From positions 398,460 through 462,459 of the forward strand of contig NZ_QNHG01000003.1 in assembly GCF_003290025.1 (NCBI RefSeq): 64,000 bases of DNA, written 5' to 3'. Positions within the stretch are counted from its first letter, which is position 1. Each line of letters begins with the position of its first letter. The translations under genes and the position numbers were made by a program. This stretch comes from Pseudogemmobacter bohemicus. Its GTDB lineage: Bacteria > Pseudomonadota > Alphaproteobacteria > Rhodobacterales > Rhodobacteraceae. The notes beneath the pieces are model-generated. The model was not told where the DNA came from. It made no database searches and saw only the letters and a program-made list of their open reading frames with translations. Shown here in pieces: positions 1 to 64,000 of the stretch.

Positions 1-86
1 AAGGTCAGCTGCCGCGCCGTTGTCACCTCTTTCGGAGCCTCGGTCACATGCCGGATACCGGCCATCAGCACATCCATCGGCGTCAT
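1..86 (-). CDS. 5' end of an unidentified protein, cut by the window edge
   Basis: Only the first 28 codons are inside the window (begins MTPMDVLMAGIRHV). The ATG overlaps the TGA of the glycosyltransferase gene upstream in an ATGA arrangement, which is typical of translationally coupled genes, so it is very probably the fourth gene of the cbiB operon. No family can be recognised from so short a piece. Inferred only from the overlap and the open frame. Confidence 0.45.
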   Translation of the reverse strand, partial: MTPMDVLMAGIRHVTEAPKEVTTARQLT

Positions 87-1012
87 GTCCCACCCCCCTG
101 CAAGCCGCTTTCAGACAAGCCCGCGATCCGGCGCCGCAGGTCAAGCTGCGCCTCGACCAGCCGCCCGGCCCCGCGCAGAAGATCAGCCGTTTCCGGATGC
201 AGCATCTGCGTCACCCGGTAGAAATCCGCAATCTGTCCGGGGCTGGCCGCCGCAAGCCAGGCCTGCATCCCGGGCCGGTACTGATAGGCGCCGCGCGTCA
301 GGCGGAACGGCAGCGCTGCCAGCCAGTCCTGGCGGGCTTCGGCATGGAAATGCAAAAGGCGCAGCCCGGGATGGAACTCTGGCCCCGGCAGCCGCTCGCC
401 ACCGATAAACGCCCCGTGCAGGCGGGGCGACAGCCCCGGCACGCCCGAGCGAAAAAACACCTTGCCGGCGGAATGCGACAGCATCGCCTCGGGCAGGATT
501 TCGGCATACTCGCCCAGAACCGGTACGCGCAGCGCCGCATGGGGCTGCTTCAGGGCGCCGCGAAAGATCCGGGCAGTGTAGATGTCATCGGGAAGATCCG
601 GATCATGCATCGCCTCGAAAGGCGCCATCCGGCACAGGATGTCCCTGGCTGGCAGACAGCCCAGCACCTCGGAGACCGGCCTCACCGGCCAGATGAATTC
701 ATCGACATCAATATGGCCAAGCCAGTCGGCTCCGCCCTTGCGGTAGACCATGCGGGCATTCTTCGCCTGGCGGTTCTGGTGCCGCCCGGGCCGCCCGCCA
801 AGCGCCTGCCAATGGGCCTCGTCACAGGCGATCAGGCGCACCCCTGGCAGGCCCCGCGCCGCAATCGCCGCCAGCGCCGGATCAGCGGGCTCATCAAAGC
901 ACAGGGTGATTTCAGCCGCGCCCAGATCCAGGTGCCAGGCGAGGAAGGCGAGGATCTTCTCCCCGGGCGCTTTCACCGTGGCGACCAGCGCCCAGGAGGC
1001 CCGGCGCCTCAT
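83..1012 (-). CDS. Glycosyltransferase family 2-type protein
   Basis: Predicted protein of 309 residues resembling the family 2-like glycosyltransferases that carry a DxD-type metal and nucleotide-sugar site. Visible signs are the N-terminal stretch WALVATVKAPGEKILAFLAW, the acidic pair FDEPAD near residue 40, and HIDVDEF around residues 100-106, which fits the DxD motif. No signal peptide is seen, so it probably works on the cytoplasmic side of the membrane on a cell-surface glycan; the acceptor is unknown. The start was placed at the ATG that overlaps the stop of the lytic transglycosylase gene (ATGA); an in-frame ATG 30 bases upstream lies inside that gene and is less likely. It is coupled in turn to a further gene at the window edge. 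Family fairly sure, substrate not. Confidence 0.72.
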   Translation of the reverse strand: MRRRASWALVATVKAPGEKILAFLAWHLDLGAAEITLCFDEPADPALAAIAARGLPGVRLIACDEAHWQALGGRPGRHQNRQAKNARMVYRKGGADWLGHIDVDEFIWPVRPVSEVLGCLPARDILCRMAPFEAMHDPDLPDDIYTARIFRGALKQPHAALRVPVLGEYAEILPEAMLSHSAGKVFFRSGVPGLSPRLHGAFIGGERLPGPEFHPGLRLLHFHAEARQDWLAALPFRLTRGAYQYRPGMQAWLAAASPGQIADFYRVTQMLHPETADLLRGAGRLVEAQLDLRRRIAGLSESGLQGGGT

Positions 1013-2235
1013 AGCAGGTCCAGGAGTTCCCGCGTCGGCCATGCATCCGCCGGCAGACCAAGGCGCTGCTGCTCAGTCTGGACCGCGCGCCGCGTGCCCG
1101 CGCCCAGCACCCCGTCAATCGCCCCGACATCATGGCCCAGTTCCTTGAGCCGCGTCTGCAGCGCCTTCATCTCCTCATCGGACAAAAGCGGGTCGGGAGA
1201 GGTGTTCAGCGCCGATTCCGCCCCTTCGATCAGGGTCGCGAAATAGGCGGCGGTGGTCACATAGGTCAGGCTTTTGTTCCATTTCAGCAGGACATGGAAA
1301 TTCGGAAACACCAGAAAAGCCGGCCCCTTGCGGCCCTGGGGCAGCAAAAGCGAGGCCTCAAGCTCGGCCGGCAGCGTATTGCCGCGCCGGGGCGCCACGC
1401 CAAGCGCCGCCCATTGCGCCACCGGCAGATCATTGTCCAGCCCGCTCAGCGCCCAGTCGAATGTCTCGGGCAGCACAACCTCGATCAGCCAGGGCTCACC
1501 GGCCCGCCAGCCGTGAGATTTCAGCATATTGGCGCCCGACATCAGCGCATCAGCGACCGAGGTTTTCAGCCGCACACGGCCGTCGCCATCGCCGTCTATA
1601 CCGCGTTCAAGAATATCCTGGGGCAGCATCTGGACCATGCCGATCTCGCCGGCCCAGGCGCCGGTCGTGTCCAGCGGCAGATCGCCTTTCGCGAAAAGCC
1701 GCATCGCGGCAAAGGCCTGCGGGCGGAACATCCCGGGCCGCCGGCAATCCCAGGCAAGGCTGAGGATCGCCTCGCGCGTGTTGTAATTGCCCTGAAAACG
1801 GCCGAAATCGGTTTCGAACCCCCAGATCGCCAGCATGACGCCGGGTGGCACGCCGTAAGTGGTCTCGGCGCGGGCGAACAGCTCCTGATTGCGGTCCCAG
1901 GCGATCATCGCATCGGGCTGGCGCTTGTCGCCGATCAGGCTTTGCGCGAATTCGAGAAAGGGTTTGCGGAACACGCCCTGGCGCTGATCGGCTTTCAGCA
2001 CCTCGGGCTCGGCACGGGCATCGGCCAGCCAGCCATCGACCGCCGCCTCGGGGATGCCGGCAGCCAGCGCCTCGGTCCTGAGCCCCGCAAGAAACTCGGG
2101 GAAACTGCCGCCGCAGGGAACCTCTGGGGCGGGTTCGGCGGTGGTCGTGGTGGTATTGGGGGCCGGTGCGATGATGGTTTCTGCCCGGGCGGCGAAGGGG
2201 GCCAGCAATCCGGCTATGATCAGGGGTCTCAGCAT
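1009..2235 (-). CDS. MltB-type lytic murein transglycosylase with peptidoglycan-binding domain
   Basis: Protein of 408 residues that cleaves the MurNAc-GlcNAc bond of peptidoglycan to give 1,6-anhydro ends, acting in the periplasm. An N-terminal signal peptide (MLRPLIIAGLLAPFAARA) is followed by a Thr/Pro-rich linker, then the SLT_2/MltB domain. IWGFETDFGRFQGNY around residues 138-151 carries the expected catalytic glutamate (about E141). The last 60 residues (SDEEMKALQTRLKELG onwards) form a PG_binding_1 repeat that anchors the enzyme to murein. There is no lipobox at the cleavage site, so it is a soluble rather than lipoprotein form. It begins 9 bases after the cbiB stop and ends in an ATGA overlap with the glycosyltransferase gene, so the three genes look co-transcribed. 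Confidence 0.88.
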   Translation of the reverse strand: MLRPLIIAGLLAPFAARAETIIAPAPNTTTTTAEPAPEVPCGGSFPEFLAGLRTEALAAGIPEAAVDGWLADARAEPEVLKADQRQGVFRKPFLEFAQSLIGDKRQPDAMIAWDRNQELFARAETTYGVPPGVMLAIWGFETDFGRFQGNYNTREAILSLAWDCRRPGMFRPQAFAAMRLFAKGDLPLDTTGAWAGEIGMVQMLPQDILERGIDGDGDGRVRLKTSVADALMSGANMLKSHGWRAGEPWLIEVVLPETFDWALSGLDNDLPVAQWAALGVAPRRGNTLPAELEASLLLPQGRKGPAFLVFPNFHVLLKWNKSLTYVTTAAYFATLIEGAESALNTSPDPLLSDEEMKALQTRLKELGHDVGAIDGVLGAGTRRAVQTEQQRLGLPADAWPTRELLDLL

Positions 2236-2244
2236 GGCGCGACG

Positions 2245-3156
2245 CTAGACGAGCGCGGCCACAAGGGCAATCGCCAGCATCAGCCCCCAGGCCCGCCACA
2301 AAGCGCGGCAGGCGGCGTCAATGTCACCCGGACCGGCATCGCGGCGCCCCTCGGGCCAGACCCAGGAGTACCAGCGCATCTCGCCATTATAGCTGCGCGG
2401 GCCGGAAAGTGCGATGTTCAGAATGGGTGCGAGGGTGGATTCCGGCCAGCCGGCATTGGGGCTGCGATGCTGAGGCGCGTCGCGAAAGACCGGGCGCGGG
2501 TCGAGCCAGCCATGCGACAGCGCCAGTAACAAAGCCGTCAGCCGCGCCGGGATCAGATTCAGAAGGTCATCGAACCGCGCCGCAGCCCAGCCGAATTCGC
2601 GGTGGCGCGGTGTCATATGACCGATCATCGAATCGGCGGTATTGGTGATCTTGTAGATCAGGATCCCCGGCAGACCGGCGATCAGGAACCAGATGACCGG
2701 CGCGATCACCCCGTCCGAGAGGTTCTCTGCCGCCGATTCAATCGCGGCGCGGGCCACATCGGGCTCGCGCATGTCTTTGGTGTCGCGCCCGACGATCATT
2801 GCCACCGCTCGCTTGCCCTCATCAAGCGAGCGGCGCAGCCCTTCGGCCACCGCCCGCACATGATCCACCAGCGAGCGCTGCGCGATCAGGATGGCGGCGA
2901 TCACGGTCCCGATCACGCTGTGATATGGCAGCTTGCCAATCAGCCAGCCCAGAAGCCCCGCCGTGCCGACGAGTGCCAGCATCACCAGCGCCCCTTTCAG
3001 CCGCCGCGCCGCGCCCCGGTTGAAGCGCTGGTCAGCCGCGCCGATCAGCCGCCCCATCAGCACCGCCGGATGCGGCAGGCGCTGCCAGAGCCATGCAGGC
3101 TCACCAAAGGCGGCGTCGAGAATCATGGCCAGAACCAGAACCATGCCGGACCCCAT
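2245..3156 (-). CDS. cbiB: Adenosylcobinamide-phosphate synthase CbiB/CobD
   Basis: Integral membrane protein of 303 residues of the CbiB/CobD family, which attaches the aminopropanol (phosphate) arm to adenosylcobyric acid late in cobalamin synthesis. Recognisable family stretches are DAAFGEPAWLWQRLPHPAVLMG near the N-terminus, GRDTKDMREPDVARAAIESAAENLSDG split across the middle (residues about 127-153) and NTADSMIGHMTPRHREFGWA around 170-190. Several hydrophobic segments fit four to five membrane helices. The start could also be an internal ATG 12 bases in (MVLVLAMILD). It is the first gene of a minus-strand group with the lytic transglycosylase. No cobalamin riboswitch was recognised upstream. 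Other cob genes are outside the window. Confidence 0.9.
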   Translation of the reverse strand: MGSGMVLVLAMILDAAFGEPAWLWQRLPHPAVLMGRLIGAADQRFNRGAARRLKGALVMLALVGTAGLLGWLIGKLPYHSVIGTVIAAILIAQRSLVDHVRAVAEGLRRSLDEGKRAVAMIVGRDTKDMREPDVARAAIESAAENLSDGVIAPVIWFLIAGLPGILIYKITNTADSMIGHMTPRHREFGWAAARFDDLLNLIPARLTALLLALSHGWLDPRPVFRDAPQHRSPNAGWPESTLAPILNIALSGPRSYNGEMRWYSWVWPEGRRDAGPGDIDAACRALWRAWGLMLAIALVAALV

Positions 3157-3348
3157 GCTGGTGGTTGCGAATCAACTGACAGGGAAGTGAACCGGATCGG
3201 GTTCGCGGGCAAGCAGGCTTTCAGCCGGTCCAGGCTGCGGCATTGTCGCCACGAAGGCTTCATCTTTGCGTCGCAAACCGGGTTCACAATGAGAGTGACT
3301 TGATTTGACGAGCTTTCGGGTTTGTGCTGGAGTCAGGAGGGGACGGAA

Positions 3349-3705
3349 ATGCTGGAATATCTGCCCAAGGAGTTGCGTGACCATCTCGACGCCGCCCGCA
3401 AGCGCCAGCAAAGGCGCAAATCGCGGATGCGGGTCGAACTCGGCGATCTGCTGGTCTATCCGGTGCTGCGGTTCTGGCAGGGTGGTTTTTCGCTTGATGC
3501 CGATCTGGTGCCGGCGCGGCTGCGGGGCCTTGTCGATCTCTATGACGGCCCGCGCCATGTCTTTCAGTGCCTGATCGTTGCCTCGGAAATCGTCGATGGC
3601 GAACTGGTCTGCGAATTCAAACGCCTGACCCCGGTGACCAACCGTGCGCCCCTTGATTACTGGCGCGACGAGAATGCGCCGGCGGGCTATCTGCCACCCG
3701 CGTAG
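3349..3705 (+). CDS. Conserved hypothetical protein (DUF-type, 118 aa)
   Basis: Soluble protein of 118 residues starting MLEYLPKELRDHLDAARKR, with a basic N-terminal helix (RKRQQRRKSRMR) followed by a compact beta-rich domain (LGDLLVYPVLRFWQGGF). No signal peptide or membrane segment. I have the impression of similar short proteins in Rhodobacterales but cannot name a function. The start is well supported: the ATG has a strong ribosome binding site (caggaggg) seven bases upstream. Transcribed divergently from cbiB and convergently with the L,D-transpeptidase gene, with a palindromic repeat between their 3' ends. Confidence 0.7.
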   Translation: MLEYLPKELRDHLDAARKRQQRRKSRMRVELGDLLVYPVLRFWQGGFSLDADLVPARLRGLVDLYDGPRHVFQCLIVASEIVDGELVCEFKRLTPVTNRAPLDYWRDENAPAGYLPPA

Positions 3706-3727
3706 GGAGGGGGCCAGCCCCCTCCAC

Positions 3728-3793
3728 CCCCGGAGTATTGAGATCAAGAGGAAGAGCATATTTCCTCTTGATTTAAATACTCCCGCCGGAGGC
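3728..3793. repeat. Interspersed palindrome, arm type A (copy 1)
   Basis: Long stem-loop with arms built on gagtatt...tcaagaggaa and ttcctcttga...aaatactc, with two small mismatches in the stem, followed by the shared tail ccgccggaggc. It lies between the 3' ends of two convergent genes and could end transcription in both directions. It is one of eight copies in the window (see 18353, 61786 and 63524 for the same arm type). Confidence 0.85.
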
Positions 3794-3817
3794 ATCCTCG
3801 GCTGGCCAGAGGGGCTG

Positions 3818-4360
3818 TCACGGCCGCACCTCAATCACGGTGCCAACCGGGGCCACCGCCCAAATCTCCCGGATTTCAGCATTGCTGACCGCAATACAAC
3901 CTGCGGTCCAGTCGGACGTGATCAGCGTGTCGTCGGGCAGCATATTGGGCTGGCCATGGATCATAATATCGCCGCCCGGTGCATAGCCGCCGGCGCGGGC
4001 GCGGGCGCGGTCATCGGGCTGCGGGTAATCGAGCCCCAGAGACAGGTGGTAGGCCGATTGTTCATTGCGGCGGTCGATGCGGAATTCGCCTTCCGGGGTG
4101 CGCCCGTCGCCTTCGCGTTCTTTGTCCCCGGCGGGGGAGAAGCCGAGCGCGATCCGATAGACCCTTACCTCTTTGCCATCCTGGATCAGCGCCATGCGCC
4201 GCGCCGCCTTTTCGATCACGATCCGCTCGACAGTGCCGGTCAGTGGCAGGGGGATCTCCGGGTCAGGTGTTTCAGTCTCGCGTGGCCAGAAGAGCAGGGC
4301 TCCGGCCAGCACGAGGCCCGCAAGGGTCAGAAAGGAGAAGAGCCGCGCGAGGCGCTTCAT
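3818..4360 (-). CDS. L,D-transpeptidase (YkuD domain)
   Basis: Protein of 180 residues with one N-terminal hydrophobic segment (LFSFLTLAGLVLAGALLFW) that acts as signal anchor or uncleaved signal, then a YkuD domain. The catalytic signature is present as HGQPN around residue 134 and SDWTAGCIAVSNAEI near residues 148-162, with the nucleophile cysteine in TAGCIAVS. Such enzymes form 3-3 crosslinks in peptidoglycan or attach proteins to it; small single-domain forms like this are common in alphaproteobacteria and the exact substrate is not known. It lies 10 bases downstream of the PatB-like gene and probably shares its transcript. Confidence 0.88.
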   Translation of the reverse strand: MKRLARLFSFLTLAGLVLAGALLFWPRETETPDPEIPLPLTGTVERIVIEKAARRMALIQDGKEVRVYRIALGFSPAGDKEREGDGRTPEGEFRIDRRNEQSAYHLSLGLDYPQPDDRARARAGGYAPGGDIMIHGQPNMLPDDTLITSDWTAGCIAVSNAEIREIWAVAPVGTVIEVRP

Positions 4361-4370
4361 GGATGCCGCA

Positions 4371-5552
4371 TTACTGCAGATCCGCGAAGGCGGCCTGCAA
4401 CCGGGTGATCGCCTCTGCCACCTGTGCGCGCGGCGCAGCGATGTTGAAGCGCAGGAAGTTCTCGCCGCCCTTGCCGAAACTGTCGCCGTGATTGGTGGCG
4501 ATGGCGGCCTCGCCCTCGATCCGCGCCAGCATCGCGGCTTTGTCGAACCCGGTCCCGGAGAAATCCACCCAGGAGAGGTAGGTCGCCTCCAGCTCCATGG
4601 ATTTCAGCCCCGGGATCGCATTGATCGCCGTATCAAACAGCCGCCGGTTGCCGTCGAGATAGGTCATCAGCGCATCGACCCAGGCGGCCCCTTCGGGCGA
4701 GCAGGCGGCGGTGACCATATGCATGCCGAAACTGTTGGGTGAAATCCCGATCGCCCCCATCACCGCCGAGAACCGCTTGCGCAGGGACGGATCGGCGATG
4801 ATCACATTGCCGATATGGGCGCCGGCGATGTTGAAGGTCTTGGTTGTTGCCGTCAGCATCACCAGCCGGTCGGTGATCTCTGGCGCAGCATTCGCCATGA
4901 CATGGTGTTTCTGGCCCGGATAGGTCAGGTCAAAATGGATCTCATCCGAGACGAGGATCAGGTCATGGCGTGCGGCAAATGCGGCGATCTCGCGCAGTTC
5001 GGCCCCGGTCCAGACCCTGCCGCCCGGATTATGCGGCGAGCACAAGATCAGCATGGTCTCGCGCCCCGTGAGCTGCGCTTCCCAGGCGACGATATCCAGC
5101 TGATAGCGCCCGGCCTCATCCTTCAGCGCGCATTCCACCACTTCGCGCCCGCTGGCCCGGATCACCCGGGCAAAGGCGTGATACACAGGCGTCATCAGCA
5201 CGACACCGTCGCCTGCTGCGGTGAAGGCCTGGAGGCAAAGCCCGACCGCATTCACCAGCCCATGGGTGGTAAACACATGCGCCGGCTCGATCTTCCAGCC
5301 ATGGCGGGTCTCCATCCACCAGGTCAGCGCCTCGTGATAGGGGCGATCATCACCGAAATAACCATAGACCCCGTGATCGAGCATCTTTTGCAGCGCGGTC
5401 TGCACGGCGGCGGGCGGGCGGAACTCCATATCCGCCACCCACATCGCAAGGCCCCGGTCATGCGGGATGCCGTAAAGCGTCTCAAGCATATCCCATTTCA
5501 CGCAATGGGAGCCGAAACGGTTGATGGGGGCGTCGAAATCGGGGCGGGTCAT
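4371..5552 (-). CDS. patB: MalY/PatB family PLP-dependent aminotransferase / C-S lyase
   Basis: Protein of 393 residues of fold-type I PLP enzymes. The early stretch WVADMEFRPPAAVQTALQ and YGYFGDDRPYHEALTWWM are typical of the MalY/PatB branch (cystathionine beta-lyase / cystine lyase) rather than AspC. The PLP lysine sits in TATTKTFNIAGAHIG around residues 232-246, and CSPHNPGGRVW and SDEIHFDL supply the other cofactor contacts. Predicted cytosolic; likely cleaves cystathionine or a related C-S bond, feeding methionine synthesis or sulfur scavenging. Which substrate is physiological cannot be told. First gene of a two-gene unit with the L,D-transpeptidase. Confidence 0.87.
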   Translation of the reverse strand: MTRPDFDAPINRFGSHCVKWDMLETLYGIPHDRGLAMWVADMEFRPPAAVQTALQKMLDHGVYGYFGDDRPYHEALTWWMETRHGWKIEPAHVFTTHGLVNAVGLCLQAFTAAGDGVVLMTPVYHAFARVIRASGREVVECALKDEAGRYQLDIVAWEAQLTGRETMLILCSPHNPGGRVWTGAELREIAAFAARHDLILVSDEIHFDLTYPGQKHHVMANAAPEITDRLVMLTATTKTFNIAGAHIGNVIIADPSLRKRFSAVMGAIGISPNSFGMHMVTAACSPEGAAWVDALMTYLDGNRRLFDTAINAIPGLKSMELEATYLSWVDFSGTGFDKAAMLARIEGEAAIATNHGDSFGKGGENFLRFNIAAPRAQVAEAITRLQAAFADLQ

Positions 5553-5642
5553 GGCTGGGTCTTTCTGCGCGGATACCCTGAATGGCTAGCCGCTGACGCG
5601 CGGCGGATCAATCGGCCTGCAACCGGTCTCATGCAGATATGC

Positions 5643-5691
5643 GCAAATCCCCCCCGGGCGACAGCAAATCCCCCCGGCGACAGCAAATCCC
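5643..5691. repeat. Short tandem repeat upstream of def
   Basis: Three consecutive copies, the last partial, of a unit reading gcaaatcccccc-ggcgaca with a period of 19 to 21 bases. Copy length differs through the C run. The array ends about 19 bases before the def start codon, so it would lie in the promoter or leader of the def-fmt operon. No function can be assigned. Confidence 0.7.
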
Positions 5692-5709
5692 TTGCAGGGA
5701 AGGGGGGCG

Positions 5710-6249
5710 ATGACCTACATCCCCCTCATGCTGCGCCCCATCCTGATCCATCCCGATCCCCGCCTGAAAAAGCTCTGCGATCCCGTGACCGAGGTGACGG
5801 ATGAGATGCGCAGGCTGGCCGATGACATGCTGGAAACCATGTATGACGCGCCGGGCGTTGGCCTGGCGGCGCCGCAGGTCGGCGTGACAAAGCGCCTCCT
5901 CGTGATGGATTGCATCAAGGAAGGCACGCCCGAGCCGATGGCGCTGATCAATCCCGAGGTGATCTGGTCTTCCGAAGATCTGAACATCTATGAGGAGGGC
6001 TGCCTCTCGATCCCCGATCAATATGCCGAGGTAAAGCGCCCGGCGCTGGTCACCGTGCGCTGGACCGGGCTCGACAGCAGGATCGAAGAGCGGACATTCG
6101 AGGGGCTCTGGGCCACCTGCGTCCAGCATGAGATCGACCATCTGAACGGCAAGCTCTTCATCGATTATCTGGGGCCGCTGAAGCGCCAGATGATCACTCG
6201 CAAGATGGAGAAGCTGAAGCGCGAGCGCGCGCGGTCGGTGGAGGTCTGA
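5710..6249 (+). CDS. def: Peptide deformylase
   Basis: Removes the N-formyl group from nascent proteins as they leave the ribosome. All three metalloenzyme motifs are intact in this 179-residue protein: GVGLAAPQVG, EEGCLSIP with the metal-binding cysteine, and QHEIDHLNG with both histidines and the catalytic glutamate. The chosen ATG follows a strong purine-rich site (ggaagggggg); an ATG 18 bases downstream (MLRPILIHPDPRLKK) is the alternative, and one lies 18 bases upstream. It is the first gene of def, def-like, fmt, in which formylation and deformylation genes are physically coupled. Its stop overlaps the next start by one base (TGATG). Confidence 0.95.
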   Translation: MTYIPLMLRPILIHPDPRLKKLCDPVTEVTDEMRRLADDMLETMYDAPGVGLAAPQVGVTKRLLVMDCIKEGTPEPMALINPEVIWSSEDLNIYEEGCLSIPDQYAEVKRPALVTVRWTGLDSRIEERTFEGLWATCVQHEIDHLNGKLFIDYLGPLKRQMITRKMEKLKRERARSVEV

Positions 6250-6752
6250 TGGCGGTCCGGGTTTGTGTGCCCTACCCGCATCCGGTGCTGAAAGTGCCGG
6301 CGGCGGATGTGGCTGAGATCACCGATGAGATGCGCGCCCTCTGGCGCGACATGGTTGATACGATGGAGGCGATGCCGGGCTATGGCCTTGCCGCTGTGCA
6401 GATCGGGGTGCCATTGCGGCTTGCTGTGGTCGATTGTTCCGAGGCGCGCGGCCAGGCGGTGCTGATGGCCAATCCCGAGGTGATCCATGCCTCGGTCCAG
6501 CCCCGCGACCATGAAGAGGCTTCGCCCAATCTGCCCGGCGTTTCGGCGAAAGTGACGCGGCCGCGTGCGGTGACGGTCCGGTTCCTGAACGCAGAAGGCC
6601 AGGCAGAGGAGCGCGATTTCGTGAACCTCTGGGCCACATCGGTGCAGCACCAGATCGACCACCTGGCGGGCAAGATGTATTTCGACCATCTCTCGCCCCT
6701 GAAACGCAAAATGCTGATCGCGAAGGCGGAGAAGATCCGCAAACGCGGCTGA
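6249..6752 (+). CDS. Peptide deformylase paralogue with altered catalytic motifs
   Basis: Protein of 167 residues that aligns along its length with the neighbouring deformylase, but each of the three motifs is changed. GLAAPQ reads GYGLAAVQIG (residues 44-53), EEGCLSIP reads EEASPNLPG (89-97) so the metal-binding cysteine is serine 92, and HEIDH reads HQIDH (134-138) so the catalytic glutamate is glutamine 135. The two histidines remain. By the known mechanism of the family it should not deformylate peptides, yet the frame is clean and translation is coupled to def by a one-base TGATG overlap. It may have another ribosome-associated or regulatory role; that is inference. Confidence 0.9.
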   Translation: MAVRVCVPYPHPVLKVPAADVAEITDEMRALWRDMVDTMEAMPGYGLAAVQIGVPLRLAVVDCSEARGQAVLMANPEVIHASVQPRDHEEASPNLPGVSAKVTRPRAVTVRFLNAEGQAEERDFVNLWATSVQHQIDHLAGKMYFDHLSPLKRKMLIAKAEKIRKRG

Positions 6753-6761
6753 GGAGGCGCC

Positions 6762-7655
6762 ATGCGCATCATCTTCATGGGCACGCCGGAGTTTTCGGTG
6801 CCGGTGCTTGAGGCGCTGCATGCGCGCCATGAGGTGGTCGGCGTCTGGTCGCAACCGCCCCGCCCGGCGGGTCGCGGCAAAGAGCTGCGCAGGACCCCGG
6901 TTCATGCGCGGGCCGAAGCGCTTGGACTGATGGTTCACACGCCCGGGAAGCTGCGCGCGCCGGAAGACCAGGCTGAGATCGCCGCGCTGAACGCCGATGT
7001 GGCGGTGGTGGTGGCCTATGGTCTGATCCTGCCCCAGGCAGTGCTGGATATGCCGGCGCATGGCTGTCTGAACATCCATGCCTCGCTTTTGCCGCGCTGG
7101 AGGGGGGCTGCGCCGATCCATCGTGCGATTATGGCGGGCGATGCCGAAACCGGCATCTGTATCATGCAGATGGAGGCGGGACTTGATACCGGCCCGGTTC
7201 TCCTGCGCCGCGAAACCGCGATTGGCGCTGAGGACGTCACCGCAGAGCTGCATGACCGCCTCTCGGCCATGGGGGCCGGTGCGATCATCGAGGCGCTTGA
7301 CCGGCTGGGCAGCCTGACCCCCGTGCCCCAGCCGGAGGAGGGCGTCACTTATGCCGCCAAGATCGACAAGGCCGAGGCGCGGGTGGACTGGACGCGTCCC
7401 TGCCAAGAGGTCGACAGCCATATCCGCGGGCTCTCGCCCTTTCCCGGCGCCTGGACGCAGGTGGGCGGCGAAAGGGTAAAGCTGCTGCGCTCGCGGATCG
7501 GCACCGGCGCCGGCGCCCCGGGTGCGGTGCTCGACGGCTTCACCATTGCCTGCGGCCAGGGCGCCGTCACTGTGACCGAGGCACAGCGCGAGGGTAAAAA
7601 GCCGATGCCGGCCAGCGAGGTGCTCAAAGGTCTCGCCCTGCCGCAGCATCTGTAA
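6762..7655 (+). CDS. fmt: Methionyl-tRNA formyltransferase
   Basis: Transfers a formyl group from 10-formyl-tetrahydrofolate to initiator Met-tRNA. The 297-residue protein starts [19 protein letters not shown], the classic N-terminus of the family, and shows the catalytic region with [20 protein letters not shown] near residue 104 onwards. The C-terminal tRNA-binding domain begins around [16 protein letters not shown]. Length is close to the E. coli enzyme (315). It starts 10 bases after the def-like gene behind a gaggaggc ribosome binding site, completing an operon whose products act on the same formyl group. Confidence 0.96.
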
Positions 7656-7659
7656 ACGG

Positions 7660-8700
7660 GGGCGCGGCCCCGGCTGTTGCCTTTCACTCTGTCTGTGCCT
7701 GATTGCATCAGGTCCGACCCGCCGGCGATTTCCGGGATTTTCCGGTCTGAGCAAGGACCAGCCGGCTCAGTGGCGCGGAAGCGCCGCCCCCGCCCGCCGC
7801 TCGGGGATCGCGAGACCCGGCATCCGGGTGGGAGCGCTGCCCGGGCCGCGACGACGATCTGATCACAGATCCGGTCTTCGATTCGGTCGGGGTGAGCCCT
7901 GGGTTCCGTATCGACCCCGGCCCCCGGCATATACCCGCTGCCAGTTTTCAGGGGTTGAGGTCCTGTTCAACGGGCGGCCTCTGAAGGGCTGCGACAGGCA
8001 TCCCTGATGCCGCGTTATGTGCGATCCCTCTCCGCCGCGACATTCTGTGTCGGACGGGTCAGGCGGGCAATCGGCGCGGCCTTTTCCGCATGCACAGCAA
8101 AGCCCCGACTCATCGAGAATCACATTCCAATCCGGCTGCGCGTGGCAAAGCACCTGAGCCTCTGAAAGCATCCGGGAGAGGTCATCAGGCTCCGAGGGAA
8201 GGAAAACGCGTCAACGCTTATGATGCCGGGATGCAGAAGTTTGACCTTCCCGGCATCAAAACAGCACCCGGCAGCCGCGTCTTCTGTCCCGGATCCCGGG
8301 TGATGCCTGCCGAGGGCGATGGTCAGTGGCGTGGCCATGGCGCCCGACAGCGCATGAATGAGCAAATGCCCCCGCGCGCGGCCCATACTGCGGCTCCGTG
8401 CCATCATCTTCCCTGCGGCAATCATAGGCGATCCCGAATGCGAGCAGGATCTCCCCATCGCGCTGCGGATGAACGTTCCGGATCACATATGCCGTGGCAG
8501 AAGCGGTGCGCCAGTGCTGGCCACCATCAACAGGGCTCTATGCGCCAGCCCATTCCGCCCTGCCACAGAGATAAGCTCATAGATAAACTCAGGGATCAGC
8601 TCCTGCCAGAGCGCTGCTTTCTCAGGGTCACCAGGTCGCATGAGGCTTGCCTGATTTTGCAACAGAGGACAGGCACCGCGCCTGTATCCGGGCAGACCGG
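7660..8700 (-). pseudogene. Decayed minus-strand gene in a 1.2 kb stretch without an intact gene
   Basis: Between fmt and the small membrane protein no frame is convincingly intact. On the minus strand, protein-like segments lie one after another in different frames: QELIPEFIYELISVAGR (about 8600), VIRNVHPQRDGEILLAFGIA (about 8490), LLHPGIISVDAFSFP (about 8240) and RMLSEAQVLCHAQPDWNVIL (about 8165). The order and the change of frame at each join suggest one gene broken by several indels, fading out near 7870. The family is not recognised. The rest of the stretch, 7660-7860, shows nothing I can name. Confidence 0.35.
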
Positions 8701-8701
8701 C

Positions 8702-8764
8702 CCGGGATATTCAGGGGCAGAGGAATGCCGGTTTCATCTGTCGCTAAATATCCCCGCCGGAGGC
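8702..8764. repeat. Interspersed palindrome, arm type B (copy 2, degenerate)
   Basis: Right arm tcatctgtcgctaaatatcc plus the shared tail gccggaggc is clear. The left arm (gggatattcaggggcagag) matches it only in part, so the stem is worn. It lies upstream of the small membrane protein gene, at the edge of the decayed region. Confidence 0.7.
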
Positions 8765-8845
8765 TTCCGGACGAAATCGGGGGGTACGGTCTTTTCGTAA
8801 GGGCGCGGCATTCCCATATTCCGAAGAGCAGCAGAGGAGGACAGG

Positions 8846-9079
8846 GTGCCGTTTATCGGACTTCTGATCATCGGGGTCGCGGCCGGGTTTCTCGCGACAC
8901 GGGTTATGCGGCTTGAGACCGATGTGCCGACCACCATCGCGATCGGCATATTCGGCGCTTTGATCGGCGGGTTTGCGTTGCGGTTTCTTGTCTGGTCGCT
9001 GGGCGCCGCTGCGGGGTTTGTCGGGGCTTTCCTTGGCGCGCTGGCGCTGATCTGGGCCTGGAAGACCTGGATGCGCTGA
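8846..9079 (+). CDS. Small glycine-rich membrane protein, GlsB/YeaQ/YmgE-like
   Basis: Protein of 77 residues with three hydrophobic segments rich in glycine and alanine (FIGLLIIGVAAGFLATRVM, TIAIGIFGALIGGFALRFL, AAGFVGAFLGALALIWAW). This matches the layout of the GlsB/YeaQ/YmgE family (so-called transglycosylase-associated proteins), whose function is not established. The start is a GTG behind a good aggagga site seven bases upstream; no in-frame ATG fits. Stands alone, convergent with the TetR gene. Confidence 0.75.
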   Translation: MPFIGLLIIGVAAGFLATRVMRLETDVPTTIAIGIFGALIGGFALRFLVWSLGAAAGFVGAFLGALALIWAWKTWMR

Positions 9080-9133
9080 GACGCGGGCAGTCAGCCCCCG
9101 TATTCAACCCAGGTGCATTCAATCCGGGCGCAT

Positions 9134-9634
9134 TCAGCCCAGGCGTTTGACCAGGTCTTTCAGCCGCAGCTCATCCAGCCCCCAGATCAGCCGGCCCTGC
9201 CAGGCAGCGAACAGGATCTGCGCCGTCTGCCGTGCCTTTTCGCCCTGGCCGATCCGCAGAGCCAGCCGCATCTCGACCTGGTTGCGCCAGGCAGAGGCGG
9301 CCTCCAGCGCGGCTGTGTCGCGCTGGCTCAGCATCAGAAGGCGGGCGAAGGGCTCCACCCCGTCCTCCAGCGCTTTCAACAGCGCCTGTGGCCCCTTGCT
9401 TTGGCTGGCCTGATCTGCGGCATCAAGCCGGGTCCCGATCTCGTCCCAGCCATCGCGCGCGGCGGCGGCCTGCAGCCCCTCGACCGATCCGAACCGCTGC
9501 GCCAGGGTCGAGGCCGCCAGCCCCGTCGCCCGTGCAAGATTGCCGAAACTGATCGCCTTTTCGCCCCCGGCGGCAAAGAGCTGGCGGGTCGCTTTCAGGA
9601 CTTCGGCATCAGAGAGGATTTTGCGGCGGGGCAT
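9134..9634 (-). CDS. TetR/AcrR-type transcriptional regulator
   Basis: Protein of 166 residues. The N-terminal 50 residues read like a TetR helix-turn-helix: LKATRQLFAAGGEKAISFGNLA followed by ARATGLAASTLAQRFGSVEGL, where the usual recognition-helix end YYHF is replaced by AQRF. The C-terminal helical domain shows no recognisable ligand pocket. It is shorter than most TetR proteins (about 190-210). It lies 32 bases downstream of rnhA and may be read through from the ispH-lysE-rnhA group. No operator half-sites were identified. Confidence 0.75.
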   Translation of the reverse strand: MPRRKILSDAEVLKATRQLFAAGGEKAISFGNLARATGLAASTLAQRFGSVEGLQAAAARDGWDEIGTRLDAADQASQSKGPQALLKALEDGVEPFARLLMLSQRDTAALEAASAWRNQVEMRLALRIGQGEKARQTAQILFAAWQGRLIWGLDELRLKDLVKRLG

Positions 9635-9666
9635 AAGTGACAGCCTGCGCGAGGAGGGCGGGCCAT

Positions 9667-10146
9667 TCAAGCCCTTTCCTGTGATCCTTTTGCGGCGCTT
9701 TTGTAAGGGGCCATGCCGGCACGGGCCAGCGCATCGGCGCGCTCGTTCTCTTCGTGCCCGGCATGGCCCTTGATCCATTGCCAGGTCACCTGATGGCGGG
9801 CCTGGGCCAGGTCGAGCCGTTGCCACAGATCGGCATTCTTCACCGGCTTTTTGTCGGCGGTTTTCCAGCCATTGCGTTTCCAGCCATGGATCCAGCCGGT
9901 CACGCCGTTTTTCACATAGGCGCTGTCGGTCACCACGGTCAGCTCTGACGCCCGGGTCAGGCTTTCCAGCGCCTGGATCGAGGCCATGAGTTCCATCCGG
10001 TTGTTGGTGGTATCAGCCTCGCCGCCCGACAGCTCGCGCTCTTTCAGGACAGTCTCGCCGTCGCGCGCGATCAGCAGGGCGCCCCAGCCGCCGGGGCCGG
10101 GATTTCCGGAGCAGGCTCCGTCTGTATAGGCAAAAAGATCAGGCAT
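9667..10146 (-). CDS. rnhA: Ribonuclease HI
   Basis: Degrades the RNA strand of RNA-DNA hybrids, removing primers and R-loops. The 159-residue protein has the DEDD catalytic set: [15 protein letters not shown] (first Asp), [13 protein letters not shown] (Glu), [15 protein letters not shown] (second Asp) and NERADALA (last Asp), with [16 protein letters not shown] forming the basic protrusion. Length equals the E. coli enzyme within a few residues. It follows the LysE-type gene by 12 bases on the same strand. Confidence 0.96.
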
Positions 10147-10158
10147 GGGCGCGTGATG

Positions 10159-10773
10159 TCACGGCGCGCGTTCCAGCGCAAGCCTGGCGCCAAGCGCCGC
10201 GAAAGAGGCCGCAAAGGCGCGTTTGACCCAGGCCATCAGCCGGTCAGAGGACAGAAGGCGGCTGCGGCCGGTGGCGCCCAGCACGACATAGAGAAGGAAA
10301 GTCGCGAAGGTCATCGCGGTAAAGCCGCTGCCAAGGATCACCAGATCCGCCAGCCCCGCGCCTTCCGGCAGGAATTGCGGGATGAAGGCCACGAAGAACA
10401 GCGGAAGCTTCGGGTTCAGCAGGTTCAAAAGGATCCCGCGCCATATCAGCCGTGCGGGCGAGCCTCCGTGCGCCGCCGTGATCGCCATCGGGCCACCCGA
10501 TTGCAGCACTGCCCAGGCCATCCACAAGAGATAGGCGACGCCGGCATATTTGATCGCCTGGAACAGGATCGCCGAGGTGTGCAGCACCGCCGCCAGCCCG
10601 GCCATGGCGACGATCATATGGAAGACCGTGGCCAGTGTGCAACCGACCGTCGCATGGATCCCGGCCCGCGCGCCGCCTCCCAGCGTGACCGAGAGCGTAT
10701 AGACCACCCCGATCCCCGGAGTGATGCAGACGATAAAGGCGGTCAGCAGGAATTCCGGGCTCAGGATCGACAT
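10159..10773 (-). CDS. LysE/RhtB family exporter
   Basis: Membrane protein of 204 residues with five to six predicted helices. The N-terminal signature FLLTAFIVCITPGIGVVYTLS corresponds to the conserved ITPGP region of the LysE/RhtB family, and NLLNPKLPLFFVAFIPQFL to the conserved NPK segment of the fourth region. The family exports amino acids such as lysine, homoserine and threonine; the substrate here cannot be deduced. Lies between ispH (9 bases) and rnhA (12 bases) on one strand. Confidence 0.88.
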   Translation of the reverse strand: MSILSPEFLLTAFIVCITPGIGVVYTLSVTLGGGARAGIHATVGCTLATVFHMIVAMAGLAAVLHTSAILFQAIKYAGVAYLLWMAWAVLQSGGPMAITAAHGGSPARLIWRGILLNLLNPKLPLFFVAFIPQFLPEGAGLADLVILGSGFTAMTFATFLLYVVLGATGRSRLLSSDRLMAWVKRAFAASFAALGARLALERAP

Positions 10774-10782
10774 GGCGAGCCT

Positions 10783-11739
10783 TTACGCTGCGGGCACACG
10801 CAGGATGCGCGGCACCTTGAATTCGATATTCTCGACGGCGGTTTCGACCAGCTCGACCGAGACATCAAAGCGGTCGCGGAAGGCGTCGATCACCTCATTG
10901 ATCAGCACTTCGGGTGCCGAGGCGCCGGCGGTGACACCAAGCGCGTGGATCCCCTCCAGCGCGCGCCAGTCGATATCGGCGGCGCGCTGCACTAGCTGCG
11001 CGTAAGAGCAACCGGCGGCGCGCCCGACCTCGACCAGACGTTTCGAATTGGACGAATTCGGCGCACCGACCACCAGCAGCGCGTCGATCTTCGGCGCGAT
11101 CGCCTTCACTGCCGCCTGGCGGTTGGTGGTGGCGTAGCAGATATCCTCATGGCCCGGGCCGGTGATGGCGGGAAAGCGTGTCCGCAGCGCCTCGACAATC
11201 GCCGCGGTGTCATCGACGGAAAGCGTGGTCTGGGTGGCGAAGGCGAGTTTGGTCTCATCGCGCACCGTCAGCCCCGCCACATCCTCGGGTGTCTCGACAA
11301 GCAGCACCTCGCCGGGGGGCAGCTGGCCCATGGTGCCGACGGTTTCGGGGTGGCCCTCATGGCCGATATAGATCAGCTGCAGGCCGTTGGTGTGGTGGCG
11401 CGCCGCCTCGTTATGGACTTTGGTGACCAGCGGGCAGGTGGCATCCACCGCGATCATCTGCCTGGTATTCGCCTCGGCCGGCACCGATTTCGGCACGCCA
11501 TGGGCAGAGAACACCACCGGCCGGTCATTGGGGCATTCGCTGAGTTCCTCGACGAAAACCGCGCCTTTCGCGCGCAGCCCGTCGACCACATAGCGGTTAT
11601 GCACGATTTCATGGCGGACATAGACCGGGGCGCCCCATTTCTCCAGCGCCATCTCGACGATCTGGATCGCCCGGTCCACACCGGCGCAGAAACCGCGCGG
11701 TGCAGCGAGATAGAGCATCAGAGGCGGGCGGGTGGTCAT
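10783..11739 (-). CDS. ispH: 4-hydroxy-3-methylbut-2-enyl diphosphate reductase
   Basis: Last enzyme of the MEP pathway, making IPP and DMAPP with a 4Fe-4S cluster. The three cluster cysteines are in [25 protein letters not shown] and [10 protein letters not shown]; the substrate-binding SNSKRLVE and the C-terminal GASAPEVLI are also present. 318 residues, normal for the family. The start was set at the ATG giving [18 protein letters not shown], because the 22 codons upstream look unlike IspH N-termini. First gene of a minus-strand group with the LysE-type exporter and rnhA. Confidence 0.96.
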
Positions 11740-11844
11740 GGACGGCAGGTCATGGGAATTTCCGGATTGGCGCAGCGGACTGGCTTGCGTCAGAGGTAGT
11801 GTCAAAGCCGCCCGGGGTCCAGTGCCGCAAGCCGCGATCTGCGG

Positions 11845-12300
11845 TCAGCCAGCGGAAAAACCCTGCAAAACCCCGGCACCGACCAGCGCCAGCACCGTGT
11901 AGCGGGCGGTTTTCGCGATTGTGACCAGCACCAGGAAGACCAGCGGATTGACCCGCATCAGCCCGGCCAGCGCCACGATCAGATCGCCGCCCGGCGCCCA
12001 GCTGAACAGGAGCGACCAGAGCCCCCAGCGGGAAAACCAGGCGCGAGCGCGGATAAGGCCCTGATCGGTAAAGGGAAACCAGCGGCTGCCGCGCAGGCGC
12101 TCTCCGTTCATGCCGCACCAGTATGTGACGCAGGAGCCAAGGATATTCGCAACCGAGGCCACCAGGACCAGCGCGACCGGCCCATGCCCCGCGCCCTGCA
12201 AGGCGATGAAGACCAGTTCGGAATTCATCGGCAGCGGCGTGGCGGCGATGAAAGCCGCGAGCGCCAGACCGGCAAGGCCGAGGGTGGTCAGAAAATCCAT
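11845..12300 (-). CDS. YqaA/DedA-like inner membrane protein
   Basis: Protein of 151 residues with about four membrane helices, of the YqaA group of the DedA/VTT superfamily. AAFIAATPLPMNSELVFIAL and the stretch NILGSCVTYWCGMNGERLRG with WFSRWGLWSLLFSWAPGGDL contain the re-entrant loop residues typical of the group (the R/WxPGGD segment). DedA proteins are linked to lipid flipping and membrane potential; YqaA itself has no assigned role. Stands alone between ispH and the NYN gene. Confidence 0.82.
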   Translation of the reverse strand: MDFLTTLGLAGLALAAFIAATPLPMNSELVFIALQGAGHGPVALVLVASVANILGSCVTYWCGMNGERLRGSRWFPFTDQGLIRARAWFSRWGLWSLLFSWAPGGDLIVALAGLMRVNPLVFLVLVTIAKTARYTVLALVGAGVLQGFSAG

Positions 12301-12490
12301 AGGGCGCGCTCCTGGAGAGAAGCGCGCCCTATGGCAAGGTTAAACTGTCGCAAGGTTAAACCGCAGCACAGAAAAACGCGGTTTGGCGGGCGTTATCCGG
12401 AATCTCCCCCGAGGGCTCAGGTCGGGGAAAAGCGGATGCGGCCCAGTTTGTGGCCCAGCCCGTGGCCCAGTTTGCGACCCAGCCGCCGGT

Positions 12491-13066
12491 TCAGCGGGCG
12501 CCGACGCTGACCTCTTCGCCATCGGTGGTGCGCGGTTCACGCGGCGGTCGCCCGATCACGTCGCGCAGCTCGTCCAGCTCGATGAAGTTATCGGCCTGAC
12601 GGCGCAATTCATCCGAGATCATCGGCGGCTGGCTGCGAATGGTCGAAACCACCGAAACGCGGACGCCCTGACGCTGGAGGCTTTCCACCAGCGGCCGGAA
12701 ATCGCCATCGCCCGAGAAGAGCACGATATGATCCAGCCGCGCCGCGAGTTCCATCGCGTCCACCGCCAGTTCGATATCCATGTTTCCCTTCACCTTCCGG
12801 CGGCCCTGGCTGTCGGTATATTCCCGCGCCGGTTTGGTCCGCATGGTGAAACCGTTATAGTGCAGCCAGTCTACCAGCGGGCGGATAGGCGAGTATTCCT
12901 CGTTCTCCAGCAGTGCCGTGTAGTAAAAGGCCCGCAGCAGTTTGCCCCGGCGCATGAACTCCATCCGCAGAAGCTTGTAGTCGATGTCGAAACCAAGCGC
13001 CTTTGCAGCCGCGTAAAGATTCGATCCATCGATGAACAGCGCGAGCCGTTCGTCTTTGTAAAACAT
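12491..13066 (-). CDS. NYN domain protein (LabA/DUF88 family putative RNase)
   Basis: Protein of 191 residues with a PIN-like NYN nuclease fold. Acidic active-site residues are visible in ALFIDGSNLYAAAKAL, VKGNMDIELAVDAMELAARL and VLFSGDGDFRPLVESLQRQG; the last ends with VSVVST, as in LabA proteins. The C-terminus carries a helix (DELRRQADNFIELDELRDVI). It probably cuts or processes RNA, but no substrate is known. The second of two nearby ATGs was chosen because gaggggaa then has a proper seven-base spacing. Confidence 0.87.
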   Translation of the reverse strand: MFYKDERLALFIDGSNLYAAAKALGFDIDYKLLRMEFMRRGKLLRAFYYTALLENEEYSPIRPLVDWLHYNGFTMRTKPAREYTDSQGRRKVKGNMDIELAVDAMELAARLDHIVLFSGDGDFRPLVESLQRQGVRVSVVSTIRSQPPMISDELRRQADNFIELDELRDVIGRPPREPRTTDGEEVSVGAR

Positions 13067-13190
13067 TCTCATTCCCCTCGAACAGCCGCTGCATTACCGA
13101 AGACGCATCAGGCAGACCGGTGGACCCAGAGGATCCGGGACGGCCTGAGATGGGTTTTCGATGCGTAATACGACTGGTAAACGATACGGT

Positions 13191-13781
13191 ATGAAATTGA
13201 TCGGCGACAAACCTGCAACCCCTGTTGTTATCGCTCTCGGCGCAAACCTGCCATTCGAGGGCAAGTTTCCGGCCGAAACTCTCCGCCTTGCCCTGGCCGC
13301 CCTCGGAGAGGATGGGTTAACGATTTCAGGGGCAAGCAGCTTGTGGAGTACCCCCTGTTTCCCCCGGGGGGCGGGGCCTGACTATGTTAACGCAATCATT
13401 TTGACTCACGTTGATGTGCTGACCGGTCCGGCCACGATTATGGCGATTTTGCATCGAATTGAGGCGAAATTCGGGCGGGAAAGGCACGAGAGATGGGGCG
13501 GAAGGACGCTGGATCTCGATCTGATCGCCTGGGGTGATTCGGTTTTTCCCGATGCTGCGACCCAGACCGCCTGGCGCGATCTGCCTGCCGACGAACAGGG
13601 GCGCCGGGCTCCTGACCAGCTGATCCTGCCGCATCCCCGGATGCAGGACCGCGCCTTCGTGCTGGTGCCGATGGCCGGGATCCTGCCCGACTGGCGCCAT
13701 CCGCTGCTGGGGCTGACGGTACGCGACATGCTGGCCGCTTTGCCGGCAGAGGATCGCGAGGCGGTGAAACCTCTGCCCTGA
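13191..13781 (+). CDS. folK: 2-amino-4-hydroxy-6-hydroxymethyldihydropteridine diphosphokinase
   Basis: HPPK transfers pyrophosphate from ATP to the pterin in folate synthesis. The family signature RWGGRTLDLDLIAWGD is intact, as are VIALGANLPFEGKFP at the start, SSLWSTPCFPRGAGPDYVNA and LPHPRMQDRAFVLVPM. The length of 196 residues is slightly above the E. coli enzyme because of an insert (TQTAWRDLPADEQGRRAPDQ). The start is uncertain: the ATG used gives MKLIGDKPATPVVIALG, while another in-frame ATG lies 30 bases upstream; neither has a strong ribosome binding site. Confidence 0.93.
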   Translation: MKLIGDKPATPVVIALGANLPFEGKFPAETLRLALAALGEDGLTISGASSLWSTPCFPRGAGPDYVNAIILTHVDVLTGPATIMAILHRIEAKFGRERHERWGGRTLDLDLIAWGDSVFPDAATQTAWRDLPADEQGRRAPDQLILPHPRMQDRAFVLVPMAGILPDWRHPLLGLTVRDMLAALPAEDREAVKPLP

Positions 13782-14020
13782 CAGGGGCTGTCGTGATAAG
13801 TGACGCGGATTTCCCGTTGACAGCACTTGTCGGCGGGGCTTGTCAGCAGGGTGAAATCCGCCTAGATAAACCTTTTCCGAGAGCCTGGCCCGTTCAGGTG
13901 TCTGTCTGCGCGTGGGCGAACCCTTGACTTCCGCCCCCGACTTTCGCGCCGGCAAACATCCGAAGACCGCCGGCGCTGCGCCCGGGTTTTGCCCGGCCCG
14001 AACCCTGGAGTGACTGACCC

Positions 14021-14374
14021 ATGGCCCGTGTGACGGTCGAAGATTGCGTTGACAAGGTTCCGAACCGCTTTGAGCTGGTGATGCTGGCCGCCCATCGGGC
14101 GCGTGAGATCGCCACCGGCGCGCCGCTGACCATCGACCGCGATAATGACAAGAACCCGGTCGTCGCCCTGCGCGAAATCGCCGACGAGACCCAGTCGGCC
14201 GAGGTTCTGCGCGAGCGTATGATCGAGTCGCATCAGACCCAGATCGAGGTCGACGAGCCGGAAGAAGACCAGATGGCGCTTCTGATGGCGGGCGAGATCG
14301 ACCGCCCGCAGCAAGACGACATGTCGGAAGAAAAACTGCTCCGCGCGCTGATGGAAGCCCAGGGCGAAAACTGA
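14021..14374 (+). CDS. rpoZ: RNA polymerase omega subunit
   Basis: Small subunit that helps fold and hold the beta' subunit and forms part of a ppGpp-binding site. The 117-residue protein begins [33 protein letters not shown], the well-conserved omega N-terminus, and includes [10 protein letters not shown]. The acidic C-terminal tail ([24 protein letters not shown]) is typical of alphaproteobacteria. It sits 93 bases upstream of the relA/spoT gene, the usual pairing, so polymerase subunit and ppGpp synthetase are probably co-expressed. Confidence 0.97.
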
Positions 14375-14467
14375 ACTGAACCTGAGCAGCTAATCTGAGC
14401 TGTCCTGACGCAGCAGGCGGGGCCCCATGGCCCCGCGACCCTTCTGCGGCGGACGCGCGAGGCGGTA

Positions 14468-16585
14468 ATGATTGACGTTGAAGACCTTATCGCCCTCGTC
14501 CGCAATTATAACCCACGCTCCGATGCCGATCTGATCCGCCGCGCCTATGCCTATGGCATAAGGATGCATGAGGGGCAGTTCCGTAAATCTGGCGAGCCCT
14601 ATTTCACCCATCCCGTCGCCGTCGCCGCCATTCTTACCGAGATGCGGCTGGATGATGACACGATCGTCACCGCGCTTTTGCATGACACGATCGAAGACAC
14701 CCGCTCGACCTGGACCGAGATCGCCGACCAGTTCGGCCCCGAGGTTGCGGAACTGGTGGATGGTGTCACCAAGCTGACCAATCTCCAGCTGTCCTCGGCC
14801 GAAAGCAAACAGGCCGAGAATTTCCGCAAGCTTTTCATGGCGATGTCCAAGGATCTGCGGGTGATCCTGGTGAAACTCGCCGACCGTCTGCACAATATGC
14901 GGACCATCAAGTCGATGAAGGCGGAAAAGCAGGCGCAAAAAGCCCGCGAGACGATGGAGATCTATGCGCCGCTGGCGGGGCGCATGGGGATGCAATGGAT
15001 GCGCGAAGAACTGGAGGATCTGTCCTTCCGCGTGTTGAACCCCGATGCGCGCAATTCGATCATCCGCCGCTATGTGACCTTGCAGAAGAAAACCGGCGAT
15101 GTGGTCCATAAGATCACCGCCGATATCCGGTCCGAGCTTGACCGCGAGGGGCTGGAGGCGATGGTTTACGGCCGCGCCAAGAAACCCTATTCGATCTGGC
15201 GCAAGATGCAGGAGAAGGATCTCGCCTTCTCGCAGCTCTCAGACATCTATGGCTTCCGGGTGATCTGCGGCTCGCTGCCCGATTGCTACCGCATCCTCGG
15301 CGTGATCCATCAGCGCTGGCGGGCGGTGCCGGGGCGGTTCAAGGATTACATCTCTCAGCCGAAATCCAACGGCTACCGTTCGATCCACACGACGGTTTCA
15401 GGACGCGCGGCCTCCAAGGTCGAGGTGCAGATCCGCACCCGCGAGATGCATGAGGTCGCCGAATCTGGTGTCGCCGCGCATTGGTCCTACCGCGAGGGCG
15501 TGCTGGGCCGGAACCCCTTCGCCGTCGATCCCGCCAGCTGGATCAGCCAGATGACCGAGCGTCTGGACGAGGAAGACCACGACGAATTCCTCGAAAACGT
15601 CAAGCTTGAGATGTATTCCGATCAGGTCTTCTGCTTCACGCCCAAGGGGGATGTGGTGCAGTTGCCACGCGGTGCAACGCCTCTCGATTTCGCCTATGCG
15701 ATCCATACCAGGATCGGGAATTCCACCGTATCGGCAAAGGTCGACGGCATTCGCGTGCCGCTCTGGACCCGGCTGAAAAACGGACAATCCGTCGAGATCA
15801 TCACCGCCGAGGGCCAGCGCCCGCAACCGACCTGGGTGGATATCGTCACCACGGGCCGCGCCAAGGCCGCGATCCGCCGGTCCCTGCGTGAGGAAGACCG
15901 CGGCCGTTTCGTCAAACTCGGCCAGGAACTGGCGCGGGCGGCGTTCGAGCATGTCGGCAAGAAGGCCAGCGAAAAGGCCATGCGTACGGCGGCGAAACTG
16001 CTGGGCTACCCGGATGAGAGTGAGCTTCTGGCCCGTGTCGGCTCGGCCGAGATCACCGCGCGCCGCCTTGTCGAGGTGCTCTACCCGGAACTGGTGACCA
16101 CCCGCGAGCCCCAGGTCGACAGCCAGCGCCCGGTTGTCGGGCTGGAAAACGACCAGGCCTTCCGCCGCGCCCCCTGCTGCCAGCCGCTGCCGGGCGAGCG
16201 CATCGTCGGCATCACCTATCGCGGCAAGGGTGTCGTCGCCCATGCCATCGACTGCCCGGCGCTGGAAGAATTTGAGAGCCAGACCGAACGCTGGGTCGAT
16301 CTGCAATGGATGACCGGCCGCCATGCGCCGATCCATTCCGTGTCGCTGGAGCTGACGATCTCCAATGATGCCGGCGTGCTGGGCCGGGTCTGCACCCTGA
16401 TCGGCGAGCAGCGGGCCAATATCTCGGATCTGAAATTCTCCGACCGCAAACCCGATTTCTTCCGCCTGCTGATCGAGGTGGATCTGCGCGATGTCGAACA
16501 TCTGCATATGGTGATGACCGCGCTTGAGGCCGATACCGATGTGGCGCAGATCTCGCGCCACCGCGACCTTTCGCGCAAGCCCTGA
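14468..16585 (+). CDS. relA: Bifunctional (p)ppGpp synthetase/hydrolase (RelA/SpoT)
   Basis: Protein of 705 residues that makes and degrades the stringent-response alarmone. The hydrolase HD site is intact (FTHPVAVAAIL; ALLHDTIEDT with H72-D73; VKLADRLHNMRT), so this is a dual-function Rsh enzyme and not a RelA-only type. The synthetase domain is present (KKPYSIWRKMQEK; LSDIYGFRVI; FKDYISQPKSNGYRSIHTTV). A TGS domain follows (VFCFTPKGDVVQLPRGATPL), then a zinc-finger/helical part and a C-terminal ACT domain (SLELTISNDAGVLGRVCTLI). Downstream of rpoZ on the same strand. Confidence 0.96.
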   Translation: MIDVEDLIALVRNYNPRSDADLIRRAYAYGIRMHEGQFRKSGEPYFTHPVAVAAILTEMRLDDDTIVTALLHDTIEDTRSTWTEIADQFGPEVAELVDGVTKLTNLQLSSAESKQAENFRKLFMAMSKDLRVILVKLADRLHNMRTIKSMKAEKQAQKARETMEIYAPLAGRMGMQWMREELEDLSFRVLNPDARNSIIRRYVTLQKKTGDVVHKITADIRSELDREGLEAMVYGRAKKPYSIWRKMQEKDLAFSQLSDIYGFRVICGSLPDCYRILGVIHQRWRAVPGRFKDYISQPKSNGYRSIHTTVSGRAASKVEVQIRTREMHEVAESGVAAHWSYREGVLGRNPFAVDPASWISQMTERLDEEDHDEFLENVKLEMYSDQVFCFTPKGDVVQLPRGATPLDFAYAIHTRIGNSTVSAKVDGIRVPLWTRLKNGQSVEIITAEGQRPQPTWVDIVTTGRAKAAIRRSLREEDRGRFVKLGQELARAAFEHVGKKASEKAMRTAAKLLGYPDESELLARVGSAEITARRLVEVLYPELVTTREPQVDSQRPVVGLENDQAFRRAPCCQPLPGERIVGITYRGKGVVAHAIDCPALEEFESQTERWVDLQWMTGRHAPIHSVSLELTISNDAGVLGRVCTLIGEQRANISDLKFSDRKPDFFRLLIEVDLRDVEHLHMVMTALEADTDVAQISRHRDLSRKP

Positions 16586-16684
16586 TCTGCGCCGCTCCAT
16601 TGCGGGCGGGCGGAAATCTCCTTAACCTTTCGCCCGCCGGTCCCTTATGGGCCGGGCAGGCGAGGTTGGTGCGCAGGAGGGGCA

Positions 16685-17416
16685 ATGGCAGATCGCGACA
16701 GGCTGAGGCTTGGGATCAGTGTCGACCATGTGGCAACGCTGCGCAATGCCCGCAGCGCGGTCTGGCCCGATCCGCTCAGGGCGGCGATGCTGGCCGAGGC
16801 TTCGGGCGCCGATGGCATCACGGCCCATCTGCGCGAGGATCGCAGCCATCTGCGCGACGATGATATCGAGGCGCTTATGGCCGGAACCGGCATCCCTCTG
16901 CATCTGAAATGCAGCCCTGGCGCGGCAATGCTGGCCTTTCTGCTGCGGCTGAAACCGCAATCCTGCTGTCTGCTGCCCGAGGCGGATGGGCCCGGCGGGC
17001 TGGATGTCGCTGCGCATGAGACTGCGTTGCGCCGCTTTATCCAGCCGCTGCGCGAGGCGGGGATTCGCGTTTCGATCCTGATCGAGCCCGAGCCCGCCCC
17101 GGTCGAGGCCGCCGCCCGCATCGGCGCCGCCATGGTCGAGCTGAACAGCGCGCCCTGGTCCGGGCATCACGCGAATGGCGAGGACGGCGCCGCCTCGGCG
17201 GCGCTTGGGGCGCTGCGCGCGACCGCCGCCCTGGCGGTGTCGCTGGGGCTTGAGGTCCATGCCGGCAATGGGCTCACCTATGAGAATGTCGAGGCGATCG
17301 CCGCGATTCCGGGGATTTCCACGCTGCATATCGGCCATTTCCTGATCGGCGAGGCGGTCTATATCGGCCTCGGCCCCGCCATTGAGGAAATGCGCCGCCG
17401 CATCGATGCCGCATGA
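16685..17416 (+). CDS. pdxJ: PdxJ-like protein with substituted catalytic residues
   Basis: Protein of 243 residues that is clearly homologous to pyridoxine 5'-phosphate synthase (GISVDHVATLRNAR; GADGITAHLREDRSH; VHAGNGLTYENVEAIAAIP; HIGHFLIGEAV) and lies at the usual pdxJ locus before acpS. Compared with the E. coli sequence as I know it, the glutamate of NLEMA (E72) is lysine 75 in HLKCS, the histidine of AGHGLTY (H193) is asparagine 195, and the EIHTG motif is ELNSA, keeping only the glutamate. By the known mechanism such changes should impair ring closure. The frame is clean. It may be inactive, altered in specificity, or compensated by another pdxJ elsewhere. Confidence 0.85.
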   Translation: MADRDRLRLGISVDHVATLRNARSAVWPDPLRAAMLAEASGADGITAHLREDRSHLRDDDIEALMAGTGIPLHLKCSPGAAMLAFLLRLKPQSCCLLPEADGPGGLDVAAHETALRRFIQPLREAGIRVSILIEPEPAPVEAAARIGAAMVELNSAPWSGHHANGEDGAASAALGALRATAALAVSLGLEVHAGNGLTYENVEAIAAIPGISTLHIGHFLIGEAVYIGLGPAIEEMRRRIDAA

Positions 17417-17930
17417 CGGTGACGACGGAACTGGCAAAGCTTGCCGGGGCACTGGTTTTGCTTGCGGCCGCTTTCGGGCTGTTTCACCCTTGGCCTGCGG
17501 GCCCGGTCTCGAAGGGGGACCCGCTGCTGGCCGGGGATTGCTCCGCCTGGAAAAAAACCTGTACCCGATCAGGCCACGAACGGGCCGGGATCACAGGCGG
17601 TTTGATGCTCAGGCCTTTGAGGCGACTGCTTACAATCGCAATGATATTGCAGGCGGCGGGTATGTCCTGATGCTGCGACAGGCGGCCAGCGCGGAAGATA
17701 CAAGGGACCTTGCCATATCGTGACGGTCGGCGAGAATCAGGGCTTTGCGGGCCTCTCGCTGCGCGATGCCAGGCTGACGCCCGGCCGGAATGGTGAACCG
17801 CTGCCTGAGGCGGGTGCCGCTGTCACAGAAGGCTATTCTCGTGGGGAAGAGATGAAGATGGGATATGGGCTCGACATTCACATGGCATCAGAAACGGGCA
17901 ATGTCGCGGTAACCTTGAAATGAGACAAGA
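17413..17930 (+). pseudogene. Possible decayed gene between pdxJ and acpS
   Basis: An ATG overlaps the pdxJ stop (ATGA) and opens an 85-codon frame starting with a signal-like stretch (LAGALVLLAAAFGLFHPW). Protein-like text then shifts frame: GGYVLMLRQAASAEDT around 17655, and NGEPLPEAGAAVTEG around 17790. The segment VLMLRQA resembles the VLMRHA motif of histidine phosphatases, with the histidine replaced by glutamine; that is a weak, inferred link. No intact frame crosses the interval. If real, the gene is dead. Confidence 0.3.
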
Positions 17931-18332
17931 ATGATCCTGGGCATCGGCACCGATCTCGCCAATATCGACCGCATCGCGGCGGTGCTTGACCGTCATGGCG
18001 ACCGGTTTCGCAACCGCGTCTTTACGCCGCTGGAACAGCGCAAGGCGGAAAGCCGGCGCGAGATCGCGGCCACCTATGCCAAACGCTGGGCCGCGAAAGA
18101 GGCCTGTTCCAAGGCGCTTGGCACCGGGCTCAGGATGGGCATCTCCTGGAAAGACATGGCGGTCTCGAATCTCGCAACCGGGCAGCCGGTGATGGCGGTG
18201 ACCGGCTGGGCCGCCGAGCGCCTCACGCAGATGACACCGCCGGGCCATGAGGCTCTGATCCATGTCACGCTGACCGATGACCATCCCTGGGCCCAGGCCT
18301 TCGTGGTGATTGAGGCCAGGCCGCTGCGCTGA
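17931..18332 (+). CDS. acpS: Holo-[acyl-carrier-protein] synthase
   Basis: Transfers 4'-phosphopantetheine from CoA to a serine of acyl carrier protein. The 133-residue protein has both signature motifs: [12 protein letters not shown] at the N-terminus with the metal-binding aspartate, and [16 protein letters not shown] with the second acidic residue. Length is normal. It lies in the conserved order pdxJ-acpS-lepB-rnc-era, followed here by a palindromic repeat. Confidence 0.96.
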
Positions 18333-18352
18333 AGGGCGGCGGCGATAAGAAT

Positions 18353-18416
18353 GAGTATTTAAGTCAAGAGGAAGATGCAGGTCTTTCCTCTTGACTTAAA
18401 TACTCCCGCCGGAGGC
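18353..18416. repeat. Interspersed palindrome, arm type A (copy 3, perfect stem)
   Basis: The best type A copy: arms of 21 bases at 18353-18373 and 18385-18405 are perfect complements around an 11-base loop, followed by the shared tail ccgccggaggc. It lies between acpS and lepB, which run in the same direction, so it could act as a terminator or as an mRNA-stabilising or processing hairpin within a transcript. Confidence 0.92.
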
Positions 18417-18549
18417 GCAGGCCGGGCCGGGGCACCCACGCCTCCCGCTTCTACACCGGCAATTGACCCGCCCAAAACCGGGCGCGGCTTGACAGGTCTC
18501 TCCCTCCGGCGCAAGAAGCGGCCCGATACAGCGCGGAAGGCTTGAGAAT

Positions 18550-19359
18550 ATGGCGAAGGCAAAGGGCGAGACCAGCGGCATCGTCGAGACGGTCAAAACT
18601 GTTTTCTGGGCACTGGTCATCGCGGGCCTGTTTCGCACGCTCTTCTTCCAGCCCTTCTGGATTCCGTCTGAATCGATGAAAAGCTCGCTGCTGGTCGGCG
18701 ACTTCCTCTTCGTCAACAAGATGGCCTATGGCTATTCGAAATATTCCTGCCCCTTTGCCATGTGCCCCTTCGAGGGGCGCATCCTCGCCTCCGAGCCCCT
18801 GCGCGGCGATGTCGTCGTCTTCCGCAACCCCAATACCGGCGATGATTTCATCAAGCGCCTGATCGGCCTGCCGGGCGACCGCATCCAGATGAAGGATGGC
18901 CGCCTGATCCTCAACGATGTCGAAGTGCCGCAGGTGCCGGACGGGATCTTCTCCGAGACCTATGGCCCCCAGGGGCCTATGAAGAATTTTCCGCTTTGCG
19001 AGAATGGTGCGGTCGGGATCGGTGGCAGCTGCGAGAAATCGCGTGCGATCGAGACCCTGCCGACCGGCGAGGGTGAGGCGACCCGCTCTTATCCGGTGCT
19101 GAATATCCGCGACACGCGCGGCCTGCCCGACAATACCAATGTCTATACCGTGCCTGCCGACCGTTACTTCTTCATGGGCGACAACCGCGACAACAGCCAG
19201 GATTCGCGCTTCCAGCCCGGTCTCCAGGGCGGTGTCGGCATGGTCCCGGCCGAATACCTGATCGGCCGCGCGGATCGCATCGTCTTCTCTTCTGCAGGGA
19301 AGAGCCTGTGGTATTTCTGGACCTGGCGCTCTGATCGCTTCTTCCAAGGGATCAACTGA
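18550..19359 (+). CDS. lepB: Signal peptidase I
   Basis: Cleaves signal peptides of secreted proteins at the periplasmic face of the inner membrane. One N-terminal membrane helix ([20 protein letters not shown]) is followed by the serine nucleophile box [19 protein letters not shown], the lysine general-base box GDVVVFRNP...[11 protein letters not shown], and [14 protein letters not shown]. The length of 269 residues fits the alphaproteobacterial form. It is followed after 4 bases by rnc and then era. Confidence 0.96.
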
Positions 19360-19363
19360 GCCC

Positions 19364-20071
19364 ATGCGGCTCTCTGCCGATCTCAAGGCGTTCCAGACCC
19401 GTATCGGGCATGAATTCGCGCAAGGCGAGCTGCTTGTGCGGGCCGTCACGCATCCCTCTATCGCCACGCCCACCCGGCCCGACAATCAGCGGCTGGAATT
19501 TCTGGGCGACCGGGTGCTGGGCCTTGTGATGGCCGAGGCGTTGCTGGCCGCCGACCGCACGGCCAGTGAGGGTCAGCTGGCGCCGCGTTTCAACGCGCTG
19601 GTGCGCAAAGAGACCTGTGCCGAGGTCGCGCGCGAGATCGGGCTTGGTGACGTGCTGCGGCTGGGTCGCTCGGAAATGCTCTCGGGCGGGCGCCGCAAAG
19701 AGGCGCTGCTGGGCGATGCCGCCGAGGCGCTGATTGCGGCTGTTTATCTTGATGCCGGGTTCGATGCGGCGCGGGATCTGGTGCTGCGGCTCTGGGGCGG
19801 GCGGGTCGGCGCAGTCGAGCCTGATGCGCGTGATCCGAAATCGGCTTTGCAGGAATGGGCTCAGGCGCGCGGCATGGCTCCGCCGAAATATACCGAGACC
19901 AGCCGCTCTGGCCCCGATCACCAGCCGCTGTTCACGGTCAGCGTTTTGCTGGACAATGGCGCGACTGAACTGGCGAAGGCCGGCTCGAAACGGGCGGCGG
20001 AACAACTTGCGGCAGCGGCGCTGCTGAAACGGCTGGAGGCCGGCGATGACAGAGATACCGGCAATGACTGA
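19364..20071 (+). CDS. rnc: Ribonuclease III
   Basis: Cuts double-stranded RNA in rRNA and mRNA maturation. The catalytic signature [20 protein letters not shown] and the second acidic box [19 protein letters not shown] are present, followed by a C-terminal double-stranded RNA-binding domain ([20 protein letters not shown] to [18 protein letters not shown]). 235 residues. The ORF ends inside the beginning of era, so the two are translationally coupled. Confidence 0.96.
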
Positions 20072-20990
20072 GACATCCGAAGGCACCCGCGCAGGCTTTG
20101 TCGCGCTGATCGGCGAGCCGAATGCCGGCAAATCGACTTTGCTGAACCGCATGGTCGGCGCGAAAGTCTCCATCGTCACCCATAAGGTGCAGACGACGCG
20201 CACGCGCATCCGCGGCGTCTGTATGGAGGGTGAGACCCAGATTGTTTTCGTCGATACGCCCGGCCTCTTCCGCCCGCGCCGCCGGCTTGACCGCGCGATG
20301 GTCAAGGCAGCCTGGGGCGGCGCGGCCGATGCCGATATCGTGGTGCTGCTGATCGAGGCGCATCGCGGGTTGACCGAGGGCGCGCAGGCGATCATCGACC
20401 GGCTGGCGGGGGAACTTCCGAAGGACCGCCCGGTGGCGCTGGCGATCAATAAGATCGACAAGGTCAGGGCGGAAAAGCTGCTCGGCCTCGCCGAAGAGAT
20501 GAACGGCGCCTATCCTTTCGCGAAGACCTTTATGATTTCGGCTGAAAAGGGTTACGGCGTCGATGATCTGCGCGAATGGCTGGCGCGGGAACTGCCCGAG
20601 GGTGCCTGGTTCTACCCCGAGGATCAGCTGGCGGATCTGCCGCTCCGGATGATCGCCGCCGAGATGACGCGCGAGAAGCTGACGCTCAGGCTCCATGAGG
20701 AACTGCCCTATCAGCTGACCGTCGAGACCGAGAAATGGGAAGACCGCAAGGACGGCTCCACCCGGATCGACCAGGTGGTCTATGTCGCGCGCGACGGCCA
20801 TAAGGGCATCGTGCTGGGCAACCGGGGCGAGACGATCAAATCCATTGGCCAGGCGGCGCGGGCCGAGATTAAAGAGTTCCTCGACCGCGAAGTTCATCTG
20901 TTCCTGCAGGTCAAGGTGCGCCCGAACTGGCAGGAAGAGAAAGAGCGTTATTCCGAAATGGGGCTGGAATTCAAAGACGGCGACGCCTGA
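20064..20990 (+). CDS. era: GTPase Era
   Basis: Ribosome-assembly GTPase that binds the 3' end of 16S rRNA. G1 is [13 protein letters not shown]3 is DTPG in [13 protein letters not shown]4 is NKID, and the C-terminal KH domain contains [17 protein letters not shown] and [18 protein letters not shown]. About 308 residues. Two starts are possible, 18 bases apart; both overlap the end of rnc (by 8 or 26 bases), the shorter one being chosen because it gives [20 protein letters not shown]. Confidence 0.96.
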
Positions 20991-21003
20991 CCCGCGCCTG
21001 TCG

Positions 21004-21198
21004 TTAGGCCTGGCGCGAAAGCCCGCGTTTCAGCGCCGCCCAGACCAGCCAGATCACCCCGCCCGCACCGATGGTTCTGGCTGAGCCGCGCAGAACCCGG
21101 TCCTGGCCCAGCCCCTGCGGATCCTTCCGCATCGCAAAAGCCGCGATTGCGGCTGTGATCAGCGCAAAGATCGCGCCGCCAGGGGACCGTTTCGTCAT
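21004..21198 (-). CDS. Small conserved membrane protein, 64 aa
   Basis: Short minus-strand protein tucked between era and the DUF1491 gene, both on the other strand. It has two hydrophobic segments (AIFALITAAIAAFAM and GAGGVIWLVWAALKRG) separated by RKDPQGLGQDRVLRGSART. A ribosome binding site (gaggcaatg region) precedes the ATG. I believe similar small proteins occur beside era in relatives but cannot name the family. Function unknown. Confidence 0.6.
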   Translation of the reverse strand: MTKRSPGGAIFALITAAIAAFAMRKDPQGLGQDRVLRGSARTIGAGGVIWLVWAALKRGLSRQA

Positions 21199-21285
21199 TG
21201 CCTCGCCTCCGCTGTCGCAGACTGCTACTGTGGGTATGGGGCTTGTAGACGAGACTGCCAGCAGCGTTTTCGGAAAGGCGTGTAA

Positions 21286-21621
21286 ATGTCGAGGCTGACC
21301 GCCGAATTCTGGGTCCAGGCCTATCTGCGGCGCCTTGGGCTGGCCGATATCCCGGCCTATGTGACGGCGAAAGGGGACGCGACCGCCGGGGCGGTGATGG
21401 TGAAGCTTGCCACCCTGGATGGAGAAGCGCAGGCTTTTGAGCGCCGCACCGATCTGATAACGGGCGGGCGGCAATGGATGACCTATGCAAACGGCCCCGA
21501 GCGCGACGTCGACGAGGCGCTCACCCGGGCCCGGACCCGCGACCCCGATCTCTGGATCATCGAGATCGAGGATCGGGCAGGGCGGACATTGCTCGATGAG
21601 CCAGGCCTTGCCGGCGACTGA
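21286..21621 (+). CDS. DUF1491 family protein
   Basis: Protein of 111 residues matching the layout of DUF1491 proteins of alphaproteobacteria: RLTAEFWVQAYLRRLGLADIPAYV at the start, GAVMVKLATLDGEAQAF in the middle and DPDLWIIEIEDRAGRTLLDE at the end. Soluble, no signal peptide, function unknown. It lies in the era-recO interval, where it may be co-transcribed, and its 3' end is followed by a palindromic repeat. Confidence 0.85.
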   Translation: MSRLTAEFWVQAYLRRLGLADIPAYVTAKGDATAGAVMVKLATLDGEAQAFERRTDLITGGRQWMTYANGPERDVDEALTRARTRDPDLWIIEIEDRAGRTLLDEPGLAGD

Positions 21622-21641
21622 GCCTCAGGCCGGCTGCGGAA

Positions 21642-21707
21642 GCCTCCGGCGGGGATATTTAGAGACAGATGAATGCCGCTTTTCATCTGTCCTTAAATAT
21701 CCCGGGG
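21642..21707. repeat. Interspersed palindrome, arm type B (copy 4)
   Basis: Begins with the motif gcctccggcgggg, then arms gatattta..gacagatgaa and ttcatctgtc..taaatatc around an 8-base loop, with one two-base mismatch in the stem. Unlike the type A copies, the conserved tail here is on the left side. It lies between DUF1491 and recO, which run the same way. Confidence 0.9.
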
Positions 21708-21776
21708 GGGCTCCGGCAGGAGACGGGGGCAGCGCCCCCTCTTGCGTCATAGGCCACCAGGCACGAAGTTCGGACA

Positions 21777-22571
21777 ATGATGGAATGGCGTGATCAGGCC
21801 CTGGTGCTGGCGGCAAGACCCTATGGGGAAACCTCCGCCATTCTGACCGTTTTTGCGCGTATGCATGGCCGGGTATCCGGCTTCGTCCGGGGCGGTGCGT
21901 CGCGGCGCATCGCGGCGCATCTGCAGCCCGGCAATGAGCTTGACGTGAGCTGGCGCGCGCGGCTTGAGGATCAGCCCGGCAGTTTCCGGATCGAGCCGCT
22001 CCGCTCGCGGGCGGCGCTCTTTGCCGACCGGCTGGCGCTGGAGGGGATGAGCGCGGTCACCGCACTTTTGCAGCTCTGTCTGCCCGAGCGGCAGCCGCAT
22101 GCCGCGCTCTGGCAGGAGACGCAGGATCTGCTGGATCAGATGATGCGGACCGGTCCCAGCAATGCCGGCTGGCCGGCGCATTATCTGCTATGGGAACTGC
22201 GGCTGCTGGCAGAAATCGGCTATGGCCTGGATCTGAGCACCTGTGCGGTGACCGGTGCCGGCGCGGGGCTGGCCTATGTCAGCCCGAAAACCGGGCGGGC
22301 GGTTTCGGTTCAGGGTGCCGGGGCCTGGGCGGACCGGCTTTTGCCCCTGCCGGCTTCGCTGGCGGCGGGCGGGATGCCGGTGGATGCGGATCTGGTGCCG
22401 GGGCTCCGACTGACCGGGCATTTTCTGGCGCGGGAAATGCTGCAGGCCGAGCGCCCGCCCGGCGAAGGCGAGGCTCAGGCCCGCCCCGGCTTGCCAGCGG
22501 CGCGGGAGAGGTTGATCGCGCTGCTCGCGCGTCGGGATGCGGCGACGGAGGGGCTGGCCCCGCCCGATTGA
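21777..22571 (+). CDS. recO: DNA repair protein RecO
   Basis: Recombination mediator that helps RecR load RecA at gaps in single-stranded DNA. The 264-residue protein starts (M)MEWRDQALVLAARPYGETSAILTVFA, typical of RecO, with FVRGGASRRIAAHLQPGNELDV in the OB fold and a helical middle region (PAHYLLWELRLLAEIGYGLDL). It lacks the four cysteines of a zinc site, as in many alphaproteobacteria. The second of the tandem ATGs (ATGATG) is an equally good start. Confidence 0.93.
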   Translation: MMEWRDQALVLAARPYGETSAILTVFARMHGRVSGFVRGGASRRIAAHLQPGNELDVSWRARLEDQPGSFRIEPLRSRAALFADRLALEGMSAVTALLQLCLPERQPHAALWQETQDLLDQMMRTGPSNAGWPAHYLLWELRLLAEIGYGLDLSTCAVTGAGAGLAYVSPKTGRAVSVQGAGAWADRLLPLPASLAAGGMPVDADLVPGLRLTGHFLAREMLQAERPPGEGEAQARPGLPAARERLIALLARRDAATEGLAPPD

Positions 22572-22595
22572 TATGCGCGACAGCGCGTGTCGCAA

Positions 22596-23855
22596 ATGAC
22601 GCAGACCATATCCGTCTTTCGCAGTCTGGTCAGCCTCATGGCCCTGCACGATCTTCCCCTTGTTCTCAGGCACAGCCCGACCCCTAAGGCCGAGCATTTC
22701 GCCCTGCTGGCCGGGCTTGAGGCTGCGGTGCGGGGCATGCTGGTTTCGGCGATGCCGGTCGCGGTTTACGAGATCCTTGGCGATGCGCAGAAGACGTCGA
22801 TTGCCTATCTGATCGCCGGTTTTGTCGCCCTGTTCTGGGGGCTGATGGTGCCGGGTATGACCCGCTTTGTGCCCCGGCGCTGGACCTATACGGGCGGTGC
22901 GCTGCTTTATCTGATCGGGACGGCGCTGGCGGTGACAGGCACGCCCGCGACCATGTCGCTGGCGCTGATCTGCAATGCGATGGCGACGGCGACCGTGTTC
23001 ATCTGCCTCAATGCCTATGTGCTGGATTATGTTGATCGCAACCGCCTTGGCCACAGCCAGGGGGTGCAGATGGCCTATGCGGCCATTCCCTGGGCGGTGG
23101 GCCCGGTGCTTGGGGTCTGGCTGCATGACCAATGGGCGCCGGCGCCCTTTCTGCTGGCCGGGTTCTTCGCCCTGGTGCTGATTGCGGTATTCTGGCGGCT
23201 GCGGCTGGGGAACGGGCGCCAGATCGCCCGGGCGCGGCGCCCGGCGGTCAATCCGCTGGGATTTCTGGGGCGGTTCCTGCATCAGCCGCGTCTGATCGCA
23301 GGATGGACATTCGCGGTGGTGCGCTCCTGCGGTTGGTGGGTCTATATCGTTTATCTGCCGATCTATTGCGTCGAGGCGGGCTTAAGCGACAAGACCGGCG
23401 GCATCGTGCTGTCGGTGTCGAATACCTTTCTCTTCATCGCGCCGGCGATCAACCGCCATGCACGGAGGCTTTCGGTCCGCCGCTCGGTCAGGCTGGCCTT
23501 CATGGCGGGCGGGCTGTTGCTGCTTGCGGCGGCGATGCTGTCCTTCCTGCCCTGGATCACGGTGGCGCTGTCGCTGATGGCGAGCTTTTTCTTCGTGACG
23601 CTGGATGTGGTGGGTGGATTGCCGTTCCTTATGTCGGTCAAACCGTCCGAGCGCACCGAAATGGCGGCGGTCTATGCCAGTTTTCGCGATGTCTCGGGGA
23701 TTATGACACCGGGGATCGCCTGGCTGGTTCTGTTCGTCGCGCCGGTCCCCGGGATTTTTGTGGTGGCGGGGCTGGCATTTCTGGGCTGCTGGTGGATTGC
23801 GGGCACGCTCCACCCGCGGCTTGGGGTGGAACGCCCGTCGCGGGGCGGGACGTAA
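22596..23855 (+). CDS. MFS transporter
   Basis: Membrane protein of about 419 residues with some twelve predicted hydrophobic segments, for example TSIAYLIAGFVALFWGLMVPG, FLLAGFFALVLIAVFWRLRL and TVALSLMASFFFVTLDVVGG. The major facilitator fold is inferred from the hydrophobicity pattern and the basic cytoplasmic loops (RHARRLSVRRSVRLAF). Substrate unknown. The start is unclear: an ATG at the given position, a GTG 9 bases upstream, or an internal ATG at 22638 (MALHDLPLVL). It follows recO by about 24 bases. Confidence 0.8.
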   Translation: MTQTISVFRSLVSLMALHDLPLVLRHSPTPKAEHFALLAGLEAAVRGMLVSAMPVAVYEILGDAQKTSIAYLIAGFVALFWGLMVPGMTRFVPRRWTYTGGALLYLIGTALAVTGTPATMSLALICNAMATATVFICLNAYVLDYVDRNRLGHSQGVQMAYAAIPWAVGPVLGVWLHDQWAPAPFLLAGFFALVLIAVFWRLRLGNGRQIARARRPAVNPLGFLGRFLHQPRLIAGWTFAVVRSCGWWVYIVYLPIYCVEAGLSDKTGGIVLSVSNTFLFIAPAINRHARRLSVRRSVRLAFMAGGLLLLAAAMLSFLPWITVALSLMASFFFVTLDVVGGLPFLMSVKPSERTEMAAVYASFRDVSGIMTPGIAWLVLFVAPVPGIFVVAGLAFLGCWWIAGTLHPRLGVERPSRGGT

Positions 23856-23900
23856 CCAATTTCTTCAAAGAAATTGGTCCGGTTTTCGATGCGAAAACCG
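23855..23900. terminator. Tandem double hairpin between convergent genes
   Basis: Two adjacent hairpins. The first (23855-23878) has an 11-base perfect stem (accaatttctt / aagaaattggt) around a two-base loop. The second (23880-23900) has a nine-base stem (cggttttcg / cgaaaaccg) with loop atg. They sit at the 3' ends of the convergent MFS and dehydrogenase genes and probably stop transcription both ways. The same two-hairpin design recurs at 57468. Confidence 0.8.
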
Positions 23901-23923
23901 CGCCCCTGGCCAGCCGCGCGCGT

Positions 23924-25591
23924 TTAGTCCAGCAGGCGCCGCGCGATGACCTGGGCCTGGATTTCCGCGGCCCCTTCGAAGATGTTCAGGATCCGCGCGT
24001 CGCAGAGGATCCGCGAGATGCGGTATTCCAGCGCGAAGCCATTGCCGCCATGGATCTGCAGCGCATTATCCGCCGCAGCCCAGGCCACACGGGCACCGAG
24101 CAGCTTGGCCATCCCGGCCTCAAGGTCACAGCGCTTGTCGTGATCCTTCTGCCAGGCCGCGAAATAGGTCAGCTGCCGGGCGACCATCACCTCGACCGCC
24201 ATCATCGCGAGTTTGCCACCAACCCTCGGGAACTCGACCAGCGATTTCCCGAATTGCCTGCGGTCCTCGGCATATTGCAGCCCCGACTCCAGCGCCGATT
24301 GCGCCACGCCGATCGCCCGCGCCCCGGTCTGGATCCGCGCCGATTCAAAGGTCTGCATCAGCTGCTTGAAGCCCTGGCCGGGTTGGCCGCCCAGCAGGTT
24401 CTCCGCCTTCACCTTGAACCCGTCAAAGCCCAGCTCATATTCCTTCATGCCGCGATAACCGAGCACCTCGATCTCGCCGCCGGTCATGCCGGGTGTGGGG
24501 AAGGGGGCCTCATCGGTACCCGGTGTCTTCTCGGCCAGGAACATCGACAGCCCGCGCCAGTCGGTGGTCTCGGGGTCGGTGCGGGCCAGCAACGTCATCA
24601 CATGGGTGCGCGCGGCATGGGTGATCCAGGTCTTGTTGCCGGTGATCTCCCAGCCCTCTTCTGTCCGGGTTGCGCGGGTGCGCAAAGACCCGAGATCCGA
24701 GCCGGTATTCGGTTCGGTAAACACCGCCGTCGGCAGGATTTCCCCCGATGCCAGTTTCGGCAGCCACTGCGCCTTTTGCTCGGGCGTGCCGCCGCAGAGG
24801 ATCAGTTCTGCCGCGATTTCCGAGCGGGTCCCCAGCGAACCCACGCCGATATAGCCGCGCGAAAGCTCTTCCGAGACCACCACCATCGAGGCTTTCGACA
24901 GGCCGAAACCGCCGAATTCTTCAGGGATGGTCAGGCCGAAGACGCCCATTTCGGCCAGTTCGCCGATCACCTCCATCGGGATCAGCTCATCCTTGAGGTG
25001 CCAGTCATGCGCGACCGGGATCACCTTCTCATCGGCATAGCGGCGGAACTGGTCGCGGATCATTTCCAGCTCGGCGTCCAGCCCCGAAGCGCCGAAGGTC
25101 GCCCGTGCCTTGTCCTCGCGCATCAGCGCGACCAACCGCGCGCGCGCTGCCGGGCTGTTGCCGGCAGCGATCAGCGCCTGTGCCTCTTCGCCCGGCTCAT
25201 AGCTCAGCCCGAGATCTGACAGCCGCGCGATCTCGTTCTGGCTCATCGGGATGCCGCCCCGGATCTGCGCCAGGTATTCGCCGAAGCCGATTTGCAGGAT
25301 CAGCGCTTCAATCTCGCCAAAGCGCCCCTGTTCCTCCAGCCGCCCGGCCCAGGCATCCAGCTGGCGCAGCGCCTCGACATAGGTGGCCAGCCAGGACAGC
25401 GCATGGGCGGCGAATTGCTCTTGTTCCAGCCGGGTGACGCTGATCCTGCCGCCCTCGGTCACCCGCGCGCGCAGCGCCTCGCGGCCCGCCGCGAAAAGCT
25501 GGTCCAGCCCCGGCAGGCTGGCCGAGGTCAGGTGCCTCAGGCCGGAAAGCAGGGTTGCGGTATGGGTGGCGGGTTGACCATCATGGGGCAT
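23924..25591 (-). CDS. mcd: Probable (2S)-methylsuccinyl-CoA dehydrogenase
   Basis: FAD acyl-CoA dehydrogenase of 555 residues. The core (DQFRRYADEKVIPVAHDW onwards, with GLTIPEEFGGFGLSKASMV, EITGNKTWITHAARTH and AADNALQIHGGNGFALEYRI) is preceded by an extra N-terminal region of about 165 residues. That length and the N-terminal extension fit methylsuccinyl-CoA dehydrogenase, the enzyme that oxidises methylsuccinyl-CoA to mesaconyl-CoA in the ethylmalonyl-CoA pathway of Rhodobacter-type bacteria. The specific assignment rests on domain layout and taxonomic setting and is inferred; the acyl-CoA dehydrogenase family itself is certain. Monocistronic, ending at a double-hairpin terminator. Confidence 0.78.
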   Translation of the reverse strand: MPHDGQPATHTATLLSGLRHLTSASLPGLDQLFAAGREALRARVTEGGRISVTRLEQEQFAAHALSWLATYVEALRQLDAWAGRLEEQGRFGEIEALILQIGFGEYLAQIRGGIPMSQNEIARLSDLGLSYEPGEEAQALIAAGNSPAARARLVALMREDKARATFGASGLDAELEMIRDQFRRYADEKVIPVAHDWHLKDELIPMEVIGELAEMGVFGLTIPEEFGGFGLSKASMVVVSEELSRGYIGVGSLGTRSEIAAELILCGGTPEQKAQWLPKLASGEILPTAVFTEPNTGSDLGSLRTRATRTEEGWEITGNKTWITHAARTHVMTLLARTDPETTDWRGLSMFLAEKTPGTDEAPFPTPGMTGGEIEVLGYRGMKEYELGFDGFKVKAENLLGGQPGQGFKQLMQTFESARIQTGARAIGVAQSALESGLQYAEDRRQFGKSLVEFPRVGGKLAMMAVEVMVARQLTYFAAWQKDHDKRCDLEAGMAKLLGARVAWAAADNALQIHGGNGFALEYRISRILCDARILNIFEGAAEIQAQVIARRLLD

Positions 25592-25717
25592 GGCTGGCTC
25601 CGATACTGGCTGGGACGGGTCGGGTTTCGCCCGAATCCCTAGCGTCTTCGCAGTTGCAGCGCAATATCATTTCGTAATATTGCACATCGGAGTTCTAAAA
25701 TGTCGCCGAGAATTCAA

Positions 25718-26269
25718 TCAGGAGGTTGCGCCGCAGGCATTCGTGATCTCGGGACGGGCTGCTGCGGGCACGACCTCGAACTCCACCCGGTAGAGCATTT
25801 CGCCCCGGTCCCAGGCCTCAAACGCCCAGATGCCGGGGATCAGCTCGCTGTCCTCGTCAAAGCGGAAGAAGCTGTTCACCTCGCCGGAACCGGTGATCGA
25901 GGTGATCCAGGTCTCGGGTTTCGCGCGGCCGGGGCGGTAGACGCGGGCCTCGGCGGCCCCGGTCACCTCGCCCGGTGCGGCGATCACCCTTATGCCGAAG
26001 GCGAGGCCGATGCTTGCTGGCACTACATTCTCATCGGGCCAGTGGAAGTCGATCCGGTCACGCGGCACATGCAGCCAGCCGGCGATCGTGTCCGGTGCCG
26101 GGGCGCGGTCCATTGCCTTCAGCGCGCAGAAAATGCCCCATTCGACCGCAGCCACTCCGGGCGACAGCACCGGTGGCCGGGCGGTTGGCAGCCCGGGCGT
26201 CTCGGCCAGCGCTGGTGCGGGGGCGCAAAACACGGCCAGGAGCGGCAGGATAACGCGAAGGGGGCGCAT
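25718..26269 (-). CDS. Secreted DUF3859-type protein
   Basis: Protein of about 183 residues with a signal peptide (LRVILPLLAVFCAPAPALA) and a single beta-sandwich-like domain: VEWGIFCALKAMDRAPAPDT, IGLAFGIRVIAAPGEV and PETWITSITGSGEVNSFFRFD. This pattern agrees with DUF3859, exported proteins of unknown function in alphaproteobacteria. Three in-frame starts exist within 27 bases; the innermost gives the cleanest signal peptide. It lies 82 bases downstream of the DsbD-domain gene on the same strand. Confidence 0.7.
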   Translation of the reverse strand: MRPLRVILPLLAVFCAPAPALAETPGLPTARPPVLSPGVAAVEWGIFCALKAMDRAPAPDTIAGWLHVPRDRIDFHWPDENVVPASIGLAFGIRVIAAPGEVTGAAEARVYRPGRAKPETWITSITGSGEVNSFFRFDEDSELIPGIWAFEAWDRGEMLYRVEFEVVPAAARPEITNACGATS

Positions 26270-26351
26270 AAGAAGGACCATGGCGGCAGAGAACATCCCG
26301 CAAGGGTCGGGTTCAAGCCCGGAATAGAGCCGCCGCCCGGAAGGGCGACAT

Positions 26352-27167
26352 TCAGCCGCCGGGGCAGCCGCGCAGCTCTGCCGCGTCCTTGTCCGAAACC
26401 ACAGTGACGATTACGCCCGAGCGGTCCAGCGCGAAGGGCTGACCCGAGGGCGGCACCAGATCCGCCACGGCGGTCAGCACCTTGCCCTCACGCGTCGCGG
26501 TTGCCGCCGAGACCCAGACCGATTTATCGGCGGTCTCAATAGCGACGGCCTCATTCCTGCCGAGCGCCGGCACTGTCACTTTGGCGGTCAGCCGCAGCCC
26601 GTCGGAAATCGGCTCGACCGCGCAGGTGATCGCGGAAAGCCCGGCCTCCTTGCCGGTTTTCGGCCGTTTCGCCAGCGCTGCGTCGATCAGCGGATCGCGT
26701 GCGCCGGGCATGGTCAGGTCGGCATCCAGATCGACCTCTGCCGGCAGGCAGATGTCGCGGCAGATGCCCATATCCATATTGACCACCAGCCGGATCGGGC
26801 GCGAGGGATCTTCGGGGGTCAGCTCGACCGGCAGGATCAGCTGCTCCTTGTAACCGATGGTCTGCATGCCATTGGTGTGGAAGATTGTCGGGGCGGGCCA
26901 GTGGATGCGCACCGATTTCAGGTTGACGGACCCGGACCAGTCGAAAGACGGCGGGATACCGGCCTCGCCGGGGCTGCGCCAATATGTCTTCCATCCGGGG
27001 GCCAGATCCAGCCGCAGCGCCGCCATGCGGGTGCCCTCGGCCGTGGTCCAGCCGTTCAGCACCGAGGCTTGCAGCACCTTATCCTGCGACATATCCCACG
27101 CCTGCGCCGCAAAGGGCTGGGCGGCAAGGCAGGCGGCGGCAAGCGCAAGGGCGAGGATCCTGGTCAT
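26352..27167 (-). CDS. Secreted protein with DsbD N-terminal-like (thiol:disulfide interchange) domain
   Basis: Protein of 271 residues with a signal peptide (RILALALAAACLAAQPFAAQA). The region LAPGWKTYWRSPGEAGIPPSF, WPAPTIFHTNGMQTIGYKEQL and MDMGICRDICLPAEVDLDADL corresponds to the DsbD/ScsB alpha domain. CRDIC carries a Cys-x3-Cys pair as in that domain family, which passes electrons to periplasmic partners. No transmembrane or thioredoxin part follows, so this is a free-standing periplasmic domain. Transcribed divergently from yqgE. Confidence 0.82.
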   Translation of the reverse strand: MTRILALALAAACLAAQPFAAQAWDMSQDKVLQASVLNGWTTAEGTRMAALRLDLAPGWKTYWRSPGEAGIPPSFDWSGSVNLKSVRIHWPAPTIFHTNGMQTIGYKEQLILPVELTPEDPSRPIRLVVNMDMGICRDICLPAEVDLDADLTMPGARDPLIDAALAKRPKTGKEAGLSAITCAVEPISDGLRLTAKVTVPALGRNEAVAIETADKSVWVSAATATREGKVLTAVADLVPPSGQPFALDRSGVIVTVVSDKDAAELRGCPGG

Positions 27168-27397
27168 GGCGCCCAAAATAGGCAGCGGGGCGGTGGTGTG
27201 AAATCACAAGCAGGCGACGAGCCTGTGTCTGTTGCGAAAGTGCCTCAGTGACGGGCTACGGTATCACAGTGTCCCGGACGCGGGGCTGATGCGCCGGGGT
27301 CGCTCTTGCGGAATTTACTGCCCGGCCCGCATATTCCGGCGCGCTTTCCCTTGAGTGGCGGGGCTTTGCGCCCCATCCTCGGCTCCGGAGGTGCGCC

Positions 27398-27955
27398 ATG
27401 GAGCTTGCAGGCAAGGTTCTGATCGCGATGCCGGGGATGGAAGATCCCCGTTTTGCCCATTCGGTGGTGCTGATCTGCGCGCATGGACCCGACAGCGCCA
27501 TGGGGCTGATCATCAACAAACCCTCGGAAGAGCTGGATTTTCAGAACCTGCTGAAACATCTGGGCATTGCGCCCACGGTATCGGCGCGGCCCATCTCGGT
27601 GCGCTTTGGCGGTCCGGTCGAGCGCGGACGCGGATTCGTGCTGCATTCGCCGGACTGGCAGGGGGCAGAGGCCTCGGTGATGGAGCTCCCGGGAGGGCTG
27701 CGGCTGACGGCAACGCTCGACATCCTTGAGGCGCTGGCGCGGGGCGGCGGGCCGGAACAGGCGCTGCTGGCGCTTGGCTATGCCGGTTGGGGGGCGGGGC
27801 AGCTGGAAAGCGAGATCCTCAGGAATGACTGGCTGATCGCGGATGCCGGCCCGGATCTGATCTTTGACCCGGCCGATGGTGCGAAATGGGCGCGGGCAAT
27901 GCGGATGAACGGCATCGACCCGCTGACGCTGTCGCCGGTGGCCGGTCGGGCCTGA
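27398..27955 (+). CDS. yqgE: YqgE/AlgH family protein
   Basis: Protein of 185 residues of the YqgE/AlgH (UPF0301) family, whose members are highly conserved but without a settled function. Typical stretches are LAGKVLIAMPGMEDPRFAHSV, CAHGPDSAMGLIINKPSEEL, VRFGGPVERGRGFVLHS and ALGYAGWGAGQLESEI. The start is firm, with a cggaggt ribosome binding site eight bases before the ATG. Stands alone. Confidence 0.93.
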   Translation: MELAGKVLIAMPGMEDPRFAHSVVLICAHGPDSAMGLIINKPSEELDFQNLLKHLGIAPTVSARPISVRFGGPVERGRGFVLHSPDWQGAEASVMELPGGLRLTATLDILEALARGGGPEQALLALGYAGWGAGQLESEILRNDWLIADAGPDLIFDPADGAKWARAMRMNGIDPLTLSPVAGRA

Positions 27956-28092
27956 GCCCCGCATATGTCTGCCTGCGCAGGTCCCCGCAAAATTTCCGTG
28001 GCGCAAATTCCGGCGTGCAAATTTCTGTGGCGCGGTGATTCGCGCCCTGCTATCCTTTTGCCATAAAACAAAGAACGAGCAGGCAGACAGGC

Positions 28093-29194
28093 ATGGCAAC
28101 GGGCTCAAGGGCTACGTTCGTCATTTCCTGGGCACAGACAGAAGCAGATGGCTATCAGCCGGCTTTGCCGGTGCTGATGACGGCCGGCGTCAGCTGGCGC
28201 TGGTCGGGCGAAGCGATGCGCGTGGACGCGCCGCGCGATATTTTGCTGCTGCAGGATGCCCTGGGAATGGCCGAGATCAGGCAACGCGCCTCCCGCATTG
28301 TCGGGCGGCTGACCGGACTGCCGGTGGGCACCAAATGGCCGCCCGCCGCCGGCAGGGCAGATCCGGCCGAAGGGCCGGAGCTCCCGGCGCAGAGTTTTGT
28401 TGTCACCGATGGCATCCGCTGCTGGACCGCTGCGATCCTGCAGGGGCAAAGCGATCTGGCGGCGGCTGATTTTGCAGGATGGCTGCTGGCCTTCGAGGGG
28501 GGGATGCCACCCAAAGACCGCGAACTCTGGCTGGTGCGCAGCCGTTTCGGCCCCGAGGCCGTGCGCGAAAGGGGGGGGCGTCATCTGCTTTACCGCCGGG
28601 ACCCGTATCCTGACCCCCGGCGGCATGGTTGCGGTGGAAACGCTCTGCCCGGGTGATCGGGTGATCACCCGCGACAATGGCCCGCAAGAGGTGCTCTGGA
28701 CCGGCCGGCGCCATATGTCCGGCGCGCGGCTGCATGCGATGCCGCATCTGCGTCCGGTGCGGATCTGTAACGGCGCTTTCGGAGAGGGCGCCTTTGGCGA
28801 AGGCCGCCCGGATGGAGATCTGCTGGTCTCGCCCTCGCACCGGATCCTGATGCAGGGCAGGGTGGCGCAGGCGCTGTTCAATTGCGACGAGGTGCTGGTG
28901 CGCGCCGGCGATCTGATCGACGATCACCGCATCCGCACCGATCTGGCGCTGCGTGATGTCACCTATCATCATATCCTGCTCGGGCGTCACGAGATCCTCT
29001 TTGCCAATGGCGTCGGCGCCGACAGTTTCCATCCCGGAGAGGCGGATCCGGCGGGGCTGGACAATGGCGATTATGCCAGGCTCTGCGCGCTGTTGCCCGG
29101 GATCAGGCAGGATCCGATGCGCTATGGCGATTTCGCGCGGCGGGGCCTGTCCCCGGCCGAGGCGGCGTTGTTTCTTTACGAGATGCGGGCCTGA
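28093..29194 (+). pseudogene. Hint-domain protein gene, frameshifted at a run of eight G
   Basis: Two overlapping frames make up one 366-residue protein if a single G is removed. The N-terminal part (FVISWAQTEADGYQPALPVL to LWLVRSRFGPEAVRERGG) is joined at 28571-28578, a run of eight G, to a Hint (hedgehog/intein) domain starting VICFTAGTRILTPGGMVAVE. It continues through LVSPSHRILMQG and YHHILLGRHEILFANGVGAD. Such Hint proteins are common in Rhodobacterales, usually with unknown targets. The extra base could be a real frameshift, reversible slippage in the G run, or a sequencing error. The gene lies alone before rpsD. Confidence 0.8.
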
Positions 29195-29209
29195 TACGAG
29201 ATGCGGGCC
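29177..29209. repeat. 15-base direct repeat across the stop of the Hint gene
   Basis: The sequence tacgagatgcgggcc occurs twice with a period of 18 bases. The first copy encodes the last residues YEMRA and the second lies just past the stop codon. It looks like a simple local duplication. Confidence 0.75.
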
Positions 29210-29233
29210 GTCGCCTTTGCAGGGCTTCAGCGC

Positions 29234-29261
29234 TTGACTCCCCCCTTGCGGGATGTATAAG
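29234..29261 (+). promoter_or_regulatory. Predicted sigma-70 promoter for rpsD
   Basis: A -35 box ttgact at 29234-29239 and a -10 box tataag at 29256-29261 are separated by 16 bases, close to the consensus of the housekeeping sigma factor. Transcription would start near 29268, giving a leader of about 155 bases before rpsD. Confidence 0.65.
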
Positions 29262-29271
29262 CACGCCACGC

Positions 29272-29297
29272 TCCCGGGTTCACGCCCGGGGCTTTTC
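29272..29297 (+). promoter_or_regulatory. Hairpin with T run in the rpsD leader (possible attenuator)
   Basis: Perfect six-base stem cccggg / cccggg around ttcacg, followed by a run of four T, right after the predicted transcription start. It has the shape of a small terminator or a 5'-protecting stem. S4 represses its own operon through leader structures in other bacteria; whether this hairpin is involved is unproven. Confidence 0.4.
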
Positions 29298-29422
29298 ATT
29301 GGTGTTGGTGGCTTTCGCAAGAAAGACCCTGTCGCCCCCGCCGCAAGGCTTCCGCAAGGATCCAGGGGGAAAGGACAACGCCCTTCCTTGCCCGCCAGGG
29401 CAGCATAACGAAGGAGATCAGC

Positions 29423-30043
29423 GTGACCAAACGGACCGCTGCCAAGTATAAAATCGACCGCCGTATGGGCGAGAATATCTGGGGCCGCGCCAAGTCGCCG
29501 CTCAACAAGCGTGAATATGGCCCCGGCCAGCACGGCCAGCGCCGCAAGGGCAAGCTGTCGGACTTCGGGACCCAGCTGCGCGCCAAGCAGAAGCTGAAAG
29601 GCTATTACGGCGACCTGACCGAAAAGCAGTTCCGCCGAATCTATTCCGACGCCGAGCGCGTGACCGGTGACACCGGTGAGAACCTCGTGGGCCTGCTCGA
29701 GCGCCGCCTCGACGCGCTGGTCTACCGCGCGAAATTCGTCGCAACCATCTTCGCCGCGCGTCAGTTCGTGAATCACGGCCATCTGCTGGTGAACGGCAAG
29801 CCGGTGAACATCGCCTCCTACCGCCTGCGCGAAGGCGACGTGGTGTCGGTGCGCGAAAAATCGCGCCAGCTTGCGATCATCGCCGAAGCCATCGCCCTGA
29901 CCGAGCGTGACGTTCCCGACTATGTCGAAGTCGACAATCAGAAGCTGACCGCGAAACTGGTCCGCACGCCCTCGCTGTCGGATGTGCCCTATCCGGTCGT
30001 GATGGAACCGAACCTGGTCGTCGAATATTACGCGAAGAACTGA
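29423..30043 (+). CDS. rpsD: 30S ribosomal protein S4
   Basis: Primary 16S rRNA-binding protein that nucleates assembly of the small-subunit body and helps control decoding accuracy. The 206-residue protein starts [21 protein letters not shown] and has the S4 RNA-binding domain ([20 protein letters not shown] to [20 protein letters not shown]). It is monocistronic, as in many alphaproteobacteria, with its own promoter upstream and a hairpin terminator 32 bases after the stop. Confidence 0.97.
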
Positions 30044-30074
30044 TCCTGATCCTGACCCGGATCTCAGATTTCGG

Positions 30075-30102
30075 AAAGGCCGCGCCGCTTGCGCGGCCTT
30101 TT
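30075..30102 (+). terminator. Rho-independent terminator after rpsD
   Basis: GC-rich stem aaggccgcgc / gcgcggcctt around a short loop, followed by four T. A classic intrinsic terminator directly downstream of the S4 gene. Confidence 0.85.
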
Positions 30103-30139
30103 CATTTGCCCGGCCCTGCGCCGCTTGCGGGCTGCGGAA

Positions 30140-30212
30140 GCCTCCGGCGGGGATATTTAAGGACAGATGAAAAGTCCGCTCATTCATCTGTCCTTAAATA
30201 TCCCGGGGGAGT
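30140..30212. repeat. Interspersed palindrome, arm type B (copy 5, perfect stem)
   Basis: Best type B copy: arms of 22 bases at 30150-30171 and 30183-30204 are perfect complements around an 11-base loop, preceded by gcctccggcgg. It lies between the convergent rpsD and chaC genes and could serve chaC as a terminator. Confidence 0.92.
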
Positions 30213-30264
30213 CTGCCGGAAGGCAGACGGGGGCAGCGCCCCCGCCCCCGGTCCCGTCCATCGC

Positions 30265-30867
30265 TCAGCCCGCGATGCCGCGCACCCTTTCCGACAGCCA
30301 GTCCAGCTCCGGATCCGCGATCCCCAGTTCCGTCAGATGGCGCGTGGTCGACCAGAGATAGTCGCGGTTCGGGCCACGCCCTCCCTGGGCATGGGCGATG
30401 ATCCCCGCCTGCTCCTCCAGCCCCAGCGGCCCGGTATATTGCGCATGGTCACGGTCGACGACATAGGCAAGCGCGCCGATCTCCCCCGCCTCCGTCTCCA
30501 GCCGCAGCGAGACCTCAAGATAGGCGGACGAGACCAGTTCCCGCTCGCGCAGCATCGCGAGGGTCATGGCCTCCTGCCCCGGCTCGACCCGAAAGGCGAG
30601 CCCGTCGCAATGGCCCCCCGCATCCGCATCCAGCGCCAGCACGAGGCCGGGGCTTCCCTCGCTGCCCCGGTGATGGATCGACCACATACAAAAGCTGCGC
30701 CGCCAGCCCGGGGCGCGCGCCAGCCTGCGTTCGGCCACCGGGAATTCCGGGTTCCAGATCAGCGATCCATAGCCGAAAATCCAGAGCGGGCCAGAAACTG
30801 AATCAGTGATGGGGACGGGGGCGGCGTCGGGCAAGGCTGGCTCTCCTTTGTCTGTGCCTGTAAACAC
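30265..30867 (-). CDS. chaC: Gamma-glutamylcyclotransferase ChaC
   Basis: Cleaves glutathione to 5-oxoproline and Cys-Gly. The 200-residue protein has the ChaC signature WIFGYGSLIWNPEFPV near the N-terminus, followed by RRSFCMWSIHHRGSEGSPGL, and the general-acid glutamate in the stretch ERELVSSAYLEVSLRLETEA. The first 25 residues are poorly conserved and the true start may be further in. It is convergent with rpsD and divergent from the DUF2125 gene. Confidence 0.9.
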   Translation of the reverse strand: MFTGTDKGEPALPDAAPVPITDSVSGPLWIFGYGSLIWNPEFPVAERRLARAPGWRRSFCMWSIHHRGSEGSPGLVLALDADAGGHCDGLAFRVEPGQEAMTLAMLRERELVSSAYLEVSLRLETEAGEIGALAYVVDRDHAQYTGPLGLEEQAGIIAHAQGGRGPNRDYLWSTTRHLTELGIADPELDWLSERVRGIAG

Positions 30868-30899
30868 CGAAACGGGTTGTCAGGAAAAGGGGGCAGGCG

Positions 30900-31931
30900 A
30901 TGCGCTGGCTGATCGGAATCGTTGCGGTATTCCTTACACTCTGGTGCGGCTGGTGGTTTGCCGGGCGCTATGTGATTCTCAGCCAGACCGACCAGCTGAT
31001 CGCCGATCAGCGCGCTTCGGGGGCGATACTGGACCTGCCGGGTTTTGGCCTCTCGGGCTTCCCCAGCCGTTTTGACCTTTCAACCGAGAGCATCGCCTAT
31101 AGCGACGCTTCCGGGCAGATCCGCTATCAGGGCGGCGCGGCCTATGTCTATTCCATGTCCTGGAAGCCCTGGCATCTGGTGTTCTGGCTGCCCGACAATC
31201 AGCTGATCACGCTTGGCGACCAGGTGCTGCAACTTGATGGCAAAAAGCTTCATGCCAGCCTGCGCGCCGCCCCTGCGCTGGATCTGCCGCTGGCGCTGGC
31301 GGCGTTCTCAGTCGAGACGCTGACCCTCACCGATGCCTCCGGGCGGTCGCTGGGCTTCGGTCCCTCCTCCCTGCGGATCGAGGCCGCCGATGCCCCGAAC
31401 AGCTACCAATTCGGTGCGACGCTGACGGGGATACGGCCCGACCCGGCAATCCTTGTCGCGCTGGCGGCGACAGAGGTGCCGCAAATGCCCGAAACGCCGC
31501 TGCCGGATCAGATCGAGCGCTTTCATCTCAACACGCTCATCACCCTGACCGCGCCGCTCGACCGCTATGCGGGGGTACAGAAGCCGCGCATCGTCTCGCT
31601 TGAGATTGCAGATATGTCGCTGAGCTGGGGTGATCTGCAATTCGTGACCTCGGGCAGCATCGCTCCCGACAGCGAGGGCTTTGCCGCAGGCACCGTCACG
31701 CTGACAGTGCAGGGATGGGAACAGCTGCCGCGCCTGCTGGTTGCGACTCAGGTGATCCCGCCGAATATGGCCGGGGTCTTTGCCAGCATGCTGCGCGGCA
31801 TGGCCTCGGAAAGCGGCGATCCGACCCGGGTGACGATGGATCTGGTGCTGAAAGACGGGCTGATGAATTTCGGCCCGCTGCCGCTTGGCCCGGCGCCGAA
31901 GCTGGGCCTCTTGCCTCAGCCGCAGGGCTGA
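30900..31931 (+). CDS. DUF2125 family protein
   Basis: Protein of 343 residues with an N-terminal membrane anchor (LIGIVAVFLTLWCGWWFAG) and a large periplasmic beta-rich domain. DLPGFGLSGFPSRFDLSTES, VYSMSWKPWHLVFWLPDNQL and FVTSGSIAPDSEGFAAGTVT fit DUF2125, alphaproteobacterial envelope proteins of unknown function. Single gene, divergent from chaC and convergent with the extensin-like gene. Confidence 0.87.
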   Translation: MRWLIGIVAVFLTLWCGWWFAGRYVILSQTDQLIADQRASGAILDLPGFGLSGFPSRFDLSTESIAYSDASGQIRYQGGAAYVYSMSWKPWHLVFWLPDNQLITLGDQVLQLDGKKLHASLRAAPALDLPLALAAFSVETLTLTDASGRSLGFGPSSLRIEAADAPNSYQFGATLTGIRPDPAILVALAATEVPQMPETPLPDQIERFHLNTLITLTAPLDRYAGVQKPRIVSLEIADMSLSWGDLQFVTSGSIAPDSEGFAAGTVTLTVQGWEQLPRLLVATQVIPPNMAGVFASMLRGMASESGDPTRVTMDLVLKDGLMNFGPLPLGPAPKLGLLPQPQG

Positions 31932-31949
31932 CAGGGGCTCAAAGGGGGC

Positions 31950-33179
31950 TCAGCGGCAATAGGCGCCGCTGCGATGGGCGGCGGTGTCGAAATGCAGATG
32001 GTCCTCGTGATAACCATCTGATCCCGGGCCAAGCGTGGTGCCAAAGATGCCGCAGGCGCCCTTGTGGGCCTTGCGCATTGTTTTATCGAACCCGCCCAGC
32101 ACCTGGATCACCTTGCCAGAGGCGAGGCGGAAGCCGGAAATATCCACCGCCTTGCCGCGCCCGTGTTCCGAAACCTTGGCGCCTTTTTTGTTGTTTCTTG
32201 GGCGGCAGACATAATGCCCGGCCACCTGAAATTCGGTGATCTGATTGCCATAGGCGGGCTGCGCCACGCGCTCGACCCAGGTGTTCAGCGCTTTGGCGGT
32301 GGCACAGTCGATGGTCGCCGCCATTGAAAGCCGGACACCGGAAACCGAGGTCACGCGCACCCCGTCCGACAAGCCGCAGCCCTGGACTTTCGAGGTGATC
32401 GGCGCGATGTTCTCGCCCTTGATCGCAGCGACACCGCAGACCGAGCCCTTGGCCGAGGCCGGCTCTTTTAATTTCTTCTTGCCCTTGCCGACATCCTTTT
32501 CTGGCACGGTCACCGGCGATGGCGATGGCACCGGGGCAGAGGCCGAGGCCAGTTGCAAGATATTGGTCGGCTTCTGCTTTGGCCGCAGCGAGCTGACGAG
32601 AATCGAGGTATTAGCGCGTTCCGCAGCACCGGGCAGCGCCCCGGCGGCGCCAGCGGTTTCGGTCTCGGCTGCGGCCGGGGTGGCAGCTCTGGCCGCAGCC
32701 CGTTTTTCCACCGCTTCGGGCCGGGGCCGGGGTTTCAATGCGGGCGCGGCAACCGGCGCGGCGGGAAGATCCGGCCCCGCCAGCAGCGCAGCCTTTGCCG
32801 CAGCGACAGGCGCCGCCGACAGAGCCAGCGGTTGCGGCATCGAGGCCGGCAACATCTCACCGACCATGGGAGTATCCGGGGGCATATCCGCCACAGCGAC
32901 TTCGGCAGCCGGTGCCTGGTTCAAGGTGCTGAGCGTGACCATATCAAGCCGCGGATTGACCGGCGGCGCAGCGATGGCCGGTTTTGCAGCCGGAATTCCG
33001 GATTCGGGTAAAGCCGGGCCGATCAACATCGCCATGGCGCGGGCTTCGGTCGTATCGGCAACCGGGGCGGTAAAAGCGGGATTGGCCGGCGGGCGGGGCG
33101 AGCGGTCCAGCGGCTCGGCCAGCGCCGGCAAAACCGCCAGCGGGCAAAGCAGCAAAAGGGCGGCCAGCCTGGCTTTCAT
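31950..33179 (-). CDS. Extensin-like secreted protein (putative murein peptidase fold)
   Basis: Protein of 409 residues with a signal peptide (LAALLLLCPLAVLPALA), a long Ala/Pro-rich low-complexity region up to about residue 230, and a C-terminal extensin-like domain beginning CGVAAIKGENIAPITSKVQG. The domain contains GHYVCRPRNN, KVSEHGRGKAVDISGF and GYHEDHLHFDTA; the HxxxxxxD and HxH pattern resembles the zinc site of LAS-type D,D-carboxypeptidases. A peptidoglycan role in the periplasm is therefore inferred. It is 67 bases downstream of the tyrA-type gene. Confidence 0.82.
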   Translation of the reverse strand: MKARLAALLLLCPLAVLPALAEPLDRSPRPPANPAFTAPVADTTEARAMAMLIGPALPESGIPAAKPAIAAPPVNPRLDMVTLSTLNQAPAAEVAVADMPPDTPMVGEMLPASMPQPLALSAAPVAAAKAALLAGPDLPAAPVAAPALKPRPRPEAVEKRAAARAATPAAAETETAGAAGALPGAAERANTSILVSSLRPKQKPTNILQLASASAPVPSPSPVTVPEKDVGKGKKKLKEPASAKGSVCGVAAIKGENIAPITSKVQGCGLSDGVRVTSVSGVRLSMAATIDCATAKALNTWVERVAQPAYGNQITEFQVAGHYVCRPRNNKKGAKVSEHGRGKAVDISGFRLASGKVIQVLGGFDKTMRKAHKGACGIFGTTLGPGSDGYHEDHLHFDTAAHRSGAYCR

Positions 33180-33246
33180 CGCTATCTCCCCGGTTTCTCT
33201 CTGGCCTCGCCCAACTGGCAGTCAGGGCCCGGCCTTCTGCTCCGCC

Positions 33247-34197
33247 TCAGCCGCCGACCGGATCACCCGGCTTATGCGGGGCGGCGCGTCCGAAATCCGG
33301 TGCCGAAGTATCCTGCCCGGCCTCGATGATGCCACGACGGATTTCACGGGTACGGGAGAAATAGGCGTGAAGCTGCTCACCCTCGCCCATGCGGATCTGG
33401 CGTTGCAGCATGAACAGCTCTTCGGTGAAACGCCCGAGGATGTCGAGCACCGCATCCTTGTTGGTCAGGAAAACATCGCGCCACATGGTCGGGTCCGAGG
33501 CGGCGATGCGGGTGAAATCGCGAAAGCCCGAGGCGGAATATTTGATCACCTCTTCCTGCGTCACGCGGCGCAGATGGTCGGCGACCCCCACCATGGTAAA
33601 GGCGATCAGATGCGGCGTATGCGAGACGACCGCCAGCACCAGATCATGGCGCTTCGGGTCCATCTCATCGACATTGGCGCCGATGGCTTCCAGCAAAGCG
33701 CGCAGCCGGGCCAGCGGCTCGGGGTCCTGGCCTTCCAGCGGCGTCAGCAACCACCAGCGATTCTCGAACAGCGTGGAGAAACCGGAACGCGGGCCGGAAT
33801 ATTCGGTGCCGGCCAGCGGATGGCCCGGGATGAAATGCACAACTGCGGGCAGATGCGGCGCGACGGCCTCGATCACCGCCTCTTTGACCGAACCGACATC
33901 GGTAACCACCGCGCCCGGCTTCAGATGCGACGCGATTTCGGCTGCGATCTCGCCCATGGCGCCGACCGGCACGGCCAGCACCACCAGATCGGCGCCCTGG
34001 ACCGCCTCAGCCGCGCTGTCGGTCACCCGGTCACAAAACAGCTCCAGCGCGATGCGCCGCGTCTCGTCTGAGCGGGCATAGCCCACGATCTCGGTGCAAA
34101 GCCCCTTCGCCCGCAGCGCATGCGCCATGGATGAGGCGATCAGCCCCAGCCCGATCAGCGCGACACGCGGGAAACCGGCCGGCGCGGCAGCGCTCAT
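33247..34197 (-). CDS. tyrC: Prephenate/arogenate dehydrogenase family protein
   Basis: NAD(P)-dependent enzyme of tyrosine synthesis, 316 residues. The Rossmann motif is [40 protein letters not shown] and [18 protein letters not shown] carry the substrate and catalytic histidines of the TyrA family. There is no chorismate mutase domain, so it is the free-standing alphaproteobacterial form, often called cyclohexadienyl dehydrogenase; preference for prephenate or arogenate is not readable. It overlaps hisC by four bases (ATGA). HisC-type enzymes often transaminate aromatic precursors too, which makes the pairing sensible. Confidence 0.9.
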
Positions 34198-35279
34198 TGC
34201 TGCGCCTTGAACTGGTTCACGGCATGGGCGACGCGGCGACAGCTGGCCTCATCGCCGACGGTGATGCGCAGGCAGTTCGGGAGTTTATAGCCCGAGACAC
34301 GCCGCACGATCAGGCCCTCTTTCTGCAGCCAGGCATCGCAGGCCTCTGCCTCGTCAGCACTGGCAAAGCGCGCGAGGATGAAATTCGCAGCCGAGACATC
34401 CGAAGGCACGCCGGCCTCAGCCAGCGCACCAGCCAGCCAGGCCCGCATCCGGGCATTTTCGCTGCGCGACTTTGCCACCCAGTCCTGATCGCGCACGGCG
34501 GCCTCGGCGGCCTCAAGCTGCGCGGTGGAAAGGTTGAAAGGCTGACGGATGCGGTTCAGCACATCAATGATATGTTTCGGCCCATAACCCCAGCCAACGC
34601 GAAGGCCCCCAAGCCCGTAGATTTTCGAGAAGGTGCGGGTCATCACCACATTCGAGCGCGTCTCGATCAGCGCGCGGCCACCGTCGAATTCCTCGACATA
34701 TTCCGCATAGGCACCATCCAGCACCAGAATCGCCCGCGAGGGCAGACCGGCCGCAAGGCGCGCCACTTCGGCCGGGGCGATCATGGTGCCGGTCGGATTG
34801 TTCGGATTGGCGATGAAGACAAGTTTCGTACGCGGCCCGCAGGCGCGCAAAATCGCATCCACATCTGTCATGCGCTCGCGTTCGGGCACCTCGATCGGGG
34901 TGGCCCCGGCCGCCAGCGCACAGATGCGATACATCAGGAACCCATGTTCGGTGAACACGACCTCATCGCGCTGCCCGGCATAGGCCTGGACCAGCAGATT
35001 GATGATCTCATCCGAGCCCGCGCCGCAGATCACCCGCCCGGCATCCAGCCCATGCACCTCTGCAATGGCGTTCCGCAGAGCCGCGTGATCGGTCGAGGGA
35101 TAGCGGTTCAGCGTGTGAACCGCGCGCTGGAAGGCCTCTTTCGCCCGGTCTGGCGCGCCGAAGGGGTTCTCGTTCGACGAGAGCTTCACCGCATTTGCCA
35201 CCCCCGCAACCGAAGCCTTACCGCCCTCATAAAGGGCGATATCAAGGATTCCCGGTTGCGGAATGATCGCTTCGGACAT
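34194..35279 (-). CDS. hisC: Histidinol-phosphate / aromatic aminotransferase
   Basis: PLP enzyme of 361 residues, fold type [19 protein letters not shown] at the N-terminus, [27 protein letters not shown] and the PLP lysine in [20 protein letters not shown] are all HisC hallmarks. It could act in histidine synthesis and on prephenate or phenylpyruvate, as its coupling to the tyrA-type gene suggests. The start was set at the ATG giving [20 protein letters not shown], with an aggaggc site six bases ahead; an upstream in-frame start is unlikely. Confidence 0.92.
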
Positions 35280-35343
35280 CTGTGCCTCCTGCTGTCGTCC
35301 GGGTTCTAGCCTCACGCCCGCCGCAAAGCCAGAGGCGAGATGC

Positions 35344-35874
35344 TTATTTGCGGCTGGAATAGGATTTGGCCTGGAGCCAGTCCATCAGTGCCATCAACAC
35401 GCCGGAGACAACGAAGGTGATATGGATCACCACCATCCAGTACAGCTCATCGGGGTTGAGAACCCGGGTGTCGCCGATCTCCATAAACCGCTTGAGCAGC
35501 GAGATGCCGGAAATCGCCACGATCGAGGCGATCAGCTTCATCTTGAGCCCGCCGAAATCGACCTTGCCCATCCAGCCGGGGCGATCATCGCTGTCGACAT
35601 CCAGCTTGGAGACAAAATTCTCATAACCCGAAAACATGACGATCAGCACCAGATTGGCCGCCAGCGTCAGGTCGATCAGCGTCAGGGCGACGAGGATGAC
35701 ATCCTCGGAATTCATCGTCATCAGTTTGGGGAAGTAATAGACAATGTCGCGACCGAAGATGAAGACCAGCATGAAAAGGCTGACCACCAGCCCCAGATAC
35801 ATCGGCGCCATCAGCCAGCGGCTGCCGAAAAGCGTTTTCTCGAAAGCCTTCTCAACGGGATTCGGGGCGGTCAT
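35344..35874 (-). CDS. yqhA: YqhA family inner membrane protein (UPF0114)
   Basis: Membrane protein of 176 residues with about four helices: [40 protein letters not shown] and [20 protein letters not shown]. The sequence [20 protein letters not shown] and [20 protein letters not shown] is typical of the YqhA/UPF0114 family, whose function is unknown. Start taken at [20 protein letters not shown] behind a gaactccc region. Monocistronic; divergent from the ExbB-like gene. Confidence 0.9.
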
Positions 35875-36011
35875 GCGGGGAGTTCTCCTGTTTGCGCCCG
35901 GGCTTCTTAGCGGGGCCGTGTGTAAAGAAAAGCACAAAGGATCGGGTTGGCGATCTGTCGCAGCCGGTGCAGGGGGCGCTGCCCCCGCCCGCCGTTCCGG
36001 CGGCCTCCCCC

Positions 36012-36083
36012 GGGATATTTAAGGACAGATGAATGCCGCACAAACCCGCAATTTCATCTGTCTCTAAATATCCCCGCCGGAGG
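36012..36083. repeat. Interspersed palindrome, arm type B (copy 6)
   Basis: Arms of 22 bases at 36012-36033 and 36053-36074 with one two-base mismatch and a 19-base loop, followed by the tail ccgccggaggct. Unlike most copies it lies between two divergent gene starts (yqhA and the ExbB-like gene), so it cannot simply be a terminator for either. Confidence 0.9.
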
Positions 36084-36184
36084 CTCCGCGCTTTCAACTG
36101 CAGGCTGTCGTCAGGATTTCATTTGGCAGCGCGGCGTGGCGTGTTAAGGTCGACAAAAGCAGTCAACTCGGCAGGCATTCCTTC

Positions 36185-37393
36185 ATGCAAAGACCCGAGG
36201 CAGCGCCGGGTTCCGGGCCGCGCGAAGCGGTCGGTACGACCTTCAGCCAGCCGATCCGTGCCATTGTAACCATGCTGATCGTCTGCGCCCTGGTGGCGGT
36301 GGGCGTCTGGTTCATGCATCAGCATCTGGAAGACATCCTGCTCACCAATCCCTGGCTGAACGGGTTGATTGCCTTTGTCTTTGGCCTTGGTGTGGTCACC
36401 TGTTTCTGGCAGGTCTGGATTCTTGCGCAATCGGTCAGCTGGATCGAGAATTATGTGCGCGAGACGCCGGGGGTTGATGAGGCCCAGGCGCCCTTGCTGC
36501 TGGCGCCGCTGGCCTCGCTGTTGAAATCGCGCAGCGGGCGAAGTCTTGCGATCTCATCCAGCTCGGGGCGGTCGATCCTTGATTCCGTGGCGCAGCGGGT
36601 GGATGAGGCGCGGGATATCACCCGTTATCTGATCAATCTGTTGGTTTTCCTTGGACTTCTTGGCACATTCTGGGGGCTGGCCACCACTGTGCCCTCGGTG
36701 GTCGACACCATTCGCAGCCTGCGGCCGGCCGAGGGCGAAAGCGGGCTGGCGATTTTCGGCAAGCTGATGCAGGGGCTTGAGGGGCAGCTGGGCGGCATGG
36801 GGACGGCGTTTTCCTCCTCGCTTCTCGGGCTTGGCGGCTCGTTGGTGCTGGGTCTGCTTGAGCTGTTTGCCGGTCATGGCCAGAACCGGTTTTACCGCGA
36901 GCTGGAGGAATGGCTCTCTTCGATCACCCGCATCGGGCTGGCCGAAGGCGAGGGCGGCGGCGATCAGTCGGCGGTGGTGATGGTGCTGGACCAGCTGGCG
37001 AGCCAGATGGAGGTGATGCAGGCGCATTATATCCAGGCCGATCAGGCGCGGGCCGGTTTGCAGCAGCGGCTGGACGGGCTGGCGCAGGCGGTGGGTCAGC
37101 TGGCAGCGGCGCAAGGCCGGCGGGATCCCGATGACGAGACGCTGACGGTGCTGCGCCGGATGGCAGAGGGGCAGGAGCGCCTGCTTGCCGCGCTGTCGAA
37201 AGCCGGCCCCTCCGGCGAGGATCCGGAAAGCCGGATGCGGCTCAGATCGATTGATGTGCAGATGCTGCGGGTGCTGGAGGAAGTCAGCGCTGGCCGGCAG
37301 GAGACCCTGGCCGACCTGCGCCATGATCTTGCACAGCTGACGCTGGCGGTGCGTCAGCTTGCCCGTCAGCCCATGCCGCCGGGGCGGGGCTAG
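36185..37393 (+). CDS. MotA/TolQ/ExbB-type proton channel protein
   Basis: Membrane protein of 402 residues with helices at AIVTMLIVCALVAVGVWFM, NGLIAFVFGLGVVTCFWQVW, ITRYLINLLVFLGLLGTFWG and FSSSLLGLGGSLVLGLLELF. The last two, with GLLGTFWGLATTVPSVVDTI and GTAFSSSLLGLGGSLV, match the conserved TolQ/ExbB core. The C-terminal 130 residues are predicted helical and cytoplasmic (QADQARAGLQQRLDGLAQAV). It should pair with the next gene, 3 bases downstream, to form a proton-driven complex across the inner membrane. Partner, cargo and role are unknown; it is not adjacent to tol, exb or flagellar genes. Confidence 0.87.
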   Translation: MQRPEAAPGSGPREAVGTTFSQPIRAIVTMLIVCALVAVGVWFMHQHLEDILLTNPWLNGLIAFVFGLGVVTCFWQVWILAQSVSWIENYVRETPGVDEAQAPLLLAPLASLLKSRSGRSLAISSSSGRSILDSVAQRVDEARDITRYLINLLVFLGLLGTFWGLATTVPSVVDTIRSLRPAEGESGLAIFGKLMQGLEGQLGGMGTAFSSSLLGLGGSLVLGLLELFAGHGQNRFYRELEEWLSSITRIGLAEGEGGGDQSAVVMVLDQLASQMEVMQAHYIQADQARAGLQQRLDGLAQAVGQLAAAQGRRDPDDETLTVLRRMAEGQERLLAALSKAGPSGEDPESRMRLRSIDVQMLRVLEEVSAGRQETLADLRHDLAQLTLAVRQLARQPMPPGRG

Positions 37394-37396
37394 GCC

Positions 37397-39013
37397 ATGG
37401 CCCTGTCGCGCGGGCGCCGCGATTCCAGTCTGATCTGGCCGGGTTTCGTCGATGCGGTGACGACGCTGCTGATGGTGCTGATGTTCGTGCTGACCATCTT
37501 CACCGTCATGCAATCGGTGTTGCAGGAGCAGATCTCCGTCCGCGACAGCGAGCTGTCCTCGCTGAATGAACAGGTCTCGGCTTTGTCCGAAGCGCTTGGG
37601 ATGGAGCGGCGGCGGGTGGGCGAATTGCAGGGTGAGGTTGGTGGCCTCCAGGCCTCGCTGGCCTCGGCGCTGGCGCAGGGGAGGCAGCAGGAAGGCGTCA
37701 TCGCCGGGCTGCGCGCCGATCTCGCGGCGCGGGAAGGCGAGCTGGCGGCGGCAACTTCGCGGATCACCGATTTCGAAACCCAGGTTGCGGCGCTGATCGC
37801 GGCGCGGGATGCGGCAATTGTCAGGGCCGATGCCAGCGCGGCGGAGGCGGTTGCGCTGAAAGAGGATCAGATCCGGCTTGCGACCGAGGCCGGGGCGATG
37901 CGCCTCGCGCTGGCGGTCGCGCGCAGCGAGGTCGATGCCGTGGCCGAGGCCGCGCGTCTCGATGCGGCGCGGCGCGAGGCGTTGGAGGCGCTGGTTGCCG
38001 AGCTGCAAGCTTCGGATGCGGCTGACAAGGCGGCGCTGGAGGCGGCGCAGGTGGAGGTCAGCGCGAAAGAGGCGGCGGCTTTGGCCGATGCCGCGGCGCT
38101 GGACGCGCTGCGCAAACGGCTGGAGGGGGCCGATACCGAGCTGACCGCGATGACGCTCGCGCTGGAGGCAGAGCGCAAACGGGCCGAGGAGACGCTGACC
38201 CTGCTGGCGGCGGCGCGGACCGAGGCCGCAAGCAAGGTGGCGGCGCAAAGCGAGAAGGATGCGGCGCTTGGCGCGGCGCAGACGGCTTTGCTCGCGGAGC
38301 AGGAAAAGGTGCTGAAATCCGCGCAGGAAGTGGAGCTTCTGAACCGTCAGCTTGCGGAATTGCGCCGCCAGCTCGGGGCGTTGCAGGCGGTTCTGGAGGA
38401 TGCCGAGGTGGCGCGGGAAGCCTCGAATCTGCAGCTGGAATCGCTGGGCCAGGATCTGAATGCGGCGCTGGCCCAGGTTGCGGTTGAACAGCGTGCCCGG
38501 GCAGAGCTGGAAGAGGCCGAGCGGCGCCGGCTGGAGGCGGCGAACCAGGATCTCGAACGCTTCCGGTCCGAATTTTTCGGTCAGCTTTCCTCGCTGCTGG
38601 CCGGGCGCGAAGGAGTGCGGGTGGTCGGAGACCGGTTCATATTTTCCTCCGAAGTGCTGTTCCGCCCGGGCTCGGCCGATCTCTCACCCGAGGGCCGCGC
38701 CCAGATCGCCGGTGTGGCCGGGATCCTGAACGAAATCCGCCAGCAGATCCCGGACGGCATTGACTGGATCATCCGCGTCGATGGCCATACCGACAATGTG
38801 CCGCTGTCAGGCGGCGGCGCTTTTCGCGATAATTGGGAGCTGAGCCAGGCGCGTGCGCTGTCGGTGGTGCGCTATATGCAAACCGATCTCGGCTTTCCGC
38901 CGAACCGTCTGGCGGCGGCGGGCTTTGGCGAATACCGTCCGGTGGTTTCCGGTGACAGCGAAGAGGCCCGGGCACAGAACCGGCGGATCGAGCTGAAACT
39001 GACCGAGCGCTGA
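37397..39013 (+). CDS. MotB/OmpA-type protein with long coiled coil
   Basis: Protein of 538 residues. A single membrane helix near the N-terminus (FVDAVTTLLMVLMFVLTIF) carries an aspartate in WPGFVDAVTTLL, at the place of the proton-binding residue of MotB/ExbD/TolR. About 330 residues of Ala/Glu-rich coiled coil follow (roughly residues 45-380). The C-terminal OmpA domain (residues 395-538) has IIRVDGHTDNVPLSGGGAF and LSQARALSVVRYMQTDLGF with RRIELKLTER, binding peptidoglycan. The coiled coil could span much of the periplasm and carry force from the inner membrane to the wall. Inferred partner: the ExbB-like protein just upstream. Confidence 0.88.
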   Translation: MALSRGRRDSSLIWPGFVDAVTTLLMVLMFVLTIFTVMQSVLQEQISVRDSELSSLNEQVSALSEALGMERRRVGELQGEVGGLQASLASALAQGRQQEGVIAGLRADLAAREGELAAATSRITDFETQVAALIAARDAAIVRADASAAEAVALKEDQIRLATEAGAMRLALAVARSEVDAVAEAARLDAARREALEALVAELQASDAADKAALEAAQVEVSAKEAAALADAAALDALRKRLEGADTELTAMTLALEAERKRAEETLTLLAAARTEAASKVAAQSEKDAALGAAQTALLAEQEKVLKSAQEVELLNRQLAELRRQLGALQAVLEDAEVAREASNLQLESLGQDLNAALAQVAVEQRARAELEEAERRRLEAANQDLERFRSEFFGQLSSLLAGREGVRVVGDRFIFSSEVLFRPGSADLSPEGRAQIAGVAGILNEIRQQIPDGIDWIIRVDGHTDNVPLSGGGAFRDNWELSQARALSVVRYMQTDLGFPPNRLAAAGFGEYRPVVSGDSEEARAQNRRIELKLTER

Positions 39014-39137
39014 GCCGGGCAGCAGGTTATAGCAGCATCCCGGATACATGTTTTGGGCATGCGCCCATAATCGCTCGGGTATAGCCGCTCGCCCCGGCGG
39101 GGATTTCCGCAATGGTCTTACAAATTCCGGAGGCTCC

Positions 39138-40037
39138 GTGAAACAGCGCGCCGATGTTTCGGCATTTGTGGCAGGATATTTGCGCTCTGGGTGATTGTCT
39201 TCGCACTGCCCGGGTTCCTGCTTCCGGATGTGTTCCGGCAATTCGCGCCGTGGATCGTCACGCTTCCGGGCATCCTCATGTCCGGCAGGGGCCTGACCCT
39301 GCCGGATGATTTCCGCGCAGTGCTGCGCCGCGCCGGGGTGGACGCGATTGGCGCGATCTCGCAATGCCGTTGCTGGCGGTGGCGCTGACCGTGATGATCC
39401 GGAAGTGGCTGCGGGCTTGATCCTGGTCGGTTGCTGCCCGGGGAGGCAGTTCGTCGAATGTGATGATCTGTCTGGCCAAAGACGATGCGGTGCTGAGCGG
39501 TGCCTGCACCCCGGTCACCACAGTGCTGGTGCCGCTGGTCACGCCCTGGCTGGTCTGGATGTTTGCAAGCCAGTATCTGCCGGTGGATGCGATGGCGATG
39601 TTCCTTTCGATCGTGAAACTGGTGATCTTGCCAGTCGCGCACGGGAGCCTTGCGCAAAAGCCGATCCCGGCGGCGGAGAAAGCGGCGGTGCCGGTGCTGC
39701 CGCTGGTCCCGGTGACGGGAATTGTCCTGATCGTCGCGGCGGTGGTGGTGGTCCCGAAGACACAGATCGCGACTTCAGGCCTGCTGATCCTCCTTGTCGT
39801 GGTGCTGCATAACGGGCTCGGCTTTCTGATCGGTGGTGTAATCGCGCGGCTGTTCCGGCTGGAAGTGGCCAGCAAAAGGCCATTGCCATCAAGGTGGGGA
39901 TGCAGAATTCCGGCCCTGGTGCCGCATTGGTCACGGCGCATTTCCCGCCACTCGCGGCCGTTCCGAGCGCGATTTTCAGCGTCTGGCATAATAGTTCCGG
40001 TGCGCTGTTTGCGAATTTCGTGTCGAACAGGAGATAA
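39138..40037 (+). pseudogene. Bile acid:sodium symporter family gene, decayed by frameshifts
   Basis: The remains of a BASS/SBF transporter can be read in order across three frames. The pieces are WVIVFALPGFLLPDVFRQFA near 39190, MICLAKDDAVLSGACTPVTT and DAMAMFLSIVKLVILPVAHG from 39460 to about 39870, and [18 protein letters not shown] with [15 protein letters not shown] near 39893-40010, ending at TAA. An in-frame stop lies near the start (after YLRSG) and two or more later frameshifts occur. A gtg start with ccggagg upstream remains. The intact protein would have had about ten membrane helices and about 290 residues. No function expected. Confidence 0.8.
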
Positions 40038-40056
40038 TCCAGGCAGCGGCCCGAAT

Positions 40057-40085
40057 GAAAACCCCCGCCGGTGGCGGGGGTTTTT
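40057..40085. terminator. Intrinsic terminator, probably bidirectional
   Basis: Perfect stem aacccccgcc / ggcggggg around ggt, with A-rich sequence on the left and five T on the right. It stands between the convergent ends of the symporter pseudogene and clpA and fits termination in both directions. Confidence 0.85.
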
Positions 40086-40088
40086 ACT

Positions 40089-41410
40089 TTACTCAGCCGT
40101 CAGCAGCGGCGGTTTCGATCCGGTGATCCGGGGTTTTGCCGGCTCCTGGATCTGCAGGTCGATGGCTCCATCCTTGACGGCCACCTTCACCACACCCCCT
40201 TTTTGCAGGTCGCCGAACAGCAGCTCTTCCGCCAGAGGCTTCTTGATATGTTCCTGGATCACACGCGCCAGCGGGCGGGCCCCCATCTTGTCGTCATAGC
40301 CTTTATCGGCGAGCCAGGCGGCGGCCTCAGAGGTCAGTTCGATATGGACGCCGCGGTCGATCAGCTGCGCTTCCAGCTGGAGGACGAATTTCTCGACCAC
40401 CTGCAGGATCACCTCTTTCGGCAGCGCACCGAAGGCCACGACCGCGTCGAGACGGTTGCGGAATTCGGGGGTGAAGGTGCGCTCCACCGCTGCCGTGTCT
40501 TCTCCGGTACGCTTGTCACGCCCAAAGCCGATGGCGGCTTTCTGCATGTCCGAGGCGCCGGCATTCGAGGTCATAATCAGGATCACATTGCGGAAATCCA
40601 CCGCCCGGCCGTTATGGTCGGTCAGCTTGCCGTGATCCATCACCTGCAACAGGATGTTGAACACATCCGGATGCGCTTTCTCGATCTCGTCAAGCAGCAG
40701 CACGCAATGCGGATGCTGGTCGACGCCATCGGTGAGCATGCCGCCCTGGTCGAAACCGACATAGCCCGGAGGCGCGCCGATCAGGCGGGATACCGCGTGT
40801 TTCTCCATATATTCCGACATGTCGAAGCGCAGGAGTTCCACACCCAGCGTATTCGCCAGCTGCTTTGCCACCTCGGTTTTCCCCACGCCGGTCGGGCCGG
40901 TGAAGAGGTAGTTGCCGATGGGTTTTTCCGGTTCGCGCAGGCCCGCGCGGGCCAGTTTGATCGAGGCAGACAGTGCCTCGATTGCCTTGTCCTGGCCGAA
41001 GACCAGCCGCTTCAGTGTCTTTTCCAGATCGCGCAGCACTTCCGCATCGTCTTTCGAGACGTTTTTCGGCGGGATGCGGGCGATTTTCGCGACCACGGCC
41101 TCGATCTCTTTGGTGCCGATCTGCTTCCTGCGCTTCGACTCGGAGACCAGATGCTGGGCGGCACCGGCCTCGTCGATCACGTCGATGGCCGAATCCGGCA
41201 ACTTGCGGTCGTTGATGTAGCGATGCGCCAGTTCGACAGCGGTTTTGATCGCGTCATTGGTGTAACGCAGGTCGTGATGCTCTTCGAAATGCGGCTTAAG
41301 CCCCATCAGGATCTTGATCGTATCCGGCACAGACGGCTCGTTCACGTCGATCTTCTGGAAGCGGCGGCTCAGCGCGCGGTCTTTCTCGAAATGCTGACGG
41401 AACTCCTTAT
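40089..41410 (-). pseudogene. clpA: clpA, 3' part (C-terminal half), cut off by insertion
   Basis: Encodes the C-terminal 438 residues of ClpA, the AAA+ unfoldase that feeds ClpP: EFRQHFEKDRALSRRFQKID at the break, then the end of D1 and the whole D2 module with Walker A (GPTGVGKTEVAKQLA), Walker B (LLLDEIEKAH) and sensor 1 (MTSNAGASDMQKA). The IGL/IGF loop that contacts ClpP is visible as AAIGFGRDKR. The frame continues upstream into insertion DNA, so a chimeric product is possible but lacks the N domain and Walker boxes of D1. Joining this segment to 44149-45150 restores an intact gene. Confidence 0.95.
41406..41410. repeat. Target-site duplication, left copy (cttat)
   Basis: Five bases, cttat, at the left edge of the mobile unit, repeated at 44149-44153 at the right edge. 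In the uninterrupted gene the site occurs once, in the codons for Tyr-Lys of GSTTYKEF. Confidence 0.85.
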
Positions 41411-41571
41411 TGCACCTTGCCCAAGCCCTCATAGACCGAGGTAAAGGCATCGACGGCCTGTTGCAGCACCGGCTGCGTGTCGACGTCAAACTCGTCCATC
41501 GACGCGATAACCTGCGGGTGAAATGAGGGGCTGATCCTCGTATCCACACCCATGCCCAAGTCCTGTTCCAT
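41407..41571 (-). CDS. 5' fragment of an unidentified gene captured in the mobile unit
   Basis: Begins MEQDLGMGVDTRISPSFHPQ with a ribosome binding site (caggagac) nine to ten bases upstream and runs 54 codons to GLGKVQ. There the unit ends and the stop codon is supplied by the clpA target sequence. The original protein was therefore longer, its 3' part having been left at the donor site. Text such as ASMDEFDVDTQPVLQQAVDA looks like a soluble helical protein; the family is not recognised. Probably non-functional now. Confidence 0.55.
   Translation of the reverse strand: MEQDLGMGVDTRISPSFHPQVIASMDEFDVDTQPVLQQAVDAFTSVYEGLGKVQ
41411..41426 (+). repeat. Alternative (third) inverted repeat of the IS1380-type unit
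   Basis: tgcaccttgcccaagc matches the upstream inverted repeat (cccacatttcccaagt, read inward from 44148) at 11 of 16 positions, including the core cccaag. It begins exactly next to the left target duplication, so it was the end used in the last transposition. Confidence 0.75.
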
Positions 41572-41606
41572 CTGCCCTTGTCTCCTGTGAAAGCCGGATA
41601 AAAACT

Positions 41607-41625
41607 TACGCTTGCAGTAAGCGTA
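41607..41625. promoter_or_regulatory. Operator-like palindrome upstream of the captured gene fragment
   Basis: tacgctt and aagcgta form a seven-base perfect inverted repeat around gcagt, 36 bases before the start codon of the captured fragment. The position and symmetry suit a binding site for a dimeric repressor in the donor replicon. No regulator for it is in the window. Confidence 0.4.
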
Positions 41626-41787
41626 GGGCGGCCAGCAGAAGGTCTGCGAGCAATTTCTTTTGTTTTCAACATGCTGCATCACATCGCAAAGCATCGACGG
41701 GCAGACCAATCATCAAACGGTCAAAAGAAAAGTGGAGGGCTTCGCACGTCACGCCAAGCAGGCTGGCGGCAATCAGCAGGATTCCTA

Positions 41788-42477
41788 GGTCGTGTTGACA
41801 AAAGGGATTCCGCTGGCATTCGTCCTATGATTCAAGCTCATCTCTACGTGGGAGATGAACTTGGCACGCAACCTGATATCCGACGACGAGTGGACCTTCT
41901 TCGAGGGCTTCATTCGTGCCGTCCGGCACCCTAACGGGCGGAAACCTGCGGACCATCGTCTTGTTCTCGATGGAGTTTTCTGGATCGCAAGGACTGGTGC
42001 GCCATGGCGTGATCTGCCCGAAGAGTTTGGCAAGTGGTCCTCGGTCTACCGTCAGTTCCGCCGGTGGACTTTGGCGGGACTGTGGGAGGATATCCTGGAT
42101 GCGCTGAACCACGCTGGGATCGCGCCAGACAAGCTCCAGATGGTCGACAGCACTGTGATCCGCGCTCATCATCATGCTGCGGGCGCAAAAGGGGGACTCC
42201 GAAAGAGGCTCTTGGCCGTTCGAGAGGTGGCTTCTCGACCAAGATCCATCTCCGCGTCAATGGCGCAGGCCTCCCGATGAGGACTGAGATCACGCCGGGG
42301 CAGGTTTCCGACTACACCGGCTATGATCTGGTGATGGCCGACAACCTGCCGCAGCCAGCAGTTCTGGTCGCCGACAGGGGCTATGACTCTGATAAAATTC
42401 GGGAAGACATCGAGAACCGCAACGCCCTGCCCATGATACCGATGCGAAAGAACCGAAGGGTGCGCAAGGCTGTCGAC
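41788..42477 (+). mobile_element. IS5-family (IS427-like) element, 5' portion only
   Basis: Left end around ggtcgtgttgacaaaaggg, preceded by ctag-like sequence typical of IS427-group target sites. The transposase is in two frames: orfA from 41855 (MNLARNLISDDEWTFFEGFI to IRAHHHAAGAKGG) and orfB one base back, joined at the slippery run aaaaggggg (42187-42195), the normal -1 frameshift arrangement of this group. orfB continues STKIHLRVNGAGLPMRTEIT and VADRGYDSDKIREDI, then stops being IS5-like at RKAVD, where the IS1380 element begins. The last catalytic acid and the right end are missing, so it is dead. Confidence 0.85.
41855..42477 (+). pseudogene. IS5-family transposase (orfA-orfB), truncated
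   Basis: DDE transposase made by -1 frameshifting. Seen: N-terminal DUF4096-like region (WTFFEGFIRAVRHPNGRKPA, RTGAPWRDLPEEFGKWSSVY), the first catalytic aspartate in MVDSTVIRAHH and the second in VADRGYDS. The protein text ends at NRRVRKAVD and the expected E-containing C-terminal part is absent, replaced by the end of the IS1380 element. The open frame runs 27 more bases into that element before a stop. Confidence 0.85.
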
Positions 42478-44148
42478 CCTGCATTCCCCAAGTGGCGTGT
42501 CGTTTGAGGTGAAGATCGCCTGTATCCGAGCGCTAGACAAGGATTTTCTGCCGCAAGCGGCACCTGCGGTCGCGCAGACTGCTGGATCTGGACGGATCAG
42601 ACCGCGAAGCCGCTGTTTCCTTGCCCAGGGGCGGCGTTTTTCAGCGCAGCGGACAGATCTGTCCAGCCGCTTTCGTTCAGTTTGAGCGTGGATCGCGATC
42701 ATGCGCATAGCGGTGGCGCTCGCAATCGGCGGATAGCGGCGAGGATGGCGCGTACCATCGTGCCGGTGACAGCGACCTCGGCCAGCTGGAAGGTGATGGT
42801 GCGGGCGTGACGGACCACACGTGCCCCGATCTTGATCAGCTTCAGTTGCAGGCTGGTCAACGACCAGTCGGCCATGGCCTCGGGCAGCTCGATGCAGCGC
42901 AAGAAGGTGGCCAGGTTGTACGCCAGGGCGTGCAGTTGCAGCCGCACCTCATTGTCGCGGAACTTCCGGCACGACAGCCGCGTCCAGCGAAAGGCGTATT
43001 TGCCCTCTTTGATGTGCTGCTCGGCGGTGCCGCGCTGGTTGTAGAACCGCACCACCCAGTCCGGCTCCATCGGCAGGTTGGTGACGATGAAGCCGACACG
43101 CGGGAACAGTTCGCCCGGATGCCATTCGATCTTGGCGATCACCCGGCGTTCCTTGTCCCAGGACGCCGCCTGATACTCGAATTCCTCGAAGAACCGCTTG
43201 ACCTTGGTCAGTGACGGCCGCCCGACAGGGCGCGTTAGCCGATGCGCGATCTTGTCCTTGAGGACCGCGTTTGCGGGCAGCCGGATGGCGTAGAAGAACC
43301 GCGCTTCTTCCAATCGCTCATAGATCGCCGGGATCGCGTAGGCAGCATCGGCCCGGAAGAACCTGCCACCAAGGTCGCGCTCCGCGTAGCGCGCAATGAC
43401 GGGGTCGAGAACATCACGCCAGCCATCGGCGCTGTGGACGTTGCCATGGCGCAGGGCGCAGCGTTCCAGCATCCCGAACTGGTTGAACAGAAAGTTGGGG
43501 TGATAGCAGCTACAGTCGAAATGGCCATTCCAGGCAGACCCTTCCTGGTCGCCATGGGTCGGGCTGACCGAGCTGTCCATGTCCAGAACGATGTACTTCA
43601 GCCCGTTACGGTCATGGAACCGGTCGATCCATTGCCCGTTCAGGTCGGCCAGCGCGGCACGGTTCCCGGCCAGAGCCAGCGTCTCGGTCTCGAACCGTCC
43701 CATCTGCGATGCCGAGGCCGCTTGTGCATCGACCGCTCTGCCGCCGACAACTTGGCGCATGACCGGATCGCAGGCGAGACGGTTGGCGTCGTTGACATCC
43801 TCGTATCCGGCCAGCCGCCCAAAGACTGATTGCCGGAACAGGCCGTCGAGCCGATGGACCGTGTTCTTGCCAGAGCGAGTATCGCGCAGCGCCGCTGACG
43901 CCAAATCGGACAACCCGAGCGCGTCATCAAGCTCGCGCATCACCAGAAGGCCGCCGTCGGAACTGAGCTGCGTGCCGCGAAATTCCAGCCGCACGCGAGG
44001 GTCGAAATCCACCCGATCTGCCCGTTGCAAGCCCGCACCCTCTGGGTGATCCATGAAACGCGCCCCTCGCAGCCTTCAACACCATGTTTTATATAGGAAA
44101 TATAATGGTCAGGACAGCGAAATCAGCGCCTTACTTGGGAAATGTGGG
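42478..44148 (-). mobile_element. IS1380-family insertion sequence, apparently complete
   Basis: Element of 1,671 bases with imperfect 16-base inverted repeats: cctgcattccccaagt at 42478-42493 and cccacatttcccaagt read inward from 44148 (13 of 16 identical). The size and the single 451-residue transposase are normal for the family. It sits inside an IS5 transposase gene on its left and in clpA on its right, with no matching direct repeat at 42473-42477, as expected if the left flank was carried along from an earlier site. Confidence 0.88.
42699..44054 (-). CDS. IS1380-family transposase
   Basis: Full-length DDE transposase of 451 residues. Family signs are FRGTQLSSDGGLLVMRELDD at the N-terminus and RLDGLFRQSVFGRLAGYEDV. 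The first catalytic aspartate lies in IVLDMDSSVSPTHG (residues 158-160), the second in FFRADAAYA (D236), and the glutamate in NQRGTAEQHIKEGKYAF (about E345-E350). No frameshift or stop, so it could still be active. It starts 94 bases inside the element's upstream inverted repeat and is read towards the captured DNA, the orientation seen in ISEcp1. Confidence 0.93.
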   Translation of the reverse strand: MDHPEGAGLQRADRVDFDPRVRLEFRGTQLSSDGGLLVMRELDDALGLSDLASAALRDTRSGKNTVHRLDGLFRQSVFGRLAGYEDVNDANRLACDPVMRQVVGGRAVDAQAASASQMGRFETETLALAGNRAALADLNGQWIDRFHDRNGLKYIVLDMDSSVSPTHGDQEGSAWNGHFDCSCYHPNFLFNQFGMLERCALRHGNVHSADGWRDVLDPVIARYAERDLGGRFFRADAAYAIPAIYERLEEARFFYAIRLPANAVLKDKIAHRLTRPVGRPSLTKVKRFFEEFEYQAASWDKERRVIAKIEWHPGELFPRVGFIVTNLPMEPDWVVRFYNQRGTAEQHIKEGKYAFRWTRLSCRKFRDNEVRLQLHALAYNLATFLRCIELPEAMADWSLTSLQLKLIKIGARVVRHARTITFQLAEVAVTGTMVRAILAAIRRLRAPPLCA

Positions 44149-44153
44149 CTTAT
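44149..44153. repeat. Target-site duplication, right copy (cttat)
   Basis: Second copy of cttat, directly outside the upstream inverted repeat of the IS1380-type unit; see the left copy at 41406. Confidence 0.85.
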
Positions 44154-45150
44154 AGGTGGTCGAGCCCATCGTCCTGAGCTTGCCGCCCTGCAGCGCCGGT
44201 TTCAGCAGGTTCGAGGCATCCATCGCGCCGCCGGAAGTCGCGCCCGCACCGATCACGGTATGGATCTCGTCGATGAAGAGGATGCCGTCGGGATGGTCCT
44301 CCATCTCTTTGACCACGGCTTTCAGGCGTTCCTCGAAATCACCGCGATAGCGGGTTCCTGCCAGAAGCGCGCCCATATCGAGCGAGAAGATGGTAGCGCC
44401 CGAAAGCACCTCGGGCACCTCACCGCGCACGATCTTCCAGGCGAGGCCTTCGGCGATTGCGGTCTTGCCCACTCCGGGGTCGCCCACCAGCAGCGGGTTG
44501 TTCTTGCGGCGGCGGCACAGAACCTGGATCGCGCGCTCGACCTCGGCCTCGCGACCGATCAGCGGGTCGACCTCGCCTTTGCGGGCTTTGACGTTCAGAT
44601 CGACGCAATATTTCGACAGTGCCGATTCCTTCGCCTCACCGGCCTCGGCTTTCGGCGTTTCCTGCGGCTCATCCGAGCCCTGGATCGGGCGCGCCTCGCC
44701 GAAGGCGGGGTTTTTCGCCACGCCATGCGCAATGAAATTCACGGCGTCATAGCGGGTCATATCCTGTTCTTGCAGGAAGTAAGCCGCGTTCGACTCGCGT
44801 TCGGCGAAGATCGCGACCAGCACATTGGCGCCGGTGACCTCGGTACGGCCCGAGGATTGCACATGGATCGCCGCCCGCTGGATCACGCGCTGGAAAGCGG
44901 CGGTCGGCACAGCCTCGGAGCCTTCGACATTGGTGACGAGGGTGGACAGATCTTCGTCGACGAAATCGGTCAGCGTTTTGCGCAGCTCATCCAGATCGAC
45001 CGAGCATGCCTTCATCACCCGCGCGGCGTCGGGTTCGTCAATCAGGGCCAGCAGAAGATGTTCCAGGGTTGCCAGTTCGTGGCGGCGGGCATTGGCCAGA
45101 GCCAGCGCACCATGAATGGCTTGTTCGAGCGTGGACGAGAATGACGGCAC
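44149..45150 (-). pseudogene. clpA: clpA, 5' part (N domain and most of D1), cut off by insertion
   Basis: Encodes residues 1-334 of ClpA: the N domain ([20 protein letters not shown]) that binds ClpS and substrates, and D1 with Walker A ([19 protein letters not shown]), Walker B ([12 protein letters not shown]) and up to GSTTYK. It then reads PTFPK in the insertion and stops. The product would lack sensor residues, the arginine finger and all of D2. Together with 40089-41405 it would make a 772-residue protein, normal for ClpA. The start codon follows an acaggagcagg-type site. ClpS-dependent N-degron degradation should be lost unless a second copy exists. Confidence 0.95.
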
Positions 45151-45318
45151 AGCCTGCTCCTGTTCCTCGGGGCCGGGGAGATTTTTCGGTCTCTCTCCGA
45201 CCGTGGCCTTATAAGGGTAAAGATCGGTTTTATTCTGCGTACTTCAAGCGCAATCTGTTCCGCCCTTCGAATTCTGTCTGTGGATTGCAGGAATGTGATA
45301 CTTGCCGCTGCAATCGGT

Positions 45319-46122
45319 TCAGAACCTGTCTTTGCGCGCCCTGATCTCGGCGAAAACCGCAGCATCAGAGGCATCGGGCAGGCCCACCGCCTGTTTCAGC
45401 TGCGGCAGATGGGCGCGCAGGAACGGATTGGTGGCCAGTTCTTCGGAAAGGGTGGAGGGCATTGGCAGGCGACCTTCGCGGCGCAGTCCTGCCAGGGCTT
45501 CGATGCGAGAGATAAGCGCGGAATTCTGCGGTTCAAGGGCCAGGGCAAAGCGCAGATTGCCGTCAAGATAATCATGCCCCGATCCGACCAGGATGTCCGG
45601 CGGCAATGCGGCCAGCTTGGACAGGCTTTGCCACATGGTTTCGGGGCTGCCCTCAAAGAGGCGCCCGCAGCCGGCGGCCATCAGGCTGTCGGCGGTGAAA
45701 ACCATGCCCGAGGCCGGGAAATAGAAGGCGATATGGCCGAGCGTATGGCCGGAAACGTCGATCACTTCGGCCTCTTCACCGCCAAAGGCGATGCGGTCGC
45801 CCTCGGCCACGGCCTGGTCCAGCGCCGGCAGGCGGTGGGCATCGGCTGCGGCGCCGGTCACCCGCGCCCCGGTGGCGGCGCGCAGCCCGGCCACCGCCTG
45901 GATGTGGTCGTCATGGTGATGGGTCAGCAGGATCAGATCGAGCCCCCATCCACGCGCCTTCAGCGCTGCCAGGATCGGCGCGGCCTCGGGCGCGTCGATC
46001 AGCGCGGTCTGGTTTGCTTTTGCATCATGCAGCAGGAAGGCGAAATTATCCGCGAGGCAGGGCACAGTGACCAGCTCAAGCGGCGCGGCTTTCTTAAGGG
46101 GCCCGGAGTTCTTAAGAGTCAT
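45319..46122 (-). CDS. gloB: Hydroxyacylglutathione hydrolase (glyoxalase II)
   Basis: Hydrolyses S-lactoylglutathione to lactate and glutathione in methylglyoxal detoxification. The 267-residue protein has the metallo-beta-lactamase signature [46 protein letters not shown] and [15 protein letters not shown], supplying the ligands of the two-metal site. The family motif usually reads GHEYT; here it is GHDYL, a mild change. The C-terminal substrate-binding helices ([16 protein letters not shown]) are present. Divergent from the methyltransferase gene. Confidence 0.92.
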
Positions 46123-46220
46123 GGCTTTTCCTTTTCATGCCGTTAAGATGGCCCTCTGACAAACGGGCCTCCTATGGGCGGACATCCCGGCCAGTTCAGC
46201 AGAGGAAGCCTGCCGCCGCA

Positions 46221-47030
46221 ATGCATCTCGACGTTCAGGACCTGCGTGACTTCTACTACCGCACCCAGCTGGGCCGCGTGGCGCAGCGTGCGATCCGCGA
46301 TCAGCTGGTGCGGATGTGGCCCGCGGGTCAGGGGCAGATGGCCGGGCAGACGGTGGCGGGGTTCGGCTTTGCGGTGCCGCTGCTCAGGCCCTGGCTGGAC
46401 GAGGCGCGCCGGGTGATTGGCCTGATGCCGGGTCAGCAGGGGGTGATGCCCTGGCCTGCCGGCCTCCCCAATGTTTCGGTCCTGTGCGAGGAGGATGCCT
46501 GGCCGGTCTCGACCGGCTTTATCGACCGGCTGGCGCTGATGCATGGGCTGGAGACCTCGGATCATCCGCCTTCGGTGCTGGAAGAGGCGCATCGTGTGCT
46601 GGGCCCTGGTGGCAAGGCGGTGTTCGTGGTGCCCAACCGCTCGGGCCTCTGGGCACGGCGGGATGGCACGCCTTTCGGCTATGGTCGCCCCTATTCCGGC
46701 GCGCAGCTGGAGGCGCAGCTGCGGCACCACGGTTTCACACCCGAGCGCAGCGTCACCGTGCTGCATGCGCCGCCAAGCCAGGCGCCGTTCTGGCTCCGGA
46801 CCGCCGATCTGTGGGAGCGGATGGGGCGGCGCCTGCCCTGGCTTTCCGGCGGCGTGCTGATGGTCGAGGCGACGAAACAGGTCTATGCGCCGACACGGGG
46901 CGGGTTGAAGGCGGTGGTGACGCGGCCTTTGAAAGTGCTGGAAGGGGTGCGGGGTGGCCCGCCGCCGGAACCGGCGCTGAACAATGTCACCTCGGGCAAA
47001 CGGCCGGCATCGCCGCGATGCAGCGACTGA
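46221..47030 (+). CDS. Class I SAM-dependent methyltransferase-like protein
   Basis: Protein of 269 residues starting [20 protein letters not shown]. The methyltransferase core is recognisable from [20 protein letters not shown] and [20 protein letters not shown], the type 11 post-motif, but the glycine-rich SAM loop ([20 protein letters not shown]) is degenerate compared with the usual GxGxG. This matches a Rhodobacterales family found next to gloB; substrate unknown. The chosen ATG has agaggaagc upstream. Confidence 0.8.
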
Positions 47031-47357
47031 CCGCCTGCCATCGGCACGGCCTGTGAAACGGTCTGTAAGGTGCTAACGTGATTCTGCCCGAACGGGTGGG
47101 AGAATGGGCGGGGACGCGTCAATCGGGCGCATCGACCCGCTACAAAGAGTCGCAGCCCCGTCACCGGTGAGCGGCTGGCGCAATATCCTTGCCGAAACCC
47201 TCACGAAAGCGCGACTGACAAGGTTGCGGGGTTGGTCATGCTCTGTTAATGACGCCCGCAACAGCGGGATACAAAGGGCTTCCTTTGTCCATGGCGCACG
47301 CACGATGGCGACGCCGGTGGTCGGACGAAGTGAGGCCGATACATGGGAAGGACGACC
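47031..47357. other. Non-coding interval upstream of the atp operon
   Basis: About 330 bases without a convincing gene between the methyltransferase and atpH. It must hold the promoter of the atp genes, but no pair of boxes close to consensus stands out; a weak candidate is ttgcgg at about 47222 with ttaatg 16 bases on. Nothing else is recognised. Confidence 0.5.
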
Positions 47358-47918
47358 GTGGCGGAATCAGCTTCGATCTCTCAGGGCATTGCCGCGCGAT
47401 ATGCCACCGCGCTTTTCGATCTGGCGAAAGAAGGGGGCGCGCTGAAAGCCGTTGAGGCCGATGCTGCCGCCCTGACCGACGCGCTTGCAGCCTCGCCCGA
47501 GCTGGGCGCGCTGATCACTTCGCCGGTCGTCACCCGCGAAGACCAGGCGAAAGCCATTGCCGCCGTGGCGCAGGCGATGAAGCTCGATGCGCTGACCGCG
47601 AATACGCTGGGCCTGATGGCCGATAAGCGCCGTCTCTTCGTGCTGCCGCAATTCCTGACCGTGCTGCGTGAGCAGATCGCGGCAGAGAAGGGCGAAGTGA
47701 CCGCCGAGGTGACTTCGGCCGTGGCTCTGACCGCCGGGCAGGTCACCAAACTGACCGCCACGCTGAAAGCCAAGGTCGGCAAGACCGTTAAACTGAACGC
47801 AACCGTCGATGAAAGCCTCATCGGCGGTCTTATCGTCAAGCTGGGCTCGACCATGATCGACACGTCGGTCAAGTCGAAGCTCGCTTCCTTGCAGAATGCC
47901 ATGAAAGAGGTTGGGTGA
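47358..47918 (+). CDS. atpH: ATP synthase F1 subunit delta
   Basis: Links the top of the F1 hexamer to the peripheral stalk. The 186-residue protein begins with [20 protein letters not shown], the conserved N-terminal domain, and ends with the typical [20 protein letters not shown] and [19 protein letters not shown] start was chosen because ggaagg lies at the right distance; an ATG 15 bases upstream is the alternative. First gene of atpHAGDC; its stop overlaps the atpA start by one base. Confidence 0.95.
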
Positions 47919-49456
47919 TGGGAATTCAGGCTGCTGAGATCTCTGCGATCCTGAAAGAGCAGATCAAGAACTTCGGCAAAGACGCCGAAGTGACCGAAAT
48001 CGGTCGCGTGCTGTCCGTCGGTGACGGTATCGCCCGCGTTCACGGGCTGGACAATATCCAGGCCGGCGAGATGGTCGAATTCCCCGGTGGCATCCGTGGC
48101 ATGGCGCTGAACCTCGAAGTCGACAACGTGGGTGTCGTTATCTTCGGTTCGGACCAGGACATCAAAGAAGGCGATACCGTCAAGCGCACCAAGTCCATCG
48201 TGGACGTGCCGGCTGGCAACGCGCTGCTGGGCCGCGTTGTTGACGGCCTTGGCAACCCGATCGACGGCAAAGGCCCGATCGCCGCGACCGAGCGCCGCGT
48301 CGCTGACGTCAAAGCCCCGGGCATCATCCCGCGCAAATCGGTGCATGAGCCGATGGCGACCGGCCTGAAAGCCATCGACGCCATGATCCCGGTTGGCCGT
48401 GGCCAGCGCGAACTGATCATCGGTGACCGTCAGACCGGCAAAACCGCTGTGGCGCTCGACACCATTCTGAACCAGAAGTCCTATAACGAGGCTGCTGGCG
48501 ACGACGAGTCGAAGAAGCTTTACTGCATCTATGTGGCTATCGGTCAGAAGCGTTCGACCGTGGCTCAGCTGGTGAAGAAACTCGAAGAGACCGGCGCGCT
48601 GGCTTACACCATCGTTGTCGCCGCAACCGCTTCGGACCCGGCTCCGCTGCAATACCTGGCGCCTTACTCGGCGACCGCTATGGCAGAATTCTTCCGCGAC
48701 AATGGCCGCCATGCCCTGATCATCTATGATGACCTTTCCAAACAGGCTGTGGCTTACCGTCAGATGTCGCTCCTTCTGCGCCGCCCGCCGGGCCGCGAAG
48801 CTTACCCGGGCGACGTGTTCTACCTGCACTCCCGCCTGCTGGAGCGTTCCTCGAAACTGAACGAGGACTTCGGTTCGGGCTCGCTGACCGCACTGCCGGT
48901 CATTGAAACCCAGGGCGGCGACGTCTCGGCCTTTATCCCGACGAACGTGATCTCGATCACCGATGGCCAGATCTTTCTTGAGACCGAACTGTTCTACCAG
49001 GGCATCCGTCCGGCAGTGAACACCGGTCTGTCGGTTTCCCGCGTGGGTTCCTCGGCTCAGACCAACTCGATGAAAACCGTGGCTGGTCCGGTGAAACTGT
49101 CGCTCGCGCAATACCGCGAGATGGCCGCTTTCGCGCAGTTCGGTTCCGACCTCGACGCTTCGACCCAGCAGCTGCTGGCCCGCGGTGCGCGCCTGACCGA
49201 GCTGATGAAACAGCCGCAATATTCGCCGCTGACCAATGCTGAAATCGTCGCCGTGATCTATGCGGGCACCGCCGGTTTCCTCGACAAGGTCGCGGTTAAA
49301 GATGTCGGTCGTTTCGAGGCCGGCCTGCTGGCTTACCTGCGCGGCCCGAAGAAAGCGATCCTCGACTGGCTGACCACCGCCGACCCGAAGATCAAGGGCG
49401 CAGACGAGACCAAGCTGAAAGAAGCCATCGCCGAATTCGCCAAAGATTTCGCATAA
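47918..49456 (+). CDS. atpA: ATP synthase F1 subunit alpha
   Basis: Regulatory nucleotide-binding subunit of F1, 512 residues. It begins [20 protein letters not shown]; the P-loop is [15 protein letters not shown] around residue 169-183, and the signature [17 protein letters not shown] is intact. Codon use is noticeably biased towards a few codons, as expected for a highly expressed gene. Coupled to atpH by TGATG. Confidence 0.98.
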
Positions 49457-49477
49457 GCGCCCTGAAGGAGAAGGCAG

Positions 49478-50350
49478 ATGCCCAGCCTTAAGGACCTTAA
49501 AAACCGGATCAACAGCGTCAAGAACACGCGGAAGATCACCAAGGCGATGCAAATGGTCGCCGCTGCCAAACTGCGCCGTGCGCAGGAGGCCGCGGAGGCC
49601 GGTCGCCCCTATGCCGAGCGGATGAACGCGGTTATGACCTCGCTCGCCGCCGGCGTGGCCGGATCGGAAGGCGCCCCGCGTCTTCTGGCCGGCTCTGGCA
49701 AAGATCAGACCCATCTTCTGGTGGTGATGACGGCAGAGCGCGGGCTGTGTGGCGGGTTCAACTCGTCCATCGCCAAACTGGCGCGGACCCATGCCCAGGA
49801 GCTGACCGCTCAGGGGAAGACGGTGAAGATCCTCACCGTCGGCAAAAAGGGCCGCGAACAGCTGAAACGCGACTGGGCCCATGCTTTTGTCGGCCATATC
49901 GACCTGTCGGATGTCAAACGTGTTGGTTACGCCAATGCCGCCGACATCGCGCGCCAGGCGACGGCTTACTTCGACAATGGCGAGGCCGATGTGGTCACGG
50001 TGTTCTTCTCGCGCTTCCAGTCGGTGATCAGCCAGATCCCGACCGCGCAGCAGATCATCCCGGCGAAATTCGAGGCAGAAGCAGGGGCGGCATCGTCGCT
50101 CTATGATTACGAGCCCTCGGAAGAGACCATCCTTGCCGACCTGCTGCCGCGCAACATCGCGACCCAGATCTTCACCGCACTCCTTGAAAACGGCGCCTCC
50201 GAGCAGGGCGCGCGGATGTCCGCAATGGACAACGCGACCCGCAACGCCGGCGACATGATCAACAAGCTGACCATCCAGTTCAACCGGAGCCGTCAGGCAG
50301 CGATCACCAAGGAACTTATCGAAATCATCTCGGGCGCCGAGGCGCTCTGA
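49478..50350 (+). CDS. atpG: ATP synthase F1 subunit gamma
   Basis: Central rotor shaft of F1, 290 residues. N-terminal helix [20 protein letters not shown] and [18 protein letters not shown], the middle [20 protein letters not shown], and the C-terminal helix [20 protein letters not shown] are all characteristic. It lies between the alpha and beta genes with 21-base gaps and good ribosome binding sites (aaggagaagg). Confidence 0.98.
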
Positions 50351-50368
50351 CGAACCCGGAGTATTTGA

Positions 50369-51811
<1,443 letters not shown>

Positions 51812-51821
51812 GGGGGCGTAA

Positions 51822-52223
51822 ATGGCAGGCAATCTGCAATTCGACCTTGTAAGCCCCGAGCGGCGTCTCGCCTCGGTCCCGGCGACCGAAGTGCAGATCC
51901 CCGGTGCCGAGGGCGATATGACGGCGATGGAGGGGCATAGCCCCACCATCACCACTCTGCGCCCCGGGATTCTTCGCGCGGTGACCGCCGATGGCGTCAA
52001 ATCCTATGTCGTCACCGGCGGTTTCGCCGATATCTCGCCCTCGGGCGTGACGGTTCTGGCAGAACGCGCGATCCCGACGGAAGAGGCCTCCAGCACGATC
52101 CTCGACGAGATCCTCGCCGAGGCCCGTTCGCTGGCCGATGCCGCGGCTCCGGAAGACAAGGCCCAGGCCGAGAAGACCGTCTCGGACGTGGTGGCTCTGC
52201 GCGATGCGGTGCTGAAACACTGA
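51822..52223 (+). CDS. atpC: ATP synthase F1 subunit epsilon
   Basis: Subunit of the central stalk that can inhibit ATP hydrolysis, 133 residues. The N-terminal beta barrel is clear (LQFDLVSPERRLASVPATEV, PGAEGDMTAMEGHSPTITTL, YVVTGGFADISPSGVTVLAE) and a helical C-terminal tail follows. Last gene of the cluster; a terminator lies 41 bases after the stop. Confidence 0.97.
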   Translation: MAGNLQFDLVSPERRLASVPATEVQIPGAEGDMTAMEGHSPTITTLRPGILRAVTADGVKSYVVTGGFADISPSGVTVLAERAIPTEEASSTILDEILAEARSLADAAAPEDKAQAEKTVSDVVALRDAVLKH

Positions 52224-52263
52224 GACGCGCCCGTGCCGCCCGGCACAACAGCGTAAGATCCGG

Positions 52264-52287
52264 AAAGGCCCCTTTAAGGGGCCTTTT
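52264..52287 (+). terminator. Rho-independent terminator of the atp operon
   Basis: Stem aaaggcccc / ggggcctttt with loop tttaa, followed by a T-rich tract. A strong intrinsic terminator at the end of atpC. Confidence 0.92.
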
Positions 52288-52359
52288 CTTTTACCCCCGT
52301 GTGCAGCTTATATTTGTGGTCTTTGTACTCTCAGGAACGCCACTCACGGTCAGCCAACA

Positions 52360-52707
52360 ATGAAGCGATTGAACACACCGATCGGGGTCCAGCAGGGGTC
52401 AAGGATCCTGTTCTCGGATTTTGCAGATGGCGGCCAGATGTGGGTCGGCGAGGGAGAGCGGGAGACCCGTCACCATATCACCTTTGCGCAGCCCTATCTG
52501 GAGGCGCCGGCGGTGATGGTCGGGCTGTCTATGTGGGATATGGACAACCGGACCAATCTGCGCGCCGATCTCTCGGCGGCGAATATCACCGAGACCGGAT
52601 TCCATCTCGTGTTCCGCACCTGGGGCGACAGCCGCATCGCCCGCGTCAGGGCGGACTGGACCGCGATGGGCCAGATCCGGGATGACGAGCTTTGGGAGGT
52701 GGAGTAA
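52360..52707 (+). CDS. H-type lectin domain protein
   Basis: Protein of 115 residues made of one H-type lectin (discoidin/Helix pomatia agglutinin) domain: HHITFAQPYLEAPAVMVGLS, MWDMDNRTNLRADLSAANIT and ETGFHLVFRTWGDSRIARVR. In this family the domain binds N-acetylgalactosamine or related sugars. There is no signal peptide, which is odd for a lectin and leaves its location open. Single gene after the atp terminator, convergent with the PAP2 gene. Confidence 0.82.
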   Translation: MKRLNTPIGVQQGSRILFSDFADGGQMWVGEGERETRHHITFAQPYLEAPAVMVGLSMWDMDNRTNLRADLSAANITETGFHLVFRTWGDSRIARVRADWTAMGQIRDDELWEVE

Positions 52708-52711
52708 CGCC

Positions 52712-53788
52712 TCAGCGCTGCTCTTGCGGCACCCAGCGGGGGAAGCAGCGCATCAGCGCGCCAGCTGCCCACCAGGCGGCGAGGGCGACAAGGATAGCGG
52801 CATAGCCATCCACCGCGTAATGCCAGGCCAGCAGTATCGAGCCGATCAGGATCACCACAGTGAAGCCCGCCATGATCCGCCCCAGAACGCGGCTGTACTG
52901 GAAGGCATAAAGCGTCATCAGAACGGTCGAGGCCACATGCATGGAGGGGAAGGCCGAAATCCCGTTCAGCCCGACCGGCCCGCTATAGAACCACCACAGC
53001 GCTTCCTGCGGCTCGAGCACGGTGATCGGCTGCGTTTTGGCGTGTTCCTGCAAAAGCTGCATCAGCGGCACGAAATCATCGCCAAAGCCGAAGCGCTCGT
53101 AATAGACCGGGCCGACCGATGAGAAAATCGTGGCGATCAGATTGCCGCCAATGCCCCAGCAGAACATGAAGGCGATGAAATAGCGGATCCGCGCCTGAGG
53201 TTTGGCCAGGCTGAAACAGGTGAAGATCAGGCTGAAATACAGCAGGAACATCCAGTAATTATAGGCGCCGGTGAACAGGGTCACGATCCAGGGATGCCCG
53301 AAAACCGCATGCAGCGCGTAACCCGGATTGACGCCGAAATGCAGGAAACGGTCCAGATCTGCGAAATACGGGTCCCAGGAAAAGGGGTTGATGATCGGGA
53401 TGATCTTCTTCAGCTGCGCGAAAGAGGCCATGATCGTGATGGCGATCACCAGGCCGATCACCCCCGTCACGATCCGCTGCGGGTCGGAAATGGCCTGGCG
53501 TATATCCTTCCGGAACCAGGCCATCTGATCCTCGGGCTTCACCACATAGCGCATATGCAGAAAGCGCCACATCAGCACGATATAGAGCATGCCCGGCACC
53601 TGGACGATAAATTTCCAGAACAGGATCATGCCGACCTGGGTGTCCAGCTTCGGCGCATAGATCTCGGACAATCCGATCGCGATTGCGGCATAGATCACCA
53701 CCAGGGCGATCAACAGCCCATGGTCGCGCAGCGTTGGCATAACCAGCGGGGCGAATTTACCGTCAGAATAAATTTTTGTCTGTTGCAT
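52712..53788 (-). CDS. PAP2-superfamily membrane phosphatase/transferase
   Basis: Membrane protein of 358 residues with about six helices. The PAP2 catalytic motifs are ISAFPSMHVASTVLMTLYAF (motif with the conserved SxxxH) and AWHYAVDGYAAILVALAAWW (motif with HxxxD). The layout, with a large N-terminal membrane part (LLIALVVIYAAIAIGLSEIY), resembles the Aur1/Ipt1-like PAP2_3 group that handles inositol or glycerol phospholipids; the substrate is not known. The start was placed at MQQTKIYSDGKFAPLVMPTL. Confidence 0.85.
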   Translation of the reverse strand: MQQTKIYSDGKFAPLVMPTLRDHGLLIALVVIYAAIAIGLSEIYAPKLDTQVGMILFWKFIVQVPGMLYIVLMWRFLHMRYVVKPEDQMAWFRKDIRQAISDPQRIVTGVIGLVIAITIMASFAQLKKIIPIINPFSWDPYFADLDRFLHFGVNPGYALHAVFGHPWIVTLFTGAYNYWMFLLYFSLIFTCFSLAKPQARIRYFIAFMFCWGIGGNLIATIFSSVGPVYYERFGFGDDFVPLMQLLQEHAKTQPITVLEPQEALWWFYSGPVGLNGISAFPSMHVASTVLMTLYAFQYSRVLGRIMAGFTVVILIGSILLAWHYAVDGYAAILVALAAWWAAGALMRCFPRWVPQEQR

Positions 53789-53907
53789 CACAGGCCTGGC
53801 GTAAAGTGAACAATCGAGTAGTTCACACGCCATTATGTCGCGAAAAGGGCGGAAACGGGGTAAGCTGCTTCCGCCCCTGAATTTCGGGTTCCGAGAGGCA
53901 GGCCACA

Positions 53908-54927
53908 TCAGCTGCGCGGGTAGAGGCCCTCATAGATCGGCACCAGGGTCTCGGTCTCGAACAGGGACGAGACCGACATGCCGCCCCAGATATTCAGCAC
54001 CGCCTGGGCGAACATCGGCGCAGTCGGCACGATGCGGATATTCGGGCAGTTCACCACGGCCTCGGTTGGCGCGATGGAATCGGTGATCACCAGCGATTTC
54101 ATCACCGATTTGGTCACCCGTTCGACAGCCGGGCCGGAAAGGACGCCATGGGTGATGTAGGAATGCACCTCGGTGGCGCCGGCCTCGATCAGCGTCTCGG
54201 CGGCTTTGCACAGCGTACCGGCGGTGTCGCAGATGTCATCGACGATGATGCATTTCTTGCCGGTGACATTGCCGATCACCGTCATCTCGGCGACTTCACC
54301 CGCCTTTTCGCGGCGCTTGTCGACAATGGCGAGGGGGGCGTTGATGCGCTTGGCGATCTCTCGCGCGCGGGCGACGCCGCCGACATCGGGCGAGATGATC
54401 ATCACGTCATCCAGCTGACCCTTGAAATGATGCTCGATATCCAGCGCAAAAATCGGGCTGGCATAGAGGTTGTCGACCGGGATGTCGAAGAAGCCCTGGA
54501 TCTGGGCGGCATGCAGATCAAGCGTCAGCACGCGGTCAACGCCGGCGGTCTGGATCAGGTTCGCCACCAGTTTCGCAGAAATCGGGGTGCGGGCCTTGGT
54601 GCGGCGGTCCTGGCGGGCATAGCCGAAATAGGGGATCACGGCGGTGATCCGCGCCGCCGAAGACCGGCGCAGCGCATCAACCATGATCAAAAGCTCCATC
54701 AGGTTGTCATTTGCCGGATTCGAGGTCGGCTGGATGACATACATATCCTCGCCGCGCACATTGTCGAAAACCTCGACAAAGATCTCCTGATCGTTAAAGC
54801 GTTCGACCCGCGCATCGACGAGGCTGATCGACATGCCGCGATGCATCGACATGCGGCGGGCGATGGATTTCGCGAGGGGAAGGTTGGCGTTACCGGAAAT
54901 AAGCTTCGGCTCGTTGATGGCGGCCAT
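53908..54927 (-). CDS. prs: Ribose-phosphate pyrophosphokinase
   Basis: Makes PRPP from ribose 5-phosphate and ATP for purine, pyrimidine, histidine and tryptophan synthesis. The 339-residue protein has [60 protein letters not shown] and the PRPP-binding loop [20 protein letters not shown]. The start chosen gives [20 protein letters not shown]. It is about 20 residues longer than E. coli Prs, as is common in Rhodobacterales. Confidence 0.96.
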
Positions 54928-55107
54928 GATCTGGGGCTCCGTGTGGGCAGCGGAATCGGATGCGGGCGGGATAACATCCGCGGCGGTGCGGGGGAAAGGG
55001 GCGCGGCGCGCAAACCGGGTCTGCATATGGTCTTGCCGTCACGAAAATGCCAAATGACACCTGTTCGCCACTGCGGCAGGCCCATGTGACAGGGCAGAGA
55101 GGACACC

Positions 55108-55941
55108 ATGACCCCGACCGAACGGCCATCCGATCCAGGGTTGCACAGAATCGCCGGGCATCCGGTGGCGGTAAGGCGGCTGGGATCGGGGCCGCGCCCG
55201 CTTTTGGCGCTGCATTGCAGCCTGGCGCATGGTGGCGCCTGGGCGCCGCTGGCACAGCTGATGCCCGAACGGGTGGTGATCGCGCCGGATCTGCCCGGCC
55301 ATGGCCAGAGCGCGCCGCCGGGCGAGGCGGATTTCCACGCGCTCAGCACCGGGATCGCGGCGGAACTGGCCGCTGAGATCGGGGCGGGGGTGCCGGTCGA
55401 TCTGATCGGCCACAGCTTCGGCGGCACCGTGGCGCTGCGCCTTGCGCTGGAGCATCCCGGTCTGGTCCGCAGCCTGACCCTGGTGGAGCCGGTTCTCTTC
55501 GCCGCTGCCAGGGGCACCGCGCGTTTCACGCAGAATTTCACGGAGCAGGCGCGGATTGCGGCGCTTGTCGCGACGGACAGCATGGCTGCGGCGGCAGAGT
55601 TCCATGCAGAATGGGGCGGCGGCATGCCCTTTGCCGCGCTGCCCGAACGCCAGTGCCGTTACATGGCTGAACGCATGTATCTGGTGACGGGGCCGGGGCC
55701 GGTCCTGATGGAGGATGCCGCCGGCCTCCTTGCCCCGGGGCGGCTGGAGGCGCTGGATATCCCTGTTCTGCTGGCCGAAGGTTGCGAGAGCCCCGGGGTC
55801 GTGCGGGTGATCAATGACGGGCTTGCAGACCGGATCCCCGGGGCGAACCGCCTGCGGGTCGACGGTGCCGGGCATATGCTGCCGATCACCCATCCGCAGC
55901 CGCTGGCCGATACCCTGCACGCTTTGCTGGCGGCGGGCTGA
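55108..55941 (+). CDS. Alpha/beta hydrolase
   Basis: Protein of 277 residues with the alpha/beta hydrolase fold. The oxyanion region LALHCSLAHGGAWAPLAQLM, APDLPGHGQSAPP, the nucleophile elbow VDLIGHSFGGTVALRLALEH and the C-terminal histidine in VDGAGHMLPITHPQPLADTL are visible, so a Ser-Asp-His triad is likely. No signal peptide. Substrate unknown. Single gene, divergent from prs. Confidence 0.88.
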   Translation: MTPTERPSDPGLHRIAGHPVAVRRLGSGPRPLLALHCSLAHGGAWAPLAQLMPERVVIAPDLPGHGQSAPPGEADFHALSTGIAAELAAEIGAGVPVDLIGHSFGGTVALRLALEHPGLVRSLTLVEPVLFAAARGTARFTQNFTEQARIAALVATDSMAAAAEFHAEWGGGMPFAALPERQCRYMAERMYLVTGPGPVLMEDAAGLLAPGRLEALDIPVLLAEGCESPGVVRVINDGLADRIPGANRLRVDGAGHMLPITHPQPLADTLHALLAAG

Positions 55942-55950
55942 GGCCAGCGC

Positions 55951-56973
55951 TCAGATGAAAGTAAGGAAGCGGTCAACCTCGTCGGCGGTGGTCGACCAGC
56001 TGGTGACGAGCCGCGCGCCCTCCTGCCCGTCGCTGTCCTCGGCGTAATAGCTGGCCCCGGCATCGCGGAGCCGGGTATGGGTCCCGTCAGACCAGGTCGG
56101 GAACATCAGATTGGCCTCGACCGGATGGCGCTGCGCGATGCCGGGCCGCGCCGCCAGCCCCTCGGCCAGCCGTGCCGCCATGCGGTTTGCATGGCCCGCC
56201 AGATCAAGCCAGAGCCCGTCTTCCAGCCAGGCCGAGAGCTGCGCCGCCAGATAGCGGTGTTTCGACAACAGATGCCCGCCGCGCTTGCGCCGGAGCTGGA
56301 ATTCCCAGGCCCGGGCCGGATCGAACAACACCACCGCCTCGACCCCCATACAGCCATTCTTGGTGCCGCCAAGCGAGAGGATATCGACCCCCGCCCGCCA
56401 GCTGAGATCGGCCGGATGCGCGCCGGTCGCGGCCATCGCATTGGCAAAGCGCGACCCGTCCAGATGCACCGGCAGCCCGAATTCGCGCGCAACCGCACAA
56501 AGCGCCGCTGTTTCCGCCGCGCTGTAAAGCGTGCCGGCCTCGGTTACATTGGTCAGCGACACCGTGCCGCGCTGTACCGAATGGACACCGCCATTGCCGC
56601 TGGCCGCAATCTCGCGGCGCAGGGTCTCGGGCGTCATGCGGCCATGCGCGCCCGCGACAGGCACCAGCTTGGCGCCATGGGTAAAGAATTCCGGCGCGCC
56701 GCATTCGTCGCGGGTGATATGGGCCTGATCATGGGAAAACACCGCGCTCCAGGGCGGCGTAAGGGTCGCCAGCGCCAGCGCATTGGCGGCGGTCCCGGTG
56801 GCGACCAGCGCGATTTCGGCCTCGGGCGCGGCAAAGACCTCGCGGATCTGCGCGGTCAGCCGCCGGGTCAGCGCATCGCTGCCATAACCCGGCGCAAAGC
56901 CTTCATTCGCCTTCAGCAGCGCGGCCATGATCTGCGGCGCCACGCCGGAGCAGTTGTCAGAGGCGAAATGCAT
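55951..56973 (-). CDS. ltaE: Low-specificity L-threonine aldolase family protein
   Basis: PLP enzyme of 340 residues that cleaves threonine or similar beta-hydroxy amino acids to glycine and an aldehyde. FASDNCSGVAPQIMAALLKA at the N-terminus, VATGTAANALALATLTPPWS, LPVHLDGSRFANAMAATGAH and the PLP lysine in ILSLGGTKNGCMGVEAVVLF are characteristic. The ATG overlaps the TGA of ycgN by one base (TGATG), implying coupled translation. Confidence 0.92.
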   Translation of the reverse strand: MHFASDNCSGVAPQIMAALLKANEGFAPGYGSDALTRRLTAQIREVFAAPEAEIALVATGTAANALALATLTPPWSAVFSHDQAHITRDECGAPEFFTHGAKLVPVAGAHGRMTPETLRREIAASGNGGVHSVQRGTVSLTNVTEAGTLYSAAETAALCAVAREFGLPVHLDGSRFANAMAATGAHPADLSWRAGVDILSLGGTKNGCMGVEAVVLFDPARAWEFQLRRKRGGHLLSKHRYLAAQLSAWLEDGLWLDLAGHANRMAARLAEGLAARPGIAQRHPVEANLMFPTWSDGTHTRLRDAGASYYAEDSDGQEGARLVTSWSTTADEVDRFLTFI

Positions 56974-57425
56974 CACTCTTCCTCATAGAGAAGATAATCT
57001 TCCCAATCTTCCTCGGGAACGGTCAGCTCCGACACCGTCTGGCCGCGAATGGTCGGGCCAAGCCTATGGGTGCTCTCCGGATCGCCGGTGATCAAGGGGT
57101 GCCAGTCGGGCAGCGGCTCGTTGTAATAAAGCCGCTTATAGGCGCAGGTTTCGGGCATCCAATAGGCGGATTTTGCCAGCGTTTTCGGGGTCAGGAAAAC
57201 GCATTCCGGCACATGGCGCCTGCGATTGGGGTAATCCGAGCAGAGACAGGTCGCATTGTCAAAGAGGCGGCAGGCGACGCGGGTGAAGACCAGCTCGCCG
57301 GTATCCTCGAACTCCAGCTTGTTCAGACAGCATTTGCCGCAGCCATCACAAAGCGCCTCCCATTCGGAAGGGGTCATTTTCTTGAGCGGGACGGTTTCCC
57401 AGAACCTGGGGCGCAGACTGGACAT
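56973..57425 (-). CDS. ycgN: YcgN family cysteine-cluster protein (UPF0260)
   Basis: Protein of 150 residues with a cysteine cluster CDGCGKCCLNKLEFEDTGEL near residue 26 and further cysteines (VACRLFDNATCLCSDYPNRR, VPECVFL, PETCAYKRL), the hallmark of the YcgN/YkgJ CxxCxxCC family that probably binds zinc or iron-sulfur. Function unknown. The start was set at MSSLRPRFWETVPLKKMTPS. Coupled to the threonine aldolase gene downstream. Confidence 0.88.
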   Translation of the reverse strand: MSSLRPRFWETVPLKKMTPSEWEALCDGCGKCCLNKLEFEDTGELVFTRVACRLFDNATCLCSDYPNRRRHVPECVFLTPKTLAKSAYWMPETCAYKRLYYNEPLPDWHPLITGDPESTHRLGPTIRGQTVSELTVPEEDWEDYLLYEEE

Positions 57426-57467
57426 GGATGCTATTTGATCCCCGTTGCCGCGGATGGAAAGGGGGGA

Positions 57468-57513
57468 CAAAAATCTTTGAAGATTTTTGGTCCGGTTTCT
57501 TTGAAGAAACCGG
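57468..57513. repeat. Tandem double hairpin, second copy
   Basis: Two consecutive hairpins with ten-base perfect stems and two-base tg loops: caaaaatctt / aagatttttg (57468-57489) and ccggtttctt / aagaaaccgg (57492-57513). The design equals that at 23855. It lies between ribF and ycgN, both on the minus strand, directly after the ribF stop, and may terminate or attenuate there. Confidence 0.8.
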
Positions 57514-57517
57514 GGCC

Positions 57518-58441
57518 TCAGCCTGCGGTGAGGATCGCCCGCGCCTGTTCGCAGTCCTGGTTCATCTGGGTGATCAGCGCCGGGAGGCCATCGAATTTCA
57601 GCTCGGGCCGCAGGAACTCGACCAGGGCGACCGAGAGGTGGCGGCCATAGAGGTCGCCCTTGAAATCCAGCAGATAGGTTTCAAGGTTCGGCGCCTCCCC
57701 GTTGAACATCGGTCGCACACCAAGGCTTGCCGCGCCCATATAGCTGCCCTCCTGCGGGCCCGACAGCACATCGACCCGGACCGCATAGACCCCGAATCTC
57801 GGCAGATGCAGCCCGGTCAGATCCATATTGGCGGTGGGGAAGCCCAGCTCGCGGCCGCGTTTCTCGCCATGGATCACCGCGCCCTCGATCCGGTGCAGGT
57901 GGCCAAGCATCGCCGCCGCATCACGGGGGCGGCCCTCGCTCAGCGCGTCGCGGATCGCGGTCGAGGAAATTCCGAGGCCGCCCTGTTTCAGCAAAGGCGC
58001 GATGGTGGTGGTGAAGCCGTATTGCGCGCCCAGCCGTTTCATGTCTTCGGCTTTGCCGGCGCGGGCCTTGCCGAAACAGAAATCCTCACCGATCACCACA
58101 TGGCTGATCCCCAGCCCCTCGGCCAGCACTTTGCGCGCGAATTCCTCGGGGGTCAGCGCGGCGAGCCCGGTATTGAAGGGCAGCTGAAAGAGGTGTTCGA
58201 CCCCGAGTTTCGCGAGCCGGTTCGCCCGCGCTTCGGCATTCATCAGCCGGAAGGGGGCCGCGTCACGCTGGAAGAACTGGCGGGGATGCGGCTCGAAGGT
58301 CACGATCCCCAGAGGATCCGGGCCACGCGCCAGGTCGATCACCGCCTGATGCCCCAGATGCACGCCGTCGAAATTGCCAAGGGCGCAGGAGGTTCCACGG
58401 ACTGAATCGTCAAGCCAGTGCCAGTCCTGATGAATCTGCAT
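57518..58441 (-). CDS. ribF: Bifunctional riboflavin kinase / FAD synthetase
   Basis: Makes FMN and then FAD. The 307-residue protein has an N-terminal adenylyltransferase domain (SCALGNFDGVHLGHQAVIDL with the HxGH-type motif, VTFEPHPRQFF, VVIGEDFCFGKARAGKAEDM, ISSTAIRDALSEGRP) and a C-terminal kinase domain (GRELGFPTANMDL, LGVRPMFNGEAPNLETYLLD). Length is normal. It lies 68 bases downstream of the MaoC gene on the same strand. Confidence 0.96.
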   Translation of the reverse strand: MQIHQDWHWLDDSVRGTSCALGNFDGVHLGHQAVIDLARGPDPLGIVTFEPHPRQFFQRDAAPFRLMNAEARANRLAKLGVEHLFQLPFNTGLAALTPEEFARKVLAEGLGISHVVIGEDFCFGKARAGKAEDMKRLGAQYGFTTTIAPLLKQGGLGISSTAIRDALSEGRPRDAAAMLGHLHRIEGAVIHGEKRGRELGFPTANMDLTGLHLPRFGVYAVRVDVLSGPQEGSYMGAASLGVRPMFNGEAPNLETYLLDFKGDLYGRHLSVALVEFLRPELKFDGLPALITQMNQDCEQARAILTAG

Positions 58442-58509
58442 TCTTCCCCGCAGGCGTTTCGGCCTGGGCGCGGATCATCTGGCCTCAGATCATCCGGCGT
58501 CGGGCCCGG

Positions 58510-58965
58510 TCAGTCGAATTTGCGGCTTGGCGCCAGAACGACGGCCTCACCCTTCAGGACCGTTGTTGTACCGACAGATGCGGTGGTTTCAAGGGTAACC
58601 CGCCGTTTCGCGTGATCAATCGCGAGGACAGTCACTTCTGCGGTCACCATATCGCCCGGACGGACGGGGGCCATGAATTTCAGGCTCTGGCCCAGATAGA
58701 CGGTGCCATGGCCGGGAAGCTGCTCGCCGATCACCGCCGAAATCAGCCCGGCGGTCAGCATGCCATGCGCGATACGACCCTGGAAAATAGTGTCCTGGGC
58801 GTAGGAATCATCCAGATGCACCGGGTTGCGGTCGGTCGAGACCTCGGCGAACAGTTCGATATCGCGGTCGGTGACCTGTTTCGTCAGGCTGCGGCGCATC
58901 CCGATTTCGAGATCCTCGATGCAGATCGTGCCGCGCGGCTGATTATGGCTGTGGTCGAACATCAT
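58510..58965 (-). CDS. MaoC family (R)-specific hydratase-like protein
   Basis: Hot-dog fold protein of 151 residues. The hydratase 2 motif is intact: AEVSTDRNPVHLDDSYAQDT with catalytic Asp and His, then FQGRIAHGMLTAGLISAVIG. It could hydrate trans-2-enoyl-CoA like PhaJ; substrate preference is not readable. The first of two tandem ATGs is used, behind agga with proper spacing. Lies between the HAD gene and ribF. Confidence 0.9.
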   Translation of the reverse strand: MMFDHSHNQPRGTICIEDLEIGMRRSLTKQVTDRDIELFAEVSTDRNPVHLDDSYAQDTIFQGRIAHGMLTAGLISAVIGEQLPGHGTVYLGQSLKFMAPVRPGDMVTAEVTVLAIDHAKRRVTLETTASVGTTTVLKGEAVVLAPSRKFD

Positions 58966-59119
58966 GGCGGGTCCTGTGGCCGACGAATCCCTTACGTCGA
59001 CCACAAGTTTAGCAGATGCTGCAGTGCAGAGCAATCCATCGCGCAAGTTGTTTGCGACATTGGTGCGAAAACTGGAATAAAATTACTGACTCGATCTGTG
59101 ATCCGCTCTGGCCTCCGGC

Positions 59120-60016
59120 TCAGGCCAGAGCGGGAATCGCATAGCGCGGCGCCACCTGCTGTGCCTCAAGCCAGGCGTTCAGCCGGGCCGGATCGGGATG
59201 CTGCGGGTCAGTGCCGAATTCCCCGGCATGGATGCCGCCGGTGATGAACAGCGCGTCCAGATCCTCGCCCGCAGCGCCGCGGATATCGGTGGGCATGCCG
59301 TCACCGATGCAGAGAATGCGCATATCGTCACGACCGGTCAGGGCCGAGAGCCTGCGGCGGGCTAGGTCGTAGATCGGCGGATGCGGCTTGCCGAAATACA
59401 GCGCCTCGCCGCCCATCTCCTCATAGGCCTGGGCCAGAGAACCGGCGCAGAAGATGCGCTTATCGCCCCAGTCGACGATGATATCGGGATTGGCGCAGAG
59501 CATTTTCAGCCCATTGGTCTTGCCCAGCAGCAGCTCGGCCCGGTAGTCGGTCGGGGTCTCGACCATGTCATCCCTGAGGCCGGTGCAGACGATGCCCTCG
59601 GCCTCCGCCAGCGGCACCAGGGTGATCGGGGGCTCGGACGCCGCCAGATCGGCCAGATCGGCGGCGAAGGTGGTGAAGAAGGGCATGTCCTTCTCGGCGC
59701 CGATATGGAAGACGCGCCGCCCCACCGCACCGGTCAGCAGCCCGAATTGCGCCGCATCGCCGGAAGAGGCGATCTCGTCCCAGGCGTCGCGCGGCACGCC
59801 GATCCGGTCTAGCTGTGCGATCACCGCATCCCTTGGCCGTGGCGAATTGGTCAGAAGAAGCACGGTCACCCCGCGCGCCCGTGCCGCCTGCAACGCGGCA
59901 ACGGCGGCGGGAAAGGCGGTCTCGCCATTATGCAGGCAACCCCAGAGATCGCAAAACAGCGCATCATAATCTCCCGCAATCTCGGCGAGCGACGGGATCA
60001 GTGTGGTCTGGGTCAT
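59120..60016 (-). CDS. HAD superfamily hydrolase, class IIA (TIGR01459-like)
   Basis: Protein of 298 residues. Motif I is YDALFCDLWGCLHNGE, where the usual DxDG is DLWG, so the second aspartate is tryptophan, as in the TIGR01459 subgroup. Motif II is LLLTNSPRPRDAV, and motifs III/IV are FGKPHPPIYDLA and CIGDGMPTDIRGAAG. Class IIA cap domain in between. The family is common in alphaproteobacteria, its substrate unknown. The start is MTQTTLIPSLAEIAGDYDAL. Confidence 0.85.
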   Translation of the reverse strand: MTQTTLIPSLAEIAGDYDALFCDLWGCLHNGETAFPAAVAALQAARARGVTVLLLTNSPRPRDAVIAQLDRIGVPRDAWDEIASSGDAAQFGLLTGAVGRRVFHIGAEKDMPFFTTFAADLADLAASEPPITLVPLAEAEGIVCTGLRDDMVETPTDYRAELLLGKTNGLKMLCANPDIIVDWGDKRIFCAGSLAQAYEEMGGEALYFGKPHPPIYDLARRRLSALTGRDDMRILCIGDGMPTDIRGAAGEDLDALFITGGIHAGEFGTDPQHPDPARLNAWLEAQQVAPRYAIPALA

Positions 60017-60125
60017 GGAAGCGCGTCCTTTCAGCTGGCAGGGCAAGGAATAGGCGAGGGCGGCGGGAAAGGCAAAGGTCCGCCACGGAAGGCGGCAGAG
60101 GACGCCGGCGGGGCCCGGCTTGTGC

Positions 60126-60153
60126 TTGCTCCTGTCGGAACATGCGGTATAGG
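60126..60153 (+). promoter_or_regulatory. Possible promoter of purEK
   Basis: ttgctc at 60126-60131 and tatagg at 60148-60153 are separated by 16 bases, about 38 bases before the purE start. The -35 box is weak. No PurR-type operator was recognised. Confidence 0.35.
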
Positions 60154-60191
60154 ACCGGAGCAACCGGCACAGGGCCGGAAACGGGGGCGTC

Positions 60192-60686
60192 ATGCCGGAA
60201 GAAACCGTCGCTGTCGGAATCATCATGGGGTCACAGTCCGACTGGGCCACGATGAAAGAGGCCGCCCTGGTGCTTGATGAGCTGGGGATCGTCTATGAGG
60301 CAAAGATCGTCTCGGCCCATCGCACGCCCGACCGGCTGTGGGATTACGGCAAATCGGCGGTGTCGCGCGGGCTGAAGGTGATCATCGCCGGCGCCGGCGG
60401 TGCGGCGCATCTGCCGGGGATGATGGCCTCCAAGACCCGCGTTCCGGTGATCGGCGTGCCGGTGCAGACAAAGGCGCTTTCCGGCGTCGACAGCCTTTAT
60501 TCCATCCTCCAGATGCCGAAGGGCTTTCCGGTTGCGACCATGGCGATCGGGGCCGCCGGAGCGGCCAATGCCGGGCTGATGGCGGCGGGAATCCTTGCCG
60601 TATCGGATGCGGGCATCGCGCTGCGGCTTGATGCCTGGCGGGCGGCTTTATCCGCCTCTATCCCCGAGGAGCCGAAAGATGAGTGA
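60192..60686 (+). CDS. purE: N5-carboxyaminoimidazole ribonucleotide mutase
   Basis: Converts N5-CAIR to CAIR in purine synthesis (class I, working with PurK). The 164-residue protein has [20 protein letters not shown], the active-site histidine in [40 protein letters not shown] and [20 protein letters not shown]. Normal length. Its 3' end overlaps purK by eight bases. Confidence 0.97.
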
Positions 60687-61755
60687 GACGGTGAAGCCGC
60701 TGGCGCCTGGCGCTGTGATCGGCATCCTTGGCGGCGGGCAGCTGGGGCGGATGCTCTCGGTCGCGGCCAGCCGGCTGGGCTATGTCACCCATATATTCGA
60801 GCCCGGCCCGGCGCCGGCGGGACATGTCTCGGCGCGGGTCACCACGGCGCCTTATGAGGATCTCGACGCGCTGCGCGCCTTTGCCGAAAGCGTCGATATC
60901 GTCACCTATGAATTCGAGAATGTGCCGACTGCCGCGCTGGATGTGATCGAGGCCATTCGCCCGATCCGCCCCAACCGGCGGACGCTGGCGATCAGCCAGG
61001 ACCGGATCATCGAGAAACAGTTCCTGAACGGGCTGGGCCTGAAGACCGCGCCTTTCGCCCAGGTGGATGGGCTTGCCGATCTGGAAGCGGCGGTGGCCTC
61101 GCTGGGTCTGCCGTCGATCCTGAAAACCACGCGGTTTGGCTATGATGGCAAAGGACAGATCCGGCTGACGCCCGGGGCCGATCTCGCCGCCGCCTGGGAG
61201 AGCATGGCCGGCGCCCCTTCGGTGCTGGAGGGCTTTGTGGCCTTCGAACGCGAGATTTCGGTGATCGCGGCGCGGGGCGTTGATGGTCAGGTCGCAGCCT
61301 ATGATCCGGGCGAGAATGTGCATCGCGAGGGGATCCTGCGCACCACCACCGTACCGGCGCGGATTTCCCCTGCGCTGCGCTCGGATGCGGTGCTGATCGC
61401 GGCCAGGATCCTCAATGCGCTGGATTATGTCGGCGTCATGGGGGTTGAGCTGTTCGTCACGCGCGAGGGGCTGCTGGTCAATGAGATTGCGCCCCGGGTG
61501 CATAATTCCGGCCACTGGACGCAACAGGGCTGTGTGGTCGATCAGTTTGAACAGCATATCCGCGCGGTGGCCGGGCTGCCTTTGGGCGATGGCACGCGCT
61601 ATGTCGATGTGGTGATGGAGAACCTGATCGGTGCCGATATCGAGCGGGTGCCGGATCTGTTGCGTGAAAGCAGCGTGGCGCTGCATCTTTACGGCAAGGG
61701 CGCCTGGCGCGAGGGCCGCAAGATGGGCCATGTGAACCGGATCGTGAAGGGCTGA
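60679..61755 (+). CDS. purK: N5-carboxyaminoimidazole ribonucleotide synthase
   Basis: ATP-grasp enzyme, 358 residues, that carboxylates AIR using bicarbonate and ATP, feeding Pur[21 protein letters not shown] at the N-terminus, [36 protein letters not shown] and [20 protein letters not shown] are family signatures. It starts within the last codons of purE (eight-base overlap), so the pair is translationally coupled. Confidence 0.97.
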
Positions 61756-61785
61756 GGCGGTGCTTCCGGTCGGGGGCGGATGCGC

Positions 61786-61826
61786 TCCGCGCGGGAGTAT
61801 TTAAGTCAAGAGGAAGAGGCAGGTTC
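61786..61826. repeat. Interspersed palindrome, arm type A, left half only (copy 7)
   Basis: Only one arm is present (gggagtatttaagtcaagag followed by gaaga), preceded by gctccgcgcgg in place of the usual tail. It lies between the convergent purK and lipase genes and runs into the lipase frame, supplying its stop codon. Its mirror half lies 1.7 kb away at 63524. Confidence 0.85.
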
Positions 61827-62512
61827 TTCGCGGGCGAAGCGGCCATGAGCGATGAAATGCTGCGTCTGACGGATCACCGCGGGGGCGAACATCATCCAGG
61901 TATGGCTGACGGAGAGGGTGATATGGTCGCTCATCCCTGCGAGCCTGGTGCTTTCGACGCTGACCTTGCCATCATCCTCGCCCGGGATCAGGGATGAGAA
62001 CCAGGGGCTGACCGAGCGGTTGCCGGCGATGATCCCGAGGGGGTAATCGGCGGGCGGCAGCCGGTTTGGCCAGCTGTCCGGCCCGGTGCCGAGTGCAAGG
62101 CCTGCGGGCCCGTTCACCCAGCGAAACGGCGCCAGCGCGCCCAGCCGGTCGACGATTTCAGAGCCGTGATTGGGCGGCGCCAGCATCACCACGCGGCCAG
62201 GGGGCGGCAGGCGGTGGCGGCCCAGCCAGTCGCGCAGCAGGATACCGCCCATGGAATGGGTGACCGCATGGACCGGCCGGCCCCCCGCCAGCACCGCGCC
62301 GAGCTGCGGGTCGAGCCAGTGCGCCACATCGGCGACCTCCATCCGGGTGGAGGGATAGGCGATGTTCACCACCTCATAGCCGGCGGTCTTCAGCACGACC
62401 GCAATCGGCAGCAGCGAGCGCTGCGAACGGGCGAGGCCATGGATCAGCACGACCGTTTCGCCGCGCGGCGGGCGGGGGCTGGGCAAGGCCGGATGCGGCA
62501 GCGGGGGGCGCC

Positions 62513-62519
<7 letters not shown>
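61806..62519 (-). CDS. Alpha/beta hydrolase, lipase/esterase-like
   Basis: Protein of 237 residues. [20 protein letters not shown] holds the oxyanion region, and the nucleophile elbow is [20 protein letters not shown] (T-H-S-M-G). Further marks are [20 protein letters not shown] and a C-terminal region with SVSHTWMM that may supply the histidine. This resembles PGAP1-like and lipase class 2 type hydrolases acting on lipids. The last residues (EEPASSS) and the stop are encoded by a repeat arm. It overlaps the iron-permease-like gene by seven bases. Confidence 0.82.
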
Positions 62520-62911
<392 letters not shown>

Positions 62912-63019
62912 GGCGGGTTTCCCTGGGGCACTGGTGACGCTGCCAGTCTGGGGCAGGGCGTGGCTCTGGACAAGACGTGCATTCCGGACGAGCCTTGTCC
63001 CTCCGGAGCGGAGGGCAGG

Positions 63020-63514
63020 ATGAGCAGGGCTTTTGTGAATGAGGATGCCGGCGCGGACCGCGCGGATCTGCCGGAGCTGCCGCTCTCAAAGCATCCGAAT
63101 TACGTCACTTTGCGAGGGCTGGCGGATCTTCAGGCGCGACTGACAGCGCGGCATGATGACCTCGCCGCATTGCGGGCCCGCGAAGACAGGCTCGACAAAC
63201 TGCCCGAGGCTGCCGCCGAACGCGATATCCGCTGGCTGGAGGCGCGGCTTGCCTCGGCGATCCCGGTCGATCCGGCGATGCAGGGTATCGAGGAGATGGG
63301 GTTCGGCCTCCAGGCCCTGGTCTCCGATGAAACCGGCACCGAAACCCTTTATGAGATCACCGGCGAGGATGAGGCTGATCCCGCCAAAGGCCGTATCGCG
63401 CCACATTCGCCGCTGGCCCGGGCGCTGATCGGGGCGCGGCCCGGCGATGAGGTCATCTGGAAACGCCCCGCCGGCGATCTGACCCTGGAAGTCCTGGAAA
63501 TCCGCCGTCCCTAA
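63020..63514 (+). CDS. GreA/GreB family elongation-factor-like protein
   Basis: Protein of 164 residues. The N-terminal half is a predicted coiled coil (YVTLRGLADLQARLTARHDD to PEAAAERDIRWLEARLASAI), the C-terminal half the FKBP-like GreA/GreB_C domain (YEITGEDEADPAKGRIAPHS, PLARALIGARPGDEVIWKRP). At the presumed coiled-coil tip the acidic pair that rescues backtracked polymerase is not obvious, so it may be a polymerase-binding homologue such as Rnk or GreB-like. Start behind a ggagggcagg site. Confidence 0.82.
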   Translation: MSRAFVNEDAGADRADLPELPLSKHPNYVTLRGLADLQARLTARHDDLAALRAREDRLDKLPEAAAERDIRWLEARLASAIPVDPAMQGIEEMGFGLQALVSDETGTETLYEITGEDEADPAKGRIAPHSPLARALIGARPGDEVIWKRPAGDLTLEVLEIRRP

Positions 63515-63523
63515 ACGCCCCGA

Positions 63524-63558
63524 TCTTCCTCTTGACTTAAATACTCCCGCCGGAGGCA
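63524..63558. repeat. Interspersed palindrome, arm type A, right half only (copy 8)
   Basis: One arm (tcttcctcttgacttaaata followed by ctc) with the full tail ccgccggaggc. There is no left arm. It is the exact reverse complement of the half at 61793 over at least 23 bases. It lies between the convergent Gre-type gene and groL. Confidence 0.88.
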
Positions 63559-63607
63559 TTTGCCGCGCAGGCGGCAAAGAAAAAGGGCGACCCGAGGGCC
63601 GCCCTTT
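63559..63607 (-). terminator. Double hairpin terminator of groL
   Basis: A hairpin tttgccgc / gcggcaaa (63559-63578) is followed by a stronger one, aaagggcg...cgcccttt (63582-63607). Read from the minus strand the second ends in a run of five T, which makes it an intrinsic terminator for groL transcription. Confidence 0.82.
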
Positions 63608-63631
63608 CCCAAATTTCCCAGAAGGGATGGA

Positions 63632-64000
63632 TCAGAAATCCATACCACCCATGCCGCCGCCCGGCATTGCCGGAGCGGCTCCTTTGTCAGCCGGCTTGTC
63701 AGCGATCATCGCTTCGGTGGTGATCAGCAGCGAAGCCACCGATGCCGCATTTTCCAGCGCGGTGCGGGTCACTTTCGCCGGGTCGATCACGCCGAACGAG
63801 AACATGTCGCCATATTCTTCGGTCTGAGCGTTGAAGCCGAACGAGGTCGAGGAGGATTCGCGGATCTTGCCGGCGACAACAGCCCCGTCAACGCCCGAGT
63901 TTTCCGAGATCTGACGCAGCGGAGCTTCCAGTGCGCGGCGGATGATGCCGACGCCCACGTCCTGGTCCGAATTCGCGCCTTTCAGGCCTTCGAGAACCTT
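63632..64000 (-). CDS. groL: Chaperonin GroEL, C-terminal part, cut by the window edge
   Basis: The last 122 or so residues of the 60 kDa chaperonin are inside the window: [36 protein letters not shown], the [20 protein letters not shown] stretch, [20 protein letters not shown] and the Gly-Met-rich tail [13 protein letters not shown]. The gene continues beyond position 64000. groES would be expected further on. Confidence 0.97.

Follow-up and report, generated by a model that had tools for sequence, protein, structure and literature searches.

A single IS1247 copy with DNA captured beyond its downstream end interrupts clpA in Pseudogemmobacter bohemicus

In the window analyzed here, a 64,000-nucleotide stretch of the Pseudogemmobacter bohemicus genome, clpA lies on the minus strand and is split by a 2738-bp block (41411–44148). 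Sequence comparison makes it very probable (about 0.96) that this block is a transposable module (TMo) with a single insertion sequence, made by transposition of IS1247 with an alternative end. In the passages of PMC3281130 and PMC9330008 that treat them, TMos are IS1380-family elements carrying DNA that adjoins their 3′ end, and the latter ascribes their formation to misreading of an IR-like site. We favor this reading because a 5-bp repeat surrounds the block, relatives hold empty sites, the joined clpA is intact, the captured gene continues elsewhere, the remainder of the captured IS5 element is present, further modules of this kind occur and TMos of IS1380-family elements, IS1247a included, have been published. 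The first-pass annotation had proposed that an IS1380-family element took part of an IS5 element and a gene start by way of an alternative end, a proposal that our analysis supports.

The block consists of IS1247 (42478–44148, minus strand) and 1067 bp past its downstream end, divided between an IS5-family part (693 bp) and a piece with the start of an unrelated gene (374 bp). The IS1247 copy is intact, at 1671 bp, and is identified by its identity to annotated plasmid records and to other copies in the genome. It matches one plasmid record, annotated as IS1380-like element IS1247, at 100%, and the other 29 at 99.8–99.9%, among the 30 matches listed of 199 matching records. Its 451-aa transposase (42699–44054, minus strand) contains PF13701 (DDE_Tnp_1_4, E = 2.2e-143), and this domain, together with DNA identical to annotated IS1247, places the element in the IS1380 family. 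Seven further full-length copies occur in the genome (5.6 Mb, 16 contigs), four identical to that of the window and three at 99.0–99.2%, so that the ends of IS1247 are defined independently of the clpA locus. The end upstream of the transposase (44133–44148, minus strand), at a boundary common to the genome copies, and the element's own downstream end (42478–42493, plus strand), likewise placed by those copies, agree at 13 of 16 bases. A third, end-like sequence at 41411–41426 (plus strand), apparently used instead of 42478–42493, agrees with the first at 11 and with the second at 9. Every coordinate in the earlier description of these three ordered ends holds. Size, end identity and the 5-bp duplications found at four plain copies agree with the entry for IS1247 in Table 2 of PMC3281130 (1672 bp, ends 16/13, 5-bp repeats). 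Movement in trans of three indel-bearing IS1247 copies was considered and dropped; their differences may be consensus artefacts.

The sequence CTTAT lies exactly outside the block, at 41406–41410 on the side of the captured DNA and at 44149–44153 on the side of the transposase start, and no duplication is present at the inner end of IS1247 (42478), confirming to the base what had been annotated. The 5′ part of clpA (44154–45150, minus strand) encodes Pfam Clp_N and AAA, the first AAA domain, and the 3′ part (40089–41405, minus strand) the second AAA domain and the C-terminal part (AAA_2, ClpB_D2-small). When the flanks were joined by script with one CTTAT, they gave 772 codons and a single final stop, with 98.6–98.7% identity to three congeners (other species of the genus) over all 772 and without gaps. 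The claim that clpA reads perfectly once the block is removed is thus correct and, as the gene is otherwise undamaged, the insertion is probably recent.

The clpA flank was detected in all 13 genomes of the genus, our own included, and clpA is uninterrupted in all 12 congeners, where the two sides are contiguous and the far side is identical at 49–58 of 60 bases. The five-base site in these genes is CTTAT in 4/12, CTTGT in 5/12, TTTAT in 2/12 and TTTGT in 1/12. An uninterrupted clpA with a single CTTAT had been predicted; the intact gene was found in every congener, but the exact site in only four, the other eight differing by one or two bases, which counts against our reading. The combination of an end-like site with CTTAT would rarely arise by chance. 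In 15.9 kb of flank, 3 of 15,920 positions match an end at 11/16 or better, the actual site included, and CTTAT occurs four times, giving fewer than 0.001 expected coincidences before the exact fit at the clpA junction is counted. None of the contrary outcomes named beforehand turned up in the comparisons made.

The captured IS5-family part (41785–42477, plus strand) comprises the first 693 of about 857 bp of an element that the genome also holds as three intact copies (99.9–100% identity), and PF13340 is found in its reading frame. It is broken after TCGAC (42473–42477, plus strand), probably the target of an earlier IS1247 insertion. In intact IS5 copies TCGAC is followed by ATGACC, and a second TCGAC heads the IS5 remainder on the donor side. 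The adjoining piece (41411–41784, minus strand) carries the first 53 codons of a gene (41413–41571, minus strand) and its upstream DNA, and is 88% identical over 312 bp to a Rhodobacteraceae MAG locus, L055 (JAPUEK010000063.1), in a match that begins exactly at 41411. There the gene runs on to 250 aa, as had been anticipated for the captured gene beyond 41411. Because the same 16 letters lie inside the intact gene of L055, the third end is a look-alike rather than the remnant of an IS. In genome contigs, matches to the captured gene came from two loci, L055 (92% over 53 aa) and one in Rhodomicrobium (51% over 45 aa). Neither the fragment nor its 250-aa relative in L055 has a Pfam match, and DNA and protein searches of plasmids gave no match to the gene. 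In 194 related genomes, DNA searches returned, besides its own copy, just a 29-bp match in a single other genome, and protein searches its own copy and one weak match at 28%.

Contig C1 of the same genome holds a 171-bp, 100% match that starts where the captured IS5 part stops, reading GTCGAC and then the missing rest of IS5. Immediately ahead of this match only Gs can be read; these differ from intact IS5 and would fit the outer end of an IS1247 copy, though they are too few for proof. Past the remainder, 461 bp match L055:1966–1507 at 94.6%, with the order and orientation predicted for a layout in which the captured piece (L055:4161–3851) lay across the IS5 element. This is likely to be the recognizable donor locus, in partly readable form, and it probably retains its IS1247 copy. 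Two features count against our reading: roughly 1.9 kb of L055 sequence is missing from between the donor sides, and the donor is read on one side only. The search for a donor site that had been recommended yielded an IS5 remainder with the expected TCGAC beside L055-like DNA in the same genome, but not a second readable side.

These observations suggest the following route. An IS1247 copy would have entered an IS5-family element beside the captured gene, duplicating TCGAC. The transposase, presumably IS1247's own, could then have paired the transposase-side end with the look-alike inside the gene, 1067 bp past the true downstream end. Finally, the 2738-bp unit would have been inserted into clpA by a 5-bp staggered cut at CTTAT.

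The clpA module is not unique, as two more such modules occur in the same genome. On C1, the IS1247 copy L004/L019 lacks a duplication at its own ends, and it shares 364 bp of adjacent sequence, at 100% identity, with a copy on contig C8 (L005/L020). At L019, ATAAA flanks the 364 bp together with IS1247 and a pirin gene is interrupted. When joined, the pirin flanks align over the junction with an intact paralogue that this genome also carries (78.6% over 373 bp; Pirin domains). Because the C8 copy L020 has a TTCAA duplication of its own, the direction was from C8 to C1, with the donor still present.

A further C8 copy (L006/L021), also devoid of a duplication at its own ends, carries 2.94 kb of cargo that includes the whole of the tex gene (779 aa, Tex domains). 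The L021 flank contains 16 ATCGA sites, of which the best end-like one (8/16) lies at 2940 bp; about 0.8 such sites are expected, and the score alone is not telling. This site then served as the end of the next query, which 3/12 congeners matched up to that end while 9/12 stopped earlier. In whole-locus BLAST against those three, each with at least 1500 further bases of flank, all three stopped at the same base, and their tex genes share a common genomic setting. On a Cereibacter plasmid the target gene is uninterrupted, with L021:10075–10279 and 14881–15801 aligning to adjoining stretches with a 5-base overlap, and the same two stretches adjoin, by record positions, on two further Cereibacter plasmids. 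The sixth base is identical on both sides at L021, so that the ATCGA duplication may extend to 6 bp. Of the congeners' tex locus, the sides match contigs C4 and C1 here, and tex itself matches C8. Genes for a relaxase and for a type IV coupling protein lie close by on the target contig, which thus looks like a plasmid or an integrated conjugative element. This module shows that a complete core gene can be moved by such an event.

How do other explanations of the clpA block fare against this evidence? In a stepwise origin, the gene piece and IS5 would have reached clpA by another route and IS1247 would have arrived later. The break of IS5 after TCGAC does imply that IS1247 inserted into an IS5 at some time, but at clpA the element's own ends adjoin different sequences, TCGAC and CTTAT, the 5-bp repeat surrounds the entire block and the IS5 remainder sits at another locus, outside clpA; we consider this origin very improbable. 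We give equally little credence to an assembly chimera or homologous recombination between IS1247 copies, with no transposition of the block. The two flanks of the block belong to one and the same clpA, in frame and with a 5-bp overlap, the junction at 41411 is away from the IS, and the same signature recurs at two more places in the genome with independent empty sites, all of which weigh against such an accident even though eight near-identical IS1247 copies make joins at these sequences risky. A composite transposon was rejected for the clpA block, which has no second IS at its far end, just a 16-bp look-alike native to the captured gene. What the block has are the features of a TMo: just one IS copy, placed at one end, foreign DNA on its 3′ side, a duplication that encloses IS and cargo and is absent at the inner end (CTTAT here; ATAAA, ATCGA and CTTCT at the other modules), and a distal end that resembles an IS end.

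This last resemblance is real but weak. Compared with the better IS1247 end, the four proven distal ends, including one from a Gemmobacter plasmid (L089, below), match at 11 (window), 8 (L019), 8 (L021) and 8 (L089) of 16 bases. Against all readable flank positions, the corresponding p values are 0.0002, 0.046, 0.050 and 0.038, that for L021 not being independent of the choice of its end, which was first picked by score among ATCGA sites. Fisher's combination of the four gives 2e-5, mostly from the end in the window, and the 8/16 that the other proven modules reach at best counts against our reading. A TTNCNC core, present in three of the four ends and absent from L089, was dropped as a rule for distal ends.

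In all, the eight IS1247 copies of this genome comprise three modules, four plain insertions, with the duplications CATAA, TTCAA, TTTCA and ATATA, and one copy with non-matching flanks. At this last copy (L002/L022, C2:461448–463118), the flanks TTGAA and GAAAG differ. The L022 flank has 20 GAAAG sites, the best with ends of 9 and 8 of 16, where about 1.0 site of at least 8 and 0.26 of at least 9 would be expected. For its right flank, no usable empty site was found in the 13 genus genomes or in 292 relatives (13 matching, own included). In the remaining 12 genomes of the genus, a full IS1247 is present in one (G008, no duplication), end pieces lie at contig ends in another (G006; of the readable pieces, one pair has CTTAA on both sides and one has no match), one has a 71-base match at 75%, and nine have none.

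We also sampled plasmids, taking 14 of the 30 listed matches and leaving out P. aeruginosa H31, the enterobacterial H54–H60, and the apparent repeats H37–H43 and H46. The matched copy has an own-end duplication in 5/14 and none in 9/14, in records that are not all independent, as L085, L088 and L089 have part of the left flank in common. Among the nine, L094 is one of the two copies of a composite flanked by ATCAA, and L089, from Gemmobacter aquarius, is a proven module: CTTCT encloses a unit whose 1859 bp beside the IS are in common with L085 on another plasmid of the same strain. Because L085 has its own TTCTA duplication, the donor of L089 was retained. A missing duplication alone is no proof of a module. 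One further candidate, L084 on a Sphingobium plasmid with GST genes beside IS1247, has a TTAAT site followed by a 10/16 end 1873 bp away.

It is possible, at somewhat less than even odds, that end choice by IS1247 is so loose that cargo capture is routine (3/8 copies), that the donor is left behind (2/2 fully read pairs) and that a core gene such as tex can be relocated from its ancestral setting to a plasmid-like replicon. If so, one ordinary IS would be a frequent gene mover in Rhodobacterales. The pairs of donor and product would then also bear on whether such transposition is conservative, which PMC9330008, a 2022 review, calls an unanswered question. The same review says that, to its authors' knowledge, ISEcp1 studies did not follow the donor site, and that hybridization patterns of ISPme1 TMos indicate a replicative route. 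Two pairs with the donor present are readable here, L020 to L019 in this genome and L085 to L089 in G. aquarius, and a third is partly readable. The donor-retained pairs fit a replicative route, although repair from a sister copy would leave an identical picture. In addition, the four distal ends, each fixed by a duplication and an independent empty site or donor, should be useful for defining the minimal end sequence needed.

Under laboratory selection, in the 1995 work of van der Ploeg et al., one IS1247 copy reportedly moved together with dhlB, a second copy being unneeded. The element is the same as ours, whereas the cargo here is a gene fragment and part of an IS5, brings no visible benefit and leaves clpA broken. 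An ISEcp1 transposition unit, with the 5-bp duplications that ISEcp1 makes, does not describe the block, as the element is IS1247 by identity. ISEcp1 units are likened to it by description: they come from the same family and, as PMC9330008 outlines them, from the same misrecognition of ends, but the element differs and the cargo here is non-resistance DNA. Because the same ability is in print for IS1247, ISEcp1 is not the closest precedent; of the label ‘ISEcp1-like’, alternative-end mobilization by an IS1380-family element stands, with IS1247 itself as the closer model. The ISPme1 TMos of Paracoccus methylutens (Bartosik et al. 2008), again likened by description, involve a different IS1380-family IS that, in the account of PMC9330008, mobilizes stretches of differing length adjoining its 3′ end by misreading an IR-like site. 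The reference list of PMC3281130 includes a dehalogenase gene mobilized by IS1247, and the lists of both papers include an IS1247a-driven TMo of Paracoccus marcusii (Szuplewska and Bartosik 2009), by title a mosaic with ISPmar4, and likened to ours by that title. The mechanism is thus already known, from TMos that include one driven by IS1247a, and the value of the present case lies in documentation: here the empty site in clpA is readable, the donor site is readable in part, and two more events lie in the same genome.

An open reading frame of 527 amino acids (40089-41672, minus strand) starts within the captured DNA and continues in clpA's own frame, and a ClpA fragment carrying the second AAA domain could thus be produced, judging from sequence, from a promoter that is either IS-borne or captured. 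An intact relative of the gene captured into clpA is found in a Rhodobacteraceae MAG contig (locus L055 of JAPUEK010000063.1), where, within L055:2756-5267, it has a DndB-domain gene on one side and, on the other, a gene whose match to DUF5681 is weak and falls below the cutoff, a setting that may represent a mobile island.

Elsewhere in the P. bohemicus genome, sequence comparison revealed 11 single-base indels common to three IS1247 copies, all on the minus strand and all with a transposase frame broken by these indels: L006, the copy beside the tex cargo (C8:46281-47941), L007 (C8:62028-63687) and L008 (C1:421016-422674). Only two substitutions occur in these copies, both at the extreme end, and one further indel would account for both. 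Because all three indel-bearing copies are in minus orientation on their contigs and all five clean copies in plus orientation, the pattern suggests a consensus artefact. If the indels were real, by contrast, these would be dead copies that had been moved in trans. At the tex locus of congeners, the two sides match contigs C4 and C1 of this genome and tex itself matches C8; the region has therefore either been rearranged or been split in assembly. For the IS1247 copy at C2:461448-463118, the flanks (TTGAA versus GAAAG) do not match, and a check of GAAAG sites and of empty sites in the genus and wider relatives yielded no provable module that accounts for it.

IS1247 also occurs on plasmids of other bacteria. 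In Sphingobium herbicidovorans pSHV3 (locus L084), the element has beside it a pair of genes of the glutathione S-transferase type and one of the YciI type, and TTAAT with a 10/16 end lies 1873 bp from it. The intervening segment (L084:2128-4000), which also takes in part of a nitroreductase-type gene, is, from its sequence, a candidate IS1247 module; a search for a relative suited to checking it found none. On pSC52_3 of Rhodobacteraceae bacterium SC52, an APH(6)-type gene sits between two IS1247 copies with ATCAA outside both, an arrangement that is a classic composite transposon built from the same IS.
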